A DNA stretch of 64,000 nucleotides from Fimbriiglobus ruber (GTDB taxonomy: Bacteria > Planctomycetota > Planctomycetia > Gemmatales > Gemmataceae): the NCBI RefSeq assembly GCF_002197845.1, contig NZ_NIDE01000017.1, positions 62,001 to 126,000 on the forward strand, read 5' to 3'. Under the pieces are notes generated by a model that was not told the origin of the DNA, searched no databases, and worked only from the letters and a program-made list of their open reading frames with translations. Shown here piece by piece: positions 1 to 64,000 of the stretch. Every line of letters starts with the position of its first letter. The first letter of the stretch is position 1. The translations under genes and the position numbers were made by a program.

Positions 1-223
1 CCGCCACACCCCGATCAGAGGGTTGAGGTTGATTCGCGTAGGGCAAACCGTCGCGGCGAAGCGGGATGTTCGTGGATAGGACTGGAAGGGTTCCACCGAG
101 CAGCCGGATCTCATGGAGAAGGCAGTCGCGAGCCGTGGCAAACGAGACATCAAACCGGCTTCGTTGGGGATTACGGGTCCGGGGTTTTCCGGAGGGCCAT
201 GCTAACGGGAACGCTTCAGTCAT
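1..223 (-). CDS. Hypothetical protein, C-terminus cut by window edge
   Basis: Seventy-four residues are visible, starting MTEAFPLAWPSGKPRTRNPQ and running open to the window edge. The start ATG (223-221) overlaps the stop of the upstream gene as ATGA, the same junction used along this operon. The segment containing LPVLSTNIPLRRDGLPYA resembles a small hypothetical protein family seen in phage and mobile elements, as I remember it; I do not know its function. It is the last visible gene of a minus-strand operon that starts near 3756. Confidence 0.6.
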   Translation of the reverse strand, partial: MTEAFPLAWPSGKPRTRNPQRSRFDVSFATARDCLLHEIRLLGGTLPVLSTNIPLRRDGLPYANQPQPSDRGVA

Positions 224-564
224 TTATCCTCACTTTCTGTGATTACTTCTCTCACTGCCTGAATCCCCTCGGCTACCGCTTCCCGTAACCCTGAGCTCAG
301 CAACTTCACCGAGCCGGACAGCCTCAACACCTCCAGAGGAACGACAGCGGTTACCGCGGCTCTCTTCAACTGCTCGACCTGGCCCTGAAGCCGCTCGCAC
401 TCTGCCTGTAGGTCCGCGATCGACGCCACGGCCCCCTCGGTATTCACCTCCTGGGCACCCATCAGTGCCAGTAGCTGGTCATGAACCCTCACTGCTTTTG
501 ATGAGACATGGAACCCTTCAGAGACGAGACTGTCGCGAGAGGCGGTGATCTGGTCGGGGGTCAT
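220..564 (-). CDS. Hypothetical protein with coiled-coil segment
   Basis: A 114-residue protein if started at the ATG at 564, which overlaps the upstream stop codon as ATGA. An alternative ATG 13 codons earlier would overlap the upstream gene further. The middle (DLQAECERLQGQVEQLKRAA) has a heptad-like pattern suggesting a short coiled coil. No enzymatic motif is visible. It sits in the tiny-gene operon of mobile element 1 and overlaps the next gene by 4 bases. Function unknown. Confidence 0.6.
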   Translation of the reverse strand: MTPDQITASRDSLVSEGFHVSSKAVRVHDQLLALMGAQEVNTEGAVASIADLQAECERLQGQVEQLKRAAVTAVVPLEVLRLSGSVKLLSSGLREAVAEGIQAVREVITESEDK

Positions 565-1328
565 TGCTGATCGCCTTTTATTTCGTTGGACGGCGTTGGC
601 CAATTTGCCATCTTCCTCTTACTCCCGCATCGACGGCACTTAAATTCGAGTCTGCCCTTGAAATCGGTTTTGTCAGTTGGCTGCATGTGTGACTCGTCAC
701 AGGCAATGCACGATACATTGCTTTTTACAGGTAGTTGGAAAGAGCCGTTCAGCATAGCTGCGCGTTCATCTTCGCTCATAACTGTACCCCGCCTCGGTTT
801 CTCATTTTCTGATGATATTGATAAATCAGGCTTACAGAGTGCTTTAGCGCCTTTCATTTTGTGAATATCGGCTGCGGCTTCTCTACTTATACCGCCCAAG
901 CGGATATTCTCGACACTGCCTTCGGCTTCGCGTTCTTTATCCACCAATGGTTTCACTTTTGCACGCGACTCTCTAAGCAATGCTTCCACGCTCTGACGCT
1001 GTAAACGGTCTTTTACGCTTTCAACAGGCGCTACCAATTCCCGCTTCGGACGTGCCGCTTTGAGATAGCGAACCAAGAAATAACGAAGATTGCCTTCGTC
1101 CAGATGGTAGGCATTAAACTTATCGTCGGGGCCGACAGGGAGAGCATCATTGAACGCTTTGCCATCAATCAGTAGGTCTAAACCCCAATCATCCGGCTGT
1201 TGCTCGACCTTGGCGCCTTCGTAGGCCATAATTGCCGCTTTAAGAGCTTCAGGATGCGCTAGGCCATGTTCCGCAACTCTACAATGCGCTTGGCATGCCT
1301 CAAGAAACGCCTTCTCATCAATCGACAT
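561..1328 (-). CDS. Hypothetical protein with C-terminal zinc ribbon
   Basis: A 255-residue protein and the largest of the small-gene operon. The C-terminal 55 residues contain two Cys pairs (CIAC and CRRC, 27 residues apart), which look like a zinc-ribbon. The N-terminal two thirds are charged and mostly helical by eye, with no recognised fold. The ATG at 1328 lies 11 bases inside the end of the upstream gene and the stop overlaps the downstream start, so translation is probably coupled. A nucleic-acid-binding role is plausible but is only inference from the Cys pattern. Confidence 0.65.
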   Translation of the reverse strand: MSIDEKAFLEACQAHCRVAEHGLAHPEALKAAIMAYEGAKVEQQPDDWGLDLLIDGKAFNDALPVGPDDKFNAYHLDEGNLRYFLVRYLKAARPKRELVAPVESVKDRLQRQSVEALLRESRAKVKPLVDKEREAEGSVENIRLGGISREAAADIHKMKGAKALCKPDLSISSENEKPRRGTVMSEDERAAMLNGSFQLPVKSNVSCIACDESHMQPTDKTDFKGRLEFKCRRCGSKRKMANWPTPSNEIKGDQQ

Positions 1329-1917
1329 AATTCACCCCCGCTGCGTCTAGGACGGCTTTGGCGTATTTCTCAGCCAGCGGATAAGCGGCTCCGTTGCCCG
1401 GCTTTGCATCCATTAAGGCCATTGCGCACTTCTCCAGCGATACCGACATCGGCTCCGTTGTTCGGAAGTAGGGATGTAGTCGGTCAAACACTTCTTTCGC
1501 TTTGCGTTTTGCCGTTGCCTCTGCCGATGGCGAACGATTGCCAGTGCGCGGAGCCTGGAACTGGTCGAATAGCCGCCAGATATGCTCGATGACGAACTGT
1601 TCGTCGACCACCGAATTTGCTACAAGGCCGTCATTTGCTTCACTCTGGATCGGTTTGCCACCGCCGGCAAAGGCATCCTGCATCGCGGCAATGGCGGCTT
1701 CGGCTGCCTTGAGCCAGTATCCGCATTCCCCATGACGCTGCAGAGTTTCCCATCTAAGCCCAGCATTGGCTGCCAATGCTTTGGCCACAGTCTCCAGATC
1801 GCCGCGATGCTCCCGCACAATGGCGATTGCTTCAGAAATGGCCGAATTATAAATGTGCTTTAAGGGACTGCTCGTAAGTTTTGCGGCCTCTAGCTTCTCA
1901 ACCAGCGAATCGATCAT
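1318..1917 (-). CDS. Hypothetical protein
   Basis: A 199-residue, Ala-rich, mostly helical protein starting MIDSLVEKLEAAK. I chose the ATG at 1917 because it overlaps the upstream small membrane gene as ATGA; an in-frame start six codons earlier is possible. The 3' end overlaps the next gene by 11 bases. No recognisable domain or motif. Its helical pattern and place in the cluster are those of small phage or plasmid accessory proteins. Confidence 0.6.
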   Translation of the reverse strand: MIDSLVEKLEAAKLTSSPLKHIYNSAISEAIAIVREHRGDLETVAKALAANAGLRWETLQRHGECGYWLKAAEAAIAAMQDAFAGGGKPIQSEANDGLVANSVVDEQFVIEHIWRLFDQFQAPRTGNRSPSAEATAKRKAKEVFDRLHPYFRTTEPMSVSLEKCAMALMDAKPGNGAAYPLAEKYAKAVLDAAGVNYVD

Positions 1918-2078
1918 TTTGCCCCCACAATCCAAGCCAGTTCAATTCCTGCGACAAACCCAAGGGCGCACCAGGCGAACAGAAACCCGATCAGGCATCG
2001 CGTGTACCATTGGCCAAACGAATCACCCTTGCGGTCGAAATAGGTGGCCAGGCGGTCAATGATGTTCAGTTTTGTCAT
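1914..2078 (-). CDS. Small membrane protein (54 aa)
   Basis: A short gene translated as MTKLNIIDRLATYFDRKG followed by one hydrophobic stretch (LIGFLFAWCALGFVAGIEL, about residues 29-47), which predicts a single membrane helix. Both ends overlap neighbours by the ATGA junction used throughout the operon (start 2078-2076, stop 1916-1914), which argues that it is real despite its size. Function unknown. Confidence 0.6.
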   Translation of the reverse strand: MTKLNIIDRLATYFDRKGDSFGQWYTRCLIGFLFAWCALGFVAGIELAWIVGAK

Positions 2079-2263
2079 CCGTTTTCCTTTCCTGAATACC
2101 GAAGCAGCACACGAAGAACCTCCGCCGCCTCCCCGCCGTAGTACCGTGCCGGTCCAAAACCCCGAACCCCGTTGATCGTGGCGTTCCTTCCCCAGTCGAT
2201 GAAGCTCCCGTCAGGCTGAGGGATCAGGCGGTGTTCGACGAATCCGCTCACGGCTTCCTCCAA
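2075..2263 (-). CDS. Hypothetical protein (62 aa)
   Basis: Starts MEEAVSGFVEHRLIP and contains a Gly-rich segment around FGPARYYGGEAAEVL. Its stop overlaps the start of the downstream membrane gene (ATGA), and its 5' end overlaps the upstream gene by 16 bases. No domain recognised. Support is position, overlap pattern and an uninterrupted reading frame. Confidence 0.5.
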   Translation of the reverse strand: MEEAVSGFVEHRLIPQPDGSFIDWGRNATINGVRGFGPARYYGGEAAEVLRVLLRYSGKENG

Positions 2264-2451
2264 AGAATGGGGTTAAGGCAGAAGTGATTGCAGGCCAAGA
2301 TCATCAAGCCCGTAAAGGCTGAGATCGGTCCGCACGCGAGTAACCCGAGCAATCCAAAAAGTGAAACGCAGCCCATGTCGATGGCGCAGCACGCTACCCC
2401 AACCCACCCAAAGGCGTACCAAGCAATCAAAAGCGTTTCAGTCAACCGCAC
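2248..2451 (-). CDS. Small membrane protein (67 aa)
   Basis: Two hydrophobic stretches are visible, TLLIAWYAFGWVGVACCAI near the N-terminus and LLGLLACGPISAFTGLMILA in the second half, predicting two membrane helices with a short connecting loop. It lies in the tightly packed operon and overlaps both neighbours. It is the second membrane-anchored mini-protein of the cluster, together with the gene at 1914-2078. Function unknown. Confidence 0.55.
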   Translation of the reverse strand: MRLTETLLIAWYAFGWVGVACCAIDMGCVSLFGLLGLLACGPISAFTGLMILACNHFCLNPILWRKP

Positions 2452-2671
2452 ACCCTCCTTCCTTGATCCGTATCACATGCCTCTCGTCCAGCATCCGTTC
2501 CAGCGCTGCGACACTCTCCAGTCCGATTTGGCATTCATGCGGCGTCAGCACCCCGTTCTTCGCCTCGGACCGCAGGAACAGACGCCGGAGGATAGCAAGA
2601 TGGCCCTCAACGTGAGGTGTCGCTGGCGGGGTAGCTCGCGGAGCAGTGATGGGGAATGGGATCGGAGTCAT
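2438..2671 (-). CDS. Hypothetical protein (77 aa)
   Basis: Pro-rich N-terminus (MTPIPFPITAPRATPPATP) followed by a segment that looks helical (HLAILRRLFL, QIGLESVAALERML) and ends in HVIRIKEGGCAVD. This could be a small winged-helix-like fold, but no family was recognised. Start overlaps the upstream stop (ATGA). Confidence 0.5.
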   Translation of the reverse strand: MTPIPFPITAPRATPPATPHVEGHLAILRRLFLRSEAKNGVLTPHECQIGLESVAALERMLDERHVIRIKEGGCAVD

Positions 2672-2850
2672 GATTTGATCTTTGCGGAAGTGATTACGCT
2701 GCTTTCAAAATGGTTGTCTCGAAACATGGCTTGCGCGATTTCGATCGCTTGCTCGGCGTCACCTGCGTAGACGTTTATCTCGACCGGCCGCGATAGTTGC
2801 GTATACTCGATCTCGACTTTGAATTTCTTCACGGAACCTTTTAAAGTCAT
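2668..2850 (-). CDS. Hypothetical protein (60 aa)
   Basis: Sequence begins MTLKGSVKKFKVEIEYTQL and has an alternating strand-like N-terminal half followed by an amphipathic helix (DAEQAIEIAQAMFRDNHF), a beta-beta-alpha layout. Overlaps both neighbours by ATGA. No family recognised. Confidence 0.55.
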   Translation of the reverse strand: MTLKGSVKKFKVEIEYTQLSRPVEINVYAGDAEQAIEIAQAMFRDNHFESSVITSAKIKS

Positions 2851-3242
2851 ACTTCCTCCTTAGCGGTGATTGTGGCGATGCCTTGAAGAGCGCGAAACGC
2901 CGCTCGTGCGTCTGACATGTAGCCAGTGTCATCGGGAAGTGCTTCCGGTTGTGCAGCTTCGCGATATGCTCGCTGCTCGAAATCGTTAATCGCGGTGGCC
3001 ATCACTTCCACCGCCCGTTCCTCGCTCAGCGGCTTTACTGACCGGATGAAGAGAGTCGAATGGGCCAGGCACTCCACCATGTACTCGAAGCATCGTTTCA
3101 GTTCATCCCACTCGGCATTGGTAGCCAGGGACCGGCCCTCGTCCTCGAAGCGGTAATTGCTCTCCAACCGGGAAATGAATGCTCGGCCGTTTTCGATCGC
3201 TACAGAAGGAAACGCCGGTCCACCGTCCCCGATCTCGTTCAT
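2847..3242 (-). CDS. Hypothetical phage-like protein
   Basis: A 131-residue protein starting MNEIGDGGPAFPSVAIENG. The DGGPAFP segment near the N-terminus is one I associate with small uncharacterised phage and prophage proteins. I chose the ATG at 3242 because it forms the ATGA overlap with the upstream stop; an in-frame start seven codons earlier exists. The rest is acidic and helical. Function unknown. Confidence 0.55.
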   Translation of the reverse strand: MNEIGDGGPAFPSVAIENGRAFISRLESNYRFEDEGRSLATNAEWDELKRCFEYMVECLAHSTLFIRSVKPLSEERAVEVMATAINDFEQRAYREAAQPEALPDDTGYMSDARAAFRALQGIATITAKEEV

Positions 3243-3544
3243 ACCGCCTGCCCCGCCACCCACTCCTCGAACTCCATCGCTTGGCCCTGGCAGGTATCGA
3301 GGTATCTCCCGTATAGCAACCGTAACCCAAGCTCTCTGATGTCATCCAGGATGCTGGTCTCCTCCGGTTTGCAGTGCGGGTTGAACGCCTCGCCGTACTT
3401 CGCGCAAAACTCGCTGTACGCTTGGTCGTAAGCCGCACGCGGTCCGGCCGCAGCTTCCGCGTCGTAGCCAGTCTCGGCCGCCTCGTGGTACATCCAGGCA
3501 CCCCAAAGCGCGTAGCAGCGGTTCCAGTCTTCGAGTTTGGTCAT
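3239..3544 (-). CDS. Hypothetical protein (101 aa)
   Basis: Starts MTKLEDWNRCYALWGAWMYH at 3544, chosen because it overlaps the upstream stop as ATGA; the open frame extends 36 codons further upstream but would then overlap most of that gene. Rich in aromatic residues and Ala. No family recognised. Part of the same operon. Confidence 0.55.
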   Translation of the reverse strand: MTKLEDWNRCYALWGAWMYHEAAETGYDAEAAAGPRAAYDQAYSEFCAKYGEAFNPHCKPEETSILDDIRELGLRLLYGRYLDTCQGQAMEFEEWVAGQAV

Positions 3545-3756
3545 GGCTTGGTCCTTTCCTGTTTCCTCTGACGATATGCCTTCTGCCTGCACGCCGCTGA
3601 ACAGAACTTTTTCCACGCGCAAATCAGTTTCAGGTGTTTTCCACAGAGACATTTCCTGGGTTGATCAATTGTCATAACGATGCGTAACACGTTACGTAAC
3701 ACATGCCAATAACTATCTTCGCAACTCTTTTGCTTTTCTGATTGCGTTTCTCGCAA
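3541..3756 (-). CDS. Small Cys-rich (zinc-binding-like) protein, first gene of the operon
   Basis: A protein of 71 residues (or 44 from an internal ATG at 3675). The C-terminal half has a CLC, C, CSAAC arrangement followed by a basic tail (RQKAYRQRKQERTKP), which looks like a compact zinc finger and suggests nucleic-acid binding. It is the most upstream gene of the minus-strand operon and lies about 100 bases from the divergent gene at 3859, so the promoter should be in 3757-3858. Confidence 0.5.
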   Translation of the reverse strand: MRETQSEKQKSCEDSYWHVLRNVLRIVMTIDQPRKCLCGKHLKLICAWKKFCSAACRQKAYRQRKQERTKP

Positions 3757-3858
3757 CTGCCCAAGCCCCTTGCGTCTCCACCTCTCCTATGCCATTCTCA
3801 CCCCGCTGGTGATCATCTCTAGACGGCCTCTCCGCGCAGCGGGCGCAGTTTCACCAGC

Positions 3859-4884
3859 ATGAAGTTCGCGTCCGTTGCGCCGAGGGGCTGGGGAGAAAGC
3901 CGTGTGACAGTTTCCAACGAAAATCAGTTTTATCTCGAACTCGGCATCATCAAGGGCTGGGCACTCTTCTTCGAGAAAGATATCCCTGAGCGGGTTAAGC
4001 AGGCGATCAGGCAGCTCGAAGACCTTGGACTTGGCGTGATCGGGAAAAGCGAAGACCAACTCCGTGAGGAGGTTGAAGCCCAGTCCTACCTGCTGAATGA
4101 TGCCCTCAATGACATTGAGGATCTGAAGCAACTCGGGTCGCTCAGCGCCAGGCTCGCGGACAATCCTGAATTCAAGCCGGAAGTCCGCCCGGAGATCAAG
4201 GAGGAGCGGGACCAAGCGTGGGAGGAGCCCGAACAGACAGTAACGGCCAAGGAAACTCAAAAATCGACTCCCATTTCAGATAGCCAAGTCGAGGAGATTC
4301 GCCGCTTGGCTGAGAGCATGACGGACGAGGAGATCGGAACGCACCTCGGTGTCAGTCGTGACACCGTTATCCGTTTCCGTGCAAAGCACGGGATCGAAAA
4401 GAACCGCGGACCCCGGGAAGGTGTCCCTGGTTCAACCTACCAGTGGGAGCCTTGGCAGAAGCAGAAACTGATCGAGATGAAGCAGGCGGGGGCATCCTAC
4501 GCGGAAATCGGAAAGGCGATCGGCAAAACTGCGAGCCAGTGTAGCGGTATCTGGTTCTGGGAGAAGAAAAAGCTGGAGAAGCGTGGGGAACCGAATAGCT
4601 GCGGCCAGGAACTTCACCACCCGAAGGAAGAAACCTCGGTAGGCGATGGAGTAACCGCGATTAGCCCCGCCGCTCGCTGGAAGCCTTCACCACTTTCTCC
4701 AGATGATTGGTCCGACATTCAGAAGATGCTTGTCAGCGGCCAGAGCCGGGAGTCCATCGCCAGCGACTACGACGTACCCGTCGAGGACCTGGACGCATTC
4801 ATTGATGAGCGACTCAAAAAACGAGCGGAGGCAAAGTCTCCCTTGGGGGAAGCTCGGGCGCTGTCCTCGGTGGGCAGCGCCTGA
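3859..4884 (+). CDS. Putative helix-turn-helix DNA-binding protein
   Basis: A 341-residue protein transcribed divergently from the tiny-gene operon. Three segments look like helix-turn-helix units: around residues 140-170 (SQVEEIRRLAESMTDEEIGT then HLGVSRDTVIRF), around 194-230 (WQKQKLIEMKQAGASYAEIG, then ASQCSGIWFW), and a third near 280-312 (SGQSRESIASDYDVPVEDL). This suggests a DNA-binding regulator or a terminase-small-subunit-like protein; neither is proven. A GTG at 3904 with GGGAG 8 bases upstream is an alternative start. The end carries a CAAAAAAC run (4815-4822) that could allow frameshifting into the next frame. Confidence 0.55.
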   Translation: MKFASVAPRGWGESRVTVSNENQFYLELGIIKGWALFFEKDIPERVKQAIRQLEDLGLGVIGKSEDQLREEVEAQSYLLNDALNDIEDLKQLGSLSARLADNPEFKPEVRPEIKEERDQAWEEPEQTVTAKETQKSTPISDSQVEEIRRLAESMTDEEIGTHLGVSRDTVIRFRAKHGIEKNRGPREGVPGSTYQWEPWQKQKLIEMKQAGASYAEIGKAIGKTASQCSGIWFWEKKKLEKRGEPNSCGQELHHPKEETSVGDGVTAISPAARWKPSPLSPDDWSDIQKMLVSGQSRESIASDYDVPVEDLDAFIDERLKKRAEAKSPLGEARALSSVGSA

Positions 4885-4994
4885 CGGACGAGAAAAGGAT
4901 CGAGCGGTTTCTCAAAGAACGCGGTGCGACGATCTTCCCTCCAGCCGGAGAGCGAAACGTAACCACAGCGAAAGGCGAGACGGACAAGTTCTGG

Positions 4995-5366
4995 TTGCCC
5001 TCGGGTGAGCATTCGATTCAAACCACTCCCGAACAGCGCATCGCAATCGCAAAGCTCACGGTCATGCTGGAATGCCTTGCGGGTAGATGCCGAGAGTTAG
5101 GCGCAAAACAGGAAGGTAAGAAGCAGTACATCCTCAATGAAGCACACCGCTGGTTCTTTGACAAAAGCGATTTCGAGTGGTGGTGTCATGCGGCCGGATT
5201 CGAGCCGGACTATGTGCGGGAGAAGGCTCGCAAGGTCGTCGAGAATGGACTTCCCGCATCAGTTATGCAGCGACAGGGCGGACGGCTCCCGATCATGACA
5301 TCGGAGGAGCGGAGACTGCGCCGGAACGCGTATCACCGGCAGTACTATGGCCGGAAGCGTGGATAG
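4995..5366 (+). CDS. Hypothetical protein, possibly translated by frameshift from the gene before it
   Basis: Reported from a TTG at 4995, but the same frame is open back to about 4810 and reads as plausible protein (LTDEKRIERFLKERGATIF) before the TTG, with no ATG or GTG start. So the true start is uncertain: a weak start, or a -1 frameshift from the preceding gene. The C-terminal part is basic (LRRNAYHRQYYGRKRG) and there is a WFFDKSDFEWWCHAAGF aromatic stretch. No domain recognised. Confidence 0.45.
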   Translation: MPSGEHSIQTTPEQRIAIAKLTVMLECLAGRCRELGAKQEGKKQYILNEAHRWFFDKSDFEWWCHAAGFEPDYVREKARKVVENGLPASVMQRQGGRLPIMTSEERRLRRNAYHRQYYGRKRG

Positions 5367-5465
5367 CGTCAGCCGCCGTAAGCAGACGTCCCGCAGGGAC
5401 CGCAGCGAACGCGGAGTGCTGGAGGTGGCGGCGGCGAAGCCGAGACGCCCACCACCTCCTTACCC

Positions 5466-6041
5466 TTAATCCGGCACCCGCTCTTCGTGCTTCACTGGTC
5501 CAAGCAACGCTCCCACTTGATTCACTAGCCTGCGATTATCCTGCTCTTCAACGTAGCTGAACTGATTACCAGCCCAAGGCTTTTTCCAGGCAAACGATCC
5601 ATCACCGACTTCCCGCCATTTGAATCCCGCGTCCTGAAGTGCCGCTAACGCTGGATGTTTAGAACCATCTGATCCAGGTGCAGGCTTATGATCGAAGTGA
5701 ACGTAATACGCCCTCTGCCTGTGGCTGTTCCCCAGATGCACCGCGTTGTCATCGGTGAAGACTGACTGGATGTCGAATGGGTCCGGCGCCGGGGTGAATT
5801 GACGGGAACCTTGTTCGGTTTGACGGCCATTCTCCGGCATCCTCGTGGCTTCCGCGACCTGGTTCACGATCTCCGAGGGCTCAAAAGATGCCGGATCGAA
5901 ATCCGTGGCTCCTGGGGGAAGTGTTTCAGAAGTGAGAGCTAGCGCTGTGGCTTCAGATGGAAGTGCCGAGGTTTCAGAAGTGGTTTCTACCGTTGCTTCT
6001 TTGGCTGGGGCTTGTGGAACGATTCGACCGCGTTTGGCCAT
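5466..6041 (-). CDS. Hypothetical protein
   Basis: A 191-residue protein starting MAKRGRIVPQAPAKEATVET; the ATG at 6041 has AAAGGAG seven bases upstream, so the longer open frame (to 6143) is not needed. The N-terminal half is low-complexity and rich in Thr, Ser and Glu; the C-terminal half (HFDHKPAPG to WKKPWAGNQFSYVEEQD) looks folded and may be a small nucleic-acid or nuclease-associated domain, without recognised family. First 60 residues are probably disordered. Confidence 0.55.
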   Translation of the reverse strand: MAKRGRIVPQAPAKEATVETTSETSALPSEATALALTSETLPPGATDFDPASFEPSEIVNQVAEATRMPENGRQTEQGSRQFTPAPDPFDIQSVFTDDNAVHLGNSHRQRAYYVHFDHKPAPGSDGSKHPALAALQDAGFKWREVGDGSFAWKKPWAGNQFSYVEEQDNRRLVNQVGALLGPVKHEERVPD

Positions 6042-6139
6042 AAATACTCCTTTTGTTCGGTTGCAAATACCTGCCCACCGGCAACCGAACGGAAGCGGCA
6101 GGCAGGCGAACCGAGGAGTAGCGCGGATCGAGAAAGATG

Positions 6140-6316
6140 TCAATTCTCAGGCGTGAGGCTACGAATCCTCTCCGCGATCACCGGCCGCATCTTCCGCTTC
6201 CCGGACAGCCAGTGACGGATAGATCGGGTCGATACCGGAAGCACCCGCGCCAGCTTCGATTGCCAGCGTGGGCCAAAGAGCCGTTCACCGATGGTGCGAA
6301 GTTCGGCAGGAGTCAT
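6140..6316 (-). CDS. Small helix-turn-helix protein (58 aa)
   Basis: Translates as MTPAELRTIGERLFGPRWQS, then a segment VLPVSTRSIRHWLSGKRKMR that fits the recognition helix of a small Cro-like or phage-type HTH regulator. Start overlaps the upstream stop as ATGA (6316-6313). Likely a small regulator of the element; the DNA-binding role is inference from the helix pattern. Confidence 0.55.
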   Translation of the reverse strand: MTPAELRTIGERLFGPRWQSKLARVLPVSTRSIRHWLSGKRKMRPVIAERIRSLTPEN

Positions 6317-6522
6317 GCGGAATATGAATCCCTCGCAGGGTGTTGATGGTTAACGCTCAAATTCATCTGGTTCTGGTTCAAACATAGGTTTAGGCATACA
6401 CAAAACCCTCCATTTTCCAAAATATCGACAATTTGTGAATATCCATATTCATACAGAAATCTCTGGTGATTCCCCAGTTCACGGGCAAGATAATTTTTAG
6501 CTTCTGAAGATGCGTCACTCAT
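6313..6522 (-). CDS. Hypothetical protein (69 aa)
   Basis: Starts MSDASSEAKNYLARELGNHQ. Its stop overlaps the start of the small HTH gene, so the two are probably co-translated. The DNA here is clearly richer in A and T than flanking genes. No motif beyond two Cys in the middle (CVCLNLC). Function unknown. Confidence 0.45.
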   Translation of the reverse strand: MSDASSEAKNYLARELGNHQRFLYEYGYSQIVDILENGGFCVCLNLCLNQNQMNLSVNHQHPARDSYSA

Positions 6523-6537
6523 AAGATCACCATGCCT

Positions 6538-6732
6538 TTACTCGATTACAGTTGCGGCGACTTCATCCACCACAGGCACAGGAAGGTCGGCAGTGAGCCA
6601 ATATTCTTTCAGCTGGCCGCCGTAGACAACCTCATAAAGCGTATCGTCCAAGTCTTTGGGTTTTGCGCCCTCGTAGCCATAGCCGCAATATTTGCCATCA
6701 GAATTTATGAGCACCTTGATTTTTACCTGCAT
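6538..6732 (-). CDS. Hypothetical protein (64 aa)
   Basis: I start it at the ATG at 6732 (MQVKIKVLINSDGKYCGYGY), which has CAGGAGAG in the right place, rather than ten codons upstream. The sequence suggests a small all-beta fold with an acidic second half. No recognised family. It is the gene just downstream of the large methylase/helicase on the same strand. Confidence 0.5.
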   Translation of the reverse strand: MQVKIKVLINSDGKYCGYGYEGAKPKDLDDTLYEVVYGGQLKEYWLTADLPVPVVDEVAATVIE

Positions 6733-6824
6733 AATCTCTCCTGAACCGTTAATCCGGCCCACGGACTAAATTGCCCATGCGTGAGACGACCCTAGCGCAG
6801 AACGTAGTTCCGGTCAAGCATCAC

Positions 6825-7991
6825 CTAAAACAACGACATCTGCGTACCGCCCCTTCGCACTTGCATCCGGTGCGAAACCGGCGGAGCTTCCTCCGGCTCG
6901 GGCATTTCCGTTGTTGGTTCTTTCGCCTCTGGTTCTAGCTCCACCCGTCGCCGTACTTCGACTCTCGGTTTCGATTTCACTCGCATCGGTGCTTCAACGA
7001 CCTGTGACTCTCGAAGGGCTTTGATCTTCTCCGCTAGTTCTCCTGCTGTCGGTTCTCCCTCTGCCGGCGTCCCTGACAACGCCATTTTCAGCCGATCCCG
7101 CAACCCTGAAAGCTCTTCCATGTACCCTGAGTGAGCAAACACCCTCCCCAGCCGTGCTTCGTAATCGGAAAGCTGTCCTCGCACCACGGCAAGTTCTTTC
7201 CCCGTCGCTTCGATGCGTTCGTCGTAAGTCGTGGCAATTCGATTTAGCGCGTTCATCACCGCCCTTGGGCCTTGCGATTCCCTCGACAACGGCGCCGTCC
7301 GGTATCCTCTTCCCTCCAGGTAAACATCCGTCGATCCCCCTGGATGCCGTTCCAAACCAAACGCAAGACCTCGGTATTCACCGATCGGGAACACCCTCCT
7401 TCTCTCAACTTCATCCGGTATCCGGTTCAGTGCCTGGCCGAGAGCGGCTTCGGTTCCTGGCATCATCCCCTTCGACCTCTCAACTGTCTTTGCATCCGCT
7501 GTCAAAGCCTCAAGCCGTTTCTCAAGCCTATCGATGGTCTGGGGGAGTTCCCGGAGATTCCTCCTCGCTAAAAACTGCTCATCCGCATGGGATCTTCGCA
7601 GAACCGCGAGCTTTTGTAGCTCGGCATCAGCTTCTGCAAGCGTCAGCACCGCAGGATTCCCCGAAGCAATTGCTTTGACTTCGGCGTAGCTCAGCTCCTG
7701 GCCCCCGATGTCCTCTGCTCTACGGACTCCAGATTCCCCCGTCATTACTTGATTGATAAAACGTGCTTTAGTTTCTAACGCTTGCCACATATACGCGTCG
7801 AAGCTTCCTTCGGTGACATACCGGTAGATCGAGACCTCCGCGTTCTGATTCCCCTGACGGAGGATTCTCCCGTCACGTTGTTCGACCTCGGCCGGCTTCC
7901 AAGGCGCGTCCAAATGGTGCATCGCAACCAAGCGCTTCTGGACGTTGGTTCCCGTTCCTAACTTTGCTGTACTCCCAAGAAGAACCCGCAC
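6825..7991 (-). CDS. DarB-like methylase/helicase, C-terminal part (helicase domain 2 and tail), split by frameshift
   Basis: This open frame continues the 7958-12082 gene in another phase. It begins with helicase domain 2: GSTAKLGTGTNVQKRL, then DAPWKPAEVEQRDGRILRQG, the arginine-finger region typical of SNF2-like enzymes. A coiled-coil-rich tail follows (AEADAELQKLAVLRRSHADE), ending in QMSLF. It has no credible start of its own; the GTG used by the frame falls inside a conserved motif. It was once, or still is by frameshifting, the end of one polypeptide of about 1750 residues. Confidence 0.7.
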   Translation of the reverse strand: MRVLLGSTAKLGTGTNVQKRLVAMHHLDAPWKPAEVEQRDGRILRQGNQNAEVSIYRYVTEGSFDAYMWQALETKARFINQVMTGESGVRRAEDIGGQELSYAEVKAIASGNPAVLTLAEADAELQKLAVLRRSHADEQFLARRNLRELPQTIDRLEKRLEALTADAKTVERSKGMMPGTEAALGQALNRIPDEVERRRVFPIGEYRGLAFGLERHPGGSTDVYLEGRGYRTAPLSRESQGPRAVMNALNRIATTYDERIEATGKELAVVRGQLSDYEARLGRVFAHSGYMEELSGLRDRLKMALSGTPAEGEPTAGELAEKIKALRESQVVEAPMRVKSKPRVEVRRRVELEPEAKEPTTEMPEPEEAPPVSHRMQVRRGGTQMSLF

Positions 7992-10900
7992 CGAACCGTT
8001 TCTACTTTCTCGAACAACGCCTGCTTCTTCGCGTCTGAATCTGCCTCACCGATAGACACGATCTGTTCCCGTGGAATACCCCGAGCAATGAGCTTCTTTG
8101 TGACCTCGTCATAAGCCGAAAACCCCCAGGACGTGGGATTCACCCCGATGTCTGAGAAGATCATCTGCGTTCCCCGTGAACCAGACGTTTTCTGCCAGAT
8201 GGCGAAGACGTTCTCCACCAGGGCGTTGATTTTCGAGCCAGGGAAATCCTCTGCATTCGGAGAGATCATCCTGGCATCCAGGGCAAGCTTTCTGCCATCG
8301 GTAGTAATCGCGAGGGCGTTGTCCTCCCTGGGGTCCACTTTGGTACTCCGGATGCGTTCGTATCTCTCAACCAGCTTCTGCTGGATCTCAGATTGCTCGT
8401 CGGACATTGGGCAAGCGACGACCTGGGCCTTTCCACCCTCAAGCTTTGGTCGTGGTAAATCCAGCATGTCCGTAGTCTGCACGTCTGAAAACGCCCGGAA
8501 CATCTGCTGGAGTTCAGGAAGATTCACGAACTTTGCAAAGCGACTTCTTGGCTTCAGAGTTTGCCCATCCGGCGAAATCTCCATCGTCTCGACCACTTCC
8601 CCAAAAGTGGCTGCCCAGGCATCAAAGTGTTCGATACCCCGGTCTCGTAATCCCTCGGGATCGAAGTACCTCTGGAGGGTGTAAAGCTCGACCATCGAGT
8701 TACTCACTGGAGTTCCAGAGGCTCCAGTAAGCCCATGCCCAGGGTGTTGCTCGTGGAGGTACTGCGATTTCATGAAGAGATCGAAAGCTCGCTCTGATCC
8801 ACCTGTCTGAATCCCCGCGACGCGATCCATCTTCGAGGCAAGCTCCATGTTCTTAAATTGTTGAAATTCATCAATAAATATGTGGTCCACCCCTAGTTCA
8901 TCGAACACCAAACTATCATCTTTTTTGTCGCTCGCGAGCAAATCCGTCAGCTTCGCTTCTCTGGCGGCTTTCTGTTTTTCGAGCGTCTTGATGATGTTCC
9001 TGTTCTTGCCTTTTTCAGCCGCGCGGTCACAAAGCAACTCCTCGTACTCGGCGATCTGCTTCCGCAGGAACCTCTCTTGAAAGTCTCGGGACATCCCAAT
9101 TCTCTCAAAACTGGAATGAGTCACGATGATCGCATCCCAATTCCCAGAAGCGATCTTTGCAGTGAGGAACTTCCTCCGCTCTTTGGTGAAGTCGTCCTTG
9201 GTGGCAACCAAGAGCTTCGCGTTGGGGTAGAACTGCTGGAACTCTCGGGCGAACTGCTCAAGAAGGTGATTTGGGACTGCGATAAGGCTTTTCTTCGCCA
9301 AGCCTGCTTGTTTCAGCTTCATCGCGCCAGCGGAGCACGCGCCCGTCTTACCGGCCCCAACCGCATGAGCTAAAAGGGTATTTCCTCCAGACATGATCCT
9401 CCACACCGCGTCCTTCTGATGCTGGCGGAGCGTGAGAGCCTGAGACATTCCTGGAAAATCCAGGTGCGACCCATCAAACTGACGAGGACGAAGATTATTG
9501 AAGCTGTCGTTGTAAAGCCGAACCAAACGCTCCGTTCTGTCGGGATCGGTGAATACCCAGCTTTTGAACTGCTCCTTGATCGCCCGTTGTTTTTCCTTTG
9601 CCGCGAGCGTCGCTTCTTGGTTCACCACCCGCTTGTCCGGGTCAGAAGGGTCCGGGTCATAAATGACCGGCGATTTCATGTTGAGCGCGAGCCCGAGCAA
9701 CCAAATGCCGCTGGCTCGTGAAGTCCCGTAATCGGCTGTCACCGCAACCGACCGTTCAGCAGAATAGTCTCCTTCCACGGACCACACCGCATCTTTCGCG
9801 AGATGCCCGATCGTGATCGAATCCGGCTCCACGCGGAACAACTCGGTCGCAAAGGCCTGAATGTCAGAGACGGGAATCCACGGCGCGCCGAGGTTGGCGT
9901 CGATATCACCCGGGAGAACATCCTCGGGTTGAACGGCTTTTAAGGCTTCGATGTTCCGTTCGATCCCGGATTTCTCCGCGGCTACCAGCTTCGCACGGAC
10001 ATTCCCCGACAGGTAAGCGTCGGCGGTCTCCCAGGTCTTCGTTTCTGGATCATGGAAAATCAGGTCGCCTAATTCAGCGATAACCAGGTTTACGCTTTTA
10101 CCGTAAAGCTTGGAAATGAGTTCCAAATCAACCGCTCCGCGCTGGTCGAGGGAAACAAGCAATCCCTCCTCGGCGCTGGTAACGGAAGTGATCGGCGGTG
10201 TCTTCCCGACCACGTCCCGCTGCATGATGGGAGCCTTGGCGGCCGTCCCAGACTGCTCGTCGTATTCTTCCAGGGCCATTACGAGCATCGCGTCGGGGTC
10301 TTCGCGGAACTTCACGATGTTCGGCATCCTGCGGATCTGCGTGCCGTCCTTGTTCTCCGAAATGGTCGTCTTGTTGATTGGCCCGAAGGCCGACTTGAAC
10401 GCGTCGTAGGCCTGGTTCAGCTTCCGCCGGGCGTCGTTCCTGGCGGACTCCGGCCAACCCTCGTTCTGGGACTGGAGAACCCTTCGAGCGAGGTCGCGAA
10501 GGCCGATTAACGCCCCCATCCTTCGGCCGACCAACCCCCCATGAGCCCACAACTCGGAACCCCCGTACACCACTGGGACGGTCTGCCCGTCAACCATCTG
10601 GTGAATCCGGGAATCGTGAACGAAAAATGAGCCTTCAGAGGTGTGCTTTTCAGGCGGAGGAGGGGCAAATTGGGCGATGGGCGAATTTAAAACTGCTTTA
10701 TGCGGGATTTCCGCAGAATTCACCTCTAAATCGCGTCGAGATGGGGGTTTAACCTCCGGCAACCGATGTATTGCCTGCCTCAACTGCTCAGCGAGATCGC
10801 CGTTGGAGACCACGCTGTACCCGCTGCCGTAAAGTGAGTCCTTGCTTGAGTATGCGCCGAGGACATTTTCAGGGTGATTGAGGAAGTACCGGTTGATCGG

Positions 10901-12082
10901 AACCGTTGTGCCCTCGATCTCGGTGGGCTCCGTCTTTAACCAGTCAGGATCGATGTGCCTTGGAGGCTCATCCAGCGAACGCTTCCGCACGAAAACGATG
11001 TCCGTGACGACGCTGGTCCCTTCTTTCTTGAACGCATCGCTCGGCAGCCGGATCGCCCCGAGGAAATCCGCTCTGTCCGCAACGTACTCGCGGATTGCCG
11101 CGTTCTGCTTATCGAGGGTGTAGTGCGACGTGACGAGCGCCAGCACGCCACCCGGTTTCAGAGAGTCGACTGACTTCGCAATGAAAAAGTCGTGCAGGGC
11201 GAGCTTTTGGCCGTGATAATCGAGTCGAATGTCAGCAAACGGGACGTTGCCGATGACGGCATCAAGTTCCGGTAACCGGGTCTTCTGGAAATCCTGGATG
11301 CGGATGTCCTGTCCCGGATTTCTTGCGCGGGCGATGCGTCCCGAGATGGAATCCTGCTCGACGCCGATGAACCGCATACCCTCTGGGGCGAGGGAAATGA
11401 AAGATCCCGTCCCGCACCCCGGCTCCAGAACCAGAGCATCTTCAGGGACGCCAAGCCGTTTTAGGGCTTGGTGCATCGCCTTAATGACCGTGGGCGACGT
11501 GTAAAAGGCGTTGAAGACCGTCCGGCGGGCGGATTCGTACTCGTCGGCGTTCAGTAGTCTCCGGAGTTCTTCGCCAAAGGTCTTCCACCCTGAATCCTTG
11601 TATTCCCCCGTTATGGGATTCGGGAACATGCTGAGCGCAACCGCGCCGAAACCTGGGAATCGGCCGAGAATCTCTTTCTCTCCAGAAGTCGCCGGCCGTC
11701 TCTCCCGCTCGATCGCTTGAAGCACCCAAATGGCGGCCAGAATATCCTTCGCCTTCGCTTTCTCACCCGAGGCGATGACCGGCTCAACTGATTCAACAGA
11801 TGCAGGAGGCGGCAGTGCGAGCGGTTCGTCGCGGATCTCCTGTTCATCGTTCACGTCATCGAACAGGCTGGGCCGGGACGATCGGACCTTTTCCGTGAAT
11901 GGCTTGGCTGAGGGAGGCGTAAACCGTTCCGCAAACGTGCGAGACCGTTCTTCCGGAGGTAATTCGGAATCAAAAAGAGAGGGATTAACCTTGGACTTGG
12001 CCATCACAGGGATATGAGTTGGTTCGCTCTCATTTGTAGACGATATCGACGTAAACTGCAACGAATACTGGACTTGGGACAT
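7958..12082 (-). CDS. DarB-like N6-adenine DNA methylase fused to SNF2-type helicase (N-terminal 1374 aa)
   Basis: Huge protein of the DarB/antirestriction class carried by phage P1 and many integrative elements. Residues about 190-340 form an SAM-dependent methylase: LEPGCGTGSF (motif I, about 219-228) and GNVPF (NPPY-type motif, about 278-282). Residues about 885-1370 carry a helicase: AVGAGKTG (Walker A, about 907-914), IFIDEFQQF (Walker B/DEAH-like) and TGASGTPVSNS (motif III). Residues 1-110 and 400-850 are unassigned. The frame ends abruptly after KKQALFEKVE, where the downstream frame continues the conserved sequence, so one base appears lost. In relatives such proteins are thought to protect incoming element DNA; that role here is inference. 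Confidence 0.75.
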   Translation of the reverse strand: MSQVQYSLQFTSISSTNESEPTHIPVMAKSKVNPSLFDSELPPEERSRTFAERFTPPSAKPFTEKVRSSRPSLFDDVNDEQEIRDEPLALPPPASVESVEPVIASGEKAKAKDILAAIWVLQAIERERRPATSGEKEILGRFPGFGAVALSMFPNPITGEYKDSGWKTFGEELRRLLNADEYESARRTVFNAFYTSPTVIKAMHQALKRLGVPEDALVLEPGCGTGSFISLAPEGMRFIGVEQDSISGRIARARNPGQDIRIQDFQKTRLPELDAVIGNVPFADIRLDYHGQKLALHDFFIAKSVDSLKPGGVLALVTSHYTLDKQNAAIREYVADRADFLGAIRLPSDAFKKEGTSVVTDIVFVRKRSLDEPPRHIDPDWLKTEPTEIEGTTVPINRYFLNHPENVLGAYSSKDSLYGSGYSVVSNGDLAEQLRQAIHRLPEVKPPSRRDLEVNSAEIPHKAVLNSPIAQFAPPPPEKHTSEGSFFVHDSRIHQMVDGQTVPVVYGGSELWAHGGLVGRRMGALIGLRDLARRVLQSQNEGWPESARNDARRKLNQAYDAFKSAFGPINKTTISENKDGTQIRRMPNIVKFREDPDAMLVMALEEYDEQSGTAAKAPIMQRDVVGKTPPITSVTSAEEGLLVSLDQRGAVDLELISKLYGKSVNLVIAELGDLIFHDPETKTWETADAYLSGNVRAKLVAAEKSGIERNIEALKAVQPEDVLPGDIDANLGAPWIPVSDIQAFATELFRVEPDSITIGHLAKDAVWSVEGDYSAERSVAVTADYGTSRASGIWLLGLALNMKSPVIYDPDPSDPDKRVVNQEATLAAKEKQRAIKEQFKSWVFTDPDRTERLVRLYNDSFNNLRPRQFDGSHLDFPGMSQALTLRQHQKDAVWRIMSGGNTLLAHAVGAGKTGACSAGAMKLKQAGLAKKSLIAVPNHLLEQFAREFQQFYPNAKLLVATKDDFTKERRKFLTAKIASGNWDAIIVTHSSFERIGMSRDFQERFLRKQIAEYEELLCDRAAEKGKNRNIIKTLEKQKAAREAKLTDLLASDKKDDSLVFDELGVDHIFIDEFQQFKNMELASKMDRVAGIQTGGSERAFDLFMKSQYLHEQHPGHGLTGASGTPVSNSMVELYTLQRYFDPEGLRDRGIEHFDAWAATFGEVVETMEISPDGQTLKPRSRFAKFVNLPELQQMFRAFSDVQTTDMLDLPRPKLEGGKAQVVACPMSDEQSEIQQKLVERYERIRSTKVDPREDNALAITTDGRKLALDARMISPNAEDFPGSKINALVENVFAIWQKTSGSRGTQMIFSDIGVNPTSWGFSAYDEVTKKLIARGIPREQIVSIGEADSDAKKQALFEKVETVRCGFFLGVQQS

Positions 12083-12419
12083 ACCGAAACCTTTCGCTTG
12101 TAAACCGCATCAACGCGGCCTGACGAGGCGAAAGGGAAGCGGACCGAAGCCAGCGTCAGCGGTCACGCCAGCGAAATTACGGAGGGTCCGCCTGCGGAAG
12201 CCGTCATTTTGCTTGCGGGAGGCTGCGGGCTGCTTCAGAACCGAAAAGGAAGAACGCGATGGGTATCGAAGCCCTACAAACCAGCACAACGCACGCTTTA
12301 ATCCCGGGTCGCACGCGTGCGCGCGCACACGAAAATGCGCCTTATTAGACTATTCGTCTTCCAGCCATCCCTTAAATTCTAGATATCGGAATTCGTTTAT
12401 CTGCACTTGAAGTGGTGCC
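12083..12419. other. Divergent intergenic region
   Basis: No convincing gene. It separates the DarB-like gene (minus) from the IS-interrupted gene (plus), so it should hold both promoters. The right half is AT-rich (TTATTAGACTATTCG near 12343), but I cannot assign promoter boxes with confidence. Confidence 0.4.
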
Positions 12420-13520
12420 ATGCCCCCTCAGCACACCCAACGCCGACTCAAACCCGAAGCCATTGCCCTATTGAATGGTCACCACGCCTGGCCGAAACCG
12501 AGCGAGTTCTTTCGCTGGCTCAAAGAAACCGAAAATTTGTCCCCGAGTCGCCACTGGTGGAAACGTCTCATAAATGGCGAGCCCGTGCCGCCCGGCCTGG
12601 TACACGGACTCGTCCGATTTCTGTCTACTACTCGACAGCCGCCGCTGCTCCTGTCTGTGGCAGACATCTCGGAGTGCGTGCCTCATGTTCCGCTCTCGGT
12701 CAAGAGCGACGGCAGCCCGGGAGTCGATGTGTGGAGGCTTGGCTGGAAAGTATTGCAGGGCCACCTCCCAGAATGTTTTGCATTGCCCCCGGGTACCATT
12801 TGTGGCTCGGACGACATCGACAGGGTGGCCCAAATGGTGCTCGAAAATCTGGGGCGGAAATCCACCGCCAATGGTAGCCGGCTGCTTCCCGATCAAGCCC
12901 TGGCTCGCGGCGAGTGCACGAATGAAATCGATTGGCGTTCATACGCAGCCTGGATCCGTCAATTCTGGGAGCGGGATCCGATGTCGATTCTACTGGCGCG
13001 GGTCAACGGAAACGTCGTCGGGGCGACGATCATTTTCCCCATCCGTGAGAAGGCCTACACGTTGTACCGCGACGGCGAGATCTCGGCGTACGAGCTCACG
13101 GGAACGGATTTCCAACGCCCCAGCAAGTGGTTGCACGTCCAAAGTATTACGCAGGTGCGGCCGAACGAATGCCCGGGCACGCGGGCCCGAAGCCTGGCCC
13201 AAGGTCACTGCATGCTGTACCAGATCGCCGCCTTGTCCCATCCGGTCGATGCCGTTCCGAACCGACCGGTGTTTATTGCCCCGGCCATCAACCCGGAAAA
13301 TATTTGCCGCAGCCGGACGTACGGGTTACGTGAGATCGGGGTGACAACGCCCCGCCCCCGGTGCCCCTTGATGGAATTGCGGCCGCCGGACGAAGCCGCG
13401 TCCCACGTGTCGCTGACCGAGCGCATTACTTACCGGGCTAGGAACCCGGAAAGAAATAGATATCCCAGACTCCGAGGTTGATTGGTATATTGCTTCTCCA
13501 CTCGTGGGAGGAGCAAGAAC

Positions 13521-14033
13521 ATGGAACTTACGGATGGGTTCAAAGCCACTCTCGCCGAAACGGCAAGAATGCTTCGCGGCTCGCAGCGCCGGCTGTTCAT
13601 GGCGCGGACGGTTCAGTCGTTGGGAGCAGGCGGACAGCGGCGGGCCGAAACGGAGTTCGGCTGGAATCGCGTGACGATTCGTAAGGGGATGCACGAACTG
13701 CGGTCCGGTATCACCTGTTGCGACGCCCCCACGGCACGCGGCCGCGCCCGCGCCGAGGAGAAATTGCCGCGTTTGCTCGCCGACATCCGGGACATCGCCA
13801 AAGGATTCAGTCAAACGGACCCACAGTTTCGCAATCGGCGATTGTACACGCGGTTGACGGCGGAAGAACTGCGCCGGCAACTGATCGAACAGAAGGGATA
13901 TCAGACGGCGGAACTGCCGACGCCGCGGACATTGCGCACGAAGCTCAATGACTTGGGGTTTCACCTGACCAAGGTGGCCAAGTGCAAACCCAAAAAAAGA
14001 TCAAGCAGACCGACGCCATCTTCGCGAAGTTGA
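13521..14033 (+). CDS. ISAzo13-family transposase, first frame
   Basis: 170 residues from the ATG at 13521 (MELTDGFKATLAETARMLRG), preceded by GGAGGAG; an upstream start at 13482 is less likely. It encodes the N-terminal helix-turn-helix region and the start of the catalytic region of the Rhodopirellula-type DDE transposase. It ends shortly after KVAKCKPKK at a run of seven A (13992-13998), where a -1 shift enters the second frame and continues conserved sequence. Both copies keep the same arrangement. Confidence 0.8.
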   Translation: MELTDGFKATLAETARMLRGSQRRLFMARTVQSLGAGGQRRAETEFGWNRVTIRKGMHELRSGITCCDAPTARGRARAEEKLPRLLADIRDIAKGFSQTDPQFRNRRLYTRLTAEELRRQLIEQKGYQTAELPTPRTLRTKLNDLGFHLTKVAKCKPKKRSSRPTPSSRS

Positions 14034-14728
14034 AAGTGGTCAATCGGTCCGCGGACGAAGCGGAAACGGTGTTGCGTTTGTCGTGGGATGCCAAGGCCGC
14101 CGTGAAAATCGGCGATTTTTCGCGTGGAGGCAAGAATCGGCTGGAGCGGAAGGGGGCGGACCACGATTTCCAACCGAAAGGGATATTGAATCCGTTTGGG
14201 ATCTTTTTGCCGCAATGGGACGACCTGCACTTGTATTTCACGGCGTCGGCGGTCACGAGTGACTTCATCGTCGATGTGTTGGAACGGTGGTGGGGGAGCA
14301 ACCGTCAGCGGTTCCCACGTGTGGATACGCTGGTGATCAACCAGGACAACGGCCCCGAGCTTCACAGTCGACGCACACAGTTTTTGAAGCGGATGGTGCA
14401 GTTTGCGCGGGACCAGGCGTTGCGGATTCGGCTGGCCTATTACCCGCCGTACCACAGCAAGTACAACGCGATCGAACATTGCTGGGGCATCTTGGAAAAC
14501 CACTGGAACGGCGAACTGTTGGACGATGTGGACGCGGTTCTGGAATTTGCCCGAACCATGACGTGGAACGGCAAAAAGCCCGAAGTCGAGCTGCTGTGTG
14601 GGACCTACAGGAAAGGCATTCGTCTCTCGCCACGCCAAATGAAAGTGGTCGAGAAACACGTGACACGCGATGCCGAACTCGGAAAATGGTTCCTCGATAT
14701 CGACGGACCAAGTTTGCGGCTGGGATAA
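13982..14728 (+). CDS. ISAzo13-family transposase, second frame (DDE catalytic part)
   Basis: Encodes the DDE domain: DFSRGGKNRLERKG, then LVINQDNGPELHSRRTQF (second acidic residue), and KYNAIEHCWG (catalytic Glu region). The nominal GTG start at 13982 lies inside the first frame; the real product is probably a fusion made by -1 frameshifting at the A7 run, giving about 400 residues, the normal size for the family. Differs from copy 2 by one visible residue (Phe here, Ser there, codon at 14195-14197). Confidence 0.85.
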   Translation: MQTQKKIKQTDAIFAKLKVVNRSADEAETVLRLSWDAKAAVKIGDFSRGGKNRLERKGADHDFQPKGILNPFGIFLPQWDDLHLYFTASAVTSDFIVDVLERWWGSNRQRFPRVDTLVINQDNGPELHSRRTQFLKRMVQFARDQALRIRLAYYPPYHSKYNAIEHCWGILENHWNGELLDDVDAVLEFARTMTWNGKKPEVELLCGTYRKGIRLSPRQMKVVEKHVTRDAELGKWFLDIDGPSLRLG

Positions 14729-14917
14729 TTATTACTTTCCGAGTCCCCTATGCTCGGGATCATCGGCATCTATCAGGAAGCGATTCGTTACGAACACCGA
14801 TGGCTGAATGACCCCGAGTAGGCCTGTCGGATAGATCGGCACGTTATCCACGCTTTTCGAGACCCTGCGCCAAGCCGCATCGAGCGGCTGAGGCCCACTA
14901 TTGCCTGAAAGGACGCC

Positions 14918-15748
14918 ATGACCCCCGATCCCAATCACTACGGCCCGGCTTCTGGCTTGGTCGTCACTCAGATTCCCATTTCAAAGATCCTGAATTTATT
15001 CCGTGATCGCAAAGACCGGACGACGAAGCACTACTACGACCACGAAACGGCCCTGACCAATGACATCCGCGAGGCCGGTATCCGAAATCCCCTCAAGGCA
15101 TATGTCGAGCGAGAGCTTTACCAGCTCGTCTGCGGACAAAGCAGGCTTAATGCGGCTCGACGTGCCGCGTTAGATACGGTGCCTGTGATTGTCCTGTCCG
15201 GAGAAATCACCCCGACCCGCCTGTTAATCGAGGAATTGACTGACAACAATATGACGGAATCGTTCGACATCCTGGCTCAGGCCGAAATCTTCATCGATCT
15301 GATGCGGGAAGGCGGCTGGACTCAGGCCGAGTTGTGCCGAAACGTCCCCGCCGCGAAACAGACCGCGGTGAGCAAAGCGATGGCGATCTTCGAGAACCTG
15401 ATTGAAGAATTAAAGCTCAAAATTAAGACCTCCGAACTCGGGCCGCGCCTCGGGTACGGTTTGTCAAGATTGCTCCCGGATCAGCAACTGGCGGAATATG
15501 AGAAAGTGAAGCTCATGAAGGTGCAAGCTGCCGAAGCGTACCTCTCCGACAGCCTGGTCGTTTCGACGAGAAAGCAGAAGCCGGCACGACCCGTCAAAGT
15601 GAGTATCGGCGACGTGACCATCGTGTTCGGGATTCAAGACCTGACGAAAATCTTCTCCCTTTTGTCAACCCTCGTAGACGCCCTGAAACGGCTGGAGAAG
15701 CTCGGCTTACCCCTGGCGAATCTCCAGGCCATTTTGAAAGCCAAGTAA
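14918..15748 (+). CDS. ParB-like nuclease/partition-domain protein
   Basis: A 276-residue protein with an N-terminal ParB/Srx-type domain: IPISKILNLFRD, then the box LYQLVCGQSRLNAARRAALD around residues 66-85, and IEELTDNNMTESFDILAQAE (about 107-126), as in ParB and Noc. A helix-turn-helix follows (WTQAELCRNV, then TAVSKAMAIFENL). The C-terminal 60 residues are hydrophobic and helical and may mediate dimerisation. ATG at 14918 is preceded by AAAGGAC. No ParA partner is nearby, so the role may be regulatory or tied to the ATPase that follows 65 bases downstream. Confidence 0.75.
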   Translation: MTPDPNHYGPASGLVVTQIPISKILNLFRDRKDRTTKHYYDHETALTNDIREAGIRNPLKAYVERELYQLVCGQSRLNAARRAALDTVPVIVLSGEITPTRLLIEELTDNNMTESFDILAQAEIFIDLMREGGWTQAELCRNVPAAKQTAVSKAMAIFENLIEELKLKIKTSELGPRLGYGLSRLLPDQQLAEYEKVKLMKVQAAEAYLSDSLVVSTRKQKPARPVKVSIGDVTIVFGIQDLTKIFSLLSTLVDALKRLEKLGLPLANLQAILKAK

Positions 15749-15813
15749 CCCGCCCCAAAACGCGAGCGACGGCCGTACCCCGGCCCCGCTCCCCTACGCA
15801 CCGAGGAACAAGC

Positions 15814-17274
15814 ATGGTTCGGCTGCTCTACCAGTTCATCCTCAGCCTATTCCTTCAACGAGACGCCGTCCTCAAGATCGGCCCGGGTCGAAAAGACCAA
15901 CTCACTCTTCAGCAGTGTTTCTCGAATGTTTTCATCAGCGGGATGATCGGTTCGGGGAAAACCACGGGAATTTGTGCGAATCTGGCCTTGGGGCTTTATG
16001 GCCATCCGTCTAGGCCCGGCGCTCTGATACTCTGCCAAAAGCCAGACGAATCGGCCCGGCACATCGCTTACATGCGCCAAACCGGTCGTTTGGCCGACTT
16101 GATCCACGTGAAGCCCGGTGGACGGTGGCGGATCAATCTGCTGGATTCTGAACTCAGCGCGAGAGGCGGTGGGGTGGAGAGCGCCAAGGCTCTCCTCGGC
16201 GTCATCATGGAAGCTGCGAATCGCAACCGTCAGCGGACTAGTTCCGACAGCTACTGGCCAGAGTCGTCAGAGCGTCAGATGGGCTATGCGATGGCCCTGA
16301 TTCAAATGGCGGGGTTAGTTGTTGGGTTTCAGGAGGTTCTCGAATTCTGCCAATCCCTTCCGAATAGCCCTGAGCAGTTCAAAGACCCGAAGTGGAGGCA
16401 AACCTCTTCAGCCGCGAAAATCGTCCTGGCAGCCTCAATGAATTGCAGCGAGACCCGCGCATTCAAGATGGCTTGGGAGTGGTTCAGTACCGAGTGGCCC
16501 GAGCTCTCAGAAAAGACGCGCAGCATCATTCAGTCCGTGACCCTGAATACCCTCGACAAGCTACTTTCCAACCGCTTTGCAGACCTGATCACGGGAGAAA
16601 CGACGTTCACCGCCGAGAAGGCGTTAAGGGATGGGAAACTGGTCATCTTCGACGTGCCGGGGGCGGTTTACGGGCCTCCGGCACAGTGGGCAGCCGTTGC
16701 CGTCAAGCTCCTATTCCAGCGGGCAGCGATGCGGCGAAGTCTCAAGGAACCGTGTCGACCATTTATCTTTTATACGGATGAGGCTGCGAATTTTTGTGTA
16801 CCGGAACTCGACGCGATGTTTCTCAGTCAATCCCGGCAGTTCAAGTGCATTTGCATCAACGTCATTCAAAACATCCCGCTTGCGGTCACTGCGTTAGGCA
16901 GCAGCGAAGCGGCACGGCATCAAGTTCAGGCGTGGACGAGTAATCATGCGACGGTAATAGGATGTGAAAATTCTGATCCTGAAACCAATAAACTTCTGTC
17001 GAATTTCGCCGGCGAAGTAACGGAAGTCACCTTCGGAGGATCGAGCGGGACGAGCCAGCCCTTCGACATCGTGAGCGATTTTCTCGGGCAACCGCAGGGC
17101 AACATCAGCGCGAGTTGGAATCAGGTATTTAGACCTGCCCTTCCTCCCGATGCGTTTGTCTCGCTTTCCAAGGGCGGAAAAAGCAAAATCGTTCAAGCGT
17201 ACGTCTTCCAATCCGGCCGGCGCTTCAGCAATGGCAACACCTTCATCAGGGCACAGTTCAGGCAACGATTCTAA
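15814..17274 (+). CDS. VirD4/TraG-like P-loop ATPase (coupling-protein family)
   Basis: 486 residues. Walker A is SGMIGSGKTT (about 42-51), Walker B is FIFYTDEAANF (about 318-327), followed by an SQSRQFKCICINVIQN segment typical of the TraG/TraD sensor region and a C-terminal SNHATVIGCENSDPETNKLL element also seen in that family. Known relatives pump DNA through the membrane in conjugation. Unlike VirD4 it has only one short hydrophobic N-terminal stretch (LLYQFILSLFL), so membrane anchoring may come from the small membrane proteins encoded next to it. No relaxase is seen nearby. Confidence 0.75.
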   Translation: MVRLLYQFILSLFLQRDAVLKIGPGRKDQLTLQQCFSNVFISGMIGSGKTTGICANLALGLYGHPSRPGALILCQKPDESARHIAYMRQTGRLADLIHVKPGGRWRINLLDSELSARGGGVESAKALLGVIMEAANRNRQRTSSDSYWPESSERQMGYAMALIQMAGLVVGFQEVLEFCQSLPNSPEQFKDPKWRQTSSAAKIVLAASMNCSETRAFKMAWEWFSTEWPELSEKTRSIIQSVTLNTLDKLLSNRFADLITGETTFTAEKALRDGKLVIFDVPGAVYGPPAQWAAVAVKLLFQRAAMRRSLKEPCRPFIFYTDEAANFCVPELDAMFLSQSRQFKCICINVIQNIPLAVTALGSSEAARHQVQAWTSNHATVIGCENSDPETNKLLSNFAGEVTEVTFGGSSGTSQPFDIVSDFLGQPQGNISASWNQVFRPALPPDAFVSLSKGGKSKIVQAYVFQSGRRFSNGNTFIRAQFRQRF

Positions 17275-17354
17275 TCCTACGGAGAAATATATCTTTCTCC
17301 AGATCGTTGTTGCAAGTCTAAAAATTGCCTGTATTCCTAATACCAAGGAGCTAC

Positions 17355-17918
17355 ATGAAACAGCAACATCAGCCGGAGTTCCTCGAAGGAGTGAAGCAGA
17401 ACGTAAGCATTATAATTGCCCTGGCCCAGTCTCTCTCAATACCGTTTCATGCGTGGTTGACCTGCCCAGGAACGATGGGCGCAAGGTACTTCGGTTTCCA
17501 GATGATTATTGGCATGAGCGCGCTTCTCTTCTATGCGATCATGATCGTTCCGCATAGCCCAGGGGTGTTTCTCTTCTTCGTGATGACATGCTGCTGGCTC
17601 GCGGTACACAGGCTCAAACTCAGCTGGAAGCGAAACGTGTGGGGCTACCGCCCGCACTCGCGATACGTGGGAAAAAGCGTTTTTTCTTACCTCGTTGGAA
17701 ATAGGAGGGCAAGAACCGTCTGTGAGCCGATCGCGGCATTCATCGCCGCCTATTATGCCTACGCCGATGGCAGTAGCTTAAGTGGGTTCTTCCTATTGTC
17801 TGCGGTCTGTCTGTACGTTTCTTCACAGTATATCTCGCGAGAGGAGCAGGCAAAGCTGCAAGCCCTCGAAGACGCCCGCGCAGATCAGTATTGGATCATG
17901 GAAAACATGCAGAGATAA
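17355..17918 (+). CDS. Membrane protein of unknown function
   Basis: 188 residues from the ATG at 17355, chosen because AAGGAG lies just upstream; a longer frame starts at 17325. Several hydrophobic stretches (SIIIALAQSLSIPFHAWL, GMSALLFYAIMIVP, GVFLFFVMTCCWLAV, FFLLSAVCLYVSS) predict four or more membrane helices, ending in a short charged helix. It follows the VirD4-like gene by 80 bases on the same strand. A membrane partner of that ATPase is my inference, not shown by homology. Confidence 0.55.
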   Translation: MKQQHQPEFLEGVKQNVSIIIALAQSLSIPFHAWLTCPGTMGARYFGFQMIIGMSALLFYAIMIVPHSPGVFLFFVMTCCWLAVHRLKLSWKRNVWGYRPHSRYVGKSVFSYLVGNRRARTVCEPIAAFIAAYYAYADGSSLSGFFLLSAVCLYVSSQYISREEQAKLQALEDARADQYWIMENMQR

Positions 17919-17955
17919 GCCCTGAGATCATAGCCATGTACTAAGGAGCGATAAC

Positions 17956-18219
17956 GTGAGTTCGCTGAAAGACTTCATTCAAGACCTGAGCAACAGACCG
18001 GGAGCGGCTCCACTGCATGCCGCCTGGCGGGGTGGTCTCAAGGACTTCCAGGACGCCGTTATTCCGGCCTTCCCGGACTCCATGAAGGCGCGCGAGGAAC
18101 CGGGAAGCATTGCCTCTCCCACGAGCCAACTCGTGACGGAGAGCATGACGGGTAAAAACGTGGACTTGGCACACGACGCTATCACAGCGCCGAGCAAGGA
18201 TCACGAAATGGAGCGATGA
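17956..18219 (+). CDS. Small hypothetical protein (87 aa)
   Basis: GTG start at 17956 with AAGGAGCG six bases upstream. Sequence MSSLKDFIQDLSNRPGAAP is soluble, with no hydrophobic helix. No family recognised. It lies between two membrane-protein genes in the ATPase-associated cluster. Confidence 0.5.
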   Translation: MSSLKDFIQDLSNRPGAAPLHAAWRGGLKDFQDAVIPAFPDSMKAREEPGSIASPTSQLVTESMTGKNVDLAHDAITAPSKDHEMER

Positions 18220-18265
18220 ACGGACCTTAACCCTAGTTGAGAACCAGAACTCAGGGGAATAACAC

Positions 18266-18478
18266 GTGGACGCCACGAGCATCACGATCATAGTCGGCTG
18301 CATCGCCGCCTACCTCGGAGTCAACGCGTTTCTGATCATTTTCAGACCGGAACTGTGGGACGCGAAACAAAGACGCGCCCACGAAGCCAAGCTCGCGGTG
18401 GACGCACAGACCGGGACGATCCTGGGCAGCTTCGCCAGTGCCATCTTCGCCGCTGCGTCGAAAAACAGGCCGCACTAA
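18266..18478 (+). CDS. Small single-helix membrane protein (70 aa)
   Basis: GTG start at 18266 preceded by AGGGGA. The N-terminus contains one hydrophobic helix (ITIIVGCIAAYLGVNAFLII), followed by a charged amphipathic region and a second weakly hydrophobic stretch. Size and layout resemble minor coat or pilus-like mini-proteins, but no homology is recognised. Part of the tiny membrane protein series after the VirD4-like ATPase. Confidence 0.5.
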   Translation: MDATSITIIVGCIAAYLGVNAFLIIFRPELWDAKQRRAHEAKLAVDAQTGTILGSFASAIFAAASKNRPH

Positions 18479-18541
18479 CTTTTTCCCGGAAACAGGCTCT
18501 TACTCACTAACATCGCCCTTTCTTTTTACCTGGGGTTTCCC

Positions 18542-18703
18542 ATGTTGTTCGCGTTCGGGATTTTTGGGCTCGATTTTCAGACCAGCTGCCTTCTGGTCCT
18601 CTTTGTCATGTTCTGGGCTTTGTCGTACATCGCCAAACAAGCCGCCTCCAGTGGGGCGGTTCAGAAGGCGGGGGCCAACTGGCTCGTGGGATTTTTTAAA
18701 TAA
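18542..18703 (+). CDS. Tiny membrane protein (53 aa)
   Basis: ATG at 18542, stop at 18701-18703. The translation starts MLFAFGIFGLDFQTS, followed by a strong hydrophobic helix (CLLVLFVMFWALSYI) and a positively charged, Gly/Ala-rich tail ending WLVGFFK. No good ribosome-binding site is visible, which lowers confidence. A hairpin with a T run follows 17 bases after the stop. Confidence 0.4.
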   Translation: MLFAFGIFGLDFQTSCLLVLFVMFWALSYIAKQAASSGAVQKAGANWLVGFFK

Positions 18704-18719
18704 ATAAATGCTTCAAATC

Positions 18720-18747
18720 GCGGACGGCCTGCGTGACCGTCCGCTTT
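18720..18747 (+). terminator. Rho-independent-like terminator
   Basis: Perfect 8-bp stem GCGGACGG/CCGTCCGC with a 9-base loop, followed by TTT. It closes the 53-aa gene and may separate two transcription units of the module. Confidence 0.5.
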
Positions 18748-18848
18748 CACTCGGAATTATCGCCCACGTAAGCAAACCATCAAAATCTCAGACAAGGCAC
18801 TTACTTTTTAGGTGCCTCCGTAGTTGCGCCATTAAAACGAGGGTTTAA

Positions 18849-19337
18849 ATGAACTTCCTGATGCGACTCGTGAACGCTGCGGACGCATGTACGCGACGTA
18901 GCCACATCGACCAGCCAGCTACGACCAAGCAGACCTTCCATATGGACTTTCCCACGCGGTATGCACCGATTGAATGTCGGCCCAAAGTAAGATCGCCGGC
19001 CCGAGTGACATACGAACTTCGGCAGGGCGGCGTTTCTTTCAAAGGAATTGCCGTTCGATCCGGCGAATGCACCAAGCTCACCGTTCTGAGCAACATCGCT
19101 ATTCCCGACGGCCGCGTGTATGCCAGCGTGCTTCAGCCCGTTGGGGAAATCACCGCCGATGTCACGACCACCGAATGCGGCTCTTTTGTCACCGTGGAAC
19201 AGCTGGCCATTTCGCGCGACCTGTCCAAAGGACGGCTGGAATACCTGTTCATGGAACTGGTGTCCTCAATGAAAACAATCGACGAATCACTCGTGTGTGC
19301 CGGATTCTCCCGTCAGAACCAACCGCACATTTTTTAG
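18849..19337 (+). CDS. Hypothetical protein (162 aa)
   Basis: Starts MNFLMRLVNAADACTRRSHI. The central part alternates in a beta-strand-like way (ARVTYELRQGGVSFKGIAVR, KLTVLSNIAIPDGRVYASV), suggesting a small beta-rich domain, then a helical C-terminus. No signal peptide. No recognised family. It belongs to the plus-strand module between the ATPase and the integrase. Confidence 0.5.
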   Translation: MNFLMRLVNAADACTRRSHIDQPATTKQTFHMDFPTRYAPIECRPKVRSPARVTYELRQGGVSFKGIAVRSGECTKLTVLSNIAIPDGRVYASVLQPVGEITADVTTTECGSFVTVEQLAISRDLSKGRLEYLFMELVSSMKTIDESLVCAGFSRQNQPHIF

Positions 19338-19348
19338 GAGGCGATGAC

Positions 19349-19447
19349 ATGGGAATAGGCGAATTTATCTCGATCGTGACGATTGTGTTGATCGTCATGT
19401 TCGGCCTGCGTGAGCGTCGGCCCAAGAATCCCCCCTTTAGCTTTTAG
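19349..19447 (+). CDS. Micro-membrane protein (32 aa)
   Basis: ATG at 19349 with GGAGGCG 7 bases upstream, stop at 19445-19447. One hydrophobic helix (FISIVTIVLIVMFGL) followed by a basic tail RERRPK. The excellent ribosome-binding site and the run of small membrane genes around it argue that it is translated. Confidence 0.45.
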   Translation: MGIGEFISIVTIVLIVMFGLRERRPKNPPFSF

Positions 19448-19473
19448 GGGCGGCACCCAAGGGAATATCGGAC

Positions 19474-19767
19474 ATGAACGACAATCCCGCTCCCGACAAG
19501 CGGGAGAGACTGATCGGCCGAGTCCTGAGCAACACCGTCGTGATCGAGGAACACCTCACCGTGGGTCTCTCGAAAATGCTTGAAGCCAACGGCCTCACGC
19601 CGGAGTTTCGGGAAGCGGTGACAGAGTTTGTTCGGCCGGTCATTGAAGTGCTTCACGGCCTGGAGCGGGACGTCATCGACTTCGCCCGCTCCGTTTCCAA
19701 AGACAACGTGGTGGAACTCACGTTGGTTGAACGACCCAAGGGAAGGGACTGGGACATGGAAAGGTAG
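19474..19767 (+). CDS. Hypothetical helical protein (97 aa)
   Basis: Starts MNDNPAPDKRERLIGRVLSN. Entirely helical by pattern (HLTVGLSKMLEANGLTPEF, VIEVLHGLERDVIDFARSV), soluble. No family recognised. Last gene of the ATPase-associated cluster before the excisionase-like gene. Confidence 0.5.
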   Translation: MNDNPAPDKRERLIGRVLSNTVVIEEHLTVGLSKMLEANGLTPEFREAVTEFVRPVIEVLHGLERDVIDFARSVSKDNVVELTLVERPKGRDWDMER

Positions 19768-19882
19768 CTGCAGGAGCCGAGGCAGGGCTTCGGTCATCCG
19801 AGGTTCATCGTGATGGCGAGACGCGGATGGAACCAACGTACGCGAGTGAAAGCGGGATACAGAACTGGATCCGGAGTACGAC

Positions 19883-20158
19883 GTGAAAGATCCGCCAAGC
19901 GGGGCGAAGGAACGCCCCGTCTGCGAGTACAAGGAAGCGATGGTGATAACGGGCCTGAAGAAGACCAAACTGTATGACTTGTTTCGTCGTGGTGTCCTGC
20001 TTGGATACCGTGACGGCGTAATGATCCGCTTCTACCGTTCTTCGCTTCTCGACTACATGAAGAAGCGGGAAAACACACCCGCTCCTCTACCGCCTGCTCC
20101 GAAACCTGTCCGCCGTTCTTTCCGGCGACCGTCTGGAACGCAATTCAAGTTCCTGTAG
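19883..20158 (+). CDS. Excisionase-like helix-turn-helix protein
   Basis: GTG start at 19883 preceded by CCGGAG. The core CEYKEAMVITGLKKTKLYDL followed by RGVLLGYRDGVMIRFYRSSL is the winged-helix pattern of excisionase/MerR-like (HTH_17) proteins, with a basic Pro-rich tail. It converges on the integrase gene and overlaps its 3' end by 14 bases, the usual genetic neighbourhood for recombination directionality factors. Role as excisionase is inference. Confidence 0.65.
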   Translation: MKDPPSGAKERPVCEYKEAMVITGLKKTKLYDLFRRGVLLGYRDGVMIRFYRSSLLDYMKKRENTPAPLPPAPKPVRRSFRRPSGTQFKFL

Positions 20159-21260
20159 GCTTCCGGCTTTGGTTCAAAAGATCGCGGAGCCGGTTTACCT
20201 TCGCCGCAACGTGGGAATAGTTCCGGTGGATCACCCCAGGGGTGTTACCAAGGATTGCGGCCACATCGGTGTCGGAGTGTCCTTGTTCGAGGAGTGCCGT
20301 GGCGCGGGTATGGCGGCACGAATAAGCCGTGAACCGACCCTTCAGGCCTGCTCGCTTTGCATAATGCAGCACGGTGTTTGCAAGCCGCAGATCGGTCCAG
20401 GGTAAGCCGGTGGGGGTCCGAAAGATCGGCCCATCTGGGTACTTCTCAGCAAGGCGGTGAACGATCACCCGGGCCGCGTCGGTCAGTGGCACCACCAGCG
20501 GTCGGCCGGTCTGCTTGAAGGTCTTGTGGACGGCACTCCCCGCTTCGGTGTTCCAGTCCGCGAACATCAACGCATTCCCGTCCTCGGTCAAGTTCGCTTT
20601 CGAGGCCCGCGAGAGATTCACTGGACGAGTACCGGTTTCCCACGCGACGAACAGAACGTCCCGCACTTCTTCCGACTTCACCAACTTCATTAGGTCGGAA
20701 AACTCCTGGTCGCTTACGACCACCTCGGCCGATCGCTTCCGCATGGTTGGGAGCGGCATTCCATCGAGTGGGTTCCGAGGGATGATTGCTCCGCCTTTGC
20801 CGGCAGCCGTGGCCCACCGAAAAGCCGCTTTGAACGCAGCCCCGGACAGGTTGCGAGTAGAGTTGCCCCAATCCGGATGGCTGGCCTGCCACCATCCGTG
20901 GATGTGTGACGGCTTGAGGTCGCAGACCAAGAGCTTGGGATAACGGGCGAGGAACGATTTGAAGTAGCCCGCGTAAGTCTCGAAGGTCTTCGTTGTGACC
21001 TTACGTCGCTCCATGTCCTGGAGGTAGAGGTCGAGAATCGTCCGGACTTCGTTGTCAGATCCGTTGTCGGGTGCAGCGGCCATGACCGCCATTTCGTGCC
21101 AGACCTTTTCCGCACCGAGCCGATTGTCTTTCCCGCGGACCGGGTTTCCCTTGCCGTCTACCAACGGCTGTTTCTTGCCGTCGATCGTGACAAACCACTG
21201 ATCGCGTTCACCTCGATACCACGGCTTTCCTCGAACTCCCCGTTCCCGCGTGCGTCCCAT
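20145..21260 (-). CDS. Tyrosine recombinase (integrase)
   Basis: 371 residues from the ATG at 21260, which has AGGAGGGG right upstream; the open frame extends ten codons further. The N-terminal part carries an AP2-like arm (GKPWYRGERDQWFVTIDGKK), then a core-binding domain, then the catalytic domain. Catalytic residues are visible: R212 in ETGTRPVNL, R316 in YSCRHTRAT (with Tyr where the first His of H-x-x-R usually stands, a common variant) and Y348 in HRNYSHV. It sits 110 bases from the tRNA fragment that marks the element boundary and faces into the element. Confidence 0.9.
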   Translation of the reverse strand: MGRTRERGVRGKPWYRGERDQWFVTIDGKKQPLVDGKGNPVRGKDNRLGAEKVWHEMAVMAAAPDNGSDNEVRTILDLYLQDMERRKVTTKTFETYAGYFKSFLARYPKLLVCDLKPSHIHGWWQASHPDWGNSTRNLSGAAFKAAFRWATAAGKGGAIIPRNPLDGMPLPTMRKRSAEVVVSDQEFSDLMKLVKSEEVRDVLFVAWETGTRPVNLSRASKANLTEDGNALMFADWNTEAGSAVHKTFKQTGRPLVVPLTDAARVIVHRLAEKYPDGPIFRTPTGLPWTDLRLANTVLHYAKRAGLKGRFTAYSCRHTRATALLEQGHSDTDVAAILGNTPGVIHRNYSHVAAKVNRLRDLLNQSRKPTGT

Positions 21261-21370
21261 GACAACCCCTCCTGGACGAACCGTTGGCACCTAATCCATG
21301 ATAGGTGCCTGATAGGTGCCAGAGAAAGGTCAGAAGGCGTTAATTTGCCTTGAAATGTAGCTAATTCTTA

Positions 21371-21415
21371 AGGTTCATAACCTGGAGGTCGTAGGTTCAA
21401 ATCCTACGACCATGC
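21371..21415 (+). other. Attachment-site scar: 3' fragment of a tRNA with CAU anticodon loop
   Basis: The sequence reads as the 3' half of a tRNA: an anticodon loop TTCATAA bracketed by AGG/CCT, variable loop, T-arm GTAGG-TTCAAAT-CCTAC (391-407 of 21xxx), then seven acceptor bases. Upstream DNA does not form the D-arm or 5' acceptor strand, so no full tRNA exists here. Next to the integrase, this is best read as the host-side remnant of the attachment site in a tRNA-Met or tRNA-Ile2 gene. Confidence 0.7.
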
Positions 21416-21732
21416 GGTGACCGCCTCTGGCAACAGTTATTGGGCCGGAACTCAAGGTCAGCCAGCCCAACCACTCAACCCTGTGCTATGACGAGCAACG
21501 GCTCTTAATAGGGGGGACGTAGGTGGCCCTGTTCCCGCGTGCCACTACGTCCGCACAGGATCGCGGCCTGATCGCCGACACGCCAACAGCGGCGGTTGAT
21601 GGAACCGGCCTAAACTGCCGACACACTTCGCGTTACTTCTTCAAGCGGGCCGAACGTATCTGTGAAGGCCGGTGACGACAAGTGCTGGGGCTACACCTGC
21701 CGCGGCGGGAGTTCCGCCGTAGAAGTGATTCT
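21416..21732. other. Intergenic region, nothing recognised
   Basis: 317 bases between the tRNA scar and the DTW-domain gene. No gene, repeat or clear regulatory element found. Confidence 0.4.
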
Positions 21733-22389
21733 ATGGCTGTCGACCGCGACCCCACCCCATGCCCCGCCTGCCGCCTCCCGGGGTGGCTGTGTGTGTGCGC
21801 CTACGCTCCACGGATCAAGACCCGCACCCCTCTCCTTCTTGTCGTCCACATCTATGACTTGGGCCGAACGAGCAACACGGTTCGCCTCCTCAACCTTGCG
21901 ATTCGCGACACCACGATCGTATGCCACGGGGTGTTTCCGGCCCCGGCCGACCCGGCATCCCACGTTCCAGCGGGAACAACCCCGATCGTGCTCTTCCCCG
22001 GTCACGGAGCCAAACCACTAACGTCTGAGCTTGTGGCCTCCCTGCCATCTCCGCCGACTCTCGTTGTCCCGGACGGCAACTGGCGGCAGGCGAGCCGCAT
22101 GGTGAAGCGCCTGCCGTTTCTCTCCGGCGCCGTGAAGGTCGCGCTCCCGAATCGGGCCTTCGCGGGATCGGCCTTACGACGCAACGGCCCGGAACACCAC
22201 ATGTCGACATTCGAGGCAGTGTCCCAGGCGCTCGGGGTGCTAGAAGGCGTTGCGGTCACCGAGCCGCTCCTCGATTTCTACCGGAGGGCCACAGATCGCA
22301 TGTTGCTCGTGAGCGGCCGGCTTAAACTCGGCGATGTGTACGGTGGCTTCTACGACCGCGATTTTGAGAGTCCGATACTGAAGTCTTGA
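21733..22389 (+). CDS. DTW-domain protein, tRNA-uridine aminocarboxypropyltransferase-like
   Basis: 218 residues from the ATG at 21733 (MAVDRDPTPCPACRLPGWLC); an in-frame start 17 codons earlier is possible. Members such as E. coli TapT add an acp group to uridine 47 of tRNAs using SAM. Visible features: N-terminal Cys cluster CPAC then CVC, the hydrophobic LLVVHIYDLGRTSNTVRLL segment, and the DTW-type motif as PDGNWRQASRM (Asn replacing the usual Thr). Stands alone on the plus strand next to the integrated element. Confidence 0.75.
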   Translation: MAVDRDPTPCPACRLPGWLCVCAYAPRIKTRTPLLLVVHIYDLGRTSNTVRLLNLAIRDTTIVCHGVFPAPADPASHVPAGTTPIVLFPGHGAKPLTSELVASLPSPPTLVVPDGNWRQASRMVKRLPFLSGAVKVALPNRAFAGSALRRNGPEHHMSTFEAVSQALGVLEGVAVTEPLLDFYRRATDRMLLVSGRLKLGDVYGGFYDRDFESPILKS

Positions 22390-22708
22390 CGGGACACTTG
22401 GGTATCGGGAATCGAATCGGCTGAGTGCAGGCTGCCATGCAGAGGTGTTCGGGGGCAATCGCGGTCACGAAAGAGTTGTTTTTCAGGCAATTCGCACTTC
22501 GCGCCGATCCTCAGCCCCATTTTGCTAAAGCGGTGACTTTGATAGGTCATTTTCTGCATAGCCAAATGCAACGCGACGACCTCTTCCAGGCGCCGACTTC
22601 TGACTGCCGCCGATCATGACCCGAATAAATGGGCGAGGTCCTCCGCCTCATTCCCGTGGGGAAAATTTGGGGGAAATATTGCCCGTGTCGCCTCAACGCG
22701 AGTACAGT
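22390..22708. other. Intergenic region before the IS
   Basis: No gene supported. A 27-codon frame starting at 22629 is the only reading frame of note and would run into the insertion sequence; it is too short to call. The last six bases (TACAGT, 22703-22708) are the target duplication of the IS that follows. Confidence 0.4.
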
Positions 22709-23810
22709 TAGGAGTTACGCAGAACGCCTGTCGGATCGACCGATTTTAAATGGTGGCGGGTGGCGGTATCCGGTAGATCGGATGAGCCCGGTACGCTTGG
22801 ACGGCTTGGTGGACGATCTGCCATTTCGCCCTGAGCCACCCAACCCCGGATCCGAAGCACCACCGCTCGACCACCAGGAACGCGCGGATCGCCAGTCCGA
22901 TGTGGTTCCGCTGAGCGACCTCCGCCCGGCACTGGCACCGCTCGACGTTCGTCACCTGCTTGAGCCCGCGGTGATACTCCTCGATCCGCCAACTGGCATC
23001 GGCCAACCGCACCCGGTCGAGGTCGGTCATTCCCAGGTGGTTGGTCGCCCAATGATCCGTCGTGCCGTCTGGGGCTGCGATCCGGAACACTTTGACCAAC
23101 CCGTACCCCTCGAGATGAACGATCGTCCCGGTCGCCGCGATGTCACACGCACTCACGGCCCGCAACCCGGTCCGATCCGGGTTTACCTTCCGGTTCGCTT
23201 TCAGTCGGGTCAGCCAGTGCCACCCGAGCCCCCGGAGCCCCTTCACATTGGCCAGACTGCTGTACCACCCGTCGAACACCACGCACTCGGGGGTGAAGCC
23301 CCGGGCGTGGGCGGCCGCAATCAGATCCCCGAAGTGGTCGTTCTTGGTCTTCCCATCGATCGGCTTGTCGTACAGGCGGTCGTCGCACGGGACGTGGCGA
23401 TCCCCGTCCGTCCACAGGAGGGTGAGCAATCCGATCCCCTGGACGACCCGGCGGTGCTTGCCGGACCACAACCGGTGGACGAGGTCGATGGCCCGGGTGT
23501 ACGGCTTGTCGAGGACGGTGTCATCCAGGACCAACACCCCGGTCGTCCGACGGACCTCCGGCTCGGCGTCCCGCCAGAGCGTCTCAGGGTCGGGTTCCAA
23601 CCGGTGGAGCAGCCGCGTGTACGCGTCGTGAGCCGCATCGGCCGACGCCGGTTGGGTCCGCTGACCTTCGGTCGCGGTGGCCTGGCGTGGGCTTGCGATC
23701 AGGAAATCGATGTCGTCGGTATCGGATACCTTGGGGTGGCTCATGGCCGCATGGTATAGACAATCTGCGGGTCCTGGGTAAACCCCAAATAAAACACTGC
23801 GTAACTCCTA
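22709..23810 (-). mobile_element. IS701/IS4-like insertion sequence, 1102 bp, complete
   Basis: Bounded by a perfect 14-bp inverted repeat TAGGAGTTACGCAG (22709-22722, and its complement at 23797-23810) and flanked by a 6-bp target duplication TACAGT (22703-22708 and 23811-23816). Contains a single intact transposase gene. The clean ends and duplication suggest a fairly recent insertion. Confidence 0.9.
22746..23744 (-). CDS. DDE transposase, IS701/IS4-like
   Basis: 332 residues, uninterrupted. Acidic catalytic positions are recognisable: VLVLDDTVLDKPY (first Asp), CVVFDGWYSSL (second Asp) and SWRIEEYHRGLKQ (Glu, with the Y-R-K signature spacing). Conserved stretches WSGKHRRVVQGI and LLWTDGDRHVPCD match what I recall of IS701-type enzymes. 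Occupies most of the 1102-bp element. An antisense open frame of 376 codons over it is an artefact of high GC. Confidence 0.9.
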   Translation of the reverse strand: MSHPKVSDTDDIDFLIASPRQATATEGQRTQPASADAAHDAYTRLLHRLEPDPETLWRDAEPEVRRTTGVLVLDDTVLDKPYTRAIDLVHRLWSGKHRRVVQGIGLLTLLWTDGDRHVPCDDRLYDKPIDGKTKNDHFGDLIAAAHARGFTPECVVFDGWYSSLANVKGLRGLGWHWLTRLKANRKVNPDRTGLRAVSACDIAATGTIVHLEGYGLVKVFRIAAPDGTTDHWATNHLGMTDLDRVRLADASWRIEEYHRGLKQVTNVERCQCRAEVAQRNHIGLAIRAFLVVERWCFGSGVGWLRAKWQIVHQAVQAYRAHPIYRIPPPATI

Positions 23811-23839
23811 TACAGTATAACAGCGACCAAACGACATCC

Positions 23840-25048
23840 GGTGGTGACCTACTTCCGTTGCACAGCCGGGTAGGTCATCCATTCGCTCACCGACCACACA
23901 TGATCGGTGAGCCCCGTCGCCATCGCTGGGGTCCGCTTCTGCCATCGTCCGTCCGCATCGCGGACCCGGAGGGTGCGGACCGGCCAGCAGAAGTTGTAAC
24001 TGTAATGGCTGAGCATCGTGGCCGCCCGGTGCGTCTCCCAGTCCTTCGAGAACGCATACGTCTTTCGCACCTTCCGACTACACCGATTCCGGTCCGTCCC
24101 GTTGTGCCGCTCGACGAAGCAGGTGTTGACCACCCGGCTGACGGTCGAGACCGTTAACGCCAGAGCGACGGCCAACATCGTCCCGAACACCACCCGGGTG
24201 TCGACCTGGACCACCCGCCCGTTCTCCCGGACCTTGTGAACGGTCGCGTACGTGACCTCTGGCGGTAACACCGTCCGCGGTCCCGGTGGGCGACCCGGGC
24301 GACCCGTCGGGGGCGGCGTCACGGTCGTCCCGTACGCGGCCCGGATGGCCTCCGGGTACGCCGGGAGTTCGTCCGATGTGATCAACCGCAGGACCCGCCC
24401 GCCGGTCCGCTGGTGGAAGTCCCGGACGACCGCCGACACGCTCTCGGACGTCCGCTTGCCGACCACCAGGCTCACGATCAAGCGGGTCTCGGGGTCAATG
24501 GCCGTGTGGTCCCAGCAGTCCCCCCGGCGGACCTCGTCGGGGGCACAATTCTTCTCCTTGCGGTCGACGAACGACCACTTCTCATCGAACTGGACTTCGG
24601 TCGTCCGAGGGGGAAAAAGCCACGAGTTCATCGTGGAGTTGTTCGGCATGGTGACCGGCCCGGCGGATGTACCGGGTGACCGTATCGGGGTGGACACCGG
24701 TCAATCGAGCGGTCTTCCGCGTGCCGATGCCCTCGGCCACATGAGCGAGGACCGACAGGGCTTTGTCGGCCGGCAACCGGGTATCGAACAGGGGCGTCCC
24801 TTTCCGCTCCGAGAACCGCGTCCGGCAGGTCGAACACCGGAGCAGGCGGGTCTGGTTCGGCCCGTACCGCATGGGCACGGTCAGATTCCCGTGGCCCGCT
24901 TCCCGTGATCCCGGCACGTCTCGTTGAGGCAGCAGAACCGACTCAGGTCATCCATGACCCACCCACCCAGGACGGCGAATATCCGGACATCGGACGTAAC
25001 TATTTACACCACCTCAGGCTCCGAGTGCAATACTGAACGGACACCACC
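23840..25048 (-). mobile_element. IS1-like insertion sequence, 1209 bp, transposase damaged
   Basis: Ends are GGTGGTGACC at 23840 and the inward-read GGTGGTGTCC at 25048. Flanked by an 8-bp target duplication CGACATCC (23832-23839 and 25049-25056), the size expected for IS1-type insertions. Only 29 bases separate it from the preceding IS. Its transposase frame is broken twice. Confidence 0.85.
23849..24955 (-). pseudogene. IS1-like transposase, frameshifted
   Basis: Three frames are needed to read it. An N-terminal zinc-ribbon start MDDLSRFCCLNETCRDHGKR (from 24955) stops early; the frame at 24917-24582 continues with NLTVPMRYGPNQTRLLRCST and the HTH segment TARLTGVHPDTVTRYI. The catalytic part lies in a third frame (EVQFDEKWSFVDRKEKN, WDHTAIDPETRL, LITSDELPAYPE, CFVERHNGTDRNRC carrying the Asp-Asp-Glu set). 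Both breaks look like single-base indels when compared with the family sequence I remember. Programmed frameshifting at the second site cannot be excluded. Confidence 0.7.
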
Positions 25049-25098
25049 CGACATCCGAATTCTTTGAAAACGCGGGTAAATCAACGCATTTGCGATGT

Positions 25099-25182
25099 GA
25101 GTCCAACGTGGAATTGGCAGACACGCCAGTTTGAGGGACTGGTGCCCGAAAGGGCGTGCAGGTTCAAGTCCTGTCTCCAGCA
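25099..25182 (+). tRNA. tRNA-Leu (GAG)-like, acceptor stem does not pair
   Basis: D-arm GTGGAATTGGCAGACAC, anticodon arm CCAGT-TTGAGGG-ACTGG (anticodon GAG), long variable arm TGCCCGAAAGGGCG as in class II tRNA-Leu, and T-arm GCAGG-TTCAAGT-CCTGT are all present. The 3' acceptor strand is CTCCAGC followed by A, but the seven bases before the D-arm (GAGTCCA) do not pair with it. So the 5' acceptor strand has been replaced or has decayed; it may be a pseudo-tRNA or an old attachment-site remnant. A terminator follows 14 bases downstream. Confidence 0.6.
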
Positions 25183-25195
25183 CTGCTATCCTCAT

Positions 25196-25229
25196 AAGGA
25201 CTTAGGTCGAAATACCTGAGTCCTTTTTT
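25196..25229 (+). terminator. Rho-independent terminator after tRNA-Leu
   Basis: Twelve-bp stem AAGGACTTAGGT/ACCTGAGTCCTT with one wobble pair and a CGAAAT loop, followed by a run of T (25223-25229). Placement just after the tRNA fits its termination signal. Confidence 0.8.
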
Positions 25230-25411
25230 CGCGCGCCGGCCTCCGGTTGGTACAATTTTGGGCTTGGTTCAGGGTTACACTTTTTGACACGTGACGATCG
25301 TGGCGACCGGCGGTTGGGGAGTCGCCACAACAACGCCCCATCGGTCCGATGACAGCCGTAAGGAAATCTCGGCGCTGCGGGCGGCCTGGATTTGGGCAGC
25401 ACGTGGGATGG

Positions 25412-26650
25412 TTATCCGGCCCTTTCTCCTCTCGCGGGTTGCTCTATCCGAAAACCGATAAGAAACCGCCGTTCATGACGTTGCAGGAGATCCGCGTGCT
25501 TGGGATGCGCGGGGACGTGGTAGAAGGCGAGGGCGAAGATCAGGTAAACGGCCAGCAGCATCGCCCCTTCCAGCCAGTTCGATTCCCCGTCGTGGCAGAC
25601 CAGGGTGACGACGGCCACACTAATCACGATCGCCGCCACTTCCAGCAACGTGAAGTGCAGGTCGAGTGGATGCGGGTGGCCCATCAGATGACTGGCGAAC
25701 ACCAGGACCGGGGCCACGAATAGGGCCACCTGGATGCTGCTCCCGACCGCGACCTGGACGGCCAGGTCCATCCGGTTCCGCCGGGCGACGAGGACGGCCG
25801 TCGAATGCTCGGCCGCGTTGCCGACGACCGCCACCACGATCACGCCCACGAAGACGTCGTTCATGCCGAAGGCGTGCGCGGCAGTCTCGACGGCCCCCAC
25901 GAGCCACTCGCTCAATACCGCCACCGCGGCCGTCGCCCCGAGGAGTATCCCGAGGGCACGGCCGACGCCCCAGTGGGGCTCCAACTCGTCGCCGGCTGCC
26001 GCGTCGTCGCCGCCGAGTAAGTGGCGGTGGGTGCGGAGGGTGAACAGGAGGCTGAGCCCGTATACCGCGACGAGGACGACCGCGATTTCCTCGCTCAAGT
26101 TGGTCAGGGTGTGCGACTCCGCCTCGGTGGGTCGCGAGCCGTAAAGGTGGAAGAACAGGGTCGGCACAATCAAGCCGGCACACGCGATGGCCAGGAGCGT
26201 CGCCCCGACCCCGGCGTTCGTGCGGTTGAATCGCTGCTCGGGATACCGGAGACCGCCGGCAAAGATGGAAAGGCCGAGAACGAGGAGCAGGTTGCCGATG
26301 ACCGAGCCCGTGATGGTGGCTTTCACCAGTGGGAACATCTCGGGCCCGCGAGACAGCACCATCAGCGCAATGATCAACTCGGCCGCGTTCCCGAAAGTCG
26401 CGTTCAGGAGTCCGCCCGCCGCCGGCCCGAGCCGCCCGGCCAGGGCCTCGGTCGCCTTCCCCATGTACCCGGCGAGCGGGATAATCCCGAGCCCGGCGGT
26501 CACGAACACCCAGACCCCGGAGCCGCCCGCTAACTTGACGCTGGCCGCGAGTGGGACCGCGGCCAGCGCCAGGTTGAGGGGGGTCAGGTGGGCCGACCAG
26601 TGTTCGGGTTGGTGCTTCCTGGGTTGGATTCGAGTGGTAGATGCGCTCAT
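25412..26650 (-). CDS. Calcium/cation-proton exchanger (CaCA family, Cax/ChaA type)
   Basis: 412 residues with about 11 hydrophobic segments. The two duplicated ion-binding alpha repeats are clear: GNAAELIIALMVL (about residues 87-99) and GNAAEHSTAVLVA (about 279-291), each with the essential Glu. This fits the full-length Cax/ChaA family, which exports Ca2+ (or Na+) across the inner membrane in exchange for protons. An acidic-loop-like stretch (GGDDAAAGDELEPH) separates the halves. Single gene, not in an obvious operon. Confidence 0.85.
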   Translation of the reverse strand: MSASTTRIQPRKHQPEHWSAHLTPLNLALAAVPLAASVKLAGGSGVWVFVTAGLGIIPLAGYMGKATEALAGRLGPAAGGLLNATFGNAAELIIALMVLSRGPEMFPLVKATITGSVIGNLLLVLGLSIFAGGLRYPEQRFNRTNAGVGATLLAIACAGLIVPTLFFHLYGSRPTEAESHTLTNLSEEIAVVLVAVYGLSLLFTLRTHRHLLGGDDAAAGDELEPHWGVGRALGILLGATAAVAVLSEWLVGAVETAAHAFGMNDVFVGVIVVAVVGNAAEHSTAVLVARRNRMDLAVQVAVGSSIQVALFVAPVLVFASHLMGHPHPLDLHFTLLEVAAIVISVAVVTLVCHDGESNWLEGAMLLAVYLIFALAFYHVPAHPKHADLLQRHERRFLIGFRIEQPARGERAG

Positions 26651-27158
26651 GTCCGTTAATCTAACCCCAATTTCTCATACGTCCCGCCTCCGGCGATTGA
26701 AGCGCCATGAATATCGGCGCTTTTTCTTGCCGTTCTTTGCCCGCCATCCGGTCATTACGACTCAACGATTTGCGCCCTCTGGGCGCCCGCCTGTAAAAGC
26801 CCTTCGCTCCAACCTGATTGTGTGGCAGATCGCGGGCCAGAAGCCACCTGCTGATTTCAAAGTCCGATCAGAGGAGATGAAACCAACGGCAAATCGACAC
26901 CGCGAAGACGAACTGGACGTGCCCCGTGCCGCCGCATGAACGCTCCCGGAATTTGCGGGAACCGCTTGGTGTCACGATTGTTAGGTCAGTGCAGTGGCCT
27001 CCCGTTAATCATCGTGTGAAAAATTCCTGATAGAAGGTGACAAAACATCTCGCGTCGCGTCGCTTCTGGCGTTAAGATTTCCCTCCTATCGCAATCTACC
27101 AAAGCACCGGTGGATTTTTGTTCGGTTGTTTCTCCTTATTCTCCCGGGAGTGACAGGA
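26651..27158. other. Intergenic region, about 500 bp
   Basis: No gene supported. A short perfect hairpin AAGCGCC/GGCGCTT at 26700-26722 followed by TTT looks like a plus-strand terminator, but no plus-strand gene precedes it. The right part should hold the promoter of the DUF1559 gene. Confidence 0.35.
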
Positions 27159-28136
27159 ATGGTTCGCTCTTTTCTTTCCCCGCGCCGGCGGGCCGCTTTC
27201 ACCCTGATCGAGTTGTTGGTCGTCATCGCCATCATCGCGATCCTGATCGGGCTCCTACTGCCCGCTGTCCAGAAGGTCCGCGAGGCGGCCGCCCGGGCCA
27301 AGTGTTCGAATAACATCAAGCAACTCGGCATCGCGCTCCACGCGTTCCACGACGTCAACGGGAAGCTGCCGCCGGGGTCTGAGAACGTGGCGGTCGCGTT
27401 CCCCGGGACGACGCCGGCGACGACTGTGACCCCCGGCACGTCGTTCCTCGTTTACCTCCTGCCCCAGATCGAACAGGGGCCCCTGTACGCCCAGTACAAC
27501 TTCGCCGCGACCACGGGCTATTTGACCGCGGCCAACCTCGCCGTTGGTGGTGTGAAAGTCAACACCTACCAGTGCCCGTCCGGTACGCAGTCGTTGAGCG
27601 GAAACGGCAGTGAAGCCTCGGGAGGGGTCGAAAACTTTACAACGCACTACTACGGCGTCCAGGGACCTGGCGTGACCACCCTGACTCTGGGCAGCGCGAC
27701 TTACACGTACACGGTCACCTCGGCCGGGACGAACTCCTCGTACTCGACGGCTGGCATGCTTACGGTCACCACCGCGTCCACGACCAGTCCCGCCAAAGCG
27801 GTGCGGCTCACCGACGTCACCGACGGGTTATCGAACACACTCATGACGGCCGAGCGGTCGAACAACGAGCCGAGTACCGTCGACAGCTACCGCAGCTGGG
27901 TCCGCGGGTACAGCGGTGGGAGCGGGTGTACCAAGAACGTGACCTTCGCGATCAACTCGACCAACTACAACGGGTCGTCCAACTTCAACGACATCAGCTT
28001 CGGCAGCAACCACACGGGCGGGGCCAACTTCGGCATGGGCGACGGGAGCGTCCGGTTTATCGCCCAGTCGATTGACCTCGCCACGTACATCGCTACGTCG
28101 TCGATCGCCGGCGGTGAGGTCGTCCAGCTGCCCTGA
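27159..28136 (+). CDS. DUF1559 protein with prepilin-like N-terminus (1)
   Basis: 325 residues from ATG 27159 (MVRSFLSPRRRAAFTLIELL); the frame opens 11 codons earlier. The N-terminus is a type IV prepilin-like signal with hydrophobic helix ([20 protein letters not shown]), then the DUF1559 body with LSNTLMTAERSNN and the C-terminal SNHTGGANFGMGDGSVRF block that defines the family. Known to be massively expanded in planctomycetes, function unsettled (pseudopilin-like or surface). Residue -1 of the cleavage site is Ala here, Gly in the other two copies. A lipoprotein gene follows 64 bases downstream. Confidence 0.9.
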   Translation: MVRSFLSPRRRAAFTLIELLVVIAIIAILIGLLLPAVQKVREAAARAKCSNNIKQLGIALHAFHDVNGKLPPGSENVAVAFPGTTPATTVTPGTSFLVYLLPQIEQGPLYAQYNFAATTGYLTAANLAVGGVKVNTYQCPSGTQSLSGNGSEASGGVENFTTHYYGVQGPGVTTLTLGSATYTYTVTSAGTNSSYSTAGMLTVTTASTTSPAKAVRLTDVTDGLSNTLMTAERSNNEPSTVDSYRSWVRGYSGGSGCTKNVTFAINSTNYNGSSNFNDISFGSNHTGGANFGMGDGSVRFIAQSIDLATYIATSSIAGGEVVQLP

Positions 28137-28200
28137 CACCGGACCCCGCACTCGCGGGCGGTAACGTCCGCCCGCGGGCCGGTCGTTCAAGGAGTTCACG

Positions 28201-28686
28201 ATGACGGATCGACTTGCACCTGTCGGGCCGGTTGCGCGGCGGGCCGCCTTACGATTGATGGTTGTTACCGCGGTTTGTGCCGTGAATTTCGGGTGCGGTG
28301 GCGAGAAACTCTACCGCGTGTCTGGCAAAGTAATGTTCGCCGGCAAACCGGTCCCGGCCGGCAAGATTTACTTCGCCCCGGACGGGAAGAAGAACAACAG
28401 CGGCTCGGCCGGTTACGCCGAGATCGTCGGCGGATCGTTCGACACGTCTGCCGCGGGCGGGCGGGGAACCGTTGGAGGGCCGACGGTCATCACGATCGAA
28501 GGCCTCGACCCCGCGGCTAAAGCGGAAAAGGCCGACAAGTCCGGGGAAGTTTTGATCAAGCCATTGTTCCCCAGGTACACGAAGACTGTCGAACTCCCGA
28601 TGTCGGATTCGACGCAGGAGTTCGTCGTTCAGATCGAACCCGGGACCAACCCCGCCGGGGGCGCGGGTGGTATGATCATCCCGTGA
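28201..28686 (+). CDS. Small lipoprotein paired with DUF1559 gene
   Basis: 161 residues with a lipoprotein signal (RLMVVTAVCAVNFGC, Cys about residue 32). The mature part starts GGEKLYRVSGKVMFAGKPVP, a carboxypeptidase-regulatory or transthyretin-like beta fold of a type common next to DUF1559 genes in planctomycetes, ending in a Gly-rich tail. Probably cotranscribed with 27159-28136. Precise role unknown. Confidence 0.75.
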   Translation: MTDRLAPVGPVARRAALRLMVVTAVCAVNFGCGGEKLYRVSGKVMFAGKPVPAGKIYFAPDGKKNNSGSAGYAEIVGGSFDTSAAGGRGTVGGPTVITIEGLDPAAKAEKADKSGEVLIKPLFPRYTKTVELPMSDSTQEFVVQIEPGTNPAGGAGGMIIP

Positions 28687-28784
28687 TTCCGCGGACAGAT
28701 CGTGACCCATGGGCCGGCGGGCGGGGGCTTTCACCCAGCTTTCACCCTGTCGCTTTCAGGGGCAGAGTGAGGGGACGCGCGAAG

Positions 28785-28840
28785 ACGAGTACGGTCTGGC
28801 GTTCCGGGTGCGTGAGCCTGGGGCACCAGACCGTATTCGT
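28785..28840 (+). terminator. Strong hairpin after the lipoprotein gene
   Basis: Arms ACGAGTACGGTCTGG and CCAGACCGTATTCGT pair over 15 bases with one G-T wobble and a 26-base loop. No strong T run follows, so termination is likely but not certain. Confidence 0.5.
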
Positions 28841-28924
28841 TCGTGCGCCCAAAAGACGCCTCTGCGTTCATTTCGTGTAGGCGGCCCAAGCCACTTCCGT
28901 TAAAAGAGGACTTTCGACTATGCC

Positions 28925-30433
28925 ATGACAGGCGGCCGGATCGGCGGGAGTGCGGTCGTGTTTTTTAACTCGCAGGTGTTTCTCTACCTGTTCCTGCCGG
29001 CCGTCCTGCTCGGGTATTACGTCGTCCCGACCCTCACGTTCATGCGGGGCCTCGTCCGGCGAACCTTCCTCAACGGTTTCCTGTTCGCCGCCAGTATTTT
29101 CTTTTACGCCTGGGGCGAGAAGAACAACGTCCTCATTCTGCTGGCGTCCCTGGCCGTCAACTACTCGCTCGCGTTCGCCATCGCCCGTGACCAGGCTCGC
29201 GATCAAGCCGGGCGGTCGTGGCTGGTCGCGGCCGTCGCGTTCAACCTCGGCCTCTTGATCTACTACAAGTACACCGGCTTCCTGGCGGCGAACGCCTCCG
29301 CCGTCTGGCAGGTGGCCGGCGGGACGCCGTTCACCGTCGCCGCGCCGCACCTGCCGATCGGCATCTCGTTCTTCACCTTCCAGGCCATGAGCTACGTCAT
29401 CGACGTGTACCGCCGCGAGGTGCCGGCCCAGCGGAACTTCCTCCTGTTCGGGCTCTACGTGTTCCTGTTCCCGCACCTGATCGCCGGGCCGATCGTCCGC
29501 TACCGCGACATCCACGACCAACTCGCCGACCGCCCGGCCCGGCTCGACCAGTTCGCCGAGGGCGTCCGCCGGCTGGTCTTCGGCCTGGCCAAGAAACTGC
29601 TCCTCGCGGACACGTTCGCCCGCACGGCGGACGCCGCGTTCGCGTTACCGCCCGGCGAGTTGGCCGCGTCCGGGGCGTGGCTCGGGGTCGCCTGCTACAG
29701 CCTGCAGATCTACTTCGACTTCTCCGGCTACTCGGACATGGCCATCGGGCTCGGCAAGATGTTCGGGTTCGACTTCCTGGAGAACTTCCGCTACCCATAC
29801 GCCTCGGCCAGCGTGACCGAGTTCTGGCGGCGGTGGCACATCTCGCTGTCGAGCTGGTTCCGGGATTACCTCTACATCCCGCTCGGCGGGAATCGGACGG
29901 GGCCGGTCCGGACGTACCTGAACCTCCTGATCGTGTTCGTCCTGTGCGGCCTGTGGCACGGGGCGAACTGGACGTTCCTGGCCTGGGGCGTGTACCACGG
30001 GCTGTTCCTGATCGCGGAACGGCTCGGACTCGGCACGGCCCTCGACCGCGTGTGGCGGCCGCTGCGGCACGTCTATACGCTGGCCGCGGTGATGGTCGGG
30101 TGGGTGTTTTTCCGGGCCGACTCGTTCGCCCAGGCGGCCGGCTTCTTGCAAGCGCTGGCCGGTCTGACCTCGGGTATCGAGGCGGCCGAGCAATTCTGGA
30201 CCGGTCAGCTGGCGGTTGCGCTCGCGATCGGGCTGCCGGCGTGCCTGCCGGTGGTGCCGTGGCTGACCGCCCGGAAAGAAGCGTGGGAACAGCGGGCCGG
30301 GTCGCGGTGGGCGGCCGTCGGCGAACTGGTCGCCAGCCCGGCGGTCCTGGCGTGCGTGGCCGTGCTGATGGTCGGGTCGGCCGCCAAGCTCGCCGGGAAT
30401 ACGTACACGGCGTTCATTTACTTCCGGTTTTAG
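28925..30433 (+). CDS. MBOAT O-acyltransferase, AlgI-like
   Basis: About 500 residues with many membrane helices. Family signatures are clear: FPHLIAGPIVRYRDI, FSGYSDMAIGLGKMFG, EFWRRWHISLSSWFRDYLYI, PLGGNR and CGLWHGANWTFLAWG with the catalytic His. AlgI relatives transfer acetyl groups across the membrane onto exported polysaccharide. The ATG at 28925 is used here, but a GTG at 28958 with GGGAG upstream gives the classic family start VFFNSQVFLYLFLP and may be correct. It is followed 31 bases later by its usual periplasmic partner. Confidence 0.9.
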   Translation: MTGGRIGGSAVVFFNSQVFLYLFLPAVLLGYYVVPTLTFMRGLVRRTFLNGFLFAASIFFYAWGEKNNVLILLASLAVNYSLAFAIARDQARDQAGRSWLVAAVAFNLGLLIYYKYTGFLAANASAVWQVAGGTPFTVAAPHLPIGISFFTFQAMSYVIDVYRREVPAQRNFLLFGLYVFLFPHLIAGPIVRYRDIHDQLADRPARLDQFAEGVRRLVFGLAKKLLLADTFARTADAAFALPPGELAASGAWLGVACYSLQIYFDFSGYSDMAIGLGKMFGFDFLENFRYPYASASVTEFWRRWHISLSSWFRDYLYIPLGGNRTGPVRTYLNLLIVFVLCGLWHGANWTFLAWGVYHGLFLIAERLGLGTALDRVWRPLRHVYTLAAVMVGWVFFRADSFAQAAGFLQALAGLTSGIEAAEQFWTGQLAVALAIGLPACLPVVPWLTARKEAWEQRAGSRWAAVGELVASPAVLACVAVLMVGSAAKLAGNTYTAFIYFRF

Positions 30434-30464
30434 TGTCCGGCGCGCTCCGGTGCCGTGAGTACCC

Positions 30465-31679
30465 ATGACCCGACTCGTCCTCCGATTCCTGACCTTCCTC
30501 CGGGCCGTCCGCGTGTCCGCAGGGGGCGTTCGTCGGGCGGCCAACGCGGTCACCATCCTGATGTTCCTGGGCGGCCTGGCGTTTCCCCTTTACGGATACC
30601 TGCTCCACGAACCGGCCCCGCCCCGCAACGAACTCCGCCCCCTGTTTCCGTCCCCGGGGATTCCGCGATCGGGCGGTGACCTCCGCTTGTTCCCGGCCGC
30701 CTTCGAGCCGTATTTCAACGACCGGGTTGGATACCGCCAGACGCTCCTCGACTGGCAACGGAGCGTCGTCTTCGACACCCTCGGGGACTCCACGGTCCGG
30801 AACGTGTGGGTTGGCCGGAAGGGGTGGCTCTACCTGGACGTGGCGGTGAAGCGGGACATCCCCCCGCCGCCGCTGGCCGCGTGGGCGGACACGCTCGCCG
30901 ACCGGCACGCCTGGTGCGCCGCCCGGGGCCTCGTGTACGTGGCCCTGATCGCCCCGGAAAAGTCCGAGATTTACCCCGAGTATCTCCCCGGCCGGCTCCG
31001 CAATCGACCACTGCCGGACCTCATCACCGGCCTGCACGAACAACTCCACGGCACGCCCGTCCGACTCGTCGACGTCCGCCCGGCACTGTTCGCGGCGAAG
31101 CGGGACGAACCCGTTCCGGTGTACTTCCGGCTGGACTCACACTGGACGTCGATCGGCGGGCTGGCCGCGTATCAGGTCGTCGGGCGGGCGCTGGCGGAGA
31201 CCGTCCCCGGTTTCACCCCGACCCCCGCAGCCGCGTTCCGGCGGGTGCCGACGACGTTCCAGGGGCAGGACCTGAGCCGGATGATCGGGTGTACCCCGGA
31301 GCGGTGTACCGCCGAAACGGAATACCTCGTCGGACCACGGACGCCCACCGTCCGCGCGTTGAGCGAATCCGCGCGGGCGGCCCTCACGGCGGACGATCTG
31401 CTCTGGCCCGAGCCGATGTCCGAATCCGACTGCTCGGGCGCCCAAGGGCCGCCCGCGATCTTGATCGGCGACTCGTTCTCGTGGGGGTTGCTTACGCCGT
31501 TTCAGACCGATTTCCGTCGGCTGACGAGGGTCCTGATGCACGAGTTCCCGAAGACGCTGATTGAACAGGAGAAGCCGAAGGTGATCGTTCAGGAGATCGT
31601 TTACCGCCGACTCCGGGAAGCCCCGCCCACCGACCCGGTGGGAGTCGCCGGTGCTCGCCTGCAAGTTGGCGAGCGGTAG
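30465..31679 (+). CDS. AlgJ/AlgX-like SGNH-type acetyltransferase
   Basis: 404 residues: an N-terminal membrane anchor (AVTILMFLGGLAFPLYGYLL), then an SGNH-like domain with FRLDSHWTSIGGLAAYQ near residue 222 (the DxH-type box) and ILIGDSFSWGLLTPF near 334 (nucleophile Ser block). This matches AlgJ/AlgX proteins that take acetyl from the MBOAT partner and acetylate polysaccharide in the periplasm. Directly follows the AlgI-like gene, so the pair probably acetylates an extracellular or envelope glycan. Confidence 0.85.
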   Translation: MTRLVLRFLTFLRAVRVSAGGVRRAANAVTILMFLGGLAFPLYGYLLHEPAPPRNELRPLFPSPGIPRSGGDLRLFPAAFEPYFNDRVGYRQTLLDWQRSVVFDTLGDSTVRNVWVGRKGWLYLDVAVKRDIPPPPLAAWADTLADRHAWCAARGLVYVALIAPEKSEIYPEYLPGRLRNRPLPDLITGLHEQLHGTPVRLVDVRPALFAAKRDEPVPVYFRLDSHWTSIGGLAAYQVVGRALAETVPGFTPTPAAAFRRVPTTFQGQDLSRMIGCTPERCTAETEYLVGPRTPTVRALSESARAALTADDLLWPEPMSESDCSGAQGPPAILIGDSFSWGLLTPFQTDFRRLTRVLMHEFPKTLIEQEKPKVIVQEIVYRRLREAPPTDPVGVAGARLQVGER

Positions 31680-31922
31680 ACGCACGTCGAGACCAACCCG
31701 ACCGGCGGCCATCGCCAGGAAATGGCAGTCCGCTTTTGTGTCGGGCGCGATTCGGCTCGGGAGGGACTTGTCATTCGTCGGAAGAAAGCATTTTGTGCGG
31801 CTCGAAATACTGATTTCCAAGCGATTCCGCGCGTGCGAAGAGTCGCGAAATGTGAGAGGCTGTCCGAAAAGTGCCCTTGCTGTAAGTCGTGAGATTCCTT
31901 TAAGGGACTCGGAAAGTAATAA

Positions 31923-32669
31923 TTATCCCAGCCGCAAACTTGGTCCGTCGATATCGAGGAACCATTTTCCGAGTTCGGCATCGCGTGTCACGTGTTTCTC
32001 GACCACTTTCATTTGGCGTGGCGAGAGACGAATGCCTTTCCTGTAGGTCCCACACAGCAGCTCGACTTCGGGCTTTTTGCCGTTCCACGTCATGGTTCGG
32101 GCAAATTCCAGAACCGCGTCCACATCGTCCAACAGTTCGCCGTTCCAGTGGTTTTCCAAGATGCCCCAGCAATGTTCGATCGCGTTGTACTTGCTGTGGT
32201 ACGGCGGGTAATAGGCCAGCCGAATCCGCAACGCCTGGTCCCGCGCAAACTGCACCATCCGCTTCAAAAACTGTGTGCGTCGACTGTGAAGCTCGGGGCC
32301 GTTGTCCTGGTTGATCACCAGCGTATCCACACGTGGGAACCGCTGACGGTTGCTCCCCCACCACCGTTCCAACACATCGACGATGAAGTCACTCGTGACC
32401 GCCGACGCCGTGAAATACAAGTGCAGGTCGTCCCATTGCGGCAAAAAGATCCCAGACGGATTCAATATCCCTTTCGGTTGGAAATCGTGGTCCGCCCCCT
32501 TCCGCTCCAGCCGATTCTTGCCTCCACGCGAAAAATCGCCGATTTTCACGGCGGCCTTGGCATCCCACGACAAACGCAACACCGTTTCCGCTTCGTCCGC
32601 GGACCGATTGACCACTTTCAACTTCGCGAAGATGGCGTCGGTCTGCTTGATCTTTTTTTGGGTTTGCAC
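31923..32669 (-). CDS. ISAzo13-family transposase, second frame (copy 2)
   Basis: Carries the DDE catalytic region (LVINQDNGPELHSRRTQF and KYNAIEHCWG). Expected to be made as a fusion with the first frame by -1 shifting at the T7 run (A7 on the coding strand) at 32653-32659. Ser replaces Phe at the one difference from copy 1. Confidence 0.85.
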   Translation of the reverse strand: MQTQKKIKQTDAIFAKLKVVNRSADEAETVLRLSWDAKAAVKIGDFSRGGKNRLERKGADHDFQPKGILNPSGIFLPQWDDLHLYFTASAVTSDFIVDVLERWWGSNRQRFPRVDTLVINQDNGPELHSRRTQFLKRMVQFARDQALRIRLAYYPPYHSKYNAIEHCWGILENHWNGELLDDVDAVLEFARTMTWNGKKPEVELLCGTYRKGIRLSPRQMKVVEKHVTRDAELGKWFLDIDGPSLRLG

Positions 32670-33130
32670 TTGGCCACCTTGGTCAGGTGAAACCCCAAGT
32701 CATTGAGCTTCGTGCGCAATGTCCGCGGCGTCGGCAGTTCCGCCGTCTGATATCCCTTCTGTTCGATCAGTTGCCGGCGCAGTTCTTCCGCCGTCAACCG
32801 CGTGTACAATCGCCGATTGCGAAACTGTGGGTCCGTTTGACTGAATCCTTTGGCGATGTCCCGGATGTCGGCGAGCAAACGCGGCAATTTCTCCTCGGCG
32901 CGGGCGCGGCCGCGTGCCGTGGGGGCGTCGCAACAGGTGATACCGGACCGCAGTTCGTGCATCCCCTTACGAATCGTCACGCGATTCCAGCCGAACTCCG
33001 TTTCGGCCCGCCGCTGTCCGCCTGCTCCCAACGACTGAACCGTCCGCGCCATGAACAGCCGGCGCTGCGAGCCGCGAAGCATTCTTGCCGTTTCGGCGAG
33101 AGTGGCTTTGAACCCATCCGTAAGTTCCAT
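32618..33130 (-). CDS. ISAzo13-family transposase, first frame (copy 2)
   Basis: Protein identical to the first frame of copy 1 (MELTDGFKATLAETARMLRG onward), with GGAGGAG before the ATG at 33130. Contains the N-terminal helix-turn-helix region; the frame ends just past the A7 slip site. Confidence 0.8.
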   Translation of the reverse strand: MELTDGFKATLAETARMLRGSQRRLFMARTVQSLGAGGQRRAETEFGWNRVTIRKGMHELRSGITCCDAPTARGRARAEEKLPRLLADIRDIAKGFSQTDPQFRNRRLYTRLTAEELRRQLIEQKGYQTAELPTPRTLRTKLNDLGFHLTKVAKCKPKKRSSRPTPSSRS

Positions 33131-33247
33131 GTTCTTGCTCCTCCCACGAGTGGAGAAGCAATATACCAATCAACCTCGGAGTCTGGGATATCTATTTCTT
33201 TCCGGGTTCCTAAGTTAGTCGCTCCTTCATCATTCAGGAGCGAGGTC

Positions 33248-34099
33248 ATGGACGCGCCCGTTCGTAAACCGTATCTGACGGATTTGACCGATGTCCAATG
33301 GGAGACCATCGAGCCCCTTCTGCCCGCCGCCCGGTTCGGAGGGCGGCCCCGGTCGGTCGACCTCCGGGAGGTGATGAACGCGATCCTGTACGTGAACCGG
33401 ACCGGGTGCCAGTGGTCCCTGCTCCCGCACGATTTCCCGGCCAAGAGTACGGTGTACGAATACTTCGCCCAGTGGCGGGATGACGGCACCTGGCAACACC
33501 TCCTGGATGTCCTCCGGGAGGGGTATCGGGAGGTCCATGCTCCGAGTCACGAGCCGACCCCGAGCGCCGCGAGCATCGATAGTCAGTCGGTCAAGGGGAC
33601 CGAGCATGCGGGTGGGAACGGGTATGACGCGGGCAAGAAAATCCAGGGCCGGAAGCGGTCGATCGTGGTCGACACGCTCGGGTTGTTGATGACCGTGGCG
33701 GTCACCGCCGGGCACGTCGACGATGCGGCCGCGGCCCCGTCCGTGCTCGAATCGTTGGACCGTGAGGCGTACCCGCGGTTGAAGGTCGTATGGGCCGACG
33801 GGAAGTACCACAACCATGCCCTGAACGGGTGGAAGGACGGTCATCCGGAACTCAGATGGGAACTCGTCATCGTCCGCCGGCCGGACGGGGCGAAGGGGTT
33901 CGTCCTGTTGCCCAAGCGGTGGGTGGTGGAGCGGACCTTCGGGTGGCTCGGTCGCGCCCGCAGGCTAAGTCAGGACTACGAACGAAATACTAGTTCTAGT
34001 GAATCTATGGTTAAAGTGCGGTCGATTCAATTGATCCTCAATCGCATGGACCCCAAAAAGTGTTATCCCCCATTTAAATATAGAGTTGCATCAAAATAG
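33248..34099 (+). CDS. IS5-family transposase
   Basis: 283 residues from the ATG at 33248, preceded by AGGAGCG. Domain order: N-terminal DUF4096-type segment (LTDVQWETIEPLLP to GCQWSLLPHDFP), then the DDE domain with ASIDSQSVKGTE (first Asp), VVWADGKYHNHAL (second Asp) and RWVVERTFGWLGRARRLS (Glu in the YREK-type block). Complete. A longer frame back to 32687 exists only because it runs through the inserted IS. Confidence 0.9.
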   Translation: MDAPVRKPYLTDLTDVQWETIEPLLPAARFGGRPRSVDLREVMNAILYVNRTGCQWSLLPHDFPAKSTVYEYFAQWRDDGTWQHLLDVLREGYREVHAPSHEPTPSAASIDSQSVKGTEHAGGNGYDAGKKIQGRKRSIVVDTLGLLMTVAVTAGHVDDAAAAPSVLESLDREAYPRLKVVWADGKYHNHALNGWKDGHPELRWELVIVRRPDGAKGFVLLPKRWVVERTFGWLGRARRLSQDYERNTSSSESMVKVRSIQLILNRMDPKKCYPPFKYRVASK

Positions 34100-34182
34100 T
34101 ACTTCCCAGACAGGCTCTGAGTGATGAATTCATGGCTACTCACAACATCGCTTCGCCGTAACTGTTAACCTCTTTGGTTATG

Positions 34183-34287
34183 TATTACCTCGGCATGAAA
34201 TAAGCTCAACAATTTAAATCCGAAACGAACGCGGCTCCCCGTGCTTTTGTGCTTCAATTGTTGAGCTTATTTCATGCCGAGGTAATA
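34183..34287. repeat. Perfect 32-bp inverted repeat with 41-base spacer
   Basis: Arms at 34183-34214 and 34256-34287 are exact reverse complements (arm begins TATTACCTCGGCATGAAATA). The 105-bp structure lies in AT-rich DNA just right of the IS5-like element. It could be a MITE-like relic, a strong bidirectional terminator or an RNA hairpin; no coding sequence is inside. Confidence 0.85.
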
Positions 34288-34732
34288 TGCCCTGCGATGA
34301 GGACACCGGAATTCACTTTCTTGCCTGATTTCAGGCGAAAGCAATGAGGAGAGTGACGCGCATCGAGGCAAAAAGTACGAAAACTGTGTAGGACTTAAAA
34401 ATGAAAAGCGTGAAAATTTGAGAAGTTTTTCAATACATTTCGACGAATTGCGGGATGAAACAGTTTTTATGTAGACCAAGGTATCGAGATTGCTCCGGGC
34501 CATATCCAACTCGCTGCTCCATTGCTTACAACGCCGATATCGTGAAGACAATCATGTCTTTTTCGACCTGTTTTCTTGACCTGTTTACGAGGTATTGCAA
34601 CCAGTTTGTCGGCCTTCACTCCATTTTTATGAAGACAGACGCCGCGGAAAGCCAATCGATCTTCCGTGTTACGTCTTATGACAGATTGCTTGCTCGTTGT
34701 TTTATGCACCAACACCATCCGGAAATACTTTC
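34288..34732. other. AT-rich intergenic region
   Basis: About 445 bases of clearly low GC with no convincing gene; the short frames in it lack ribosome-binding sites. It should contain the promoter of the DUF1559 gene at 34733. Confidence 0.4.
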
Positions 34733-35623
<891 letters not shown>

Positions 35624-35734
35624 TCCCACCCGCTCTGCGTGTGTGTGGCGACGGCGACCAGAAGCCGAGTTCGGCCGCGTTGTACGGCTAACGGCCAGAC
35701 GCGAGCAACTTGGGAAATGTGACGCCGAAAACTT

Positions 35735-35790
35735 CCGGAGCCCGCGCGAGTCCGCCTCATTTGGCGGACTCGCGCGGGCTCCGGGTTTTT
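35735..35790 (+). terminator. Rho-independent terminator
   Basis: Perfect 22-bp stem (35735-35756 with 35763-35784; arm CCGGAGCCCGCGCGAGTCCG...) with a TCATTT loop and a TTTTT run. Terminates the DUF1559 gene. One of the strongest hairpins in the window. Confidence 0.9.
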
Positions 35791-36182
35791 CCTGCCGCAG
35801 GGAAGCGGGGGACTTGAGGCTTTCTTTTCAATCCGCGTCGGAACTTCTTACCGTGCGGCTTTGGTTTGCTTGGTAAATTTGGCCAAGAGAATCGCGAAGT
35901 TGTAAGCCTGGGGGGTTCCTGTAGAGGTCTTCGAGCAACTTCCGTCAGCTTTGCAGCGCAAGTTGGTGCGTTGGACGTGTTCGGTTTGCACGATTAGGCC
36001 CCATGCGAGTTGAGGATGCCCGAGCCGCGAATCCCTGCGTACTCGGCGAGCGAAAATAAAAGCAACCCGCGTGCCGCAATGTCAGTTATGGATGGGACGG
36101 AGTTTTCGTTGCCCGTAATGATCGCTTCAATCCGACGAATCGCCCCAATTTCTCCCTTTTCCGCGATCTCCCATTCGACACC
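35791..36182. other. Intergenic region, nothing recognised
   Basis: About 390 bases between the terminator and the convergent inositol monophosphatase gene. No gene or repeat supported. Confidence 0.4.
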
Positions 36183-37004
36183 TTACCCCTGCGACGGTTC
36201 GTTCAGCACGCCGAGTAGCTCGCTCTGGATCAGCCCGTTGCTCGCGCATAGATCCATTCGGAAGGGATCGAACGGCGTACCGTCGCCGGCCGTGATGGTG
36301 CCGCCGGCCTCGGCCACCAGGACCGCACCAGCCAGCACATCCCAGGCGTAGTTGTCGTAGCACCAGTAGCCGTCGAATCGGCCGGCTGCCACGTACGCCA
36401 GGTTGAGGGCAGTCGACCCCGTCCGGCGGAGCGCCTGCGAGTGGTATGACACCTTCCGCCACGCCTCCAGGTTCCGGAGTTGGGCCGCGTAGTTCGCCGG
36501 GAACCCGGTTGAAATGAGGGCGTCGCGAACTCCCGGAACCGTACTCACCTTGATCGGCTCGCCGTTGAGCGTCGCCCCGTGGCCGCTGGCGGCCGAAAAC
36601 ATCTCGTTCAGCCGCGGGTCGTAAATGACTCCCACGACCGACTTCCCGCCGACGTATAACCCGATCGAGACGCAGTACGCCGGCACGTCGTGGACGTAGT
36701 TTGTGGTGCCGTCGAGCGGATCGACGACCCAGACCGGCGGGGCGCCGGCGGGCGGCCGCGTCTCCTCGATCTTCTTCCCGACCGCCTCCTCCTCACCGAG
36801 AAAAAAATGGTCCGGGAAGCGGCCGAGGAGGTAGTCCTTGATCGCTTGCTGGGACGCCCCGTCGGCGTCGGTTACGAGGTCGGCCCGTGACTTCTCGCGG
36901 ACCTGGAACTTCTTACGCCACTCTTCGAGTTTGACCGCCCCGCGCCGGGCGGCTTCCTCGGCGGCGGCGAGACATTCGGCCAGGTTAATCGCGTCGGTAT
37001 TCAT
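36183..37004 (-). CDS. Inositol monophosphatase family protein
   Basis: 273 residues from the ATG at 37004 (MNTDAINLAECLAAAEEAAR); the frame extends ten codons further. Metal-binding motifs are intact: LGEEEAVG (motif for the first Glu), VVDPLDGTTNYVHDVP (DPLDGTTN signature) and YAWDVLAGAVLVAEAGG (WD-x-AAG-type motif). Known members hydrolyse inositol-1-phosphate or related sugar phosphates with Mg2+. Which substrate applies here cannot be read from sequence. Confidence 0.9.
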   Translation of the reverse strand: MNTDAINLAECLAAAEEAARRGAVKLEEWRKKFQVREKSRADLVTDADGASQQAIKDYLLGRFPDHFFLGEEEAVGKKIEETRPPAGAPPVWVVDPLDGTTNYVHDVPAYCVSIGLYVGGKSVVGVIYDPRLNEMFSAASGHGATLNGEPIKVSTVPGVRDALISTGFPANYAAQLRNLEAWRKVSYHSQALRRTGSTALNLAYVAAGRFDGYWCYDNYAWDVLAGAVLVAEAGGTITAGDGTPFDPFRMDLCASNGLIQSELLGVLNEPSQG

Positions 37005-37303
37005 GTGGTGCATGATACAAATCCGGCCGCCCAAGTCCGGTCGGGCGGCGACGACCGCGCAGTTGGTGAAAGCGCGAGAGCCGAGCGCGTCGGCGATTTC
37101 GTGCGCCGCCTTGAGTCAATCCGCCCGTTCCACAACGCCCGCACCCGGTACACTCCGCGCAACCGTTAAAGCTTTCCCCTCTCCTCGCGCGCGATCGTTG
37201 GAACATTCCCGGTTCGGTCCGCTGGCACGGATCGGGTGACGTACAATCGGTAGTCGAGGTGGTCCGTTTACACCGGGTAGTCATGCCCTCGGCACCGGTA
37301 AAC

Positions 37304-37339
37304 GACCTGATGACTTGATGACCTGACGACTTGCTGACT
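37304..37339. repeat. Degenerate 8-bp tandem repeat
   Basis: Four and a half units of GACCTGAT-like sequence (GACCTGAT, GACTTGAT, GACCTGAC, GACTTGCT, GACT) lie 20 bases upstream of the lipoprotein gene at 37359. Could be an operator array or simple slippage. Confidence 0.5.
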
Positions 37340-37358
37340 CACGAGTGGGAGCCGTACC

Positions 37359-38381
37359 ATGCGACGCAAATTCTGGCTGGCCGGGCTGGCGTCCGGGACG
37401 GTGTTTATGGGCATCGGGTGCTGCCACACGTGCAAGAAGTCGTGCGGCCCCCGCGACCCGTACCCGCCCAAGCCGTCCACCGCCCCGGGCGTCTACATGG
37501 AAGACCCGGTGCCGGGCTCCCGCGGTGGCATCCCGTCGCCGAACATCCCGGTCACGCCGGGCGCGCCGGAGACGCGCAACTACCTGCCGCCGTCCCCCGA
37601 CGTGCCGCCGTTCTCTTCCACGCGACCCGGAACGGAAATCCTCTACCCGGACAACACGCCGACCGGCACCGCGCCGGTGATCGGGACCGCGGCCGACCCG
37701 CTGACCGACCCCCGCCGGACGACCCGCGGCTTCCTCGAAGACCCGATCCGACCGCCCACGGGTACCGAACCGCCGCTCCGTCAGGCGAGCCCGGCGGCTC
37801 CCGGTGGCGACTTACCGCCCCGTACTTCCTTCAACCAACCCGCCGCGCCCGGGCTTTCCGAACCCACCGCCCCGGCGACCAAATCCGACGTTAGCGGTCT
37901 CGGCGCGCCCGTCCCGCGGGGGCCGGTCGGCCTGCCCGGGTATATGCCGGTCTCGGGCCGGGATGGTGTGGCGACCGGCCGCAAGCCGACGCTCGAAGGG
38001 TTCGACTGGTTGAAAGCGAATGGCTTCAAGACGGTGATTTACCTGCACGCACCGGCGACCGACGTGGCCCCCGCGCGGGACGTGGCCGAGAAGCGGGGGC
38101 TGCGGTTCGTCGCGATCGCGGTCGCCCCCGCCACACTCAAGCCGGCGTCCGATTCCTTCGCCGCCGCCATCGGCGACCGAGCCCAGCGCCCCGCATACGT
38201 CGTCGACGAGGACGGCACCCGGGCCGGCGGGCTCTGGTATCTCCTGTTCCGCACGGTCGACCTCCTGAACGACGACGCCGCCCGCGTCCGCGCCACGTCG
38301 CTCGGGCTCCCGATCGAGACGGCGACCGAAGAACAGAAGCAACTTTGGCTGGCGATTCAGGACGTGCTGTCGAAACGATAA
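37359..38381 (+). CDS. Lipoprotein with phosphatase-like domain lacking the catalytic Cys
   Basis: 340 residues. Signal peptide with lipobox (LASGTVFMGIGC, Cys about residue 21). Residues 30-200 are Pro-rich and probably disordered. The C-terminal 130 residues follow the dual-specificity phosphatase layout: FDWLKANGFKTVIYLHAPAT, KRGLRFVAIAVAP, then the position of the P-loop. There, the expected H-C-x-x-G-x-R reads VDEDGTR, so Cys is replaced by Asp while Gly and Arg remain. Probably a catalytically dead, surface-anchored pseudophosphatase or binding domain. Confidence 0.65.
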   Translation: MRRKFWLAGLASGTVFMGIGCCHTCKKSCGPRDPYPPKPSTAPGVYMEDPVPGSRGGIPSPNIPVTPGAPETRNYLPPSPDVPPFSSTRPGTEILYPDNTPTGTAPVIGTAADPLTDPRRTTRGFLEDPIRPPTGTEPPLRQASPAAPGGDLPPRTSFNQPAAPGLSEPTAPATKSDVSGLGAPVPRGPVGLPGYMPVSGRDGVATGRKPTLEGFDWLKANGFKTVIYLHAPATDVAPARDVAEKRGLRFVAIAVAPATLKPASDSFAAAIGDRAQRPAYVVDEDGTRAGGLWYLLFRTVDLLNDDAARVRATSLGLPIETATEEQKQLWLAIQDVLSKR

Positions 38382-38702
38382 GGCCAGACGGCGCCAAATA
38401 GATTCGTTTTGCGTAAACGAGTCGCCCGGAACTCCCATCGGAGGATGGACCGGACGGGAATGGGTTCGTTTGGTAAAAACCGCTGCCGGGCCTCATGCCC
38501 TCTTCAACGCTAATTGCAATCGTTCGTACGCCCAGAGCGATGCTGTTTCTTCTTATCCGGCTCACATCCCTTCTGATCTCTGCCGCTAATCCGGCCGAAT
38601 CCGACCGCGCGCCGTGGATGGTCGCGAGGAAACGGCTTAGAACGAAGCTCATCCTGGCCCACACCGGCCGAAACCCTTCCAACCCTTTCCCAGGACTCGT
38701 CC
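38382..38702. other. Intergenic region, about 320 bp
   Basis: No gene supported. Two similar 10-12 base stretches (ATTCGTTTTGCGTAAACGAG and GGTTCGTTTGGTAAAAACC) stand out but have no assigned function. Confidence 0.35.
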
Positions 38703-41612
38703 ATGGCCACCATCGGTTGGCAGAAACTCATTCCGGACGGGGACGTCTTCCGCGGCGAGGGCCGCTACCCGATCGACGCCTACTCCGAATTCCTCCCCGC
38801 CCCCCGCTTTGGCTGGAAAGCCTACGGGGATCAGACGCCCGACCCCGAACTCTTCTCGGTGGACGACCCCTTCGGCTGGGCCGTCGGGGAATTTCAGGAA
38901 GTCGAGGAGCTGCAGCCGGGGTTGGTTCAGATCGGCAAGCAGGTTCTCGGCCAGATGGCCAAGTTGCTCGACGGCAACCCGAACACCGGCATCCCGAAGC
39001 TCGACCTGGTCAACAACCCCTTTTGGCCGCCCGAACTGGCCGCCGAGCCGAAGTTGCCGCAGGAACGGTGCGTCACCTTACTCCCGCTCGCCCTGTCGCA
39101 GACGCAGGACGATAAGGGTCGTGTCCGCTGGACGCTGTTCGGAATCAGCGAGCAGGGGCCGGGTAAAGCGTTCTGGAAAAGCTTCTACACCGCGCCCAAA
39201 AAGGAAGCCCCGGCCGAGGACGGGGTGGCGTTCTTCTGCCGCCTACTCCAAACGGTCTACGGCGTCGAAGTCGCGGGGATCGACGGGCTCCGCGCCGCCG
39301 GGTTCCGCATCCTGCCGGACGATGAGCCACTCCAACCACACTGGGCGGAGCAACTTCCATCGTGGACCGCGCCACTCGTCCTTTCAGATCGACCAGGGCG
39401 GGAGAAGGTCAAATACCTGCTCACCTTCCGCCCCTTCGGCCGCTTGCCCGCTTCGGTCCGTCGGGCGTACCTCGCCGGCGATTTGTGCCTGCTCCCGTTC
39501 CCGGGCAGCCTGACATTTTGGGGCGTGCCGGGCTATCACCAACTCGCCCGCGAGATGCCGCTCGCCCTGCAGATCCCGCTCGTCCTCGGCGTCGCCCGGC
39601 ACCGGATACCGAGCGGCGTGCGCGTGCCGCAGTCGGGCTTCCTCCACGAACCGACGGATGATCGGCCGGACGCCGGCGCGCACGCATCACACGTGAAAAA
39701 CACGTACAAGCGGACGCACCGCTGGGACAAGATCCTCCGCGACGCGGACGAACTCGCCCTCATCGGCAAGGAGGATAAGCTCCTCCATGTCCTCTTCAGC
39801 ACGATACCGGACGACGTGTCGCTGTACGACAAGCCGATGGCCCGGAACGTCCAGCTCTGGACCGAGGACCACCGCCTCCTGCTCGACGGTCCGACAGCCA
39901 CGCCCGACCAGTTGAAGCACGCCATGCGCACGGTCCAGGCCGGCGGCCTGTTCGGCTACCGCTTCCTGTTCCCGGCGATGCGGGTCGGCCGGCACGAGGT
40001 CTACTGGCACCGCCCGCTCGTCGCCTACCGGGACGCGGACGGCAAGCCGGCTATCCTGCCCGGCGCCCCGCTCGGGTATCTGACCGCGTACCCCGCCGCC
40101 GCACCGAAGTTGGATAAACCGATCGAGTTGTGGCCGCGAATCCGGCACCGTCCGCTGCCCGCAGCGGTCGCGATCCTACACCAACCGGGCAACGGCCACG
40201 CCACGCTGCCGTTCATCCGCGGTGCCAGGAAACTGCTCGACGCCCACCGCAAACGGGGCGACACACCGCTCCCCCGCGCGCTGGCCCGTCAGCTCGTCGC
40301 CCCGAAACACGGCCAGACGCTCGACAGCTGGCTGGACGCAGTCCCGGGCGAACCGCTGGCGGCAGCCGTCCGCGCGCTGATCGAGCCGTCCGACGCGCCG
40401 CTGCCGCGCCGCCGCGGGGCGAAAGTCCCCGACTCGCTCACGTACCGCCGCAGCGCGATGCGGGCATTCGAGGTGCTGTACTGGAAAACGATCGCGTCAC
40501 TTTCTGAGGGGACATTCCTCAACAAGAACAACGCCGACTGCGTCCGCGACGAGATCACGAAGAAGATGCTGCCGTATCACGAGCGGCACCTGGAAGGACT
40601 CGGCGACTTCCTACTCGCGTACTACGACCGCAAGATCGCGGCCGCGGGCCTGACAGGTAAGGCAGTCGCGGGCGAGATCCCGTTCCGCTGGCGGACCGAC
40701 TTCGACTACTCGTGGATGGGCGGCTGGCTCAAGAACCAGGAGAGTTCGGCCGAGCGGGATTTAATCACGGTGATCCCCGGGCGGGACCGCACGCGGGCGG
40801 TCGTCATGTCGGACCACTACGACACCGCGTACATGGCCGACAAGTATTACCTGGAACTTGGCGGGTGCGGGGCGCGGATGTCCGCGTGCGGGGCGGACGA
40901 CAACCACTCCGCGACGGCCGCCATGATGCTGGCCGCCCCAATCTTCCTGGAGATGAGCAAGAAGGGCCAGCTCGGCTGCGACGTCTGGCTCATCCACCTG
41001 ACCGGCGAAGAGTTCCCGGCCGACTGCCTCGGCGCCCGCGCGCTGACCCAGCGGCTCGTCGAGGGGACGCTCCGCTTACACGCGCCCGGCGGGAAGACGA
41101 CCGACCTCTCCGGGGTGACGGTGAAGGGACTCTACGTGTCTGACATGATCGCCCACAACAACGACCGGGAGCGGGACATCTTTCAAATCTCCCCCGGAAA
41201 TGACCCAGCGTCCTACTGGCTAGCTGAGCAAGCCCATCTCGCGGCCGAGGTCTGGAACGCGTCCGTCCCCGAGTGGAACAAGCATCCGGACCGTGCAGGC
41301 CGCCCGCGGGGCCGCCGCAGCCCGCACGGGGCGGCCGTCCCCGAGATCGCCCCGTTCCTGGCGCTCTCGGGCGAGGTGCGTACCCCACTCGACCCGCGGA
41401 GCACGCTGTACAACACAGACGGCCAAGTCTTTTCGGACGCCGGCGTCCCGTGCGTGTTGTTCATGGAGAACTACGACATCAACCGGACCGGCTACCACGA
41501 CACGCACGACACGATGGAAAACATCGATCTGGATTACGGCGCGGCCGTCTGTGCGATCACAATCGAATCCGTAGCCCGTGCAGCAACTGAGGAACCGCCC
41601 AAACAGACCTAA
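38703..41612 (+). CDS. Large protein with C-terminal M28-type zinc peptidase domain
   Basis: 969 residues, no signal peptide. The last third carries an M28/aminopeptidase-like metal site: VVMSDHYDTAYM (about 700), GADDNHSATAAMM (about 731), HLTGEEFPADCLGA (Glu-Glu, about 768) and YHDTHDTMEN (about 932), in the right order and spacing. The first 650 residues have no fold I recognise; they contain many Trp and Pro and repeated HxP-type loops. M28 enzymes usually have 300-500 residues, so the N-terminal extension is unusual. Substrate unknown. Stands alone. Confidence 0.75.
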   Translation: MATIGWQKLIPDGDVFRGEGRYPIDAYSEFLPAPRFGWKAYGDQTPDPELFSVDDPFGWAVGEFQEVEELQPGLVQIGKQVLGQMAKLLDGNPNTGIPKLDLVNNPFWPPELAAEPKLPQERCVTLLPLALSQTQDDKGRVRWTLFGISEQGPGKAFWKSFYTAPKKEAPAEDGVAFFCRLLQTVYGVEVAGIDGLRAAGFRILPDDEPLQPHWAEQLPSWTAPLVLSDRPGREKVKYLLTFRPFGRLPASVRRAYLAGDLCLLPFPGSLTFWGVPGYHQLAREMPLALQIPLVLGVARHRIPSGVRVPQSGFLHEPTDDRPDAGAHASHVKNTYKRTHRWDKILRDADELALIGKEDKLLHVLFSTIPDDVSLYDKPMARNVQLWTEDHRLLLDGPTATPDQLKHAMRTVQAGGLFGYRFLFPAMRVGRHEVYWHRPLVAYRDADGKPAILPGAPLGYLTAYPAAAPKLDKPIELWPRIRHRPLPAAVAILHQPGNGHATLPFIRGARKLLDAHRKRGDTPLPRALARQLVAPKHGQTLDSWLDAVPGEPLAAAVRALIEPSDAPLPRRRGAKVPDSLTYRRSAMRAFEVLYWKTIASLSEGTFLNKNNADCVRDEITKKMLPYHERHLEGLGDFLLAYYDRKIAAAGLTGKAVAGEIPFRWRTDFDYSWMGGWLKNQESSAERDLITVIPGRDRTRAVVMSDHYDTAYMADKYYLELGGCGARMSACGADDNHSATAAMMLAAPIFLEMSKKGQLGCDVWLIHLTGEEFPADCLGARALTQRLVEGTLRLHAPGGKTTDLSGVTVKGLYVSDMIAHNNDRERDIFQISPGNDPASYWLAEQAHLAAEVWNASVPEWNKHPDRAGRPRGRRSPHGAAVPEIAPFLALSGEVRTPLDPRSTLYNTDGQVFSDAGVPCVLFMENYDINRTGYHDTHDTMENIDLDYGAAVCAITIESVARAATEEPPKQT

Positions 41613-42200
41613 GTTCCACCTACCACTATAGATTCTGGAATTCTCCTCAATTCGGACCACATAATATCTGATCGATCAGGCAGGTGAAATTTGCGAGCTG
41701 GCAGCGAGTAAAGGCAAGACATTCTGTCATAAACTGGAGATGCTGATCATCTGGTTGCGCGATTCGTAAGCGAATAGTGCCCTTGAAAGCGACGGCCGCG
41801 ACGCATCTTGAACGAAGTCGAGACATGTCGTTTCAAAGTTTTTCAAAAATGGTTCGCCCGAAGCCGTGACAAACGGAAAGCTTGTGGATTCTCCAAAGGA
41901 CAGAGACGAAAGCACTGCCGTTAGGAGTGCGGTGGTCATCCGCAACAGATTGCTTGATTTGATGTTACAAATGAAGAAAACCTCAGCTTTCGGTCGGTAG
42001 ATTTGTGAGAAGGCTCCAATTTTTGGCCGAGGCGTTGGGGTGAAAATGGGAATCCATTCGGAAAAACGAACGAGACAATTTGTGAATCCCCGGGTCTTGA
42101 CATCAATCGGCATGTGGCTTGCCACGTCCGACGAAAGAAAACTGAGAGAGACTTCGGCTCCGGTTTACTGTTGCCGGAAAAGCTCGAATCGGCCGCGGTG
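41613..42200. other. AT-richer intergenic region
   Basis: About 590 bases of lower GC than flanking core genes. A minus-strand frame (41727-42125) exists but lacks a ribosome-binding site, protein-like composition or any motif. No feature supported. Confidence 0.4.
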
Positions 42201-42557
42201 ATGATCAGCACACTCTTATTCGTCTACGGAACCTTGAAGCGCGGCCAGACTAATCATCGCCTGATTCGCAATCAGAAATTCGTACGAAAGGCAGGTACGC
42301 TGCCAAAGTATCGATTGTATGATCTCGGGCCGTACCCCGCGTTGGTTCGAGATTTGGAAAACGGCCTATCTGTACGTGGCGAGATCTGGGACGTGGCGCC
42401 GGACGCCTTCGGTGAACTCGATAAACTCGAAGACGTTCCGGCTCAGTACGTTCGGGAACCGATAGAGGTGTTGGGCATCGACGACGTTGTCGAAGCTTAC
42501 ATTTACGTCAGGACCATCTCGCCCGACACGCGGTCAGGTTGCGAATGGCCGCTTTAA
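42201..42557 (+). CDS. Gamma-glutamylcyclotransferase-like (AIG2/GGCT family) protein
   Basis: 118 residues from the ATG at 42201 (MISTLLFVYGTLKRGQTNHR), which gives the typical family start. The YGTLKRG substrate-binding loop and LENGLSVRGEIWDVAPDAFG with the catalytic Glu are visible, then LDKLEDVPAQYVRE. Known members make 5-oxoproline from gamma-glutamyl dipeptides or trim gamma-glutamyl-amines. The DNA is lower in GC than neighbours, suggesting acquisition by transfer. Confidence 0.8.
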   Translation: MISTLLFVYGTLKRGQTNHRLIRNQKFVRKAGTLPKYRLYDLGPYPALVRDLENGLSVRGEIWDVAPDAFGELDKLEDVPAQYVREPIEVLGIDDVVEAYIYVRTISPDTRSGCEWPL

Positions 42558-42997
42558 AATGTGGCCGGACCTCAGTAAAGACGAAAAATTTGTGGACTTT
42601 GATGGCACGGCAGGAACATTGGAAGCTACTTATTAAGTGCAGAGTGGTATTCTGAAATAATCAGTGTGACTCGCTCTGATTTTTCAGGCTTTTTTAAAGT
42701 CTCGTAATTTGACTCGGCGTTCCTATGAGCTAAAAGCCAGTTCGCCCGGGATCGCATCGTTTGTTTTCGATGTGGGAATAGTGTTTGCTTTTTGATCGTA
42801 AATTCCCGATGCCGGGAACTTTGGAAACACGTACCGCATCAATAACGATTGATGCGGTGTGGTCTTCGGTCTGATCCGACTCGCGGCCGAATGTTTTTAT
42901 GGGACTGTCTGCTCTCCGGCGGTCACCTGATCCATTCCTATTGTTCAGGACTCGCAGCCTGAGCACGGGTTCACATTTTATTTGGAGGGTTATCCAC
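42558..42997. other. Intergenic region, AT-richer
   Basis: About 440 bases without a supported gene. Contains the leader of the third DUF1559 gene, which starts at a GTG with GGAGGG upstream. Confidence 0.4.
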
Positions 42998-43936
42998 GTG
43001 TCTGATCCTCGCTTCACCGCTCGACGCGGATTTACGCTCATCGAATTGCTCGTGGTCATCGCGATCATCGCCATCCTGATCGGTCTACTCCTTCCGGCCG
43101 TTCAGAAGGTGCGTGAGGCCGCCGCCCGCTCGACCTGTCAGAACAATCTGAAGCAGATCGGCTTGGCCGCGCTGAACTACGAATCGACCTACGGGTTTCT
43201 CGCGCCGGGTCAGAACAATTCGTACTCCAGCACGAGTAACCCCGCTTCCAATTTCTACCCCCTGCCCGGAAATGCAACTGGCGGTAATACCGGGAACGGC
43301 ATGGCAGGGACGCTCCTGTTTCTGCTGCCCTTCCTCGAGCAGAACAACGCATACGCGACGATCAGTAGCGCGGTATACGCGACGCCGCCGACCGCAGTGT
43401 ACTACAGCGGTTACAGCGGAATGACGGCGAGGCCCAAGAACTTTCTGTGCCCCTCGGACACTATGGACACTTCCACCGCGGGCGACATTGCTTTCTACCT
43501 GTACTACAACGGCGGCGAGTCGTTGTATACTTTTGGCGGCGTAATCGGTTACGGGCGGACGAACTACGCTTCAAACGCCGGCTATCTCGGAAATCTTCCC
43601 GGCTGGCCATACCCGGGCCCGTACGCCGTTAACTCAAAGACCAAGATCACTGATATCACGGACGGGACGAGTAACACTCTCGGCTTCGGAGAAGCCATGG
43701 GTGGTAATCCCACATCGCGGACTGGCAGTCTACTCTGGGCGAATTCCAACATGCCCACGGCTTGGGGGTTGAGCACAACTCCGAGTTGGACTCAATACGG
43801 CAGCAATCACACCGGCGGTATTGTCAATTTCGCGCTGTGCGACGGTTCCGTCCACGGGTTCCCGATCTCGACAACGAGCGCGGTTTACCAGTATGCGGCC
43901 GGTATGAACGATGGTGTGGTGTTCAGCTTCCCGTGA
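42998..43936 (+). CDS. DUF1559 protein with prepilin-like N-terminus (3)
   Basis: 312 residues from the GTG at 42998, which has GGAGGG at the right distance; the frame opens 33 codons earlier but those residues do not match the family. Prepilin-like start ([19 protein letters not shown]), [15 protein letters not shown], and the C-terminal [20 protein letters not shown] motif. Followed 87 bases later by a small lipoprotein gene, as in copy 1. Confidence 0.9.
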
Positions 43937-44023
43937 TCGTGATTTCGGTAGTGCGCTGGTTTTTATTCCGGCGCACCACTGCCATGCACTTACTTGATCC
44001 GCAATTTTGAGGGTTACCCGGAA

Positions 44024-44221
44024 ATGAGTCGCTTTCGTCAGCTCCTCGCCCTGACCTTCCTCACGGCCTGCCTAGCCGGTTGCGGAGATTCGTCCAAGAC
44101 AGGTCCAACGGGTGGTCAAAAAGTCGATCCCACGCAGGTCAAGCCCGGGGGTGCGGGAGGTGGAGGAAATCTAACAGCTCCCCCGCCCCCGCCACCGCCA
44201 CCGTTGCCGGGCAAGGGCTAA
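44024..44221 (+). CDS. Small lipoprotein with poly-Pro tail
   Basis: 65 residues from the ATG at 44024 (an in-frame ATG at 43994 is possible). Signal peptide with lipobox LTACLAGC; mature part is SerGlyPro-rich, ending in a run of eight Pro and GKG. Companion of the DUF1559 gene before it; a hairpin terminator follows. Function unknown; tail may pass through the peptidoglycan or bind a partner. Confidence 0.65.
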   Translation: MSRFRQLLALTFLTACLAGCGDSSKTGPTGGQKVDPTQVKPGGAGGGGNLTAPPPPPPPPLPGKG

Positions 44222-44292
44222 TCGGGGTTAATCGGCTCGGCTCTTGAGATTGGAAGTGAACCTAAGAATCGGTCGAATTTCGACTGACGAAT

Positions 44293-44341
44293 CAGCAGGC
44301 GTCAAGCGACAGCCCGAATGTGGGTTGTTTGACGCCTGCTG
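44293..44341 (+). terminator. Hairpin terminator
   Basis: Outer stem CAGCAGGCGTCAA/TTGACGCCTGCTG (13 bp, perfect) encloses a second stem CAGCCC/GGGTTG, followed by GCTTATTTA. Ends the DUF1559-lipoprotein unit. Confidence 0.75.
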
Positions 44342-44420
44342 GCTTATTTAAGGTGTCTCGTTCGGGCGGCTGCCGCCCTCTCATCATGAAGACGGGCGGT
44401 GTTTGAGCAAGCCGGTTCAG

Positions 44421-45274
44421 CCGTATCTCTTCACACCCCTTGTGGGATCAGCGACGGTGGTTGGGCTCCCGTCCTGGCCGCTTGAATCGCGTCGGTCAAA
44501 AACGCCGGCACATTCCGCTCCTGTTGGCGACAGGATGCCACCTCCGTCAAGATCCGCTCGACGAACCGGCTCCCCTTCTCACTCGCCGTGCCGTGGCGCG
44601 TCTTCCGCCCGCACACGGCATGACGCAGAGCCCGCTCGGCCGCGTTGTTCGTCGGTTCGACGCCGGTCACCCGGGTAAACGTCCACAGGCACGTCTCGAC
44701 CGCCGTCAACTCCCGGCAGGTGACCGCCGTCTTGACGCAGCCGCACGCACCCCGCGGCCCGTACACCGCGTCGTCCGGGAGCGGCGGGGCGGTGGTGGTT
44801 CCGCACTGGGTACACGTCAGCCGGTGCTGGTGGTACGCGGTGACGTGCGGTCGGACGACCGGGATTTCGTGGACCTGGTGGACGAGTGGTTGCGGGTCGT
44901 CACCGCCCAACGTGTGCCGACATTTCTTGTAGTGGGTCGGCTTGAAGGGGACGGTGCGGTGGCCTTGGGGTGCCCGGGTTGTCCGCCCCGCTTCCGACCG
45001 GAGGGGATTTTTGGGGGTGCGGGTTTGACGTGGGGCGGGTTGGCCGACGGCGGGAGGGAGGACTGGGACGAGTTCTGGCGGAGACGGGCTTCGCGTTCCG
45101 CGCGTCCAGTACGCGGATCTGTTGTTGGAGGGCGGCGAACACGGCGCGGTGGGCCGTTTGGGCGGGACGGTCGCCCACAACTCCTCGGGGATCGGCGGTT
45201 CGGCACCCATACCCGAGAATGGGCTGATAAGCCCGAGAAATCAAAGCCAGCTGCAAGGGGTGTGAAGGGATACG
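44421..45274 (-). mobile_element. IS66-like element remnant, internally deleted
   Basis: An 854-bp element bounded by near-perfect 21-bp inverted repeats (CGTATCTCTTCACACCCCTTG at the left against CGTATCCCTTCACACCCCTTG read inward at the right). It retains only the N- and C-terminal parts of an IS66-type transposase. Such an element could be moved only in trans. The right end abuts a truncated VapC-like gene. Confidence 0.65.
44431..45210 (-). pseudogene. IS66-like transposase, missing its catalytic core
   Basis: The 259-codon frame ends with the familiar IS66 C-terminus (EPTNNAAERALRHAVCGRKT, then GSRFVERILTEVASCRQQER). The middle has CRHTLGG and the Cys-based TCTQCGTTTAPPLP zinc-binding part. 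The roughly 200 residues holding the DDE triad, normally between them, are absent. At the 5' side the family N-terminus (QNSSQSSLPPSANPPHVKPA) is found in a different frame, so there is also a frameshift. Not functional. Confidence 0.7.
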
Positions 45275-45475
45275 TTTTTTGACACGGCACTCCGGATCAA
45301 TGGCTTCAAAGTTTTGTCGATCGAGCCGCGGCACACGGCCGTCGTGGCCGGTCTTCCCTTCCACCACAAAGACCCGTTCGACCGATTACCCGCGGCCCAA
45401 GCTTTGGTCGAAGGGATCGCCCTCATCAGTGCGGACGGTGCCTTTGATCCTTACGGCGTTCAACGGCTCTGGTGA
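45275..45475 (+). pseudogene. VapC-like PIN-domain toxin, C-terminal fragment
   Basis: The plus-strand frame directly after the IS66-like end reads DTALRINGFKVLSIEPRHTA, then GLPFHHKDPFDRLPAAQAL and ISADGAFDPYGVQRLW before a stop. This is the C-terminal third of a type II PIN toxin with its D-P-F-D and ISAD catalytic blocks. The N-terminal part is missing, and no antitoxin remains, so it is a remnant. Confidence 0.7.
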
Positions 45476-45552
45476 GCGAGAGGAGGCGCAGTCCCCGTGG
45501 TCGCCCAACCGCTGTGGGCGAAGAAATGGCCCCGGGTCGCGGTGATCGACTT

Positions 45553-46782
45553 TCACTGCTCGCCAAACAGCTGCCCCATCGCCTGGCGCACTTTCACGTC
45601 TGCCCGCTGCCATTTGATGGCCTCGCGGACGACATCCACTTCGGCTTTCAGCGATTCGAGCCGGGCTTTGCGGAGGTCGGTTTCGACGCCCGCGCCTTCT
45701 TTCTTGCGGGCTTCAAATTCACTCGCCCGCTTGACCGCGAGCGCGGCTTGTTTCTTCGACAGGGCCACCAATTCGCGTTCGCTCTCCCACTCGACCGCCG
45801 CCGTGCGGATGTCCTTCTCCACCTCGCGTTCCTGCTCGGCCAGATACCCGGCGAGTCGATTGCGGACGCGGTCGAGGTCCGGCCGGCCGAGGAACGAAAG
45901 CGTGTCCCGCAATCCGGGGGCGAGCACGCGGGAGGCGGTCGAAACGACCGCGAGCGACGGGCTTAACCCGTCTAGCGACTGCCTGACTGCTTCCAGCGTC
46001 CGGTAATCCAGCCCGGCGATCAGGTCGCGGAGGGCGTTCAAGTCTTCCCGTGCGGTCAACCCGAGGCGGACGGCTTGTTCGACGTCGAACGCCGCCGGGG
46101 CAACGTGGAGGGAGTCGACCGGGAGGAGCGGCGGGCTGTTGGCGTCGAGGCCGAGGAGTGGTTTCAACTCGCGGTTCAGCCGGCCGATCCCGGCCCGCAG
46201 TTTGACGCGGTCGGCGCGGGTCTCGATCTGCTGTTTGCGCAGCGTGTAAAACTCGGGCGATTCCTCCGCCCCTTCGGCGATCGCTTTCTCCCCGTACGTG
46301 ACCAGCGCGTCGACTTCGACCTGGCTGGCGGTCTGGAGGTCCGACAGCAGTTCGGCTTCGAGGAGCTGATAGTAGAGGTCGAGGGCCGCGCCGGCCGTCC
46401 GGTTGCGGGCCTCGTCGCTCAGGTGGTTGGCGGTCACGTTGCGCAGCCATCGCACGGACTGCCCTGGACCGTTCGTGCAGACGACCGGGTCCGCGACGGC
46501 CCGCGCGATTTGATTTCCCAAGACGGAATTCCGGGCTGCACGCTTACGGCACTCGTCCGCTGACAATTGCTGGTATGAAGGCGGGTCTGACGGCGTTGAA
46601 GCCGGCGGGACATTGTCCGGAATTGCCGACAAGTCGAGCGGAGCAAGACGGCGCGGGCCGGTGGAGAGGTCGGGGCCGACGTTCGGGCCGTACCCGTAAT
46701 TCATGAGTGCGTATTTACACCCGCCCGAGACCGGACAGACCGCGGCGGCGACCAGCACAATGAGCCATCCGCGGGCGCGCAT
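45553..46782 (-). CDS. TolC-like outer membrane efflux lipoprotein
   Basis: 409 residues with lipoprotein signal (VLVAAAVCPVSGGC, Cys about residue 22). The body is two long helical halves rich in Ala, Leu, Glu and Arg, with TolC-type segments such as ALDLYYQLLEAELLSDLQTA and KRASEFEARKKEGAGVETDL. This is the layout of outer membrane factors of export systems. It is somewhat shorter than typical TolC and no inner-membrane pump genes are adjacent, so its partner is unknown. Confidence 0.6.
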   Translation of the reverse strand: MRARGWLIVLVAAAVCPVSGGCKYALMNYGYGPNVGPDLSTGPRRLAPLDLSAIPDNVPPASTPSDPPSYQQLSADECRKRAARNSVLGNQIARAVADPVVCTNGPGQSVRWLRNVTANHLSDEARNRTAGAALDLYYQLLEAELLSDLQTASQVEVDALVTYGEKAIAEGAEESPEFYTLRKQQIETRADRVKLRAGIGRLNRELKPLLGLDANSPPLLPVDSLHVAPAAFDVEQAVRLGLTAREDLNALRDLIAGLDYRTLEAVRQSLDGLSPSLAVVSTASRVLAPGLRDTLSFLGRPDLDRVRNRLAGYLAEQEREVEKDIRTAAVEWESERELVALSKKQAALAVKRASEFEARKKEGAGVETDLRKARLESLKAEVDVVREAIKWQRADVKVRQAMGQLFGEQ

Positions 46783-46909
46783 ACCTGCCGTTCCCCCAGG
46801 GTAGACTTCCCCCGACCGGTTTTATCGGCAGAAATTACCAACGACTTGATCGGCTCGCGTGGAAATGAGTAAAGTCGCTGGGGGAACACCGGCCGTCCCT
46901 TTCAGGCCT

Positions 46910-48937
46910 TCACGAACCCCCGATCTTCGCCTTCAGTCCCCACGTCTTTCCGTCCGCCGGGGGCGGGCTTTTGACCACATACTCGGGCGGCACTTCGACG
47001 AGTTCGACGTCACCGGGGCGGTCCGGGGTCGTCAGGAAGATGCGATCGAACTCGGCTTCCGTCGCCATCAGGGCCTCGACCACGAGGGGGTCGAACGCGA
47101 CGCCCGCGTCGCGGGTGAGGTTCAGCACGGTCTCGGCGTGCGCCATGTTGCGGACGCCGCGCAGGAAGTCGTAGGCGTCGGCGACCGCCACGACCCGGGC
47201 GGCCGCCGGGATGCGGTCGCCGGCCAGGCGGTCCGGGAAGCCGGTGCCGTCCCACCGCTCGTGGTGGTGGCGGACGACCGCCCGGGCGACCCGGAGGAAC
47301 GGCAACGCGGACCCGTGGGCCTCGGCCAGCTCTTCGAGGATGGCGTCGCCGATGACCGGGTGCGTTTCGTACGTGTGCCGGTCGGACGGGAGGTGTTCGC
47401 CGGGCGGGGACGCCAGCACCTCGTCGGGCACCCCGACCAGTCCGAGGTCATGGGCGGCCGCGGCCGCGGTCAAATCCGCGACGTGCGCCGGGTCGGCGAA
47501 CATCGGCCAGTTCGGGTGCGGGGCCAGCTTGGACGCGAGGACGCGGGCATATTCGGCGATCCGCCGCTGGTGCCCCGCGGACTCGGTCGGACGGGCGGCC
47601 GCAGCACCGGCGAGGCCCGCGAGGACGGCAGCCCGGGCGGCGGCGGCGGCCCGGGCGGTGTCGCGAACAACATCTTCCAGGTGCCCGATCGCGGCCCGCA
47701 GGGCCGATCCCTCCGCGCCGGTACCAAGTACGGCGTCCGCGGACGGATGTGTTGACGGAGCAGCGAATTCGGCGAGGGCGGCCGCGGCTTCCGCCGCGGT
47801 CGGGCGCTCGCCGGGGGACTTGGACAACATCCGCCCGAGCAGCGTGTCAATGGCGGGCGGCAGGTCCGGGGCCACCTCGTTCAGCCGCTTCGGTTGACCA
47901 CTCCGGATCGCCTCGGCGGCTTCCGCCGGGGTCCGCACTTGCGGGAACGGGAGTTGGCCGGTGAGAACCCAGAAGAGCGTCGCCCCGAGTCCGTAGACGT
48001 CCGCCGGCGGGCCGGCCGTCGGGGAGTCCGCGAGCTGCTCCGGGGCCATGAACTCCAGGCTCCCGATCAGGCTCTTGATCGGGGTGGCCGTACTCGCGAA
48101 CTCGCGGGTCAGGCCGAAATCGATCAGCTTGATCTGCCGGGCGGGCGTGAGGAGCAGGTTGCTCGGTTTGACGTCCCGGTGGACGAGTCCGGCCGCGTGC
48201 GTAGCGTCCAGGGCGGTGGCGATCTGTCGGCCCCATTCGCACGCCAGCCCGACCGACTGCGTCCCGCGCTCGTAAATGTACTGCTCCAGGTCGCCGCCAG
48301 TGACCCGCTCCATCACGAGATACATCAGGGTCGCCGGAACGGTTCCGGCTTCGATCGGAGCCGGGACCGATCCAGCGTCGTACACGGCGACAATGTGTGG
48401 GTGATTTAACCCGGCGAGCAACCGAATCTCGGTCTCGAACCGCTCCACCACCGCGGGCAGGGTCGTTTCGCCCACCCGCATTAGTTTGAGCGCGACCGGC
48501 CGCCGCATGAACGGGTGTTCGGCCGCGAACACCGTCCCGATGCTCCCGCTGTTGAGCCGGTCGGTAATCCGGTACGGCCCGACGATCAAACTTGCGGCGT
48601 GCCCGCCGAGGGTCCGGGACACCTGATACCGGGTCAAGGCCCCGAGCCCGACGAGGGCGTCGCCGACCCGCTCGCGGGTGTGGAGCTGGCCGAGCCGGTC
48701 GCCGGCCTTCCGCAGAAACGCCGTGGCTTCCGCCCCGCTGAGCACGCCGACCGTGAACAGTTCCGCGAGGACCGAGCGGGCGGACCCCGGAACCCCCGCG
48801 TGTTCGAGGGCGGGAGGCAGTCGGCGGGGCGGCGGGGTGGTTGTGACGGCGGAGGATTGGGCGGACGCGGCGGTTTCGGCCGCCGCGCGGGCCTGGGCAC
48901 TTTCTCGGGCGGTTCGGAGCTGCGGAAGCGAATTCAT
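46910..48937 (-). CDS. Ser/Thr protein kinase fused to an HD-GYP-like domain
   Basis: 675 residues, no signal peptide. Residues about 120-395 are a Hanks-type kinase: Gly loop RLNSGSIGTVFA, Lys151 in VALKLM, HRDVKPSN (253-260), DFGL (273-276) and MAPE. Residues about 450-640 are an HD-GYP-type hydrolase: H455, AAHDLGLVGVPDEVL with His496-Asp497, HHHERWDGTGFPDRLAGDRI (GYP as GFP) and ARVVAVADAYDFL. HD-GYP domains hydrolyse cyclic di-GMP. The kinase half could control, or respond with, the second-messenger half. No membrane helix, so the protein is cytosolic. Confidence 0.85.
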   Translation of the reverse strand: MNSLPQLRTARESAQARAAAETAASAQSSAVTTTPPPRRLPPALEHAGVPGSARSVLAELFTVGVLSGAEATAFLRKAGDRLGQLHTRERVGDALVGLGALTRYQVSRTLGGHAASLIVGPYRITDRLNSGSIGTVFAAEHPFMRRPVALKLMRVGETTLPAVVERFETEIRLLAGLNHPHIVAVYDAGSVPAPIEAGTVPATLMYLVMERVTGGDLEQYIYERGTQSVGLACEWGRQIATALDATHAAGLVHRDVKPSNLLLTPARQIKLIDFGLTREFASTATPIKSLIGSLEFMAPEQLADSPTAGPPADVYGLGATLFWVLTGQLPFPQVRTPAEAAEAIRSGQPKRLNEVAPDLPPAIDTLLGRMLSKSPGERPTAAEAAAALAEFAAPSTHPSADAVLGTGAEGSALRAAIGHLEDVVRDTARAAAAARAAVLAGLAGAAAARPTESAGHQRRIAEYARVLASKLAPHPNWPMFADPAHVADLTAAAAAHDLGLVGVPDEVLASPPGEHLPSDRHTYETHPVIGDAILEELAEAHGSALPFLRVARAVVRHHHERWDGTGFPDRLAGDRIPAAARVVAVADAYDFLRGVRNMAHAETVLNLTRDAGVAFDPLVVEALMATEAEFDRIFLTTPDRPGDVELVEVPPEYVVKSPPPADGKTWGLKAKIGGS

Positions 48938-49557
48938 GTGCGGTGTGGAAAATCGACTGTGGGCCGAGGGAATTCCGCCGGACGATGACTTACGCCCGAA
49001 CCGGACGCCGCGCTACCCAAAGTTAGGGCACGAGTGCGACCGGGGCAAACCGTTCGGCGCGGCGAGATCGCTCTCATTCGCCCGCGAATGATTTGTATTG
49101 TGCAGTCGTAGTGGTGCTGGATGATCGACGGCGCAGTGCCGTTACGACGTGGGGTCATCGATCGGACGACGCACCGCCTCCACCCACACCGCGCCCCTCA
49201 AGATGCCGAGGGGGGTTCTGGCGTGAGCGGATGATCGGGTACCGCCCAGCAGTAGGCAGCACGACCTTCCAGGTGGCGAATTCCAAACGCGGTCTGGAAG
49301 GCCGCGCCACCACGCAGTCGCGTCGTGGCGCCTGGGGGCATTTTTTGCATTTATTGCGCTGAAACCCCTGTTTTGGGCCGGCGCGTCTCCGCGACTGCCG
49401 AGCCGTGGCCGCCTGGGGGCATTTTTTGCATTTATTGCGCTGAAATCCCTGTTTTAGGACCGGCGGGTCGCCACGGATATCGAGGTGTTACCGCACTGAA
49501 ATCCGGCCCCAACTTCGTTTGGCGCGGCCAATTAAGACTGATGAGGGGAGCGAGGCT
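48938..49557. other. Intergenic region with a direct repeat
   Basis: About 620 bases without a supported gene, between the divergent promoter side of the kinase gene and the 3' end of the YHS-domain gene. It contains a pair of about 52-bp direct repeats (listed separately). Confidence 0.5.
49331..49464. repeat. Pair of about 52-bp direct repeats, 81 bases apart
   Basis: Copies start at 49331 and 49412 and share CCTGGGGGCATTTTTTGCAT, then TTATTGCGCTGAAA, with only a few differences after that. They read in frame as a repeated GGIFCIYCAE peptide on the plus strand, but no ribosome-binding site supports translation. Nature unknown. Confidence 0.7.
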
Positions 49558-50268
49558 TTACTTCTGCTTCGCCTCGAACATCTTCACGTACTTCTCCGGG
49601 TTTTCCATGAACGCATCCCGGCACCCGCTGCAGCAGACGTAGTACGTTTGCCCCTTGTACGTCACCTTCGAGGTGCCGCGACCTCCCGTTACCACACACT
49701 CGGGGCCGGTGTTCGCCGACGCGAACGGTTCGCCCTCTTTCGTCGCGCCGACCTGATATTTGCGGGCGAACGCGGCTTCCGGAGCGGTCGTCGGTTTCGT
49801 CTCGCACCGGTAGAGGAATCGGTTGGCGTGCAACAGCGTGACGACGAGGCGCTGCGTCTGGTTCGCGGCCGTGTCAGTGCGGTCGAGCGTGAGGGCTTGC
49901 TCGCCGCGCTTGCCGGCGGTCATGGTGCCCGTGAACACGAGCGCGTCTTTCGGCTCGGTCGCCGGGGTCAGGGTGAGTTGAAACTGGTTCTTGTCGGCCA
50001 CGTACCGCAGATCGCCCCGCGCGAAGTATTTACCCTTCTCGAACGTGAGCGCGAGCCACGCGTCGTCGCCCTTGAACTGCCAGGCGCACGCGATCGTTTC
50101 AGTCCAGAAACCCTTCTCGCGTTCTTCGCGCGTCCCTTCGGGCGTACCAGTACCCTTCCATGAGCCGACGAGCGCGTTCAGCGGCTTCAATGCGTCTTTG
50201 GACGTTTTCGGGGCACCGTCAGCTCCGGCGACGAGACCAATGAACAGGAGGGCGGGCAGGCTGAACAT
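49558..50268 (-). CDS. Secreted protein with DUF1579-like domain and C-terminal YHS domain
   Basis: 236 residues; N-terminal signal sequence MFSLPALLFIGLVAGADG. Residues 25-150 include LNALVGSWKGTGTPEGTREE and look like the DUF1579/lipocalin-like fold. The last 50 residues form a YHS/TRASH-type metal-binding domain: YYVCCSGCRDAFMENPEKYV with the Cys pair and ENPEKY ending. YHS domains often bind heavy metals such as copper. Combination implies a metal-sensing or metal-handling periplasmic protein; inference. Confidence 0.65.
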   Translation of the reverse strand: MFSLPALLFIGLVAGADGAPKTSKDALKPLNALVGSWKGTGTPEGTREEREKGFWTETIACAWQFKGDDAWLALTFEKGKYFARGDLRYVADKNQFQLTLTPATEPKDALVFTGTMTAGKRGEQALTLDRTDTAANQTQRLVVTLLHANRFLYRCETKPTTAPEAAFARKYQVGATKEGEPFASANTGPECVVTGGRGTSKVTYKGQTYYVCCSGCRDAFMENPEKYVKMFEAKQK

Positions 50269-50292
50269 CCGGCATCCTCGGCAAGAGTGATG

Positions 50293-50766
50293 TTACTTCC
50301 GCTTCAAGTTCACCTGACACGCACCATTGTGGCACGGCACGAGGTCGTACCGGTTTTTGGCGACCCAGAGATAAATCTTGTTCCCGATCCACGGCACGCC
50401 GGGCAGGTAAAGGAACGGCGCGAACGCGAGCGTGACCGGGAGCCGCCACGCGATCCAACGGAACGCGCGAAACCCGGCGTAAGCGTGCTGCCGGTCCGGG
50501 GTCAGGACGTGCATCTCTTCGAGCAGGCGTTTCGAGTCGAGTGGGACGTTGGCGTGGGGCAGGTGGGCGGTGTCGCGGGCGTCCTGAAACGCGATCAAGC
50601 CGAACCAGTCGAGTGCCTTCAACACCTTGATCGACCGCTGGCAGAGCGGGCAGGTGCCGTCGAACAGCACAATGCCTTTGCCGTCGGTCGCGGCGGTCGA
50701 AACGGTAGCGACTTCGGCAGTAACGGATGACATCGATCGGCCCTCGTGGAGCAACTCTCTTATCAT
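50293..50766 (-). CDS. DCC-family (DUF393) thiol-disulfide oxidoreductase-like protein
   Basis: 157 residues; an internal ATG at 50733 (MSSVTAEVATVST) is an alternative start. DCC signature FDGTCPLCQRS is visible near residue 39, with the CxxC pair. Then HVLTPDRQHAYAGFRAFRWI, a short hydrophobic region and a C-terminal Cys (LVPCHNGACQ). Family members have a thioredoxin-like fold; biochemical role little known. Not in an obvious operon. Confidence 0.8.
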   Translation of the reverse strand: MIRELLHEGRSMSSVTAEVATVSTAATDGKGIVLFDGTCPLCQRSIKVLKALDWFGLIAFQDARDTAHLPHANVPLDSKRLLEEMHVLTPDRQHAYAGFRAFRWIAWRLPVTLAFAPFLYLPGVPWIGNKIYLWVAKNRYDLVPCHNGACQVNLKRK

Positions 50767-50866
50767 CCTAACCGCGGAACGCGCCGCGGGACCACCGATT
50801 CCGAGCCGACTTGCGTGACAGAATCACCGCACCGTCGATACCAGCTGCCGGCGCGGGGATCGCCTG

Positions 50867-52321
50867 TCAAATAATCTGCTTGATCGGCTCGGCCCCCTCG
50901 ACGCCGACGAGCTTCTGATTCAGGCCGCCGTAGAAGTACGACAGGCCGTTCGGATCGAGGCCCATTTGATGTAAGACCGTCGCGTGCAGGTTCTTGACGT
51001 GGAACCGGTCGCGGACGGCGTTACTCCCAAGTTCGTCGGTCTCTCCGACGCACGTGCCGCCCTTGATGCCGCCGCCGGCCATCCACATGGTAAAGCCGTA
51101 GGCGTTGTGGTCCCGGCCGGTCCCCTGGGCGTATTCGGCCGTCGGCTGGCGACCGAACTCGCCGCCCCAAATCACGATAGTGCTGTCGAGCAGGCCCGTT
51201 CGCTTCAAGTCCTTGATGAGCCCGGCGACCGGCTTGTCGGTGTCGCCGGCGTGCTTGGTGTGGTTCTTGACGATGTCCGAGTGGGCGTCCCAGTTGTCGT
51301 CGTTGTGGGCCCCGCCGGAGTAGACTTGAACGAACCGCACGCCCCGCTCGACGAGCCGCCGGGCGAGCAGACACTTCCGGCCGAAGTCCGCGGTCCGCGG
51401 CTCGTCAATGCCGTACATCGCGTGCGTTTCTTCCGTTTCCTTGGAAAAGTCGACGGCTTCGGGGGCGTACTGCTGCATCTTGTACGCCAGCTCGTAACTC
51501 GCGATGCGGGCCATGAGTTCGGAGTTGTCGGCCCGCGGGGCGAGGTGGTCTTCGTTCTTTTCCTTGAGCCGGTCGAGGAGGAGCCGTTGTTGTTCGCGGG
51601 TCGTCTCGGCCGGCGGCGCGAGGTCGTGGATCGGCGTTCCATTCGCGCGGACGACCACGCCCTGGTAAGCGGCCGGCATGTACCCGCTGGACCAGTTCTT
51701 GGCCCCGGAGATCGGCCCGCCGGTCTTGTCCAACATGACCACGAACCCGGGCAGGTTTTCGTTCTCGCTGCCCAGGCCGTAAGTCACCCACGAGCCGAGG
51801 CACGGGTTGCCGCTCAGCAGGCGGCCGGAGTTCATCATCAACATGGCTGACCCGTGGATCGGCGACTCGGCGTACAGGCTGTGGATGAACGCGAGGTCGT
51901 CGACGCAGGTAGCCGTGTGCGGGAACAGGTCCGACACCCACTTGCCCGACTTCCCGTACTGCTTGAACTTCCACTTCGGCCCGACGACCCGGCCCTCGTT
52001 CTTGTGCCCGCCGCGGCCGAACGTCTTGACCGGGATCGTCTTGCCGTCGAGCGGGTAGAGGGCCGGCTTGTAATCGTACGTGTCGATGTGGCTCGGGCCG
52101 CCGTAGCAGAAGATGAAGATGACGGCCTTGGCCTTGGCCGGGTACATCGGCTTTTTGGCCACCATCGGGTTGGCGAACTTGACCGGCGTGTGGCCGACCT
52201 CGTTGGCGGCCGCGTCCCGCCCCATCATCCCGGCGAGCGCCAGCCCGGAGAACCCGCCGCCGGCCTGCCAGAAAAACTCGCGCCGCGTGCGCCCGCAGAA
52301 CTGGCCGGAAGGAAGCGTCAT
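50867..52321 (-). CDS. DUF1501 protein with twin-arginine signal
   Basis: 484 residues. The N-terminus GRTRREFFWQAGGGFSGLAL is a Tat signal, so it is exported folded. Family features: VIFIFCYGGPSHIDTYDYKP, HGSAMLMMNSGRLLSGNP, GGAHNDDNWDAHSDIVKNHT and VIWGGEFGRQPTAEYAQGTG. The fold is related to alkaline-phosphatase-like/sulfatase enzymes. In planctomycetes these genes normally sit beside a DUF1549/DUF1553 gene; none is seen here, so this copy stands alone. Confidence 0.9.
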   Translation of the reverse strand: MTLPSGQFCGRTRREFFWQAGGGFSGLALAGMMGRDAAANEVGHTPVKFANPMVAKKPMYPAKAKAVIFIFCYGGPSHIDTYDYKPALYPLDGKTIPVKTFGRGGHKNEGRVVGPKWKFKQYGKSGKWVSDLFPHTATCVDDLAFIHSLYAESPIHGSAMLMMNSGRLLSGNPCLGSWVTYGLGSENENLPGFVVMLDKTGGPISGAKNWSSGYMPAAYQGVVVRANGTPIHDLAPPAETTREQQRLLLDRLKEKNEDHLAPRADNSELMARIASYELAYKMQQYAPEAVDFSKETEETHAMYGIDEPRTADFGRKCLLARRLVERGVRFVQVYSGGAHNDDNWDAHSDIVKNHTKHAGDTDKPVAGLIKDLKRTGLLDSTIVIWGGEFGRQPTAEYAQGTGRDHNAYGFTMWMAGGGIKGGTCVGETDELGSNAVRDRFHVKNLHATVLHQMGLDPNGLSYFYGGLNQKLVGVEGAEPIKQII

Positions 52322-52456
52322 GAAAGCAACCTCAGAAAACGACCGGAGTGCCTGGCGGGAGTGAAAGCGGGCGAAGGCGACCTTCAGCTTGATGTTATCG
52401 TACTCGGAAGTCCGGCTGGTTCACACCCTCGACGGAGGAAAACATAGGCCGGCTTG

Positions 52457-52936
52457 TCAAGGAATCGAAGGCAAAGTTGGCGCTGGAGGCGAAACGATAA
52501 GGCTTGCCGGAGCAACCTCAACGATACCAGGGAAGCGAGCGAAATCACCTGCGTTTAGGGTCAGGATGTGGGTGATGCTGGGTGCCGTCATGAGCGCCAC
52601 AAGTCGGGCATCATGAACTTGTTTCCCTTGAACAGAGTGAGTGATGAGTAGCGAACGCCAGATCGGATACACCGTCGGCAACTCGGGCAAAAGTGGGAAT
52701 CCGGTTTCGACAGCCTTCAGACGCCGATCGGCTTCGGCGACGGTCAGCCCCCAACCACCTCGGGCAGTGGCTGGACGGGTGCATACGTTCCAGAATTCAG
52801 CAGCGTTCTGTGCGCCGATCGCCAATCCATCACCACGGCCGCGGATGGCCCGAACCGCTCGGTCTACGGTGGTATGTTGCGGATCGGCAGGATCGGCGAG
52901 GCGGATGAGGATGCCGGTGTCGGTTAGGATGAGCAT
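52457..52936 (-). CDS. PIN-domain toxin (VapC-like)
   Basis: 159 residues from the ATG at 52936 (MLILTDTGILIRLADPADPQ), which overlaps the antitoxin stop as TGATG. PIN acidic residues are visible: LTDTGIL (first Asp), QNAAEFWNV (Glu), VHDARLVALM (Asp) and ILTLNAGDFARFPG (Asp). VapC toxins cut specific RNAs. Coupled translation with the gene upstream is the normal toxin-antitoxin layout. Confidence 0.8.
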   Translation of the reverse strand: MLILTDTGILIRLADPADPQHTTVDRAVRAIRGRGDGLAIGAQNAAEFWNVCTRPATARGGWGLTVAEADRRLKAVETGFPLLPELPTVYPIWRSLLITHSVQGKQVHDARLVALMTAPSITHILTLNAGDFARFPGIVEVAPASLIVSPPAPTLPSIP

Positions 52937-53190
52937 CAATCGTGATCATCGTAGAGTTCGGCCCGGGACCAGTTGGTCGGGAGCGGCGGGACGGGCGGAC
53001 CAGATGCCAAGGCTTTGAGCGCCCGGTCAAACACATCAAGCGACGGCCACAAGCTCGACAACTCTGCCGTCGGCCTGCCTGTCGTGGAACGGAGGTACAC
53101 AACGAACGACTCGACAGCCTGAATGGCTTCAGGTGGCAGTCCCGATACGTCCACGGCCGATGGTGCCGGGTGAGTGAGTTCGATAACCAT
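52936..53190 (-). CDS. Antitoxin of the PIN toxin
   Basis: 84 residues from the ATG at 53190 (MVIELTHPAPSAVDVSGLPP); the frame extends 27 codons further upstream. Short acidic protein with the pattern GLPPEAIQAVESFVVYLRST and a C-terminal tail SRAELYDDHD that could wrap the toxin. I recognise no named DNA-binding fold, so its type is assigned from position: it ends by overlapping the toxin start. Confidence 0.65.
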   Translation of the reverse strand: MVIELTHPAPSAVDVSGLPPEAIQAVESFVVYLRSTTGRPTAELSSLWPSLDVFDRALKALASGPPVPPLPTNWSRAELYDDHD

Positions 53191-53316
53191 GTCATCAAGA
53201 TACCACGGGAAACGAACCTGATCCAGCCTCCAGCCGTCCTTGCGAGCTACTGAGTAGGATCTGGCTCCCATAGAATTGCGGAAGGTTGTGTTGCGTCAAG
53301 ATTCCAGGTGCGCGCC

Positions 53317-54387
53317 ATGTCTGACGAGGGGTGGGATTACAAGAAGGCCGGGCTCGACCTGGAGAAGTACGCCGAGACGATGTCCGGGATTCAGCCGCTC
53401 CTCGCGCGGACGTGGGACACGGCCCGCGTCTTCCCGCCGCCGTTTCCGCCGCGGAAAGGCGGTAAAGGGTCTGGCGGGTTCGCCAGCCTGTTCGACATCA
53501 ACCCGGACGGCCGGTACAAGAACCCCGTGCTGGTGACGTGTACGGACGGCGTCGGGTCGAAACTCAAGATCGCGCGGCAGGTTGGGAAGTTCGACACCGT
53601 CGGCATCGACCTCGTTGCCATGTCGGTCAACGACCTGATTTGCACGGGCGGCGAGCCCCTCGTGTTCCTCGACTATATCGCGATGCCGGCCGACGACCCG
53701 GACCTCACGAAACAACTCGTCAAAGGGATCAGCGACGGCTGCGTGCAAGCGGGGTGTTCGCTGGTCGGCGGCGAGACGGCCATCCTGCCCGACTTCTATG
53801 CCCCGGGCGATTTCGACACGGCTGGGTTCTGTGCCGGCGTGGTCGAGCGCGATCGGGTGATCGACGGCCGCGCGATCCGGGCCGGCGACGCCCTGATCGG
53901 GCTGGCTTCAAGCGGCATCCACTCGAACGGCTACAGCCTCGTCCGCAAGATCGTCGACGCCGCGGGCCTGTCCGTCTCCGACCACGTCCCCGACCTCGGC
54001 ACGACCGTCGGCGCGGCGCTTCTGGAGCCGACACGCATTTACGTCAAACCGATCCGGGCGGTGGTGGCCGCCCACGCGGTGACAGGACTTGCCAACATCA
54101 CCGGCGGCGGGGTGCCGGACAACCTCGGCCGGATTCTTCCTCCAGGAAAGAGGGCCGTGATCCGCCGGGGGACGTGGCCGGTGCTGCCGGTGTTCACGTG
54201 GCTGCAAAAACTTGGCCGCGTGGCTCAACCGGAGATGGACCGCGTTTTCAACGGCGGGATCGGCTTCGTCGTCGCCGCGCCCCCAGCCGAGGTGGACGGC
54301 ATGATCGCCCGGCTATCGGCTGACGGTGTGCCAGCGTGGGTCATCGGCGAGATCCGCGACGGCGAAACGGGAGTTGAGATCGTCTAA
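53317..54387 (+). CDS. purM: Phosphoribosylformylglycinamidine cyclo-ligase (AIR synthase)
   Basis: 356 residues from the ATG at 53317 (MSDEGWDYKKAGLDLEKYAE). PurM makes aminoimidazole ribotide in purine synthesis using ATP. Conserved blocks: CTDGVGSKLKIA, GIDLVAMSVNDLICTGGEPL, LVGGETAILPDFYAPGDFD, GLASSGIHSNGYSLVRKIVD and NITGGGVPDNLGRILPPGK. Full length for the family. Not next to other pur genes; preceded by the toxin-antitoxin pair and followed by an unrelated small gene. Confidence 0.95.
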   Translation: MSDEGWDYKKAGLDLEKYAETMSGIQPLLARTWDTARVFPPPFPPRKGGKGSGGFASLFDINPDGRYKNPVLVTCTDGVGSKLKIARQVGKFDTVGIDLVAMSVNDLICTGGEPLVFLDYIAMPADDPDLTKQLVKGISDGCVQAGCSLVGGETAILPDFYAPGDFDTAGFCAGVVERDRVIDGRAIRAGDALIGLASSGIHSNGYSLVRKIVDAAGLSVSDHVPDLGTTVGAALLEPTRIYVKPIRAVVAAHAVTGLANITGGGVPDNLGRILPPGKRAVIRRGTWPVLPVFTWLQKLGRVAQPEMDRVFNGGIGFVVAAPPAEVDGMIARLSADGVPAWVIGEIRDGETGVEIV

Positions 54388-54449
54388 CGTGGCGGCCGAA
54401 CCTGCCGGGCCGAGGGCTGTCTCTTCGTGAAAGCGAGGAGGCCGACCCG

Positions 54450-54860
54450 ATGGCTGATGACGATTTTCTAGCCGCGTTCGTATCCTGCATGCTCCCCCGC
54501 GCCGACTGGACGCACGCGGCTCACGTTCGCATGGCGTGGCTCTACCTCACGCGGCTGCCGTTCGACCAGGCTCTCGACCGCGCGCGGACGGGCATCCAAC
54601 GGTACAACGCCTCGCTCGGCAACGCGGCCGGGTATCACGACACCGTCACGGTCGCGTTCGTCCGCGTGATCGCCGCACGAATGTCGGCTGGGGCTGAGAC
54701 CTTCTCGGCCTTCCGCGACCGCAACCCCGACCTCTTCGACCGCACGGGTGCGGTCCTTCAGACGCACTACTCCCAATCGCTACTCGATTCCGAGGAAGCG
54801 CGGCGGCAATTCGTCCCACCCGACCGGGAACCGCTGCCGGCGGAACCGCGCGGCGCGTGA
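54450..54860 (+). CDS. Conserved hypothetical protein
   Basis: 136 residues starting MADDDFLAAFVSCMLPRADW. The segment DWTHAAHVRMAWLYLTRLPF is a conserved start I recall from an uncharacterised bacterial family of similar size; the later HDTVTVAFVRVIAARM also fits. All helical. GAGG lies upstream of the ATG. No enzymatic activity is known for the family as far as I can say. Confidence 0.65.
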   Translation: MADDDFLAAFVSCMLPRADWTHAAHVRMAWLYLTRLPFDQALDRARTGIQRYNASLGNAAGYHDTVTVAFVRVIAARMSAGAETFSAFRDRNPDLFDRTGAVLQTHYSQSLLDSEEARRQFVPPDREPLPAEPRGA

Positions 54861-54873
54861 TAGTGCGTTCTGG

Positions 54874-55548
54874 TTAAACCTTCTTTCGCAACACGACCGC
54901 CACCTGATAGAACGTTCGCCAGAGCCACGGCACCCACTGGACGGCGGACAGCCCGCGTTCGGTCGCTCGAATCATCTGGGCCTTCCTGCGAAACACGTTT
55001 TTCGCCAACGCGGGCGGGTCGTGCGCGATTTTGGCCGCCAGGTACGTCGCGAGGGTGCCACACCCGATCACCTCCCCGCGAATCAGTTTCGTTCCCGGAA
55101 ACAGCCTCGCCAGTTCTTCGACCCCGGGCCGGTACATCGTGTCGATCGGGTCCGGGTGGTACGGGAAGCGGTTCGGGCAAGAGGCCAACAGATACCCGCC
55201 GGGTTCGACCGCGGCGACCGTCGCGCGGCCGATCTCTTCCCGGTTGGGAACGTGTTCGAGCAAGTTGGAGCAGAACACCGACCGAAACCGCATGGCACTC
55301 ACGCCGGCGAGAAACGCCGGGTCGGTGAGGTCGCCCACAAGGTCAACCCCGAGAAGAGCTTGAAGGTCCAGATGAACGACTTTCGCCCCGCGGCGGCGGG
55401 CCGGGCCGAAGATGTGTCGATCGATCCAGGGCTGTTCGCGTGTCCGAAATGCCTCGGTGTGACTCCCGACGTTCAACATCGGGAATAGAGCATCGTCTCC
55501 GAGTTCGGTGATCCGTTGCGCCAACCACTTTGCTTCCCGCACCAGCAT
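54874..55548 (-). CDS. SAM-dependent methyltransferase-like protein
   Basis: 224 residues from the ATG at 55548 (MLVREAKWLAQRITELGDDA) which has GGAG 8 bases upstream; the frame is open to 55638. Class I Rossmann-type features: MLNVGSHTEAFR (motif I position), VDLVGDLTDPAFL, SNLLEHVPNREEIGRATVAA and VEPGGYLLASCPNRFPYHPD (motif III). Motif I Gly is reduced to a single NVGS. Similar proteins act in sugar or lipid modification; no substrate can be named. Confidence 0.65.
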   Translation of the reverse strand: MLVREAKWLAQRITELGDDALFPMLNVGSHTEAFRTREQPWIDRHIFGPARRRGAKVVHLDLQALLGVDLVGDLTDPAFLAGVSAMRFRSVFCSNLLEHVPNREEIGRATVAAVEPGGYLLASCPNRFPYHPDPIDTMYRPGVEELARLFPGTKLIRGEVIGCGTLATYLAAKIAHDPPALAKNVFRRKAQMIRATERGLSAVQWVPWLWRTFYQVAVVLRKKV

Positions 55549-55706
55549 GATGGTCTCCGGCAAACCGGCGGATAGCGATGAATCGCAATGCGAAACCGGG
55601 CTCGTCAATTCGGACGTGGAGCGTCGACGGTTCGTCACGCCGAATTAGCCGTCGGTGCGGGTAAGAGTATCACTGCTGTCCGGCTGCGCCGCCATATAAT
55701 TCCCCC

Positions 55707-57272
55707 ATGCCTCTCCCGCCGCCTGATTTGCCGACGCTCGTTCGCCGCGGCCAGATTTATGCCCGCCGGCGGGAGCCAGAGCGCGCGCTGGAAGCCTTCT
55801 CCGGGGCCATCGACCTCGTGCCGGATGACCCGGACCTGTACTACCAGCGCGGCAACGTGTACGCGATCACCGGGCAGTTCGATCTGGCCGTCGAAGATTT
55901 TTCGCTGGCCATCGTCCGCGACCCGACCCACGCCGCCGCGTTCCACAACCGGGCGACCGCGCTGGCCGATCGCGGAGATTTGGACGCCGCCATCGGCGAC
56001 TACACGGAATCGATCCGCCTCAACCCGGCCGACCCGGACCCGCTCAACGGCCGGGCAGCCGCCCTCAGCCGCAAGGGGGACTACGCGGCCGCCCTCGCCG
56101 ACTACGCGGCCGCCCTCGCCCTCGACCCGACCAGCCACCGCCTGCTTTTCAACCGCGGCAACTGCTATTCGGCCCAGGGCTCGTACACCGAGGCCGCGGC
56201 CGATTACACCGCCGCCCTCGCCCTCCACCCGCGGAACCCGCGGGCTTACGTCTACCGGGCGGTCTGTCACGACCGACTCGGCCGCCCGGACGACGCGGTC
56301 GCCGACCTGTCCGCCGCCCTCCGCCTCGACCCCCAATTGCCCGAGGCCTTTTTGCACCGCGGGCGGTTGAGTGCGGCGAAGGGGGAACACGAGCGGGCCG
56401 TCGGGGATTACACGCAGGCGGCCCGGCTCGCCCCGGCGGACGCGGCCGCTTACAACCTCCGCGCGGTGTCCCGGGCCGAACTCGGCGACCCCGCCGGCGC
56501 GATCGCCGACCTCGACCGGGCGGTCGCCCTCGACCCCGACGACGGCGGCCCGGTGTTCAACCGCGGGTTGATCCGCGCCCGGCAACGGGAGTGGGCGGCG
56601 GCCGCGGCCGACTTTACGGCCGCCGTCCGCCTGTCGCCCGAAGACCCGCTCGGGTTGCTCCAGCGGGGGTATGCGTACCTGGAAATGCGGAACCCGACCC
56701 AGGCGGTCGAGGATTTCACCGCGGCCATCGACCTCGACCCGACGGCCGCCCGCGCGCACTACGCGCGGGCGGTCGCGTACCGGCACCTCGGGGAATATGC
56801 CCTTGCGGCGGCCGGGGCGACCCGGGTACTCGAGCTGGCCCCGCGGTTCGGCGCCGCCCGCACCCTCCGCGCGGCCGCACGACTCGCGACCGGCGACTAC
56901 GCGGCGGCCGTGGCCGATTACACCGCCGCCCTCGATCTCGCCCCGGACGACCCGGCGGCGCTCAACGCCCTGGCGTGGGTCCGCGCGACCTGCCCGGACG
57001 CCGGGGTCCGCGACGGCCCCGCGGCCGTGACCGCGGCAACCCGGGCGTGTGAGCTGACGAACCACGAACTCCCCGGATTCCTCGACACCCTGGCCGCCGC
57101 GTTCGCCGAGGACGGCCAGTTCGACCGGGCGGTCGAATGGCAGGCGAAGGCGGCCGACATGGTTCAACCGCCCGAGCGGGGCGAGTACGAGGAGCGCCTC
57201 GCGGAATACCGGGCCGGCCGCCCCCACCGCGAAGCCCCGCCCGGTGATTCGCCTCCGGGTGATGTGGGGTAG
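55707..57272 (+). CDS. Tetratricopeptide repeat protein
   Basis: 521 residues made almost entirely of 34-residue TPR units from residue about 5 to 500, roughly 13-14 copies, with consensus A-x-x-x-F-x-x-A-I-x-L-x-P-x-x-x such as AVEDFTAAIDLDPTAARAHY. No signal peptide or membrane helix. TPR arrays are protein-docking scaffolds; partner unknown. Ends in a Pro-rich tail. A very long antisense frame over this gene is an artefact of GC-rich repeat sequence. Confidence 0.85.
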   Translation: MPLPPPDLPTLVRRGQIYARRREPERALEAFSGAIDLVPDDPDLYYQRGNVYAITGQFDLAVEDFSLAIVRDPTHAAAFHNRATALADRGDLDAAIGDYTESIRLNPADPDPLNGRAAALSRKGDYAAALADYAAALALDPTSHRLLFNRGNCYSAQGSYTEAAADYTAALALHPRNPRAYVYRAVCHDRLGRPDDAVADLSAALRLDPQLPEAFLHRGRLSAAKGEHERAVGDYTQAARLAPADAAAYNLRAVSRAELGDPAGAIADLDRAVALDPDDGGPVFNRGLIRARQREWAAAAADFTAAVRLSPEDPLGLLQRGYAYLEMRNPTQAVEDFTAAIDLDPTAARAHYARAVAYRHLGEYALAAAGATRVLELAPRFGAARTLRAAARLATGDYAAAVADYTAALDLAPDDPAALNALAWVRATCPDAGVRDGPAAVTAATRACELTNHELPGFLDTLAAAFAEDGQFDRAVEWQAKAADMVQPPERGEYEERLAEYRAGRPHREAPPGDSPPGDVG

Positions 57273-57416
57273 AAGGACGTTCTGGGGAGACGTGAGGCTT
57301 CGTGGCGACTGGGCGATCAGCACAAGACACGTCTGCGCGGGTTGATCTGGATGGGTCCGACACGTCTGATATACCCCCTCGTCGGGCACAGCCCGACATG
57401 ACGCGGGGGGAAGGCT

Positions 57417-58907
57417 ATGTTCGTTCACTCGAAGCTGTCTGTCCGGGCGGTCGTGGGGATGGTGGGGTTCCTCGGTCTCGCCGCCGGGTGCCAGCTGGGA
57501 TTACTACCACAGCGGCCCGTCCCGTTGCCCCCGGGCGTTGATCCAGGGGACGTGCGGGACGTGGCGGCGATCCCGGATCCTCCCCAGGCTCACGATTCGC
57601 TGGTCAAGAAGCTGAGCCGCCAGGGTGAATTGAAGAAACAAGCTCGCGAATCCGAGCGGCAAAAGGCGGCCGACTTGTCGGCTCAGTACACCCGCGCCGG
57701 AGAGAAAGCGGGGCTCGTCGGCCGCCTGCTGTTCGACCGCGGGGCGGCCGCCGTCGCCGCCGCGCCCGAGCCGAAGCGGTACAAACTTCTCGCCCTTTCC
57801 GGCGGGGGCATGTTCGGCGCGTATTCGGCCGGCGTCGTTTGCGGGTGGTCGGACGCGGGCACCCGCCCGACGTTCGACGTCGTTACTGGGATCAGCGCCG
57901 GGACGCTGGTCGGCCTCGCGGTCTACGCGGGGCCCGAGTACAACGACCAGCTCCGGCACCTGCTCACGTCCGTCTACAACGAAGACATCTACAAAATTTT
58001 TCCCGGCGTCCTCGGCCGGGTTCTGGCCCGGGGCGGGGTGGCGTCGAGCGAACCGCTCGACCGCCAGTTGCAACAGGTCATGACCCCGGACTACTTCGAG
58101 GCCGTCGCCCGGGCGCACGAGGCGGGGCGGCGGTTTTACGTGGGCACGACGAACGTGGACACGCGGCGGTTCGTGATCTGGGACATGGGCGCGATCGCGG
58201 TCAAGCGGACCCCGGAGGCCCGCACGCTGTACCGCAAGGTCGCCCTCGCTTCGGCGTCGTTCCCCGGGTTCCTGACCCCCGTCCCCATCACCGTCGACAT
58301 CGACGGGAAGCCGTACACCGAGTTCCACGTGGACGGCGGGACGGCGCGGGCGGTCTTCTTTCACCCGCCCCCCGGGGCCGACGGGGCGCCGATTTTCGGC
58401 GAGGACAAGCTCCCGGACACGGACCTCTACGTTGTCGTGGCGGGAAAGATTTACGGCGACCCGGTCGGAACCCCGCCGCAAGCCTGGTCGGTGGGTTTCC
58501 GGGCGGTGAGTACGTTGTTGGACAGCGGCACCCGGAGCGAGTTGTTCCGCATGTTCTCGTACAGCAAATACGCGGGCATGAATTTCCACATGAACGCCTT
58601 GCGTCCGGATTACGAGGTCCCCGCTCAGAGCATGACGTTCGACCCGGTGGTAATGAGCGGGTTGTTCCTGGAGGGGTACAACCGGGCTCGGTGCGAACCG
58701 GCGGAAACGCTCTGGGACAGCGAACCTCCCGAGACGGACCCGCGGGCCAGTCTGGTCACGCGCCAGGGGACGTGTCTGACGGCAGCCCCGCTCGCCCCCG
58801 CCCCGCTGCCGACGGCAACCGAAACCCCGAACGCGAGTCCGCCCGTGACGCCCCGCCCGGTCGGCCCGCGGCCGAGCCCGCGCCTGCCGAGTTCGCTCAT
58901 CCCGTAG
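57417..58907 (+). CDS. Patatin-like phospholipase lipoprotein
   Basis: 496 residues with lipobox FLGLAAGC (Cys about 25). Patatin catalytic features: oxyanion loop ALSGGGMFGAYSAG (about 127-139), nucleophile Ser160 in TGISAGTL and catalytic Asp306 in HVDGGTARA. A Pro-rich C-terminal tail (residues about 440-496) follows. Predicted to be anchored in the envelope and to cleave acyl esters of lipids. GGGGAAGG precedes the ATG. tRNA-Lys follows 148 bases downstream. Confidence 0.85.
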   Translation: MFVHSKLSVRAVVGMVGFLGLAAGCQLGLLPQRPVPLPPGVDPGDVRDVAAIPDPPQAHDSLVKKLSRQGELKKQARESERQKAADLSAQYTRAGEKAGLVGRLLFDRGAAAVAAAPEPKRYKLLALSGGGMFGAYSAGVVCGWSDAGTRPTFDVVTGISAGTLVGLAVYAGPEYNDQLRHLLTSVYNEDIYKIFPGVLGRVLARGGVASSEPLDRQLQQVMTPDYFEAVARAHEAGRRFYVGTTNVDTRRFVIWDMGAIAVKRTPEARTLYRKVALASASFPGFLTPVPITVDIDGKPYTEFHVDGGTARAVFFHPPPGADGAPIFGEDKLPDTDLYVVVAGKIYGDPVGTPPQAWSVGFRAVSTLLDSGTRSELFRMFSYSKYAGMNFHMNALRPDYEVPAQSMTFDPVVMSGLFLEGYNRARCEPAETLWDSEPPETDPRASLVTRQGTCLTAAPLAPAPLPTATETPNASPPVTPRPVGPRPSPRLPSSLIP

Positions 58908-59055
58908 CGGAAGCGACCGACCACGGTGAGAGGCGGAACCAGCCTACCGGCGGCGGAGTCATCCCGCTTGACGCCCGTGCAATCGCAAATAGCATGAGTT
59001 TGTTGGGACTGAGTCGATATGGGAATCGCGTAGGCGGTAACCCCAGTTCGAAGAG

Positions 59056-59128
59056 GCGCCTGTAGCTCAGCTGGTAGAGCACGAGACTTTTAATCTTGTG
59101 GTCGTGGGTTCGATCCCCACCGGGCGCA
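59056..59128 (+). tRNA. tRNA-Lys (UUU)
   Basis: Complete cloverleaf: acceptor GCGCCTG pairs with CGGGCGC, D-arm GCTCAGCTGGTAGAGC, anticodon arm with loop CTTTTAA (anticodon TTT), T-arm GTGGG-TTCGATC-CCCAC, discriminator A. CCA is not encoded. The integrase gene of mobile element 2 ends inside it on the opposite strand, so this tRNA is the integration target, rebuilt by the element. Confidence 0.95.
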
Positions 59129-60791
59129 CTATGCCGATCGACGCAATCCGGTGCAAATTAGCGCCGGATTGCTTGTTTTCCAGGGGTTCCGTCAACTCGA
59201 CAGGATTCCTTCCGACGACCTGAAGATTGCAAAACGATGCCGAGTGATGCCCTTCCGCGCGACCGGTCACTACGCCCGGCACTACGCCATCTCGAAGCGG
59301 CCTTTCCGCAGTCGCCCCGTCGGTGCCGGTAAGGCGAAGGGGAATGACCGACGGGCGGATCTCCGGTCCGGCGATCGATGGAACAAGGTTCGGGAGCTTG
59401 TCCACGGCCCCGGTCAAATCATAAAGCCGGCGGTGCGAATACCGGGCGGTCAGTAGCGGTGTGGAATGCCCGGCGAGTTCCTGAACGGTCCGCAGATCGA
59501 CACCGTTCCGCCCCAGCATGGTCAAGTAGGTGTGCCTGAGAGCGTGGAAGTCCGCGTGTTCCGGGCCGTCCGGCCCATCCACGGCGTAGGGAATCTTCAC
59601 GGCTTCGAGGTCGGCCCGAATCATCTCCGCGGTTCTCCCGTGCCACGTCCCGCCCCAAACCGGGTTGTTCGCCGGCTTCCCTGTCAGGTATTCGCGGAGG
59701 GCGTCGGCCACGTCGGCGGGAAGGGGTTGTATCTTCGTCCGGCGGTTCTTGGCGAACCGGGCGGCCAGCGTCACGACGGAGGCGGCGGCATCCAGGTCGA
59801 AATCAGCCGGAGTTAAGTTGGCCAGGGCGTTCGCTCGGAAACCCGTTCCTGCGGCCACGAGGTACAGCATAAACCGATCTTCACCCGTCAGCCCCCGGAA
59901 TGTTCGCCCACTCGCCCGCGTGCCCGAAAACAGCGTTTGTAGCTCGTCGGCCGTCAGTTCTCGTCGCGCCCGTCGCACATCCACGGCCTCGTTCACGATC
60001 GGCAGGCTTTCGAGCGGATCACATCCGACGCGCTTAAGTCGGACGAGCCAGCGCGTGAACCCGCGAATCGCGGCGGTGTAGCGGTTCGCGGTGGTCGGGC
60101 CGGCCCCCTTCGCACTCTGTTCCGCGATTGTTTCTACCGTCGAGCGAGGAAGCCGACGGGCCGAACCATTACCGACCGTGGGCAGGCGGTGTCGAGCCAC
60201 GAACCGGCGAACCGCGTCCACCGTCACACCGAGTAGTTCGGCCGCATCAGCCGAAGAAAAGATCTCTCCGGGCGGGATCTCTAAAATCCGGCCGGGACGG
60301 CGGAGGTCCGCCAACCAAGCGGATACCTTCCCGGCGTCCAGATCGGACGGGAACACGAATCCGCAGCCGGAAATAACCGCGTCGATTTTCGCCACGGTCG
60401 CCTGGTTGTGAGCGGCAACGTTGCCTTTCGCTTCGAGGTGCGCGGCATAGTCTTTCAAGTGCCCGGCGAGCGGTCGGCGGGCGTGTTCCTCTCCCGGGTC
60501 GGTGAACCCGGACCGAACCCGCGACGCCTTGCGGTCCGTCTCGGCGGCAAGTTGTTCGGTCGCCTTCAAGTCGGCAAACCCCTTCATGCGCCGGACGATT
60601 CCTGCGGCGTCTCGGTACTCGAAGTACCAGCACTTCGACGGCCGAAGATAGTTCCGGCCGTTTTTCGTGAGCGGGCAGAGGATCGACCGGCCGCGGTCCT
60701 TAAGGCGGACGTGCGGCTTGCCCTCGTGTTCGACGATTTCGGCGCCGGGCGGTAGTCGGCGGGTGCTGGAAAGCTTGAACGGCTTCGGCAT
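59067..60791 (-). CDS. Tyrosine recombinase with embedded excisionase-like HTH domain
   Basis: 574 residues, larger than usual. Catalytic set is visible: R319 in GTGFRANAL, H416-x-x-R419 in FHALRHTYLT, H442 in AGHST and Y451 in ARYSHRRL. The core-binding domain is split: its first half (residues 107-160) and second half (TTANRYTAAIRGFTRWLV, about 233-250) are separated by residues 177-222, which read FSSADAAELLGVTVDAVRRF, an excisionase/MerR-like HTH, followed by the basic VGNGSARRLPRS wing. About 120 residues follow the Tyr; the last dozen are antisense to tRNA-Lys. ATG at 60791. Confidence 0.85.
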   Translation of the reverse strand: MPKPFKLSSTRRLPPGAEIVEHEGKPHVRLKDRGRSILCPLTKNGRNYLRPSKCWYFEYRDAAGIVRRMKGFADLKATEQLAAETDRKASRVRSGFTDPGEEHARRPLAGHLKDYAAHLEAKGNVAAHNQATVAKIDAVISGCGFVFPSDLDAGKVSAWLADLRRPGRILEIPPGEIFSSADAAELLGVTVDAVRRFVARHRLPTVGNGSARRLPRSTVETIAEQSAKGAGPTTANRYTAAIRGFTRWLVRLKRVGCDPLESLPIVNEAVDVRRARRELTADELQTLFSGTRASGRTFRGLTGEDRFMLYLVAAGTGFRANALANLTPADFDLDAAASVVTLAARFAKNRRTKIQPLPADVADALREYLTGKPANNPVWGGTWHGRTAEMIRADLEAVKIPYAVDGPDGPEHADFHALRHTYLTMLGRNGVDLRTVQELAGHSTPLLTARYSHRRLYDLTGAVDKLPNLVPSIAGPEIRPSVIPLRLTGTDGATAERPLRDGVVPGVVTGRAEGHHSASFCNLQVVGRNPVELTEPLENKQSGANLHRIASIGIVRPVGIEPTTTRLKVSCSTS

Positions 60792-60809
60792 GATTGCCTC
60801 GGTGAGAAG

Positions 60810-60851
60810 GTCGAACCCGGCCGCCGCTTCTCACGACGGCGGCCGGGTCGA
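60810..60851. terminator. GC-rich hairpin upstream of the integrase gene
   Basis: Arms CCCGGCCGCCG/CGGCGGCCGGG (11 bp) with a 10-base loop and further pairing outside a one-base bulge. It lies between the replication operon's last gene (ends 61049, same strand) and the integrase, so it could terminate that operon. No T run. Confidence 0.4.
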
Positions 60852-60933
60852 CCGAAGGCGAAAGAAGTATATCCGGCGGCCGGGCGGCGCGTCACGTCAG
60901 TACGGTCGTTCTTCCGATTTCGTTTTCACTAAC

Positions 60934-60996
60934 CACACGCCACCCTTCGTCGGGAGGGTGGCGTGTGCATGCGTTCTTCTTACTTCGTAAGAAGAA
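60934..60996. promoter_or_regulatory. Two perfect palindromic hairpins in the element 2 intergenic region
   Basis: Hairpin A: CACACGCCACCCT/AGGGTGGCGTGTG (13 bp, 60934-60967). Hairpin B: TTCTTCTTAC/GTAAGAAGAA (10 bp, three-base loop, 60974-60996). They lie in the 257-bp gap between the winged-helix gene and the integrase. Candidates for a replication origin (iterons absent), operator or terminator pair. Only the palindromes are certain. Confidence 0.5.
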
Positions 60997-61048
60997 TGTT
61001 CATGGCCTGATTTCCGGGCCGGTAGCGGACTGATTCCACGGCCACTGT

Positions 61049-61609
61049 CTACCCGTTTAGCTCGGTCGTCGATGTCGGTTTTTTCGGCGTTGGCCGAACT
61101 CGATACTCGGTCGCGGATCGGCCGTGAACGCCCTTTTGGATCACCACCAGGAACCCCTCGTCGAGCAGTTCCCTCAGCCGCGCCCGGAGGTTGTCCCGAC
61201 CGACGCCGAACCGCTCGGCCAGCCTCCGCTCACTGGCGAGGGCGCTACCGTCCCGTTCACACTTCCACAACCAGCACCACACGGCCACGGCCAGCGGGTG
61301 CAATCGCGGTTCCCGGCCGGCGAGTCCGTCGAGGAACCGGTTCCACCCGGCCAGCTTCCGCAGCACGGGCGGCGGCTTCCCCTTCCTAGTCTTCTTGCCC
61401 GGGGCAGCGGGGGAAGGGGGCGCCGCTTTCCCCGTGCGGCGGAGGAACTCGGCTTCGGTCATCCGCCCGGTAATGAGGTCGGCTTCGTAGGTCGAGGCGG
61501 GGCGGACGAACCCGGCCGGCAACTGGCGGGCACCGTCGAGCCATTCGCGGGGAAAGGCGACGGGGCAGTGCCGTTCCCACGGCGAGCCGGGTTCGGGGCG
61601 GCGCGTCAC
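61049..61609 (-). CDS. Winged-helix DNA-binding protein of the replication operon
   Basis: 186 residues from the GTG at 61609, which overlaps the upstream stop as GTGA; a much longer upstream frame would run inside that gene and is rejected. The segment LHPLAVAVWCWLWKCERDGS followed by LASERRLAERFGVGRDNLRA is a winged-helix DNA-binding unit, with a basic wing (VVIQKGVHGRSATEYRVRP). The N-terminal part is Arg/Pro-rich. Likely an initiator- or regulator-type protein; last gene of the operon. Confidence 0.65.
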   Translation of the reverse strand: MTRRPEPGSPWERHCPVAFPREWLDGARQLPAGFVRPASTYEADLITGRMTEAEFLRRTGKAAPPSPAAPGKKTRKGKPPPVLRKLAGWNRFLDGLAGREPRLHPLAVAVWCWLWKCERDGSALASERRLAERFGVGRDNLRARLRELLDEGFLVVIQKGVHGRSATEYRVRPTPKKPTSTTELNG

Positions 61610-62493
61610 AGCGTCACCGTCCCACCGGCCGCCGGCGCCGGGGTCGAGGGCCCAGGCGCGGCGTCGAACCCGTCGAGCAGGTCGCCGGCGTCGAACCGCT
61701 GGTACTCGCCGCAGAACCGCAGCGAGATGTCCCGTTGTCGGCCGAATCGTTCCTTGACGCATTCCAGGCGGGACACACCGGATACCGGATCGGAGTGGAG
61801 CAGGAACGCGGAGTCGGCACCGAATTCGAGTTCCGCACTCCCACGAAACGCGGCGAGCGTCAGCCCGCCGTAAGTTGATCCGCCGTTCCGGTTCTTTTGA
61901 CGGGCTACGCTCGAAATCACCAGCACGGCCGCGCCTTGATCGGCCAGGGTGCGAATCTGGCTCATCACGGTATCGAGCTTCGCCCGATCTTCCTTGTCGT
62001 CAGCCGCGAACCGCTGGACGTAATCCACCACGGCGAGCCGGGCGTCGAACCCCTTCATCACGCCGAACAGGTTCGGGACGGAAAACGGCGGATCGAGAAA
62101 GGCGAGCCGGTCGAGCAGGTTGGCCCGGTCGCGGAGGGCGTCGTCGATACGTTGGCGTTCGATGGCAAGTAATTCGCGGTTCATTACGGCCGTGAAGTCC
62201 ACCGACGCGAACCGAGCGAGCAGCTTATCGAGCAACACCGGCGCGGCCGTCTCGACGTTCCCGACCACGCACCGCAACGCGGGGTAGCGGTCGAGAAGGT
62301 TCGTCACCAGTTGGAGCGCGAACGTCGTTTTACCGGCACCGGGCGGGGCACCGAAGAGCAGCACCCGGCCGGGGCGGATGTCGAGGGTGTCGAACGGCGG
62401 GCCGGCGAGCCACCGTTCCGGTTTCGCGTCGAGGTCGTACCGCGATCGGTCGCGGGCGAGGTCCAGGGCGGAGACCGGGCGGGGGACACTCAT
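61606..62493 (-). CDS. DnaB/RecA-like ATPase (replicative helicase type)
   Basis: 295 residues from the ATG at 62493 (MSVPRPVSALDLARDRSRYD), which overlaps the primase stop as ATGA. Walker A FGAPPGAGKTTFA (about 48-60), Walker B RLAVVDYVQRF (about 150-160), then AAVLVISSVARQKNRNGGST with the sensor pattern of DnaB-type domains. About half the size of DnaB: only the ATPase domain is present. With the adjacent primase it likely forms a helicase-primase unit. Confidence 0.75.
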   Translation of the reverse strand: MSVPRPVSALDLARDRSRYDLDAKPERWLAGPPFDTLDIRPGRVLLFGAPPGAGKTTFALQLVTNLLDRYPALRCVVGNVETAAPVLLDKLLARFASVDFTAVMNRELLAIERQRIDDALRDRANLLDRLAFLDPPFSVPNLFGVMKGFDARLAVVDYVQRFAADDKEDRAKLDTVMSQIRTLADQGAAVLVISSVARQKNRNGGSTYGGLTLAAFRGSAELEFGADSAFLLHSDPVSGVSRLECVKERFGRQRDISLRFCGEYQRFDAGDLLDGFDAAPGPSTPAPAAGGTVTL

Positions 62494-63542
62494 GCGCGCA
62501 CCGCCTTCGCGCAGCGGGTGCCGTGTTCGATGCCGGCGCGGATCTGCCTGTCCACTTCCGCCGGGTCGAGTCCCGACTTCTCGGCGGGTTCTCTGAGCAA
62601 CCCGAACACGACCGGCGCGGGCGTTCCGGCTTCGGCCAGAACAGCCGCACACCGGAAAAGCGTCATGGCGCGGCCGGGGTCTTGAATGTCACCGAATCCG
62701 ATGAAATCGAGGACGAACTTTGGCACCACGGGAGAGCAGGAAGGGGGCACACGTCCCGGCCCGTTTGCCGAACCGGTGTTGTCATCCAGGACGGCACGTT
62801 CGGCTTTCTGCCAGTCGTCGGCCAGTTGATCGCTTCCGTGCTCGACGGTCGGCACCGGGAACCCGGCCGGGTGTGCGGCCGCGGCGCGGATCGCGGCCAC
62901 CGACAACCGGTCGAGGTCGTCGAGGTCGAGGAACCGCTTGAAGAGTCCCGTCTTCGGGTGGCGGGTGTTCGGCAACCGGAACAGCCGTTGCCGATCGTAG
63001 ATCGTGCGATCCACCGTCACCCCGGCGTCACGTGCCAGAGCCAGGGCGAGCGCCTTCACCACGCCCGGCGTCCGCGGCAGCGGGTCGAACCCCGGCACCG
63101 AGAGTAGGGTGACGTGAAAGCCTTTCGAGCCGGAGAACCACACAGACAACCCGCGTTCGGCGAACTCCCCATAGCGGGCGCGAATGTACCGTGCCAGCTT
63201 CCGGCAGTCACCCAGCGCGGCGTCGAGGTCGGCTTCGCGGTCGATGTCCCACGGCAACCGGCAGCAGGCCGCGGGGCCGGCGTACCCTTTGGGCGAGCCG
63301 TGTTGCCGTACATGCGCGAAGTACTCGGCCCTCGGGTAGCGGAACACCGTCTCATAAGCTTCCTTGTCGGTGTCGAACTCGGCCGGCAAGTCGAGTTCGT
63401 GATAGGCGCAGAACAGGGGCTCCGCCGTCACCACTTGGCGGAGGGCGTCGAGCGAACCGCACACGTACCCGCCGACAAGGGCGGGCGGCGTGCAGTTGGC
63501 CCCGAACGCGAACCCCGTGGTCCGGCAGTCGGCGAAGGTCAT
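62490..63542 (-). CDS. Archaeo-eukaryotic-type primase (AEP superfamily)
   Basis: 350 residues. AEP catalytic features are visible: PWDIDREADLD with the acidic pair (about residues 97-106), FSGSKGFHVTL with the S-G-K-G-x-H block (about 136-146), then IYDRQRLFRLPNTRHPKTGL (about 181-200), a segment shared by AEP proteins of phage and plasmids. The C-terminal 100 residues (VPKFVLDFIGFG onwards) may be the accessory PriCT-like helix bundle. Start ATG overlaps the upstream stop (ATGA). Expected to make primers for replication of the element. Confidence 0.8.
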   Translation of the reverse strand: MTFADCRTTGFAFGANCTPPALVGGYVCGSLDALRQVVTAEPLFCAYHELDLPAEFDTDKEAYETVFRYPRAEYFAHVRQHGSPKGYAGPAACCRLPWDIDREADLDAALGDCRKLARYIRARYGEFAERGLSVWFSGSKGFHVTLLSVPGFDPLPRTPGVVKALALALARDAGVTVDRTIYDRQRLFRLPNTRHPKTGLFKRFLDLDDLDRLSVAAIRAAAAHPAGFPVPTVEHGSDQLADDWQKAERAVLDDNTGSANGPGRVPPSCSPVVPKFVLDFIGFGDIQDPGRAMTLFRCAAVLAEAGTPAPVVFGLLREPAEKSGLDPAEVDRQIRAGIEHGTRCAKAVRA

Positions 63543-64000
63543 TCTGGCTTACCCCCTTCCTTGTCGTCGAGGGGCACGGAGAACGGGTTAGGGGCGGCCA
63601 CGGTATCGGCCGGCGGCGGGCAAAGCTCGAACCTCTCCACGTCGTTCGACGGACCACGTTGCGGGTCGGCTTTCACCGTCACCAACGCCTTGACGTGTAC
63701 GGCCCTCCCGGTGGGCGGGAAGACGGCGCGGAGGTTGGCCGCAGTGGTCAACCCGAGCGGGGCGAGCGCGATCTTTGCCTGATTCTCTCCGTTGGCATCG
63801 GCCATGACGTACCACTTCCAGAGCGTGAACCCGGCGTGCGCGGCCGGCTCGACGGTCTTGAAGCATAAGCGGTACGCGGGTTTCTTGGACTTTGTCCACT
63901 TCAGATCCCCGCGTTCGATGCGGCATACGTACCAACCGGCGGGTACGGTCGTCGTTCCGTCGGCCTTGTCAAACCCGGATAAATCGAACCCGTCCGGGCC
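63539..64000 (-). CDS. DUF669-like (ssDNA-binding-type) protein, N-terminus cut by window edge
   Basis: The frame is open from the window edge to 63539, at least 153 residues. It reads FDLSGFDKADGTTTVPAGWY and VCRIERGDLKWTKSKKPAYR, then HAGFTLWKWYVMADANGENQ, a layout I associate with phage DUF669-type single-strand-binding-like proteins. It overlaps the primase start as ATGA. Translating only from the internal ATG at 63805 would remove the conserved part. A single-strand-binding role in the replication operon is inference. Confidence 0.6.
   Translation of the reverse strand, partial: GPDGFDLSGFDKADGTTTVPAGWYVCRIERGDLKWTKSKKPAYRLCFKTVEPAAHAGFTLWKWYVMADANGENQAKIALAPLGLTTAANLRAVFPPTGRAVHVKALVTVKADPQRGPSNDVERFELCPPPADTVAAPNPFSVPLDDKEGGKPE

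Follow-up and report, generated by a model that had tools for sequence, protein, structure and literature searches.

Integrase locus and integrative element

The window is the whole analyzed stretch of 64,000 nucleotides of Fimbriiglobus ruber DNA; positions past its end are given in the window frame. Its last part carries the integrase end of an integrative element, with the following features.

59056..59129 (+), tRNA-Lys(TTT), target gene of attachment; the reading frame of the integrase stops within it, in antisense
59083..59130 (+), 48-bp attachment-site repeat, recurring without a mismatch at contig C17:152992-153039 (90992-91039 in the window frame)
59067..60791 (-), tyrosine integrase, 574 aa, with a winged helix-turn-helix (wHTH) inserted in its core-binding (CB) domain; open ORF, Pfam, NCBIfam, AlphaFold
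59409..59969 (-), catalytic domain, residues 275-461, with R319, K348, H416, R419, H442 and Y451; PF00589
60039..60098 (-), CB helix 4, residues 232-251; AlphaFold, sub-threshold Phage_int_SAM_1
60108..60290 (-), inserted segment, residues 168-228, with an HTH_17/excisionase-type wHTH at about 177-226; Pfam, NCBIfam, AlphaFold, without counterpart in 40 of 92 aligned rows
60300..60470 (-), CB helices 1-3, residues 108-164; AlphaFold and alignment of insert-less relatives
60513..60791 (-), beta-rich domain at the N-terminus, residues 1-93, placed like an arm-binding domain; AlphaFold secondary structure
61049..61762 (-), HTH protein, replication-initiation-like, the next gene upstream of the integrase; PHROG 270, E 4e-6, sub-threshold GntR/HTH_36
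61606..62652 (-), DnaB-like helicase / AAA ATPase; PF03796, 5e-14, PHROGs 239 and 19
62490..63542 (-), primase-like protein; PHROG 16345 'primase', 3e-14, with sub-threshold Pfam and NCBIfam primase matches
64572-64925 (-, window frame), separate HTH_17/AlpA-type excisionase-like gene just beyond the window end; PHROG 66 'excisionase and transcriptional regulator' (E 5e-8) and HTH_17 at 26.2 bits, slightly short of the cut-off of 27

The exact 48-bp repeat is the 3' part of the tRNA-Lys gene and stands at both ends of the element, 31.9 kb apart. Since it recurs there, the element of about 31.9 kb spans from position 59083 to 91039 in the window frame, past the window end. Being flanked by direct repeats of the 3' part of a tRNA gene, it is a tRNA-targeting integrative element. 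The final integrase residues are encoded antisense through the tRNA-Lys gene (59067-59130). In the circular form, the integrase frame would run on past the 48-bp repeat into the opposite end of the element, which would give the protein a different and longer C-terminus.

Deeper in the element we observe an HTH protein with an M78 peptidase, SRAP, a DinB-type polymerase, a kinase with leucine-rich repeats, and a ParA-type ATPase. The right part (L112/L113) contains a 2145-aa ORF at 75404-81841 and the leucine-rich-repeat kinase at 83762-86194, both in the window frame; the G+C content there reaches 0.70-0.73, versus 0.52-0.54 near 65-69 kb. A tRNA-Thr called by ARAGORN at 57010-57098 (-), within ORF 55707-57272, is probably false. 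None of the plasmid and phage records spans 80% of the query, and the genome and viral collections, scanned with the integrase protein alone, gave no match.

The combination of an integrase, an AlpA-type gene (PHROG 66; the Pfam AlpA match is sub-threshold), and a primase (PHROG 16345) is a PICI-type gene set. The satellites named Gram-negative PICIs are described as carrying int, alpA, and pri in one module, as in this element (PMC10111431). The host here is, however, a planctomycete, and the likeness is one of gene content.

Domain structure of the integrase

The protein encoded at 59067-60791 (-) is a tyrosine recombinase. The Phage_integrase profile (PF00589) matches residues 279-454 (E 8e-16, 58.7 bits against a cut-off of 27.1). 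R319, K348, R419, H442, and Y451 are present in 48/48 aligned rows, and H416 in at least 90% of them. In the AlphaFold model, a four-helix CB domain, interrupted by the insert, precedes the catalytic domain, and the folds of Xer and lambda recombinases match it. The best PDB chains are Xer 4a8e (Z 19.3), Brujita Int 5vfz (17.4), and lambda Int 1z1g (16.7), and the Tn1549 integrase is also among the leading neighbors. Residues 1-93 have no Pfam match; the model shows the beta-rich domain there. Phage_int_SAM_1 scores 19.1 bits, below its cut-off of 22.3, through the second half of the profile only (positions 46-81); this match covers residues 216-251 and overlaps the end of the HTH_17 match.

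A first-pass annotation, made from the sequence alone, had assigned residues 177-222 to the HTH_17/excisionase pattern and proposed that they split the CB helices. Both points stand. Pfam HTH_17 (PF12728) matches residues 178-225 (E 9.6e-8, 32.6 bits against a cut-off of 27) and NCBIfam TIGR01764 'excise' matches residues 181-223 (29.1 bits against 28.8), so that the insert belongs by sequence to the excisionase family. In an AlphaFold2 model built from 48 aligned rows (the window integrase and 47 insert-bearing relatives; mean pLDDT 81.7, pTM 0.60), the CB helices occupy residues 108-122, 126-143, and 153-164, followed by helix 4 at 232-251 beyond the insert. The insert, placed between helices 3 and 4, has strand-helix-helix-strand-helix topology over residues 177-226 (strand 177-179, helices 180-187 and 191-201, strand 213-215, helix 216-226) and a block pLDDT of 84-93. 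The model asked for by the annotation thus gives a confident wHTH and four intact CB helices. In the model of the insert-less relative L053, helices at 108-121, 126-143, and 153-165 are directly followed by helix 4 at 171-190. Since the window model keeps all four helices and L053 joins helices 3 and 4 directly, the segment is an addition to a normal CB domain; had it folded as part of one, this would have spoken against the annotation. As modelled, the module is an independent fold, with the CB and catalytic domains remaining intact. The pTM of 0.60 leaves the relative arrangement of the domains uncertain, and the tail beyond about residue 475 has low confidence.

Conservation and selection on the insert

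Codon comparisons show purifying selection on the insert for seven out of eight pairs, with dN/dS of 0.08-0.47, mostly near the values for the catalytic domain (0.06-0.24); in the eighth, the window integrase with L024, dS is saturated. The constraint is not uniform, as the pair L043-L095 has dN/dS of 0.47 for the insert and 1.81 for its 13-codon recognition helix. L203, G207, G209, and R212 are near-invariant across deeply diverged members. The basic wing is conserved, with R212 in 50/51 rows, R200 in 47/51, and lysine or arginine at positions 210, 213, and 216 in 41-45/51 (41/51 for position 210). The variable positions 191, 192, 195, and 196 face outward on the recognition helix.

Two other origins of the HTH signal were considered. 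A chance match is improbable given the curated cut-offs, the aligned members, and the selection. A recent copy of the AlpA-type gene of the element would be another source; however, a search with the AlpA region had no match to the integrases, and neither did an iterated profile at E 1e-3.

Gain and loss of the insert among relatives

Relatives of the integrase at E 1e-20 or better occur in 62 of the 95 genomes of the family. Fragments aside, some aligned relatives have 59-62 residues at window positions 168-226, and most others join helix 3 to helix 4 by 0-7 residues, with two at 22-25. The genome of the window itself encodes both insert-bearing and insert-less integrases. A quick tree was built with the insert columns removed, from 92 rows that remained after 6 fragments or wrong-frame rows were dropped from 98. 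It contains 50 rows with the insert, 40 without, and 2 intermediate; the ratio of 50 to 40 is not a prevalence, since the insert-less relatives were hand-picked from one result list. Insert status changes 10 times on this tree, and starred branches force at least four of these changes. The insert thus appears to have been gained or lost repeatedly, at least four times on supported branches, although this is less firm than the stars suggest, because starred branches deserve less trust in a quick tree with several long branches. The closest pair with and without the insert, L095 and L053, is 77% identical. Among single loci, L035 and L041 are insert-bearing integrases with stop codons or a frame shift, that is, decayed elements, and at L125 (genome G051) an insert-less integrase and an insert-bearing one are separated by about 5 kb and face away from each other.

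The first-pass annotation had also suggested a search for this domain order. A profile of the HTH plus helix 4 gave at least 57 matches through the HTH region, one ending at a contig edge and one with a stop codon, so that the HTH-in-CB arrangement occurs in at least 37 of 102 genomes of the order. In the phylum sample of 392 genomes, full matches came, among the matches listed, from the genome of the window alone, the rest being helix 4 or partial. Up to 51 candidates per genome were scored in the order and 13 in the phylum sample, and both counts are lower bounds.

Other HTH modules in the same loop

The same loop is not always occupied by an HTH_17-type domain. Among 121 ORFs of wider relatives that retain both CB halves, some of them repeating family loci, 34 have 64-67 loop residues, and the remainder have 0-32, with one at 43. 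Thirty of the 34 long loops are of the HTH_17 type, as judged by their letters. The loops of L203, L205, and L207 match instead the HTH of PF07508 'Recombinase' (21.6-23.2 bits against a cut-off of 21.1); with segments 88-95% identical, they represent one lineage. The loop of L160 has HTH_28/MerR-like matches, all below their cut-offs, and L334, from another family, is 49% identical to L160 over 72 residues of the segment. These two are probably a third kind of HTH. By sequence comparison, the loop therefore hosts HTH modules of at least two kinds, probably three, in planctomycetes.

A profile of the PF07508-type loop, run against 294 genomes of the phylum, gave two partial matches only, neither reaching helix 4. 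The third-kind query matched only L160 itself, L334, and one non-integrase ORF (L335), a 199-aa protein adjoining an ORF read by eye as a terminase large subunit. The loops of L159, L161, L165, and L246 have 26-43 residues and no obvious HTH, which indicates that this CB loop tolerates other sequence.

Association with the class of target tRNA gene

Under a strict rule of distance and strand, Ser or SeC tRNA genes are the site for 0 of 32 insert-bearing and 12 of 25 insert-less integrases (Fisher 7e-6), an association that was spotted post hoc. The tally started from 49 insert-bearing and 40 insert-less loci, of which 13 and 12, respectively, were without an ARAGORN tRNA. It left out the tmRNA locus L078, and L053, with a tRNA-Ser fragment found by BLAST, was not entered; the rule itself dropped L089 (Leu), L103, L072, L033, L054, and L084 (Leu). 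The dropped L089 is insert-bearing, with a class II tRNA-Leu gene at a distance of 142 bp. The 3' end of the insert-less L078 overlaps a tmRNA gene, not a tRNA gene.

On the one quick tree used, a model in which tRNA class and insert evolve dependently fits better (likelihood ratio 16.1, p 3e-4), and when the two were simulated as evolving independently, 30 of 3000 runs gave as extreme a pattern. Starred branches provide four independent contrasts, none contrary and most often two agreeing, for which a sign test is not significant. One clade illustrates the pattern: the insert is present in L042 and L044 (Arg) and in L043 and L095 (Cys), and absent from L048, L052, and L064 (Ser), L053 (tRNA-Ser fragment), and L051 (Thr). 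A second set was counted by eye after removal of duplicates, of wrong-strand, distant, and broken cases, and of loci lacking a tRNA. There, class II genes (Ser, SeC, Tyr) are the site for 11 of 24 insert-less integrases, a share similar to that in the first set, for 0 of 2 of the HTH_17 type, and for 0 of 3 of the PF07508 type, the latter being one lineage, all in tRNA-Cys. Overall, the pattern supports a putative role of the module at the attachment site.

The module is not needed for class I tRNA genes, as 13 of the 25 insert-less integrases use them. More generally, insert-less sisters are likewise installed in tRNA genes, so integration as such does not need it. A shift of the integration point within the tRNA by the insert was also considered; however, the attachment repeats start at tRNA positions 25-33 with the insert (four elements) and 18-31 without it (nine elements). 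Given this similar placement, the module does not shift the crossover region. Within the stretches examined, 7 of 22 elements (L020, L042, L095, L098, L089, L045, and L071) had no attachment repeat, and two others (L030 and L044) had partial repeats only.

Function of the inserted module

With moderate confidence, we interpret the module as an additional but optional DNA contact made by the CB domain, most likely one that aids recognition of the attachment site. The integrase belongs to the element of about 31.9 kb in the 3' part of the tRNA-Lys gene, and the wHTH of the excisionase/HTH_17 superfamily occupies the loop between CB helices 3 and 4, directly ahead of helix 4. For XerH, the N-terminal domain is described as a four-helix bundle plus a helix, alpha-F, in the DNA major groove (PMC5241119). 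If, by analogy, alpha-F corresponds to helix 4 here, helix 4 would be the one lying in the DNA, and the module may contact DNA while the attachment site is bound, which would raise affinity or specificity beside the core site. DNA binding by the module and its target are both inferred, and the variation of the recognition helix would also fit a loss of base-specific binding. Control of excision would be left to the separate HTH_17/AlpA-type protein, as the conserved gene neighborhood suggests.

A bolder extension, which we regard as possible but doubtful, is that DNA-reading modules can be exchanged in the CB loop as in a socket, and that gain, loss, or swap of an HTH accompanies a change of the usable tRNA genes. 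In one concrete version, the module would touch DNA at a set spacing from the anticodon-stem core, such as at the T-arm box, which would suit class I genes and not Ser/SeC genes with their long variable arm.

HTH_17/AlpA-type proteins are frequently transcription factors, and through the wHTH the integrase could bind and regulate the promoter of its own gene or an early promoter of the element. AlpA is described as activating its own promoter (PMC10111431), and the HTH of pNOB8-like archaeal integrases has been proposed to be a transcriptional regulator (PMC8371274). However, the insert sits inside the DNA-clamping CB domain, two or three kinds of HTH share that loop, and there is the link with the class of tRNA target. 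Together these point to attachment-site DNA, which makes autoregulation rather improbable.

Another scenario is a built-in directionality factor, in which the inserted wHTH acts as an excisionase in cis and one protein does both jobs. AlpA relatives are described as known directionality factors or excisionases (PMC10111431), and the insert falls within the excisionase/HTH_17 superfamily. Four insert-bearing loci have no separate gene in the upstream stretch examined: L124 and L130 (6 kb) and L119 and L133 (less than 2.5 kb). The wider neighborhood argues against this scenario. For loci with at least 5 kb upstream, an AlpA/HTH_17-like ORF precedes 17 of 19 insert-bearing integrases, about as often as the insert-less ones (16 of 19), as counted by a profile HMM trained iteratively on the same loci; the gene often lies 2.5-3.8 kb upstream of the integrase. 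The HMM found no matches on about 225 kb of downstream control DNA. The element in the window, too, keeps its separate gene, so the insert does not replace it as in a fused integrase-excisionase. Moreover, by the logic of Int/Xis systems, permanent fusion to the integrase would leave such a factor unable to switch direction on its own, short of further regulation.

The first-pass annotation had proposed that a single protein combines the recombinase with DNA binding of the directionality type. An excisionase-family wHTH within one integrase polypeptide is indeed present and unusual; the directionality role does not follow, given the separate gene in the same element and in 17 of 19 insert-bearing relatives. 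Because insert-bearing loci mostly keep that gene, we consider a fused excisionase unlikely on this comparative evidence, and the module is better read as an optional extra DNA grip than as a built-in excision switch. Excision control probably rests with the separate HTH_17/AlpA-type protein. The annotation had further noted that the equivalent HTH protein is a separate gene in element 1 of the window, and the gene at 19883-20158 (+) matches HTH_17 with 28.8 bits against the cut-off of 27. It is convergent with the integrase gene at 20145-21290, with an overlap of 14 bp.

The target of the module could be a protein instead of DNA, such as the replication protein, the AlpA protein, or a neighboring integrase subunit. 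Some HTH folds serve in protein contacts, and the variable positions of the recognition helix would suit such docking. Still, the conservation of the basic wing, including R212, and the presence of other DNA-binding-type HTH kinds in the same loop make docking an unlikely explanation. Least probable is a neutral insertion, a domain that a tolerant loop accommodates without any function: insert-less sisters integrate into tRNA genes and four loops hold sequence with no obvious HTH, but purifying selection, the near-invariant residues of deeply diverged members, and the recurrence of HTH-type modules of similar length (64-67 residues) argue against it.

Relation to known systems

Both parts of this protein, a tyrosine integrase and an excisionase-type HTH, are known; their arrangement was not found described. 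Outside subscription-only papers, the literature search gave no description of a CB domain that contains an HTH, and no solved structure with such a CB insert was present among the PDB matches listed. HTH_17/AlpA/Xis excisionases (PF12728, TIGR01764, PHROG 66) are normally separate small genes. The insert scores above the HTH_17 and TIGR01764 cut-offs, and differs from these excisionases in lying inside the recombinase while a separate gene is also kept in this element.

With the complex tyrosine recombinases, the arm-binding-domain integrases of phages and ICEs (PMC8138268), the window integrase has in common the CB domain, the catalytic RKHRHY residues, an extra (modelled) N-terminal domain, and insertion into the 3' part of a tRNA gene; it differs from them by the wHTH of about 62 residues inside the CB domain. 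The same 2021 survey reports insertions within or next to the catalytic domain, CB domains in duplicate (RitA), and additions at the termini, and the term 'helix-turn-helix' is absent from its main text (PMC8138268). XerH of Helicobacter pylori is described with extra helices in its DNA-binding N-terminal domain, the XerH-specific alpha-B and alpha-C; by the helix names given, this addition is two helices elsewhere in the domain, not a complete HTH (PMC5241119). The pNOB8-like integrases also combine a tyrosine recombinase with an HTH, the proposed transcription regulator, but they are archaeal (PMC8371274).

The comparison suggests that the CB clamp has repeatedly accepted a complete extra domain of DNA-binding type in one loop. 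Tyrosine recombinases are hard to retarget because recognition of the core site is spread over two clamping domains. Were the loop indeed a socket, it would provide a natural modular route for such retargeting. Since close natural pairs with and without the module exist, at 77% identity, any effect of it on site choice is directly testable, and such pairs would show where engineered DNA-binding domains are tolerated. The HTH-bearing integrases are common enough in the order that the label 'excisionase fusions' would mislead annotators.
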